From the IMG/VR virus record IMGVR_UViG_3300025085_000252, positions 1 through 20,236 of that record: 20,236 nucleotides of DNA, one strand, 5' to 3'. Positions 1 to 20,236 of the stretch are shown here, piece after piece. Below the pieces are notes generated by a model. That model made no database searches. It was not told where the DNA came from and was given only the letters and a program-made list of their open reading frames with translations. A program made the translations under genes and the position numbers. Source of the stretch: a virus. Position 1 is the stretch's first letter. Each line of letters opens with the position of its first letter.

Positions 1-203
1 CACATGGTGGTGGAGGTACTGCCTTCTCACCAGTATTCAATTACATGCAGGACAACGACATAGACCCAGTTGCTTGTGTGTTTCTAACTGACCTCTGTTG
101 TAATGACTTCGGTACTGAACCTGACTGTCCAGTACTGTGGGTTACTACGCACATGGAAGATGCACCATTCGGTGAAGTTGTTAAAATGGAAGGAGTAAAC
201 TAA
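1..203 (+). CDS. C-terminal fragment of VWA-like (DUF2201-type) protein, cut by the left edge
   Basis: The frame whose codons begin at base 3 is open from the left edge to the TAA at 201-203, giving about 66 residues. The fragment begins HGGGGTAFSPVFNYM, continues with CVFLTDLCCNDFG, then PVLWVTTH and PFGEVVKM. This series (GGGGT-x-F-x-PVF, a buried strand ending in LTD, then PVLWV and PFGEV) is what I know from the C-terminal VWA-like domain of DUF2201 proteins, whose N-terminal half is a predicted metallopeptidase. In phages and bacteria such proteins are often paired with a MoxR-type AAA+ ATPase; neither the N-terminal half nor an ATPase is in view. The acidic residues fit a degenerate metal-ion-dependent adhesion site. 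Its stop overlaps the next start (TAATG), implying co-translation. Family is fairly sure; the role in the phage is unknown. Confidence 0.75.
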   Translation, partial: HGGGGTAFSPVFNYMQDNDIDPVACVFLTDLCCNDFGTEPDCPVLWVTTHMEDAPFGEVVKMEGVN

Positions 204-883
204 TGGCGACAGTAAGATTTTCAGATAGTCTCAAACATGAGATACAGAACAATGCAAAGGTAATGTTCCACGGCAAGATACAGCAGGCAAAGAACAACGT
301 GCCTGCTCATTGGGCAGACAAGGTGTATGAGTGTTTGTTTTCGCAGGTTGTAAGAGACCAGATGAAAGCGTTGCCAGACTATGTACTGCGTAAATCAGAA
401 CATATTGATATATCTGGTTGGTCTAATGCACCATCGGATGTATGGCAGACTAGCTCTTACACACATGACACATGGCAACTACAAGGTAGTGTTAGGTTGT
501 CGTTCAGTACACCTATGCCTTGGGTTGATAGCTTTGACTCAGCACCTACTGGGTTTAGTAAGAGCTATAGTAAGAATGAGTTTGATTACAATGACTCACG
601 TTGGGATTGGCTGAAGCCAGAGTTCAAGGAATACAATCGCAAAGTCTTTGAAGCTACCAACAAACAAGAATCATTCTTGTCATCTGTCAACAAGTTGATG
701 GAGACATACACCACACTAGCACCTGCTCTCAAAGCATGGCGTCCATTGTGGGATTTGTTACCAGATGAAGCCAAAGACAGACACAAGACTGTCAAAGAAC
801 GTAAGGTAGTCAAGGCAGAGGAGCTAGACCTTGACCTTAACGCAATGACTAGTGCCGTAACACTCAGTAAGATAACAAGATAG
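203..883 (+). CDS. Conserved-looking phage protein of unknown function (226 aa)
   Basis: I do not recognise a family with confidence. The start is well supported: GGAAGGAG lies about 7 bases before the ATG, which overlaps the preceding TAA. The protein is soluble, with no signal peptide or membrane segment. The N-terminal 60 residues look helical (SDSLKHEIQNNAKVMF). The middle, about residues 70-135, is rich in Ser, Trp and Tyr and probably beta. The C-terminus is a charged helix (LLPDEAKDRHKTVKERK) ending in an acidic then hydrophobic tail (EELDLDLNAMTSAVTLSKI). The N-terminal layout faintly recalls phage proteins assigned to nucleotide-modification-associated domain 5, but I cannot support that from motifs. 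Its position directly after a VWA-like protein suggests a shared early or accessory transcript. Confidence 0.7.
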   Translation: MATVRFSDSLKHEIQNNAKVMFHGKIQQAKNNVPAHWADKVYECLFSQVVRDQMKALPDYVLRKSEHIDISGWSNAPSDVWQTSSYTHDTWQLQGSVRLSFSTPMPWVDSFDSAPTGFSKSYSKNEFDYNDSRWDWLKPEFKEYNRKVFEATNKQESFLSSVNKLMETYTTLAPALKAWRPLWDLLPDEAKDRHKTVKERKVVKAEELDLDLNAMTSAVTLSKITR

Positions 884-894
884 GGAGATAAAAC

Positions 895-1833
895 ATGAGT
901 TATTTTAACAAACCAATACTAGAAGACTACGCTGATTGTAAGCGTGTGTTTTCTACATGCAGAACCCCTGCAAAGGGCAAGCCTATACGCCAATGGTGTA
1001 GGCTATTTAAGAACCAAGATGTGTACGAGTTAAAGTACATGTCATGGGGTGGTGAGACTACACCGATTGCTGAGTTTCACCCAGATGGTAGGATTGTCCT
1101 GCCATCTGACAGCCACAGTTGGCAAGCTATGCACACTTCTCTGTCAATGGCATTGCACAATGCTATACCTATACTCACCGAACGTATGGGTAAGGGTCGG
1201 TATCGTATCGCACATACTAGTTTGATGGACAGACTAACACCTGCCATAGAACAACAACCATCTGGCATGGTAGCAGAACGATGTCAATCGGCAGGTAACT
1301 ACTACCACAATTGGTGGCAAGCGTTCAAAGAACATAGCGTAGAATACTTTGCAGGTATGGCGTTTGATAGCAACGGTGTATGCATCAACGTGCAACACGC
1401 TGTGAGTGGTGAGGTTGACCCAGAGAAACGCAAGGTGTGGCTTCGTATGCTCAAGCGTTTCAAACGTGGGTTGAAAGCAAGAGCTAAGGTAGGTGCATTG
1501 CAACAACACGCCAAGCGTATCTATGATAAACACGCAGATATGGAACGCAATGGTCAACATCGTTGGCAGTGGAATATGCCTAACTGGCATTCAGATAAGT
1601 ATTACTCTATGCTCAAAGATAGTATGCAGTCTAATGAGTTCACACCAGAGTTTCTTGATGCCTTTGTTGAGTCGGCTACACCCAATACCTATGGCAACAC
1701 GATGGCTACAGACGCACATATCTTAGCATATGTTGATACGTTGATGAATGATTTGTCCTATCAACTGCGTAAGGATTTTGGTGTGTTTGTTCAAGAGCCT
1801 TTGACTGCTGATGGAAAGGTAGTGCAACGATGA
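895..1833 (+). CDS. Phage protein of unknown function (312 aa)
   Basis: I do not recognise this protein. AGGGAG sits 7 bases before the ATG, so the start is sound. It is soluble, rich in Trp, Tyr, His and basic residues. The N-terminal 90 residues include several beta-like stretches (YELKYMSWGGETTPIAEFHPDGRI is one region). Residues roughly 175-215 are strongly basic and helical (EKRKVWLRMLKRFKRGLKAR), a likely nucleic-acid contact surface. The C-terminus is acidic to neutral helix. The five residues RCQSA are encoded by a 17-base sequence that recurs exactly inside the polymerase gene. It follows the previous gene after 11 bases and overlaps the next by four (ATGA), so it is part of the same transcript. 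The early-operon position with unknown partners leaves function open. Confidence 0.7.
   Translation: MSYFNKPILEDYADCKRVFSTCRTPAKGKPIRQWCRLFKNQDVYELKYMSWGGETTPIAEFHPDGRIVLPSDSHSWQAMHTSLSMALHNAIPILTERMGKGRYRIAHTSLMDRLTPAIEQQPSGMVAERCQSAGNYYHNWWQAFKEHSVEYFAGMAFDSNGVCINVQHAVSGEVDPEKRKVWLRMLKRFKRGLKARAKVGALQQHAKRIYDKHADMERNGQHRWQWNMPNWHSDKYYSMLKDSMQSNEFTPEFLDAFVESATPNTYGNTMATDAHILAYVDTLMNDLSYQLRKDFGVFVQEPLTADGKVVQR
1277..1293 (+). repeat. 17-base exact repeat, copy 1
   Basis: The sequence AACGATGTCAATCGGCA occurs here and again at 4090-4106, same strand and same codon phase (both encode RCQSA). It contains the short inverted repeat CGAT-GTCA-ATCG. Both copies lie within genes of unrelated product, so either chance plus codon bias or a DNA signal could explain it. 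Confidence 0.5.
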
Positions 1834-2294
1834 CAGTTATAGCATGGGATGGCGAGGTACTCGCTACCGATACTCAATGTACTATGGGTAACGCCAAGTA
1901 CCAGTCACCTAAAGCATGGTATGAATCCATTGGGGGGGAGGTCTGTATTGTGTCTGGTGTAGGCACACTAAAAAATATACACAGACATAAGCAATGGCTC
2001 ATTGAAGGGGGGGATAGTCCATTCCCCTACTCTGATATAGAGAACCATTACTATCAACTCATCCTAGTAACTAAAGAAGGACTGCTACGTTACGAGGGTA
2101 CACCTTACCCCATACATCATGGGGTAAACGCTTGTGCATTTGGTGAGGCATCTGACTTTGCCTATGGTGCATTGGCTATGGATGCTACAGCAATACAAGC
2201 TGTTAAGGTAGCCATTCAATACTCTCATCAATGTGGTGGGAGCGTGGAATCATTTTCGTTATTGAAAGGAGACGGACATGAAGAAAAAAACTAA
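1830..2294 (+). CDS. Proteasome/HslV-like Ntn hydrolase (putative threonine peptidase)
   Basis: The 154-residue product begins MTVIAWDGEVLATDTQ. After removal of Met the new N-terminus would be Thr, the nucleophile of proteasome beta subunits and HslV. Residues 13-20 of the mature form (DTQCTMGN) line up with the HslV stretch GDGQATLGN, including the Asp17 equivalent. A Lys at mature position 27 (SPKAW) is a plausible counterpart of catalytic Lys33. Downstream GEVCIVSGVG matches the strand and glycine turn that follow in the family, and FGEASDFAYGALAMDATAIQAVKVAI matches its conserved FG-SG-xxxAxGAL helix. HslV is about 175 residues, so this is slightly short. No HslU/ClpX-type unfoldase is nearby; it might use a host ATPase, act alone, or be a scaffold-degrading or regulatory protein. 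Four-base overlaps and a 17-base overlap tie it to both neighbours. Two seven-G tracts lie in the gene (1932-1938, 2007-2013). Confidence 0.8.
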   Translation: MTVIAWDGEVLATDTQCTMGNAKYQSPKAWYESIGGEVCIVSGVGTLKNIHRHKQWLIEGGDSPFPYSDIENHYYQLILVTKEGLLRYEGTPYPIHHGVNACAFGEASDFAYGALAMDATAIQAVKVAIQYSHQCGGSVESFSLLKGDGHEEKN

Positions 2295-2712
2295 AGCTGA
2301 AAAGGTATGGGCGTACCTACTTAAACACCCTACTGCAAAGACTAAGAATGTAGCCAAGGCTTGTGGGTGTACCGCTAAGTATGTCTACACTTTGCGGAGC
2401 AAGGTGGGTACACCGACTGAAGTATTGGTTCAATCAACTGACAAAACTGACAAAGAACGTACTCGTGTCAAGCTGTTGTCAGAAGCTATCGCATTGGTTG
2501 ACGGCGACAGGGAAGAAGAACACGGAGACTTTGCAGATAACGCAATGATTATTGCTGAACTGTGGTCTGCCTATAAAGATGTGGACTTCACACCACATGA
2601 CGTACCTATGATGATGGCTCTGTTGAAGATAGCTAGAGCCAAGAGTAACCCTGCGAATGAAGATAACTATCGTGATGGGTGTGGGTACTTAGCATTAGCG
2701 AGTGAAGTATGA
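2278..2712 (+). CDS. HTH-domain protein with C-terminal DUF6378-like domain
   Basis: A start with GAAAGGAGA about 7 bases upstream gives 144 residues and overlaps the previous gene by 17 bases. Residues about 8-45 (VWAYLLKHPTAKTKNVAKAC, then GCTAKYVYTLRSKV) form a winged/HTH-like unit in which the second helix ends GCTAKYVYTLRS. After a polar linker, residues 65-144 carry LLSEAIALVDGDREEEHGDF, then IAELWSAYKDV, TPHDVPMMMALLKIARAKSNP and DGCGYLALA. This order (LVxGDR, IAxLWSAY, DVxxMMxLLKIAR, GYxALA) is the signature I know from a widespread phage domain annotated DUF6378, sometimes as the whole protein. Its biochemical role is not established; the acidic helical make-up recalls all-alpha NTP-pyrophosphohydrolase-like folds, which is only an impression. 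Placed directly before the polymerase, it may be a nucleotide- or replication-related factor. Confidence 0.8.
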   Translation: MKKKTKAEKVWAYLLKHPTAKTKNVAKACGCTAKYVYTLRSKVGTPTEVLVQSTDKTDKERTRVKLLSEAIALVDGDREEEHGDFADNAMIIAELWSAYKDVDFTPHDVPMMMALLKIARAKSNPANEDNYRDGCGYLALASEV

Positions 2713-4583
2713 ACATAATAACAATAGACTTTGAAACCTATTACGCTAGGGATTTCTCGTTGTCCAAGATGACAACGGAAGCCTATGTTCGTAGCGATAG
2801 GTTTGAGGTTATTGGGGTTGCTGTCAAGGTAGATGGCAACCCTACCACTTGGTATGCAGGTAGCGATGTAGGTGGGTTCTTGCGAGGGCTTGACTATTCT
2901 AACTCTGCTATACTGTGTCACAACACTATGTTCGATGGAGCTATATTGTCATGGCTATATAATATAAAGCCAAAGTTTTGGCTCGACACTATGTTGATGG
3001 CTAGACCATTGGTCGGACAAACTGTGGGCGGCTCGCTAAAAAATCTCGCTATACATTATAATATAGGGGCGAAGGGCGATGAGGTTCTCAACACGCTCGG
3101 CAAACGCAAGTCGGACTTCACACCACAAGAGCTTGACAGGTTTGGGGATTACGCAATCAATGACGTTGACCTTACATACAAATTGTTTGGTAAGTTGAAG
3201 TCGCAGTTTCCTGTTCGGGAACTGATGGTGATTGACCAGACTATTCGTATGTATACACAGCCTGTGATTGAACTGGATAAGAGTACTCTTACTTCTCACC
3301 TGGAAACAGTGCAGACAAACAAAGCACAACTTCTTGACAGTATAAACTCAGCAGGTGTTGATCCAGATAAGCTGAAGAAACTACTGATGAGTAATGAGAG
3401 GTTCGCTAAATTACTCAAGGCTGTTGGTGTTGAACCACCAAGGAAGGTAAGCCCTACCACTGGTAAAGAGACATGGGCGTTTGCCAAGACAGACGCAGGG
3501 TTCATTGACTTACTAGAGGGTGGCTCGTCTAAAGTACAAGCCATATGTAATGCAAGGTTGGGTACTAAATCTACCATTGAGGAGACTAGGACAGAGAATC
3601 TAATCAAGGTTGCTGACAGGGGCAAGCTACCTATCATGCTTAATTACTATGGCGCACACACTGGTAGGTTTAGTGGCGGTGACAAGCTGAACCTACAGAA
3701 CCTACCAAGGAATGGTGCTATACGTTCTGCTCTAACTGCCCCTGAAGGACATAAGCTAATTGCTTGTGACTCATCACAGATAGAGGCAAGGGTACTAGCC
3801 CATGTTGCAGGGCAGGATGATTTGGTTGAAGCCTTTAGGCAAGGGCGTGATGTGTACAGTGAGTTTGCATCTACTGTATATGGCAAGACTATAACTAAAG
3901 ATGACAAGCTAGAGAGGTTCGTTGGTAAGACTTGCATACTAGGACTAGGCTATGGCATGGGTGCTGAGAAGTTTCGTAACACCCTAGCTCAAGGCATGGG
4001 TGGCTTGAAGGTAGACATATCAGAGAGCGAAGCTAAACGTATTGTCTATCTATATAGAGACAAGAACCACCGCATCACTGCACTGTGGCAACGATGTCAA
4101 TCGGCATTGTCTGACATGATAGCAGGACGTAGTGGTGTTATATCTAGCTATGTATCATATGATAAGCAGGGCATCTTACTACCTAGCAAACTGCGTATAC
4201 AATACCCTGCCTTAAATCATACTGACAATCAGTTCAGATATATCTCTGACTCTCGTACCTATCGCAAGGTTATGAAAGCCAGAGTCATAGGGGAGGATAT
4301 ACCCCACAACAACTGGACTTATATATACGGAGGAAAGGTCGTAGAGAATATTGTTCAAGCACTGGCACGAATTGTAGTGGCAGAACAAATGGTAGCCGTG
4401 GGTCAATCATATCCTGTTACATTTCAAGTACACGATGAGTTGATCATCTCTGTCCCTGTACAGGACTTGACTGACGCACAACAACTTATTGAGAGAAGAA
4501 TGTCAACCGCACCCTCGTGGGCTATAGACTTGCCAGTGGCTTGTGAGTCTGGGATTGGTGCTAATTATGGAGAAGCGAAGTGA
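2709..4583 (+). CDS. polA: Family A DNA polymerase with 3'-5' exonuclease (Leu762 type)
   Basis: This 624-residue protein replicates phage DNA. The N-terminal proofreading domain has Exo I DFETY (Asp7, Glu9), Exo II HNTMFDGAIL (71-80, Asp76) and Exo III YAINDVDLTY (Tyr148, Asp152), i.e. the DEDDy set. The polymerase domain has GAHTGRFSGGDKLNLQNLPR (315-334), motif A CDSSQIEARVLA (Asp354), motif B RFVGKTCILGLGYG (Arg403, Lys407, Tyr415) and motif C HDE (575-577). No 5'-3' exonuclease domain is present, as usual for phage enzymes. Aligned with the E. coli O-helix, residue 411, equivalent to Phe762, is leucine; in marine virome surveys this variant was associated with SF2 rather than ring helicases, and an SF2 helicase lies 1.5 kb downstream. 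The start (ATGA overlap with the upstream gene) has only a weak ribosome site and looks translationally coupled. Confidence 0.97.
   Translation: MNIITIDFETYYARDFSLSKMTTEAYVRSDRFEVIGVAVKVDGNPTTWYAGSDVGGFLRGLDYSNSAILCHNTMFDGAILSWLYNIKPKFWLDTMLMARPLVGQTVGGSLKNLAIHYNIGAKGDEVLNTLGKRKSDFTPQELDRFGDYAINDVDLTYKLFGKLKSQFPVRELMVIDQTIRMYTQPVIELDKSTLTSHLETVQTNKAQLLDSINSAGVDPDKLKKLLMSNERFAKLLKAVGVEPPRKVSPTTGKETWAFAKTDAGFIDLLEGGSSKVQAICNARLGTKSTIEETRTENLIKVADRGKLPIMLNYYGAHTGRFSGGDKLNLQNLPRNGAIRSALTAPEGHKLIACDSSQIEARVLAHVAGQDDLVEAFRQGRDVYSEFASTVYGKTITKDDKLERFVGKTCILGLGYGMGAEKFRNTLAQGMGGLKVDISESEAKRIVYLYRDKNHRITALWQRCQSALSDMIAGRSGVISSYVSYDKQGILLPSKLRIQYPALNHTDNQFRYISDSRTYRKVMKARVIGEDIPHNNWTYIYGGKVVENIVQALARIVVAEQMVAVGQSYPVTFQVHDELIISVPVQDLTDAQQLIERRMSTAPSWAIDLPVACESGIGANYGEAK
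4090..4106 (+). repeat. 17-base exact repeat, copy 2
   Basis: Second copy of the sequence at 1277-1293, here in the polymerase thumb/fingers region (encodes RCQSA). See the finding on this pair. Confidence 0.5.
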
Positions 4584-4825
4584 CAAAACTGACAGATATA
4601 AAAGCAGTTGTTAATGATAGAAGTAAGAAAGAATTGCTTGAAGGACTCAAAGAAGTCATCGAAGAAATTAAAGAAGCTGACACAGCAGAGAGTATGCTAG
4701 TCATGGTTAAGTTGAATGGTAACTATGTAAGGTTCTCATCACAGCTTAATGATACAATGGCTCTCATTGCACAGCTAGAGCTACTCAAGTTTGATATTAT
4801 GAAACGCATGAAGCAGGAGGACTAA
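4580..4825 (+). CDS. Small unknown phage protein (81 aa), GTG start
   Basis: The GTG at 4580 overlaps the polymerase TGA (GTGA), with GGAG about 8 bases upstream at 4569-4572, so re-initiation after the polymerase is likely. The product has a charged N-terminal helix (SKKELLEGLKEVIEEIKEAD), a short beta hairpin (SMLVMVKLNGNYVRFSS) and a C-terminal helix (NDTMALIAQLELLKFDIMKR). This alpha-beta-alpha layout with 'VKLNGxYxxxSS...LIAQLELLKFDI' resembles small proteins often found beside phage replication genes, but I cannot name a family. No catalytic motif is visible. Confidence 0.7.
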   Translation: MTKLTDIKAVVNDRSKKELLEGLKEVIEEIKEADTAESMLVMVKLNGNYVRFSSQLNDTMALIAQLELLKFDIMKRMKQED

Positions 4826-4826
4826 C

Positions 4827-5114
4827 ATGGGTAAAGTTAAAGCGTTGTTGATGGAGGCAGAGGAGACACTTGATTGGTGTCTTACTGAAAAGGGTATGAC
4901 TAACACCCAAGCTCTGCATTATATAAATGGTAAGCATGGTGGCATGGCTATGAACCATTGCGAATGGAAGCTAAAACATTTTATAGAGAGCGATAAGAGT
5001 CCTACCAGAGAACAAATTAAAGATACTCTTAAAGTACCAGAGATAACTGAGAAGTATGATAATCTTGGTAGGGTAGTGCGAAAGAAAAATTATAGTAGCT
5101 TGACCAAGCGTTGA
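4827..5114 (+). CDS. Small unknown phage protein (95 aa)
   Basis: AGGAGG lies 6-7 bases before the ATG, a strong ribosome site, and only one base separates it from the previous stop. The protein has helical segments (ALLMEAEETLDWCLTEKGMT; MAMNHCEWKLKHFIESD), and two histidines and two cysteines spread over the chain without a clear zinc pattern. The C-terminus is basic (RVVRKKNYSSLTKR). No family is recognised. Context, between the polymerase and the nuclease/helicase group, suggests a minor replication or host-takeover role, but that is inference. Confidence 0.65.
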   Translation: MGKVKALLMEAEETLDWCLTEKGMTNTQALHYINGKHGGMAMNHCEWKLKHFIESDKSPTREQIKDTLKVPEITEKYDNLGRVVRKKNYSSLTKR

Positions 5115-5137
5115 CAGTAGGGTAAAGTTACAGCATG
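5110..5137 (+). promoter_or_regulatory. Shared leader motif before the PD-(D/E)XK nuclease, copy 1
   Basis: From TTGACA (5111, containing the preceding TGA stop) to the ATG at 5135 there are 24 bases. The pattern TTGACAnTnnnGTAArGTTA plus four bases, then ATG, recurs at 5800-5826 before the next nuclease with identical spacing. A canonical ribosome site is weak here. Function unknown; it could be a translation signal, an operator or a promoter element. Confidence 0.35.
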
Positions 5138-5803
5138 ACACAAGTAAGCCATTCATATTCATCGTTAAAGATGTACGAGAACTGTCCGAAGCGTTACTAC
5201 CACCAGAGGATTACTAAGGAAGTATCTGACAGTGGTAGTGAAGCTACTAGATACGGAGAGCGTGTGCATAAGGCCTTAGAAGATAGGCTCACTGGTGACA
5301 GCAAGTTGACAGATGAGACTGTAAAGTACGAAGCCCTGTGCAATAGTATATCTAAGATGAAAGAACACCCAGAGTTTAGTGAATTGCTACTGGAAGAAAA
5401 GCTAACTGTAACTGAACACTACACACCAACAGGTTGGTGGTCTGATGATGCTTGGTTGAGATCCATACTTGACGTATTGGTTTTGTTTAAAGACAGAGCC
5501 ATTGTCATGGATTGGAAAACAGGCAAGCGTAGACCAGACTTTACACAGTTGGAGATGTTCGCATTGCAAGTGTTCTCGCATTTCCCACACATAAACAGGG
5601 TGACTACATCCTTTGTGTGGTTGAAGGACATGAAGCAAGACAGGCGTTCTTTCTGTAGAGATTTATCTGGCGAGATGCAAGGTCATCTCAATGGTAGAGT
5701 AGCTAGAATAAACCAGTCACTAGCTAATGATGATTTCCCTGCCAAGCCTAGTGGACTATGCCGATGGTGTCCTTGTTATGAGTGGTGTGAATATGCCTCT
5801 TGA
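5135..5803 (+). CDS. PD-(D/E)XK superfamily nuclease, RecB/Cas4-like, with putative 4Fe-4S cysteine staple
   Basis: The 222-residue protein opens with HSYSSLKMYENCPKRYYHQR, the start typical of PDDEXK_1/Cas4/RecB-like nucleases. The active-site region reads WLRSILDVLVLFKDRAIVMD then WKTGK, giving an Asp of the ILD motif and the D-x-K pair, followed by TQLEMFAL, the QxxxY-like helix. Cysteines at 17 and at 209, 212 and 218 fit C-xn-C-x2-C-x5-C, the spacing of the iron-sulfur staple in AddB; Cys214 is extra. Cas4-like enzymes have 5'-3' or 3'-5' ssDNA exonuclease activity, and phage forms process ends during replication or recombination. No CRISPR genes are near, so a CRISPR role is not suggested. 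The next two genes encode another nuclease and a helicase, so the three may cooperate. Length is typical for the family. Confidence 0.88.
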   Translation: MTQVSHSYSSLKMYENCPKRYYHQRITKEVSDSGSEATRYGERVHKALEDRLTGDSKLTDETVKYEALCNSISKMKEHPEFSELLLEEKLTVTEHYTPTGWWSDDAWLRSILDVLVLFKDRAIVMDWKTGKRRPDFTQLEMFALQVFSHFPHINRVTTSFVWLKDMKQDRRSFCRDLSGEMQGHLNGRVARINQSLANDDFPAKPSGLCRWCPCYEWCEYAS

Positions 5804-5826
5804 CACTGTTGTAAGGTTATGCTATG
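5800..5826 (+). promoter_or_regulatory. Shared leader motif before the VRR-NUC gene, copy 2
   Basis: TTGACA at 5800 (again spanning the preceding gene's TGA) lies 24 bases from the ATG at 5824. Compared with copy 1, 16 of the 24 pre-start bases match, including GTAAGGTTA against GTAAAGTTA. Here AAGG could also serve as a ribosome site. Confidence 0.35.
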
Positions 5827-6150
5827 GCTACTACCCCAGAAGGTCGTGTAAAGAATAGACTCAAGGCTATGCTGAAGAAGCTCAACGTGTGGTACTACAT
5901 GCCACAAGCAGGGCCATTTGGTAGAGCAGGTATACCTGACTTAATACTTATCGTGGAGGGTAGGTTTGTTGGGGTAGAGTGTAAGGCTGACAGAAGAAAG
6001 AAGCCGACACCGTTGCAGGTAACAGCCATGCAACAGATAGAAGACGCAGGAGGTAAGTGTTTTGTTGTATGTGATTACGATACACAGGATGAATTAGAAA
6101 GGTGGATAACAGATGCTAGTGATACCGAAGGTTCAAGGTTTAGCACTTAA
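5824..6150 (+). CDS. VRR-NUC domain nuclease
   Basis: The whole 108-residue product is one VRR-NUC domain: TPEGRVKNRLKAMLKK (Glu6), then GPFGRAGIPDLILIV (Asp39), GRFVGVECKADR (Glu52, Lys54) and KPTPLQVTAMQ (Gln65), followed by AGGKCFVVCDYD. These are the expected D-ExK catalytic set plus the conserved PTxxQ helix. Stand-alone VRR-NUC proteins are common in phages and have been linked to Holliday-junction or flap cleavage; the same fold forms the nuclease domain of FAN1. Likely role here is junction resolution or clearing of branched DNA before packaging. It overlaps the next (helicase) gene by 38 bases, an unusually long overlap for this window. Confidence 0.93.
   Translation: MATTPEGRVKNRLKAMLKKLNVWYYMPQAGPFGRAGIPDLILIVEGRFVGVECKADRRKKPTPLQVTAMQQIEDAGGKCFVVCDYDTQDELERWITDASDTEGSRFST
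6100..6105 (+). promoter_or_regulatory. Ribosome binding site deciding the helicase start
   Basis: AGGTGG lies 7 bases before the ATG at 6113, inside the end of the VRR-NUC gene. It supports this start despite the 38-base overlap. Confidence 0.5.
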
Positions 6151-7660
6151 ACTAAACAATCCGCAGATTGTACTGGACAGTATACCAACTGCCAAGGAGT
6201 TGACAGTTCGTGGTAACAACGTGGTTGTACTGCCGCATAAACTCACAGAGGTGTGGGCATTGCGTAAGTTGGGTATCAACGCACCATCACCTATCATGCA
6301 CTACTATGATTGGAAGGGTAAGTTCAAACCTTACGACCACCAACGTAACACGGCTAGCTTCTTAACTATACATAGGAAGAGCCTAGTATTAAATGAGATA
6401 GGCACAGGTAAAACACAGTCTGCACTATGGGCGGCTGACTATCTAATGGAGATAGGCGCAGTAAAGAAGTGCCTTATACTATCCCCTCTGTCCACACTGG
6501 AGAGGGTGTGGAGTGATGCTATCTTTATGAACTTTATAGATAGACGCGCCACTGTACTATATGGTTCAGCAGAGCGTAGACGTAAGCTACTTAAGATACC
6601 GTCTGACTTTTATATAATTAACCATGATGGTTTCCAAGTAGTAATGGATGACCTCAATGATTTCGATCTGGTCATTGTAGATGAAGCGGCTGTGTATAGA
6701 ACACCATCCACCAACAGGTTCAAACTCTTTCGTAAGTGGCTTAACAAGAACCCAGATACAAGACTGTGGTTGATGACAGGTACACCTACACCCAATGACC
6801 CTACAGATGCGTGGACTCTAGCTAAGATGGTAGATAACCCACATGTAGCTAAGACATACACTGCGTTCAAGGAAACTACCATGATGAAGATAGGGCAATG
6901 GAAGTGGTTGCCTAGACCAGAAAGCGTAGAGCTAGTTAAGCATGTACTACAACCTTCTGTTAGATACACTAGGGATGAATGCTTTGATTTACCTAGTACC
7001 GTATACCAAACAAGACAGATAAAGCTAACCAAAGAACAAGAGCAACACTACAAGAGTATGCTCCGTAGCTTTGTCACAGAGGTACAAGCAGAGGGTAAGA
7101 TTACTGCTGTCAATGAAGCAGTCAAGATGCAGAAGCTAGTGCAGATAAGTTGTGGTGTGGCGTACGGTGATGATGGCCGTAATATAGAGCTTGATGCATC
7201 ACCCAGAGTAAACGTTCTTAAAGAAATTATTGATGAGGCAGGTGGCAAAGTCATAGTGTTTGTACCACTGACAGGAACTTTACACATGCTCAATAAGGAA
7301 TTGTCCAAGCACTACACAACAGCAGTAGTGAATGGAGAAGTCTCGGCAAAGAATAGGAATGATATATTCCACAACTTTCAAGAGACAGATGACCCAAGAG
7401 TATTGATAGCACACCCTGCTACTATGGCTCATGGGCTTACACTAACTGCGGCTAGTACTGTTGTATGGTACGGCCCAATCAACAGCAACGAACAATACAC
7501 ACAGGCTAACGGTAGAGTGGAGCGTATAGGCAAACGTCATACGTCTAACGTGGTTCATATAGAGGCTACTCAACTTGAGTATAGGATGTATGAAAGGCTT
7601 AAGAACAAGCAAGCATTACAAGGTGTGTTGTTAGATTTAATACAAGAGATGGGAGATTGA
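6113..7660 (+). CDS. SF2 (SNF2/DEAD-like) DNA helicase
   Basis: The 515-residue protein has both RecA-like lobes. Lobe 1: YDHQRNTASF (Q-like motif, about residue 75), Walker A LNEIGTGKTQSALW (motif I), LILSPLSTLERVW (Ia), INHDGF, VIVDEAAVYR (motif II, DEAA rather than DEAD/DEAH) and WLMTGTPTPN (motif III). Lobe 2: KVIVFVPLTGTLHML (IV), MAHGLTLTAASTVVWYGP (V) and QANGRVERIGKRH (VI, arginine fingers). This arrangement is SNF2/SSL2-like; ATP-driven translocation on duplex or forked DNA is expected. It stands right after two nuclease genes and downstream of a Leu762 polymerase, the combination reported for a group of marine phages using a non-ring helicase. No accessory nuclease or zinc domain is fused. 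Length is typical for phage members. Confidence 0.93.
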   Translation: MLVIPKVQGLALKLNNPQIVLDSIPTAKELTVRGNNVVVLPHKLTEVWALRKLGINAPSPIMHYYDWKGKFKPYDHQRNTASFLTIHRKSLVLNEIGTGKTQSALWAADYLMEIGAVKKCLILSPLSTLERVWSDAIFMNFIDRRATVLYGSAERRRKLLKIPSDFYIINHDGFQVVMDDLNDFDLVIVDEAAVYRTPSTNRFKLFRKWLNKNPDTRLWLMTGTPTPNDPTDAWTLAKMVDNPHVAKTYTAFKETTMMKIGQWKWLPRPESVELVKHVLQPSVRYTRDECFDLPSTVYQTRQIKLTKEQEQHYKSMLRSFVTEVQAEGKITAVNEAVKMQKLVQISCGVAYGDDGRNIELDASPRVNVLKEIIDEAGGKVIVFVPLTGTLHMLNKELSKHYTTAVVNGEVSAKNRNDIFHNFQETDDPRVLIAHPATMAHGLTLTAASTVVWYGPINSNEQYTQANGRVERIGKRHTSNVVHIEATQLEYRMYERLKNKQALQGVLLDLIQEMGD

Positions 7661-7661
7661 T

Positions 7662-8057
7662 ATGAATATGGATGACGTTGTTAAAGCGTACATCACCCTG
7701 CGTAACCAGAAGGACGCAATAGAGGGTGAAGTTAAAGACAAGGTGAAAGCTATTAAAGAGAAGATGGTAAAGCTAGAAGCCTACATAAAGAAACAAGCTG
7801 ACGAACAAGGTGTTACATCGTTCAAGACTACTAGTGGTACAGCGTTTGTTACCACTACAGATTTTGCACAGGTAGCAGACTGGGATGCAGTACTAGGATT
7901 TATCAAGAAGAACGAAGCATACGACATGCTAGAGAAGCGTGTGAGTAAGAACGCAGTAAGAGGGTACATCGAAGAACATAAAACAGTACCTGATGGTGTG
8001 AACTTTGGCACTCGCATAGACATCAATGTTCGTAAGCCAACCGCAAAGGTAGAGTAA
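7662..8057 (+). CDS. Conserved phage protein with N-terminal coiled coil (131 aa)
   Basis: GGGAGA lies about 7 bases before the ATG at 7662; a second in-frame ATG at 7668 is less well spaced. Residues about 10-48 form a charged, heptad-like helix (NQKDAIEGEVKDKVKAIKEK and onward). Then comes a beta hairpin (TSFKTTSGTAFVTTTDF), ADWDAVLGFIKKNEAYDMLE, RVSKNAVRGYIEEH and a final strand PDGVNFGTRIDINVRKP. This pattern is familiar from proteins encoded between helicase and SSB genes in many podo- and siphoviruses, with no assigned activity. The coiled coil plus small domain loosely resembles Gam-type DNA-end-binding proteins, but that is only a guess. One base separates it from the helicase and its stop overlaps the next ATG (TAATG). 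Confidence 0.75.
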   Translation: MNMDDVVKAYITLRNQKDAIEGEVKDKVKAIKEKMVKLEAYIKKQADEQGVTSFKTTSGTAFVTTTDFAQVADWDAVLGFIKKNEAYDMLEKRVSKNAVRGYIEEHKTVPDGVNFGTRIDINVRKPTAKVE

Positions 8058-8725
8058 TGATACCTAGATTATCAACAAAAGGGATGACGTTCTCGTTGCT
8101 GTCCGCTGCGGGCGACATCGACACTCTTGCCACAACACGTTTGTCGGTAATTGTTGTAGGTGCTAACCCCGCGCTGTCAAAGAGTTGGTACAAGGGCAGT
8201 TATACAAATGACTCTGCTTTACCAGATTGTTATTCCTTGAATGGTTCAACACCAGATAAAGAATGTGCTGACCCTCAATCGGATTTATGTGCAGTGTGTC
8301 CTCAGAACGCATGGGGTTCACGCACTACACCAACAGGTCAGCGTGTGAAAGCATGTGCTGACCAGAAAAGACTCGCAGTGGTATTAGACGATGACCCTAA
8401 GGGTACAGTCTATCTATTGCAAGTAACCCCTACATCACTGAAGAACTTAAACAGTTATCAGAAGATACTACAGAGTAAGTCTATCTCACCAGAGATCGCA
8501 AAGACTAGGGTTAGCCTAGACCAAACTCTTGCCTATCCAAAGTTAGTGTTTGAGTTTGGAGGTTTTGTAGATGAGTCCATACAAGATTACATTGATAGTC
8601 TGTGTGGCTCAGAAGAAGTTAAGATTGTAACAGGCGAGTTGTCTGCCTCTGAACGACAACCAAAGTTTAGTGAATATGGTTTCACTAATGAAGAAGGTTT
8701 TACGGAAGGAGTTACCAATGAGTAA
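8057..8725 (+). CDS. Conserved phage protein with four-cysteine putative metal site (222 aa)
   Basis: The protein carries VIVVGANPALSKSWYKGSY, then PDCYSLNGSTPD, CAVCPQNAWGS and VKACADQKRLAVV. Cys58, Cys78, Cys81 and Cys100 are placed to bind one zinc ion or, less likely, an iron-sulfur cluster; Cys70 is additional. The following half has PKGTVYLLQVTPTSLKNL, SYQKIL and RVSLDQTLAYPKLVFEF, which look like an OB-type or similar beta fold. I know this arrangement from phage proteins encoded immediately before gp2.5-like SSBs, always without a proven role; an SSB partner or recombination mediator is the natural guess. AAGGT lies upstream of the ATG, which overlaps the previous TAA, and its 3' end overlaps the SSB gene by eight bases. 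Confidence 0.78.
   Translation: MIPRLSTKGMTFSLLSAAGDIDTLATTRLSVIVVGANPALSKSWYKGSYTNDSALPDCYSLNGSTPDKECADPQSDLCAVCPQNAWGSRTTPTGQRVKACADQKRLAVVLDDDPKGTVYLLQVTPTSLKNLNSYQKILQSKSISPEIAKTRVSLDQTLAYPKLVFEFGGFVDESIQDYIDSLCGSEEVKIVTGELSASERQPKFSEYGFTNEEGFTEGVTNE
8706..8711 (+). promoter_or_regulatory. Ribosome binding site deciding the SSB start
   Basis: AAGGAG is 6 bases before the ATG at 8718. It selects this start over the in-frame ATG at 8670, whose extra 16 residues are basic and overlap the upstream gene by 56 bases. Confidence 0.7.
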
Positions 8726-9431
8726 AACATTTACAACACCAAAAGGCGTAGCATTCTACCCTTACATTTCATCACCTGATACTAAGTTCGATGAGCAAGG
8801 ACATTACAAAGTCAATCTGTGTATTCCAAAGGAAGAAGCAGAACCAATCATCGAACAGATTAAGGGTGAGTTGGTTGCAGGTATCAAGGCGTTGAAAGAA
8901 GCCAAGCCTAACGCCAAGATTAAACAAGCACCACTGCCGTTTGAAGATGAGTTAGATGATGACGATGAACCTACTGGTAACGTAATCATTAAATTCAAAT
9001 CAAAAGCCGCCTATAAACCTGCTGTCTTTGATAGCAAGGGTACACCTATGATGAACTCTAACATCTATGCAGGTTCTATACTCAAGGTGAATGGGTCTGT
9101 TGCTTTCTACAATTCACCTGCCGTTGGTGCAGGAACTACACTGCGACTAAGAGCAGTACAAGTTATTGAATATGTCGAAGGTTCTAGTGGTGCAGGTAAG
9201 TTTGGTTTCGGAGAAGAGACTGGGTTTACTATCGAAGATACTGAAGAGGTTGAAGACACCACGCCTGAGGCTGTTGTCGAAGAAAAACCTGCGAAGCCAG
9301 CCCAGGCAGCCAAGCCTACACCCAAACCACAACCTGTTGAGCCAGCCCCTGTTAAGGAAGCGAGTTCTGATGCAGATGACTTAGCTAATGAGATAGCTAA
9401 TCTATTGGATGAGGTGAACACTGATGACTAA
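8718..9431 (+). CDS. gp2.5-like single-stranded DNA-binding protein (DUF2815-type)
   Basis: The 237-residue product starts MSKTFTTPKGVAFYPYISSP then DTKFDEQGHYKVNLCIP, continues with GNVIIKFKSKAAYKPAVFDS, IYAGSILKVNGSVAFYN and GTTLRLRAVQVIEYV. That is the single OB-fold architecture of phage SSBs related to T7 gp2.5. The last 75 residues are a flexible Pro/Ala/Glu-rich linker and an acidic tail (NLLDEVNTDD), as in gp2.5, where the tail contacts polymerase and primase-helicase. It should coat ssDNA at the fork and in recombination. The preceding four-cysteine gene overlaps by eight bases, as does the following HTH gene, so all three are likely made together. I am confident of the family and of the start chosen by AAGGAG. 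Confidence 0.9.
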   Translation: MSKTFTTPKGVAFYPYISSPDTKFDEQGHYKVNLCIPKEEAEPIIEQIKGELVAGIKALKEAKPNAKIKQAPLPFEDELDDDDEPTGNVIIKFKSKAAYKPAVFDSKGTPMMNSNIYAGSILKVNGSVAFYNSPAVGAGTTLRLRAVQVIEYVEGSSGAGKFGFGEETGFTIEDTEEVEDTTPEAVVEEKPAKPAQAAKPTPKPQPVEPAPVKEASSDADDLANEIANLLDEVNTDD

Positions 9432-9702
9432 ACCCTTGGACTTTACCAAGGTTGAGGCGTTAAGGCGACACATGTTGCTGAGTGTACGAGACATAGCTAT
9501 GGTTCTAGGTGTGTCTCGTATGACCTACTATGGTTGGCTTAAAGGCAAGCCATTGCGTAAATCTAATGACGCTAAAGTTAGGGAGAAACTAAAGCAGTTG
9601 CTAGAGATTATGAAGGACGGATGGCCTCAACCAGATGTGATAGCTCTTGAGTCTGTCTCTCGCAGACAAAGACTCCTTGAGTTATTAAGTAATACAAGCT
9701 AA
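9424..9702 (+). CDS. Small helix-turn-helix DNA-binding protein (92 aa)
   Basis: Residues 19-42 (SVRDIAMVLGVSRMTYYGWL plus KGKP) are a clear HTH of the Cro/Xre or MerR-like kind: SVRDIAMVLGVS is helix 2 and turn, RMTYYGWLKG the recognition helix. The flanks are basic helices. The C-terminal 30 residues (ALESVSRRQRLLELL) may dimerise. GAGGTG lies about 7 bases before the ATG, which overlaps the SSB gene by eight bases. It could autoregulate the operon or act at the origin; the hairpin and the only sizeable gap in the plus-strand block follow it at once. Nothing in the sequence identifies its operator. Confidence 0.75.
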   Translation: MTKPLDFTKVEALRRHMLLSVRDIAMVLGVSRMTYYGWLKGKPLRKSNDAKVREKLKQLLEIMKDGWPQPDVIALESVSRRQRLLELLSNTS

Positions 9703-9710
9703 GTTAATAA

Positions 9711-9745
9711 GGGCAGAGGGGTTGATTCCGAACACCTTTCTGCCC
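9711..9745. promoter_or_regulatory. 12-bp hairpin in the gap before the primase-helicase gene
   Basis: GGGCAGAGGGGT (9711-9722) pairs with ACCTTTCTGCCC (9734-9745): 12 pairs, two of them G-U, and an 11-base loop. On the plus strand it is followed by CCATATAAAGG, with no U tract, so it is not a standard terminator in that direction. On the minus strand it is followed by TTATTAACTT, a weak U-rich run. It may be an attenuator, an RNA processing site, a replication structure, or a stop for antisense reading. It occupies most of the 62-base gap. Confidence 0.45.
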
Positions 9746-9764
9746 CCATATAAAGGACAGTGGA

Positions 9765-12599
9765 ATGGATACGCTAGGATTTTTACAGCGAGTCCTACCG
9801 TCTGAAGGCTATTATGTTTCTATAGTTGTCAACCCTGATGGGAGAAAACAGGGATTTTTTCAGACGATAGAAGAACTTGCTACTGCATGTAAACGGTTAG
9901 ATAAAGCAGGTAACAATACTTATTTTGCCATATCATCTTTCATAGATAAGAGTAACCGCAAGCAAGAGAACGTAAACAAAACTAAGGTCATCGCTATTGA
10001 CGTTGACTGCGGTGATGGCAAACCCTTTGCCGATTGGCGAGAGGGATTAAAAGCATTACAAGATTACATCGTTAGGATGAAGCTACCCAAGCCTATGGTA
10101 ATAGGAAGTGGCAACGGACTGCATGTGTATTGGGTGCTTACCAAAGAGTTAGAGCCTGACGATTGGAAACGTATTGCCAGTGGTGTCAAGGCTTCCGCAT
10201 TAGATAAAGGTTTCAAAGCAGACGCAGGGTTGATAGCTAATAGCTCCCTTGTGTTACGTCCTATAGGTACGCACAACCCCAAGAATGGTAAAGAAGTTAA
10301 GCTACTCATAGATGCTGAACCTGTTGAGCCAGAGGTCATCGAAGCGAGGGTTGCTAACTACGTCACTGCAGGGCCCGTGCAGTCAAGACATACATCTGAC
10401 AACTCGTTGTTAAATAGTCTAGCGGCTAACGTAGAGTTCCCTCCATCAATTAGTTCTTCTATCTACAACAAATGCCAGCAAATTAAATACGCTGTAGACA
10501 ACCAAGACTCAGTAGCTGAACCAGTATGGTATAACGCTATAGGTATAGCCGCGTTCTGTATTGACCCAGAAGATACTGCTCGGATGTGGAGTGAGAATTA
10601 CCCTGCATACTCAGAGGTAGCCACCCTGTCCAAGCTACGTCATTGGAAAGATGGTGCCACTGGCCCAACTACATGCGCTAAGTTTGATGTAGACAACCCT
10701 GATGGATGTAAAGGTTGTAAGTATAAAGGTAAGATAACTAGCCCCATACGCCTTGGCATAAGCTACAAAGAGGTACAGCTACAAGAGACCCTTGATAAAA
10801 AAGCTAGCCAAGTACAGCTACCCAAGCCATTCAAAAGAACTAACGATGGCATTAAGATAACGCTAGACGATACAGATATAGATGTTTGTAAGTTTGATAT
10901 ATACCCTGTCTCTTATGGAAAGGACGAAACACTAGGCTACGAAACAGTACGTTACCATTGGAAGAGACCCCACGTTGGATGGCAGGAGCTTGTATTAAGA
11001 CAAGCATACCTTACTGAAGGACACCGTGAGTTTGCTACCGCAATAGCAGACCAAGGTATAGTCCTTTACAACAAGAAACAAACGGAGTTTTTTCAGCTGA
11101 TGTTAAGAACATATATGGATGAACTGAGGCACATAAGGTCGATGTCAAACCTATATGCTTCAATGGGATGGAAAGAAAACAACACACAATTTGTTCTGGG
11201 TAACACGTTGTTCCGCAGCTCGGGCGGCGAAGTAACAAAAGAAACAATATCTTTAGCCTCGGCATCAAACAAGACTAGCCAAGACTTGTATGGAACCAAA
11301 GGTACAGTAGCTAACTGGGTAGAGTTGACAAACCTACTAGAGAAAGCAGGTATGCCTTGGCATATGTTTGTGCTAGGCGTAGGATTCTCTGCACCCTTGT
11401 ACAACTTCACAGGACTCAAGGGTTTAACTATATCTTTATACGGCCCTACTGGAGGTGGTAAGACACTAGCACAGTTCTGGGCGCAGTCTATATATGGTGA
11501 TCCAGTGAAGCTACACTTTACAGCTAAGTACACACAGAACTCTTTGTTCAGTAGGTTAGGTCTTTATGGACACCTACCGCTAACAGTGGACGAAGTTACC
11601 ATGATGCAAGACAAAGAGGTTGGTGATTTTTGTTACTGGGTATCACAGGGCAGAGACAAAGCTAGACTCAACCGTAACGCAGAAGAGCGTGATGCTAAGA
11701 CATGGGCTACACCTGTTATAGTATCCACCAACAAGTCTTTGCAAAGCAAACTGATTGCCAGCGGATTAGAAACAGACGCACAGATGGCTCGGTTATTAGA
11801 GATAAACATACCGAAGCACAATATATTTACGAAAGATTCAAGTACTGGGCGTAAGATATATGGCTTAATCAATTCAAACTACGGAGAGGTTGGTCAAGTA
11901 TATGTCAACAAGTTGATGGAGCTAGGCCCTGATGTTATCCAGGGGATGATAGAACAGGCAACAAATGATTTCCAAAGCAAGTATAAGTCCAAGTTTACTG
12001 GTGAGGAAAGATATTGGGAGCAAGCTATTATACTAGCTGACCTTGGGTTGAAGCTAGCAAACGACTGGAACTTGATTAAGTTTGATTACACAGTAGCTAC
12101 TGAGTGGGTACTATCACAGCTAGGAGCAATCCGTAGAACAGTACAAGATAACAGAGTTGATTCGTTTGACTTGATTGCAGAATACCTAAACGACTCTGCA
12201 AGCGCTGCTGTCACGGTGATGCACACATCTACCAACAAACCTACAGTTGACTTGTCTCGTATGCCACGCGCTGACATAAGGGTTCGATTCGACATATACC
12301 GTAACTCTGAAGTAGAGGATTTTGATAGAGGAACGATTATGATTGACCGCACTCACTTCCGCAAGTGGTTGTCTGTTCGAGGAGCTGACTACAAATCATT
12401 CACACAGGAACTTGCTGAGGAAAGTGTGATAGCTACACCTAAGTCCCAGAAAGCATACTTGGGTAAGGACACCCCAGTTAAACTAGGACAGTCATATGTG
12501 ATAGGTGTGAACCTCAACCACCCAAGGTTGATGGGTATACTAGACGCTGTTGAATCAGAAGTAGAAGACCTAACTCAAGGTAAGTTTAAGCTAGTATAA
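9765..12599 (+). CDS. Primase-helicase fusion: RepB/PrimPol-like AEP primase plus DUF927-type helicase
   Basis: AAGGA lies 7 bases before the ATG. In the 944 residues, the N-terminal archaeo-eukaryotic primase domain has IAIDVDCG (Asp79, Asp81, metal binding), VIGSGNGLHVYWVL (His120) and LRPIGTHNPKNGKEV (Arg165, His170), the conserved primase motifs. About residue 290-330 comes a cysteine cluster (Cys304, Cys315, Cys318, with His293 possible), PTTCAKFDVDNPDGCKGCKY, then KITSPIRLG. The DUF927-type helicase follows: Walker A LYGPTGGGKTLAQ (560-567), Walker B LPLTVDEV (Asp609, Glu610) and a sensor-like VIVSTNKS (Asn656). The C-terminal 250 residues resemble an origin- or DNA-binding tail but have no named motif. 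This single chain should unwind DNA and lay primers, replacing both the TOPRIM primase and DnaB-like helicase of T7-type phages. It may also polymerise DNA. Confidence 0.9.
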   Translation: MDTLGFLQRVLPSEGYYVSIVVNPDGRKQGFFQTIEELATACKRLDKAGNNTYFAISSFIDKSNRKQENVNKTKVIAIDVDCGDGKPFADWREGLKALQDYIVRMKLPKPMVIGSGNGLHVYWVLTKELEPDDWKRIASGVKASALDKGFKADAGLIANSSLVLRPIGTHNPKNGKEVKLLIDAEPVEPEVIEARVANYVTAGPVQSRHTSDNSLLNSLAANVEFPPSISSSIYNKCQQIKYAVDNQDSVAEPVWYNAIGIAAFCIDPEDTARMWSENYPAYSEVATLSKLRHWKDGATGPTTCAKFDVDNPDGCKGCKYKGKITSPIRLGISYKEVQLQETLDKKASQVQLPKPFKRTNDGIKITLDDTDIDVCKFDIYPVSYGKDETLGYETVRYHWKRPHVGWQELVLRQAYLTEGHREFATAIADQGIVLYNKKQTEFFQLMLRTYMDELRHIRSMSNLYASMGWKENNTQFVLGNTLFRSSGGEVTKETISLASASNKTSQDLYGTKGTVANWVELTNLLEKAGMPWHMFVLGVGFSAPLYNFTGLKGLTISLYGPTGGGKTLAQFWAQSIYGDPVKLHFTAKYTQNSLFSRLGLYGHLPLTVDEVTMMQDKEVGDFCYWVSQGRDKARLNRNAEERDAKTWATPVIVSTNKSLQSKLIASGLETDAQMARLLEINIPKHNIFTKDSSTGRKIYGLINSNYGEVGQVYVNKLMELGPDVIQGMIEQATNDFQSKYKSKFTGEERYWEQAIILADLGLKLANDWNLIKFDYTVATEWVLSQLGAIRRTVQDNRVDSFDLIAEYLNDSASAAVTVMHTSTNKPTVDLSRMPRADIRVRFDIYRNSEVEDFDRGTIMIDRTHFRKWLSVRGADYKSFTQELAEESVIATPKSQKAYLGKDTPVKLGQSYVIGVNLNHPRLMGILDAVESEVEDLTQGKFKLV

Positions 12600-15500
12600 T
12601 TACTTTATGTTCACCCCATAAAGGTTAGATACAATATCGGTGACAGTATCCCTAGTAGTCTTAGGTGTAGTCTTTAGGAATCTGTCACCTGCTCCTTCTT
12701 GAGCAGACTTAACAGCCCTCTTAACTTTACCCTTGAAGTCATCAATATAGAACGCAGACCTGCCTTTACGGTGTACTTTGTTATGCTCTCTAACAGCACG
12801 TTCTATGTCTCTCATAGACCTTCTGTCTTTGAGTAAAGACGCCCTTACATACTGTTCTCTATAGCTAGCAACAATAGCCTTCTGGTTATCCACAAGACGT
12901 TTGGTAATCCTGACAGCATCGTTAGATCTTGTAGCTTCAGCAGGATAGAACCCTAACAACCTTGACACCAGAGTACCAACCCCAACATCCCTAACTACTG
13001 TGTAGCCACGCGAATTAACTACAGAACCTGATTGTAAATATACTGCTGTGTCTGTGATGTTTCGTAAACCTGCAATAGGGCTAGTCTGTCCAATGCGTAA
13101 CAACTCACCGCCAGTATCAGCTTTGAATGGTGCTCTAGCTAGATCAGTAGCCATAACAGCACCACCTGCCATCGCGCTATAAATAGGGCCAGCAAAATTC
13201 TTTAGCTCTTGGGGGATGCTCGCTCCATCTAAAAATACTCCAGTCATAGGTAGCAAATCACCTAGAGACAACCTGCTGGATACAGTAGCACCACCCATAA
13301 ACTGATCAAGGAGACCTCTATTCATCACCTGAGCAGCTAGGTCACTACCTGTTACATCCGATACAAATTGACCAAGGGCTAGCTCAGCGGGGGGTACTTT
13401 TAAATTAAACATCTGAGCTAATGTATCAATTAAATCCAGTAGGTCTTCCCCAAACGGCAAACCTTTTAGGCCCGCTACTGCCATTAATGCCCCTAAGTAG
13501 TAGGCTCTACCAGATGGAGGTAGCATACGCACCAACTGAGTAGCAATAACGGTAAACTGTTTATACATATAGATGTACTGCATCCAGTTACCTCTGGCAA
13601 TCTTGGGTCTATTGTACATGGCGTAATCGCCTTGAGATTTATTAACAACCTCAACAGCTTTTTCTTCCGCACCAAACAAATCTGGTTGGTCAATTTGACT
13701 TACCATATCCTCAGACTGCTGAGAATCAAACTGAAAATCAGAATCAGTGAGTGATGGATTCGCCGCCATCCTACGTCTTTTATCTAATCTATACGCAGCT
13801 AATGCAGTAATACGTCTGTTCATCTGCTCTGTGTAAGCAAATGGCACCATGTATTTTCTGGTTATCCCTGTCCAGTTTGCACTGTTGAAGAAGTTACCAC
13901 GCGCACTTCCTGCAAGTGAGTTAACTAGCGCAGCGTCAAGGATACCACGAGATGTTTGTCGTTCTAAGAACTGTGCTTCGTCCAGGGTCAAACCAAACGA
14001 TTTATATTTTCCGTCTGCTAATACGTTTGCTTTAATCCACGCTGGGTCAGCCCACTTTATATTCTTAAGATTAATCCCAGCTTTCGTAAGCTCTACAGTA
14101 GATGCCCCGAAACCAAACCCACCACCTGTTCCTGTCTTGTGGTTATACGTAGCCATATAAGGCATAGCCATAAGAGGTATAGATGTTAGGTTGATAAGAC
14201 CTGCGGCTATACTACCACCCAACTGCATCGCCACAGCTATAGCTTTCATAACTGAAAGCGGGCCTTTAGATAGCGCATCCTCAGCTGATATTGTTATGTC
14301 ATTAGATTGTGCGTAAAACTCTAGTACTTGTGCAGAAGTATTTCTGTTTCTTTCACCCTTACCACCAGTGGGAGTTATTGTCTGCTGCTCACCTTTAGAG
14401 TTTGTAAACGTAAAAGGTTTTGCGTTAATCTCACCAGACTCAACAAACATATGAGCAAGCATCTCAAATTTTTCTTGCTTTATTCTGGCGGCTTCTTTGT
14501 TACCTGTCTTTCTAGCGGCATCATACTCTTTGTACGCAGCTACCATTGTGTCTCTGCTACCGTTCCAGTTTTCTTCATCGGCCATAATCATGTCAATGTC
14601 AGACCGATGCTCGTTCTTTGCAGCTATAGCCGCTTGGCTTTCAAGATGCTCGGCTACAGATCTAATTATGTCAGGGTCAAACCCAGCTTGAAATTTTTTC
14701 TTTAGGTGGTTTCTTACTTTGTCATGTTGTTTAGATAAGGCTTCAACAATACGCTCACGCTCTGCCAACCCCAGATCAATACCTAGTGTGGTGAGTACGC
14801 TAGCAAATTCATCGTAGTTCATAGTCTGATTAGATGGAGTGCCAGCTGTGCTATCGCCTACCTGCGCAGTCATTACTACTTTGTCTACACCGCCTCGTTC
14901 ATTAGGTATTTCAAATACAGTCTGCCCTAAATCAGTGTTGTAACTATCAGCCATATCAATAAGTTTAGCTCTGTCGTCCATCTGGTAGTACGGAAACGCA
15001 GCGCTAAAAGAACTATTGATTTTAATCGGTTGCCCTCTAGTCACTTTACCGTCTGAGTCTACGACTGCTACATATGCTTGAAACCGTAGTTGTGAATTAC
15101 CGCTACGTGAGAAAGGAACGTATGCATCATATGCTGTCTGCTTAGCCATGACATTGGCGTTGATAAGTTGAGTGTCAGTAAATACCTGATCTTTAAGAGG
15201 TTGCTGGATTTTCTTCATAACAACTTTGTCAGTAAATACGTTGCCTCCACTCTGATCTTTATAGGCTCGCATACGATCTAAGCCGTCTAATATACTAGTC
15301 AGATCTATAGGGTTTTGTTTACCTGCATCAGTTCTGTTGTAAGCAAGTATTGCATTGATAGCTTTCTGTGAACTGCCATTAACATTATCATCAGCCTTCA
15401 TATTCCTAAGGTCTGCTGACGCCTCTGACTGCCACAAAGCCCTAGTCACGCCATTGATAAAATCCTCACCCTGCTGCAATGTCTTTGCGTTTACTCTATA

Positions 15501-18500
15501 TCTGCCGTTGTTTTCTTTCGGCCCCATCTGATATATCTTCTGGAACGCCTCGGATAACTCTTTGAACACATCAAGGTCTTGGTCTGTTACCTGAGAACTG
15601 ATCTTGCTCATAGCAGCTATGTTACCATCAAACATTTTGCTGGCTGCTATGTATTTACCTAGCGCAACTTTAGCAGAAGCTTTATTAACACCCTTACGCA
15701 AGTCTACATACGCTTTGTATATTGCCTTGTGGCGCTCATTGTTAGGATCAAACCCGCCTTCAACGTTGTAAGTTTTTTCGTTTACACCACCTTCTAAATA
15801 GTCAATACCGCCAGCTATCTCCTCCATAGAAAGAGTAGCGTTGTCTATATAAAAATCTAGCGCAGCATCATTAATCATTGGCTTGCCTGAGACAGCATCT
15901 TTAATGATTATATCTGGCGCGTTTCGTACGTCAGCTTCGGTTACACGCTGGGCAAAGTAAGCATTACTATACGCAAGTAAATCACTTACTATTTTTTTCT
16001 CTGCTTTGCTTAGCCCAGTGCCAAGCCCCCAGTAATCTGCCTTAGTAGCACTAGCAGTTATCTCGTCTAACTCAGACAGAATTGCTCTAGCAGTAGCTGC
16101 CTGACGCCTAAAGACATCAAACATCTTCATAACACCTAAGCTACGCTGGGCTATGTTGTCTAATGTTTGTAACTGTTCAGCTGCTCTACCTAAAAGATCA
16201 CCAACATTTTTACGTTTAGACAAAAATTTATTTAGACCTTGCGACAACCCAGGGGTGGGTATTTGAAATGCACCCGAAGTCATATCAACAAACGTGGCAG
16301 AGAACCTACCCACCTCAGAGTTGTTTAGTTCTTCTATGTTTGCTGCTAGTTGGTCTGGTGATACATAGCCAGGGATCTCACCGTTACGTACATAACGTCT
16401 CAACTGGTTGACGTAATACGCAGCACCATCATGATCGAAAGGTATGCCTATCTTCTGCAAAAACTTTTTGATAGGTTGCCATATTCTATTAAGGACATTG
16501 GTATCTACGTAAGCTACGTGGTCAGCTAATGCTTCTTCGATAGCTTCAAGTTTACCAATCCCGTGGACTGCCATGTACCTATCGGTTACAGCCCTTATAT
16601 GACTGCTAGTATTATATATGTTTTCCAGCACACTTTTAAGCTGAGACTTCGGTACTATTGATCGCAATCCAAAGTGACCCATTGCTTCGTGGGCTAAGGT
16701 AAATTTCAGATGGGTATCGTTCTGTATAAAATCACTAAACAATACAACATCAGGGCCAATAGAATAACCCGATGCATTGATGCTAGCAAAGTCTGGCCTG
16801 TCTTTTATAATCTTAGCGTAAAGTTCAGGATTAACATTTTGTAAGTCTGCTGAATTTTTAGCTATAGTTACGTTTGGTTTGATAGCAAACTTACTAAGAA
16901 TCTTATTCAGTGTGGCTTTGAACTTAAGAGGATCCATAGGTGTAGATGGTTTGTCGTTATCGTACCGTAAATAGTTACCTTCAGGATCTTCCAACTGCTC
17001 CAATACACTCCGATTATCTACAACATACCCAGACTCTTTAGCATCATCCATCTGCTGGGCTGCTTTTTTAGCTTTAGCAGCGTCAATTTCTTTTTGTGCT
17101 TTAGTTAGCTTAGCCTCATCTTTGAGATCCGTCTTAGCTTTACGTTCTTGAGTGCGAGCTTCTTTCAGAGTCTTAGGATTAAGAACAAATGTCTCGCCGC
17201 GTTGTTGTAGTTTTAGCTTGCCGTTAGTGTCAAAGTAATCAGCTAGGGGTACACCATTAAACAAGAACGTCATATCTGGCTTCACACCAAACGCACCTTT
17301 AGCAGAGCGTTCTACCCTAAGTACTGACTTGTCATCTTTACTCTGTAGTTTACTTGGTAGTGATTCAAGCTGGATAGATAAACGTTGTGCCTGTGCTTTA
17401 GCACCTGTTTGTTTGTCACTATATGTAGCTTTAGTTGTCGCCCCAGCGCGAGACAGTTCTTGTTCATTAAGTATAATATCTCCAGCTGATTTATCAGCTA
17501 TAGCTTTATCAGCTTGTACTACTCTGGATAGTCCAGGGATGCCTTCTTTCTCTAATCCCTTTTGTATATCAGGCATAATGTCTAATCGTTTTGCGTACTT
17601 ATACCAAGTTGGTTGCCCAGTAAAAGTAAGCTGATCAGTTGCACCAAGGGTAACTATGTTATCAATCGCTATTTCCCTTACAGCAGACGCAGGGCCAAGC
17701 GGAACATTAAGTAAGAAACTACCAACGCGCTTCTGCACAGCTGGTGAGGCTGCACCTTGTGCAAACGCTATATCTATAAGAGTACCTAAGACACCTGGCA
17801 TCTCAGTAGCCGTAGCGTTTATATAATTATCTTGTAGTATCTGCGCTTGTGTACCTTCTGGTAACGATTCAAGGATAGCTTGGTCAGTCCAAACACTAGC
17901 CATCTCTTCAGCTGTCATAGCACTAAATATCTTGACGGCTTTCTGATCTGTAATATCAGCTAGGGAAGGTGAATCAGGATATGGTTTGTTGTCATCCCAC
18001 ATCTCTGCAGGAGTTTTACTTGCAGCAGGTTTCTTCACAACAGGTTTAGGTGTCTCTGTCGCTGGCTCAGGTTGAGCGACTACAGCAGGAGCAACCTTTG
18101 CTTTGCCGCGCTTTAGTGTTGCTACCTTGGGCTTACTCTGCGGCTCAGCTTGAACACTTTGTTCCTCGACTTTTTCTTTTTTGAGGCTTTTGTTTTTAGT
18201 ACGTACCCTGGGGGTTTCTTGTACTTCTTCTCCCACTCTTTCGCCATCTTGGGTTTGTTCTTGTGCATCCACCTGCGTTGGCTCTGGCTCTTGAACGGCA
18301 TCTGGCTCCTCCTTCTTCGCCCCTTTCTTTAGTTTGTCTGCTTTAGTTTGTGCTTTTACTGCACGATCTTGTGCTCTTTTTATAGGGGCATTTATAGTAG
18401 TGAAGTCACCATCAAAATATTCAGTTGCTTTTGTTACAATCCTACCAATACCAATGGGGAATGTTTTACGATCAACGACTAGATCAGGTGCTTGCTCTAC

Positions 18501-20236
18501 TGACTCTAGCAATGCAGAAAGATTTGGTGCTACCTGAGATGCCTGCTCTGGGTTAGCCAACCTAAGTACGTTGAACTCAGCGATAAGCTCTTCTGGTGAC
18601 AGCAGATAGTTAAAAAATTCGTTGTCTAGTTTCTTACCATCGGCAATAGCTTGTAATACTGTGGCTCGTAAGTCTGGATACAGCAGGTTTTCTATGGCTT
18701 GCAACTCTGCCAGCACAGCAGGATTATCGTTAATCTCACCAGCTAATAATGAGTGTGATGCATGCCCTAACTCATGCGCAACTATATTGGGGAACACAGG
18801 CTGTGCAGAAGTATATTTACCAGCTAGAACTATACCACCGTTGTGGTGTGCACCTGTAAAGTTAGTAAAGTTCCTAGCTACTTTTATCTTTTTAATAGCT
18901 TCAGCATATCTATCTAGAACAAATTGAGGTAGCAAGTTCAACCGTACACCCTGGGTGTAGTTGATAGTATCAAATTTCTTTTGCCGTTTGTCAGGATCAA
19001 CAATGTTGTCCTCTTGTTTACCACCTGAAATTTGCTGCTTACTTTTAACAGTAGCAGCTATGTCTTTTTTATTTCGCCTGTTCTCAAGCTGTGGCGATGT
19101 GGACGGAGCAAACTCTGTCTCTGGTTGTGGTATGTTATCAGTCAGTGGCTTAGCAGGAGGCTTCTGCTTTGGCGCTTCCTGTGGTGTAAATAGAGGTAGT
19201 TGTACCTCCCTAGGTGGTGGGGTTGTTACTGTCTCTGGCTCAACATCAAGCGCTAAATCCAGTTGGTTTGGGTCTGGTGCAGGTGGTCTACCTGGTGGCA
19301 TTGGTGTAGGTACAACAGCAGTTGAATCAGATATAGGTGTACCAAAGTTTTGGTTGACTTCATTTAATGTGGTAACTGGAGGTGTTACGTTTAATGCACC
19401 TTGTGGTTGCTGTTCAGTCCCTGGAATAAACGCACCTTCAATGCTGACAGGCTGATCCATAGGATCAAATACCTGTGGGTTAGGATCAACTACCCCTTCA
19501 GGATTAACAGTAAAGTCAGGATCTTCGATAGTAGCTACAGCAAAAGGTCTATTGTCTTCTAGTGTAGGCTCTTGAAACTCTAATTGATTAACTGGAGTTA
19601 TAGTAAACGCTGGATCTGTTGGGCCTCCTCCCATAGGCGTAGGTTCTACAGGATCTGTAGGGACTAATGCGCCACCCTGCTGTGGCTCCTCAGGGTTAAG
19701 CAGGTCAGCCTCTTGCCCTTTGCGTAGTCCACTTAACCCAGAGATTGGGCCACCAACTGCGGCACCCGCAGCTATAGAGTTGATAAGGCGTATACCGTTA
19801 TCTACTGTAAACGCTTCTCGGTCAGATGTAGCAGCATCCAGACCAATAACAGTAGATTCTTGAAAACCTTCTGTTATACCTTCTGCAACTGCACCTGTGC
19901 CTGTTGCTTTCGCCACACGCTTAAGCATACTAGCTGTGGCAGACGGATTAAAAAATTTACTGGCTACAAAATACTCTGAGAAAGTCTCAGCCGCAGCGTA
20001 CGGTATACCTCCAGCTAACGCAGTAAGACGTTGTGCTGTACCTGGAACTTCTCCTTCTGCGTTCTCAAGCATTTCAAGATATATATCGCTAACACCAGTT
20101 CTAAAGTTATTTAGTGACCCAGCGATTACTGCCCCTGTACCTGCAATAAGTTTTTTCTCTGCGTTAGATAAAGCCTCACCCGCCCGCTTCTTGACAACAG
20201 CATCCATAAGTTTTTTCTTAAATGCCGTCTTACCAA
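12600..20236 (-). CDS. Giant phage polyvalent / internal virion protein with two metallopeptidase-like sites, N-terminus beyond the window
   Basis: The frame runs from the right edge to a stop at 12600-12602; from the ATG at 20207 it has 2535 residues. The nine codons before that ATG (GKTAFKKKL) are open and no ribosome site is seen, so the true start lies outside. Residue numbers are from that ATG. Hydrophobic, glycine-rich helices at 20-34 and 141-160; Pro-rich linker 165-375; HELGH site at 478-482; Lys/Glu/Pro-rich linker 610-735; alpha-rich region 740-1010; charged coiled coil 1010-1060; HEAMGH site at 1173-1178; long helical region; hydrophobic segment about 1985-2020; conserved C-terminal module to 2535. 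This matches the large polyvalent proteins of tailed phages, thought to be packaged and ejected with the DNA. Expected roles are channel formation and early host modification. Strand and size fit a late structural gene. Confidence 0.9.
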   Translation of the reverse strand, partial: GKTAFKKKLMDAVVKKRAGEALSNAEKKLIAGTGAVIAGSLNNFRTGVSDIYLEMLENAEGEVPGTAQRLTALAGGIPYAAAETFSEYFVASKFFNPSATASMLKRVAKATGTGAVAEGITEGFQESTVIGLDAATSDREAFTVDNGIRLINSIAAGAAVGGPISGLSGLRKGQEADLLNPEEPQQGGALVPTDPVEPTPMGGGPTDPAFTITPVNQLEFQEPTLEDNRPFAVATIEDPDFTVNPEGVVDPNPQVFDPMDQPVSIEGAFIPGTEQQPQGALNVTPPVTTLNEVNQNFGTPISDSTAVVPTPMPPGRPPAPDPNQLDLALDVEPETVTTPPPREVQLPLFTPQEAPKQKPPAKPLTDNIPQPETEFAPSTSPQLENRRNKKDIAATVKSKQQISGGKQEDNIVDPDKRQKKFDTINYTQGVRLNLLPQFVLDRYAEAIKKIKVARNFTNFTGAHHNGGIVLAGKYTSAQPVFPNIVAHELGHASHSLLAGEINDNPAVLAELQAIENLLYPDLRATVLQAIADGKKLDNEFFNYLLSPEELIAEFNVLRLANPEQASQVAPNLSALLESVEQAPDLVVDRKTFPIGIGRIVTKATEYFDGDFTTINAPIKRAQDRAVKAQTKADKLKKGAKKEEPDAVQEPEPTQVDAQEQTQDGERVGEEVQETPRVRTKNKSLKKEKVEEQSVQAEPQSKPKVATLKRGKAKVAPAVVAQPEPATETPKPVVKKPAASKTPAEMWDDNKPYPDSPSLADITDQKAVKIFSAMTAEEMASVWTDQAILESLPEGTQAQILQDNYINATATEMPGVLGTLIDIAFAQGAASPAVQKRVGSFLLNVPLGPASAVREIAIDNIVTLGATDQLTFTGQPTWYKYAKRLDIMPDIQKGLEKEGIPGLSRVVQADKAIADKSAGDIILNEQELSRAGATTKATYSDKQTGAKAQAQRLSIQLESLPSKLQSKDDKSVLRVERSAKGAFGVKPDMTFLFNGVPLADYFDTNGKLKLQQRGETFVLNPKTLKEARTQERKAKTDLKDEAKLTKAQKEIDAAKAKKAAQQMDDAKESGYVVDNRSVLEQLEDPEGNYLRYDNDKPSTPMDPLKFKATLNKILSKFAIKPNVTIAKNSADLQNVNPELYAKIIKDRPDFASINASGYSIGPDVVLFSDFIQNDTHLKFTLAHEAMGHFGLRSIVPKSQLKSVLENIYNTSSHIRAVTDRYMAVHGIGKLEAIEEALADHVAYVDTNVLNRIWQPIKKFLQKIGIPFDHDGAAYYVNQLRRYVRNGEIPGYVSPDQLAANIEELNNSEVGRFSATFVDMTSGAFQIPTPGLSQGLNKFLSKRKNVGDLLGRAAEQLQTLDNIAQRSLGVMKMFDVFRRQAATARAILSELDEITASATKADYWGLGTGLSKAEKKIVSDLLAYSNAYFAQRVTEADVRNAPDIIIKDAVSGKPMINDAALDFYIDNATLSMEEIAGGIDYLEGGVNEKTYNVEGGFDPNNERHKAIYKAYVDLRKGVNKASAKVALGKYIAASKMFDGNIAAMSKISSQVTDQDLDVFKELSEAFQKIYQMGPKENNGRYRVNAKTLQQGEDFINGVTRALWQSEASADLRNMKADDNVNGSSQKAINAILAYNRTDAGKQNPIDLTSILDGLDRMRAYKDQSGGNVFTDKVVMKKIQQPLKDQVFTDTQLINANVMAKQTAYDAYVPFSRSGNSQLRFQAYVAVVDSDGKVTRGQPIKINSSFSAAFPYYQMDDRAKLIDMADSYNTDLGQTVFEIPNERGGVDKVVMTAQVGDSTAGTPSNQTMNYDEFASVLTTLGIDLGLAERERIVEALSKQHDKVRNHLKKKFQAGFDPDIIRSVAEHLESQAAIAAKNEHRSDIDMIMADEENWNGSRDTMVAAYKEYDAARKTGNKEAARIKQEKFEMLAHMFVESGEINAKPFTFTNSKGEQQTITPTGGKGERNRNTSAQVLEFYAQSNDITISAEDALSKGPLSVMKAIAVAMQLGGSIAAGLINLTSIPLMAMPYMATYNHKTGTGGGFGFGASTVELTKAGINLKNIKWADPAWIKANVLADGKYKSFGLTLDEAQFLERQTSRGILDAALVNSLAGSARGNFFNSANWTGITRKYMVPFAYTEQMNRRITALAAYRLDKRRRMAANPSLTDSDFQFDSQQSEDMVSQIDQPDLFGAEEKAVEVVNKSQGDYAMYNRPKIARGNWMQYIYMYKQFTVIATQLVRMLPPSGRAYYLGALMAVAGLKGLPFGEDLLDLIDTLAQMFNLKVPPAELALGQFVSDVTGSDLAAQVMNRGLLDQFMGGATVSSRLSLGDLLPMTGVFLDGASIPQELKNFAGPIYSAMAGGAVMATDLARAPFKADTGGELLRIGQTSPIAGLRNITDTAVYLQSGSVVNSRGYTVVRDVGVGTLVSRLLGFYPAEATRSNDAVRITKRLVDNQKAIVASYREQYVRASLLKDRRSMRDIERAVREHNKVHRKGRSAFYIDDFKGKVKRAVKSAQEGAGDRFLKTTPKTTRDTVTDIVSNLYGVNIK
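12603..12623. terminator. Weak hairpin at the convergent gene ends
   Basis: CTTTATG (12603-12609) pairs with CATAAAG (12617-12623) around a seven-base loop, within the last codons of the minus-strand giant gene. On the minus strand it is followed by TAATTATA. It is AT-rich and only 7 pairs, so it is a poor terminator candidate, listed because no other lies between the convergent genes. Confidence 0.2.
12603..14345 (-). other. Conserved C-terminal module (LPD38-like) of the giant protein
   Basis: About residues 1955-2535. Landmarks are VLEFYAQSNDITISAEDALS, a hydrophobic segment at 1985-2020, MQYIYMYKQF, AGLKGLPFGEDLLDLIDTL, LLPMTGVF and LLGFYPAEATRSNDAVR, then a basic tail. The LPFxEDLxDLIDT and LLGFxPxxAT signatures recur at the C-terminus of large phage proteins; the assignment to large polyvalent protein-associated domain 38 is from memory. 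Confidence 0.5.
16383..16925 (-). other. Second metallopeptidase-like domain (HExxxH) of the giant protein
   Basis: About residues 1095-1275. TLAHEAMGHFGLRSIV carries HExxxH (His1173, Glu1174, His1178), one residue longer than the classical motif, with EAIEEALADHVAY (1221-1233) about 45 residues on as third-ligand candidate. The 'HExxGHxGLR' form is one I associate with phage polyvalent proteins. Confidence 0.6.
18528..18890 (-). other. First zinc-metallopeptidase-like domain (HELGH) of the giant protein
   Basis: About residues 440-560. NIVAHELGHASHSLL holds HExxH (His478, Glu479, His482), and about 60 residues later SPEELIAEF offers Glu540 or Glu544 as third ligand, a gluzincin-like layout. 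Upstream TGAHHNGGIVLAGKY resembles the edge strand before the active-site helix. An active zinc protease is plausible; substrate unknown. Confidence 0.65.
19083..19715 (-). other. Pro-rich low-complexity linker of the giant protein
   Basis: About residues 165-375 are rich in Pro, Gln, Thr, Asp and Glu (for example PTPMPPGRPPAPDPNQL). There is no predicted fold; it separates the glycine-rich hydrophobic N-terminal part from the first peptidase-like site. Such flexible stretches would help passage through a narrow portal. Confidence 0.7.

Follow-up and report, generated by a model that had tools for sequence, protein, structure and literature searches.

When a phage injects a giant protein carrying zincin-type metallopeptidase domains, do these cut the phage's own chain or the proteins of the host? 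The 2017 survey of polyvalent proteins left this question open (Iyer et al. 2017; PMC5512222), and the locus analysed here offers a natural comparison for it: a putative enzyme found in every sampled relative lies beside another that is present or absent among near-identical siblings, and this contrast between resident and optional gives an indication of the role for which each domain should be assayed. The window, namely the whole stretch of 20,236 nucleotides corresponding to positions 1 to 20,236 of the IMG/VR record IMGVR_UViG_3300025085_000252, carries replication genes on its plus strand, for a family A DNA polymerase, a helicase, an exonuclease, a gp2.5-like protein and a primase/helicase-like protein. 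The rest of the phage and its relative encode a T7-like head-tail connector, a major head protein, tail fibres, a holin, an endolysin and an internal virion protein. The giant gene closes the late block, after those for the holin, the endolysin and the internal virion protein (the last matched with E 4e-106). Because of this gene order and of the family to which the product belongs, its C-terminus scoring 164.7 bits against the NCBIfam model NF032893 (PLxRFG 'tail-700'; curated cut-off 100), a role in the virion or in ejection is likely: this is probably the giant protein of a marine short-tailed phage, which would be injected with its DNA. Five of seven related records also score above the cut-off of NF032893.

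The open reading frame runs off the edge of the window, and an identical IMG/VR contig, L004 (100% identity over the 947 residues compared), supplies 254 further N-terminal residues, so that the complete length of the protein is 2798 residues, not 2544 (table 1). Residues are numbered here from the first in-window ATG, at position 20207 of the minus strand; full-length numbering is obtained by adding 263. One ortholog, of 2825 residues, shows 66% identity along the whole length, and the entry closest to the domain called MP2 in a Foldseek search of the viral library, A0A516LI90, is 100% identical to the query; hence, the giant protein is already present in UniProt. Its organization is modular, with a variable middle region, and a hydrophobic segment (full-length residues 221-239) lies just beyond the window edge. 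No further enzyme domain (methylase, ART, lysozyme, etc.) was found in the window protein, and none recurs in 51 middle regions of the family. Scanning genomes for relatives returned only distant C-terminal ones, in mixed bacterial assemblies, with no clear host.

Table 1. Features of the giant gene, in window coordinates, from the N-terminal to the C-terminal end of the product
Feature	Position	Strand	Remarks
Giant open reading frame	12600..20234	-	Closes the late operon; 2798 aa in full, of which 2544 aa in the window
N-terminal framework	19740..20234	-	Conserved; in-window part
Linker 1	19083..19715	-	Pro/Thr/Glu-rich low complexity, evolving fast
MP1, cassette zincin-like domain	18375..19046	-	Predicted helix, three strands, HELGH helix, Glu helix
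HELGH motif of MP1	18762..18776	-	First and last base of five codons
EELIAE, conserved Glu helix of MP1	18576..18593	-	Candidate third zinc ligand
Linker 2	18003..18371	-	Charged low complexity; includes a segment kept even in siblings without MP1
Variable region, linker 2 to MP2	17049..18002	-	C-terminal end is a charged helix, 17055-17174
MP2, the family's resident zincin-like domain	16275..16967	-	Core pLDDT above 90
HEAMGH (HExxxH) motif of MP2	16674..16691	-	
EEALAD, conserved Glu helix of MP2	16521..16538	-	Candidate third zinc ligand
C-terminal module	12603..16277	-	~1200 aa, conserved; includes the NF032893 'tail-700' PLxRFG region (best stretch 12762-13670) and a hydrophobic segment (14166-14258)

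Two metallopeptidase-like motifs had previously been read from the sequence, and their positions are exact when counted from the ATG given above: HELGH at residues 478-482, within MP1, and HEAMGH at residues 1173-1178, within MP2. They are the sole HExxH and the sole HExxxH of the frame. The low-complexity linkers noted at residues 165-375 and 610-735 are present, and the Glu-rich helices described downstream of the motifs correspond to predicted helices bearing conserved glutamates, EELIAE at 61 residues and EEALAD at 51 residues from the first His of the respective motif. The separation between the two motifs, described as a low-complexity linker followed by a charged coiled coil, does contain such a linker and a charged helix (around residues 1020-1060), but also about 250 residues of ordinary sequence (around 745-1010) that the description had omitted.

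HExxH also occurs in proteins that are not peptidases. Structure prediction, which the sequence-only reading had proposed as a check on its two sites, was carried out with AlphaFold2 from the family alignments, for MP1 (pLDDT 82, pTM 0.83) and for MP2 (pLDDT 77, rising above 90 in the core; pTM 0.65). In both models the expected zincin elements follow one another in the expected order: a helix and strands come first, then the helix that bears the motif, and further on another helix, carrying the conserved glutamates. The proposed check is thereby answered in part, as regards the order of elements. At the level of secondary structure only, the models also present the features that characterize polyvalent zincins: a three-stranded sheet, an N-terminal helix, the HExxH or HExxxH helix and a Glu-bearing helix. 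When MP1 and MP2 were compared with each other by hhalign, the hairpin and the motif helix could be aligned (probability 77%, P 2e-5), with the one-residue gap falling exactly within the motif, HE-LGH versus HEAMGH. The best Foldseek matches of MP2 in the viral library, beyond itself, were phage chains annotated as 'large polyvalent protein' (E down to 1e-7). Searches of solved structures (PDB) gave no significant match to either domain, and nothing above curated cut-offs was found for the two zincins in Pfam (including its zincin families), PHROGs, NCBIfam and PADLOC; Lethal-factor/Certhrax, PPEP and MATCAP were considered as fold relatives, their matches being too weak for use. Sequence and models support the original proposal that a single giant polyvalent protein of virion type carries two metallopeptidase-like domains distinct from each other.

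How are these domains distributed among relatives? Because motif-seeded scans of viral contigs partly build in the conservation of the motif, a second sample was collected by seeding on the C-terminal region only. All 54 giants of this sample with enough upstream sequence have the MP2 motif, in the form HE[TAVS][LMI]GH, and AxEE follows downstream in 48 of 48 distinct members, 50-52 residues after the first His in 47 of them. Judging from these sequences, MP2 is the resident, putative enzyme of the family, found in every relative examined. MP1, in contrast, is present in 4 of the 54 C-terminus-seeded giants. Protein L021, which has it, and its sibling L034, which has not, share 87% identity over the N-terminal region and 81-82% over the linkers, rising to 95-98% from the linkers to the end; L120 and L121 likewise lack MP1, and both linkers are retained in the MP1-minus proteins.

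MP1 was further characterized from 19 distinct, motif-seeded sequences, in which HE[LF]GHxxH, LxPxxR and YLxSxxE(L/I)xAE are conserved. The domain is found in giants of other, unrelated frameworks, where it is in most cases accompanied by another HExxH or HExxxH motif, different from its own. A diverged version occurs in MuF minor head proteins of phages of Stenotrophomonas and Xanthomonas. That the MP1s of the present framework form one clade is rejected by an AU test (p 0.027, with an MP1 tree that is weakly resolved), which suggests exchange of MP1 between frameworks. By all these comparisons of sequence, MP1 is an optional, swappable cassette lying between two linkers. One 3720-aa giant (L030, 5118-16277) has MP1, a HESGH motif and a third motif, HEGRH, in surroundings that appeared ParB-like by eye.

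Phage giants with multiple zincins, as well as the HExxxH variant, have been known since 2017. Iyer et al. found one to five zincins in ~36% of polyvalent proteins, with more than one copy in ~8% of these, described one zincin set that uses HEXXXH, its helix being possibly bent, and proposed either processing or effector roles (PMC5512222). The present protein is similarly a giant multidomain phage chain in which zincins are spaced by other domains, with more than one per chain and an HExxxH variant among them; what it adds is a clean split within one family, whose HExxxH domain is resident and invariant and whose HELGH cassette is optional.

In layout, the protein resembles by analogy the virion RNA polymerase of N4 (gp50, Schitoviridae; PMC12633501), which is also a giant with a membrane-capable N-terminus and flexible linkers, and is ejected. 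According to the cryo-EM preprint on N4, an HExxH domain precedes a large helical module and flexible linkers let the chain through the tail, the chemistry of that domain being left open (PMC12633501). The motif lies 1362 residues from the C-terminus in MP2 and 1272 in N4, where a helical module follows it; the N4 motif is, however, a classical HExxH. The modules themselves have no detectable homology: Pfam, PHROGs and NCBIfam reveal no T7-like RNA polymerase module in the giant protein, and relationship with the C1-C2 C-terminal domain of the N4 polymerase, which occupies a similar slot, was rejected at an hhalign probability of only 0.5%.

Which mechanism would account for a resident and an optional zincin in the same chain? 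The reading that we favor, with reasonable if not high confidence, is that of a giant polyvalent internal-virion (ejection) protein from a podovirus of ~54 kb, composed of a framework plus the MP1 cassette. The framework would join a membrane-capable N-terminus and the resident zincin MP2 to the PLxRFG C-terminus of ~1200 residues, and MP1 would be a second, accessory zincin inserted between two disordered linkers. Packaged intact, the chain would thread the tail ahead of the DNA, with its domains strung on flexible linkers, and would then refold inside the host. MP2 would serve as the module's conserved peptidase, its most likely target being either the giant chain or a partner in ejection, whose cleavage would release domains or activate them, and MP1 would act as an optional protease effector against host, possibly defence, proteins. 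To the anatomy, conservation and cassette behaviour that we observe, this adds the virion location, ejection, zinc binding, proteolysis and substrates that we infer. A bolder version, which we regard as speculative, would see in MP2 a new small peptidase family, its M49-like site forming the invariant catalytic heart of many phage ejection proteins and activating the injected chain at every infection, with MP1 as an interchangeable anti-host protease.

Could both zincins be host-directed effectors instead, for example against defence proteins, with neither acting on the phage chain? This would fit the theory of polyvalent proteins (PMC5512222), as well as the occurrence of MP1-like domains in MuF fusions ending in an ADP-ribosyltransferase-like domain. 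The relevant case is the MuF minor head protein of AXL_1, the sole such fusion examined, which shares with other MuF proteins of Bradleyvirinae phages an MP1-like HELGHxxH ... SPxELxAE domain, but differs from the present protein in being a MuF fusion that adjoins the portal and has the ADP-ribosyltransferase-like domain at its end. MP2, however, shows no variation and is in all cases linked to the C-terminal module, which points to a core function more than to a host-specific one, and we consider it improbable that both domains are directed against the host.

Processing of the chain into several virion proteins within the two linkers had been suggested by the sequence-only reading; one or both zincins would cut there during assembly, leaving several mature proteins per virion. 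Iyer et al. propose autoprocessing for DdrB of phage P1 and, more generally, that multidomain polypeptides are processed (PMC5512222). The linkers, moreover, are long and presumably accessible, and linker 2 has a segment conserved in six relatives (EEPDAVQEPE...DGERVGEEVQ, window 18003-18371), with a much less conserved C-terminal flank; this segment may mark a joint of recombination, or may itself be functional. Nevertheless, both linkers persist in siblings without MP1, linker 1 diverges faster than the domains, no cleavage site in common emerged on inspection by eye, and the N4 virion RNA polymerase, the best-studied analogue and one with a zincin-type motif, is reported to be packaged unprocessed (PMC5512222). 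Processing in the linkers is not supported, because they behave as cassette joints, and it appears doubtful to us.

Returning to the favored reading, in which both zincins would be active, the earlier suggestion of one active and one structural site requires consideration. In one form, MP2 would be a non-catalytic zinc fold with a structural or regulatory role, leaving MP1 as the only active domain, as might be thought from the non-classical spacing of HExxxH and from the search of solved structures, which yielded no relative of MP2. Yet neither domain varies in its two His or in its catalytic Glu, and the Glu of HE, which is not a zinc ligand, is conserved in 54/54 MP2 sequences. The additional residue of the second motif, correctly noticed from the start, is real and would be compatible with an active zinc peptidase, since M49 peptidases use HExxGH. 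The signature of M49 dipeptidyl peptidase III, an active enzyme type, is HEXXGH followed by EEXR(K)AE(D) 22-55 residues downstream (PMC5667867), and MP2 has HExxGH followed by EExxAD at similar spacing. Given this conservation of catalytic residues in MP1 and MP2, we disfavor a purely structural role for MP2 as quite unlikely. The resemblance with M49 does not extend further, for MP2 has ~230 aa and mostly Leu/Met/Val where M49 has the Arg/Lys of EEXR(K)AE(D); M49 membership was rejected since the signature is alike but PF03571 gave nothing even with E values of up to 10 allowed, and there is no PDB fold match. Convergence of the zinc-site signature is the default explanation, because no profile or fold match supports kinship. 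Finally, that both motifs are chance matches within a structural protein, as one could argue from the sequence libraries missing MP1 and MP2, is hardly credible, considering that 5000 shuffles of the protein gave HExxH in 0.9%, HExxxH in 1.0% and both together in 0.04%, that motif and downstream Glu are kept in distant relatives, and that both domains are modelled confidently.

Other large phage proteins show variations on this theme. F116p60 of Pseudomonas phage F116 is of the same NF032893 PLxRFG kind and likewise has two HExxH motifs, but with 1649 aa it is the shorter protein, and neither the MP1 nor the MP2 profile matches its zincin regions. In the PLxRFG giants L191 (5563-10512, F116p60), L192 (4933-10617) and L193 (2406-12524), HExxH or HExxxH motifs lie 1126-1395 residues before the C-terminus, in a slot similar to that of MP2, without matching the MP2 profile. 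The large virion-type protein of KPP25 was discarded as a relative, for it has a HESMH motif but no match to either profile. In the giant frames of L099-L103 and L105-L106, MP2 is interrupted, ~170-215 extra residues separating its HExxxH helix from its EE helix. The Bacteroides phages L007 and L013 have single genes of ~16 kb (over 5000 aa) adjoining the portal, with an MP2-like HEAVAH domain; BKO1-TP3 also has a helicase-like HEYKH region.
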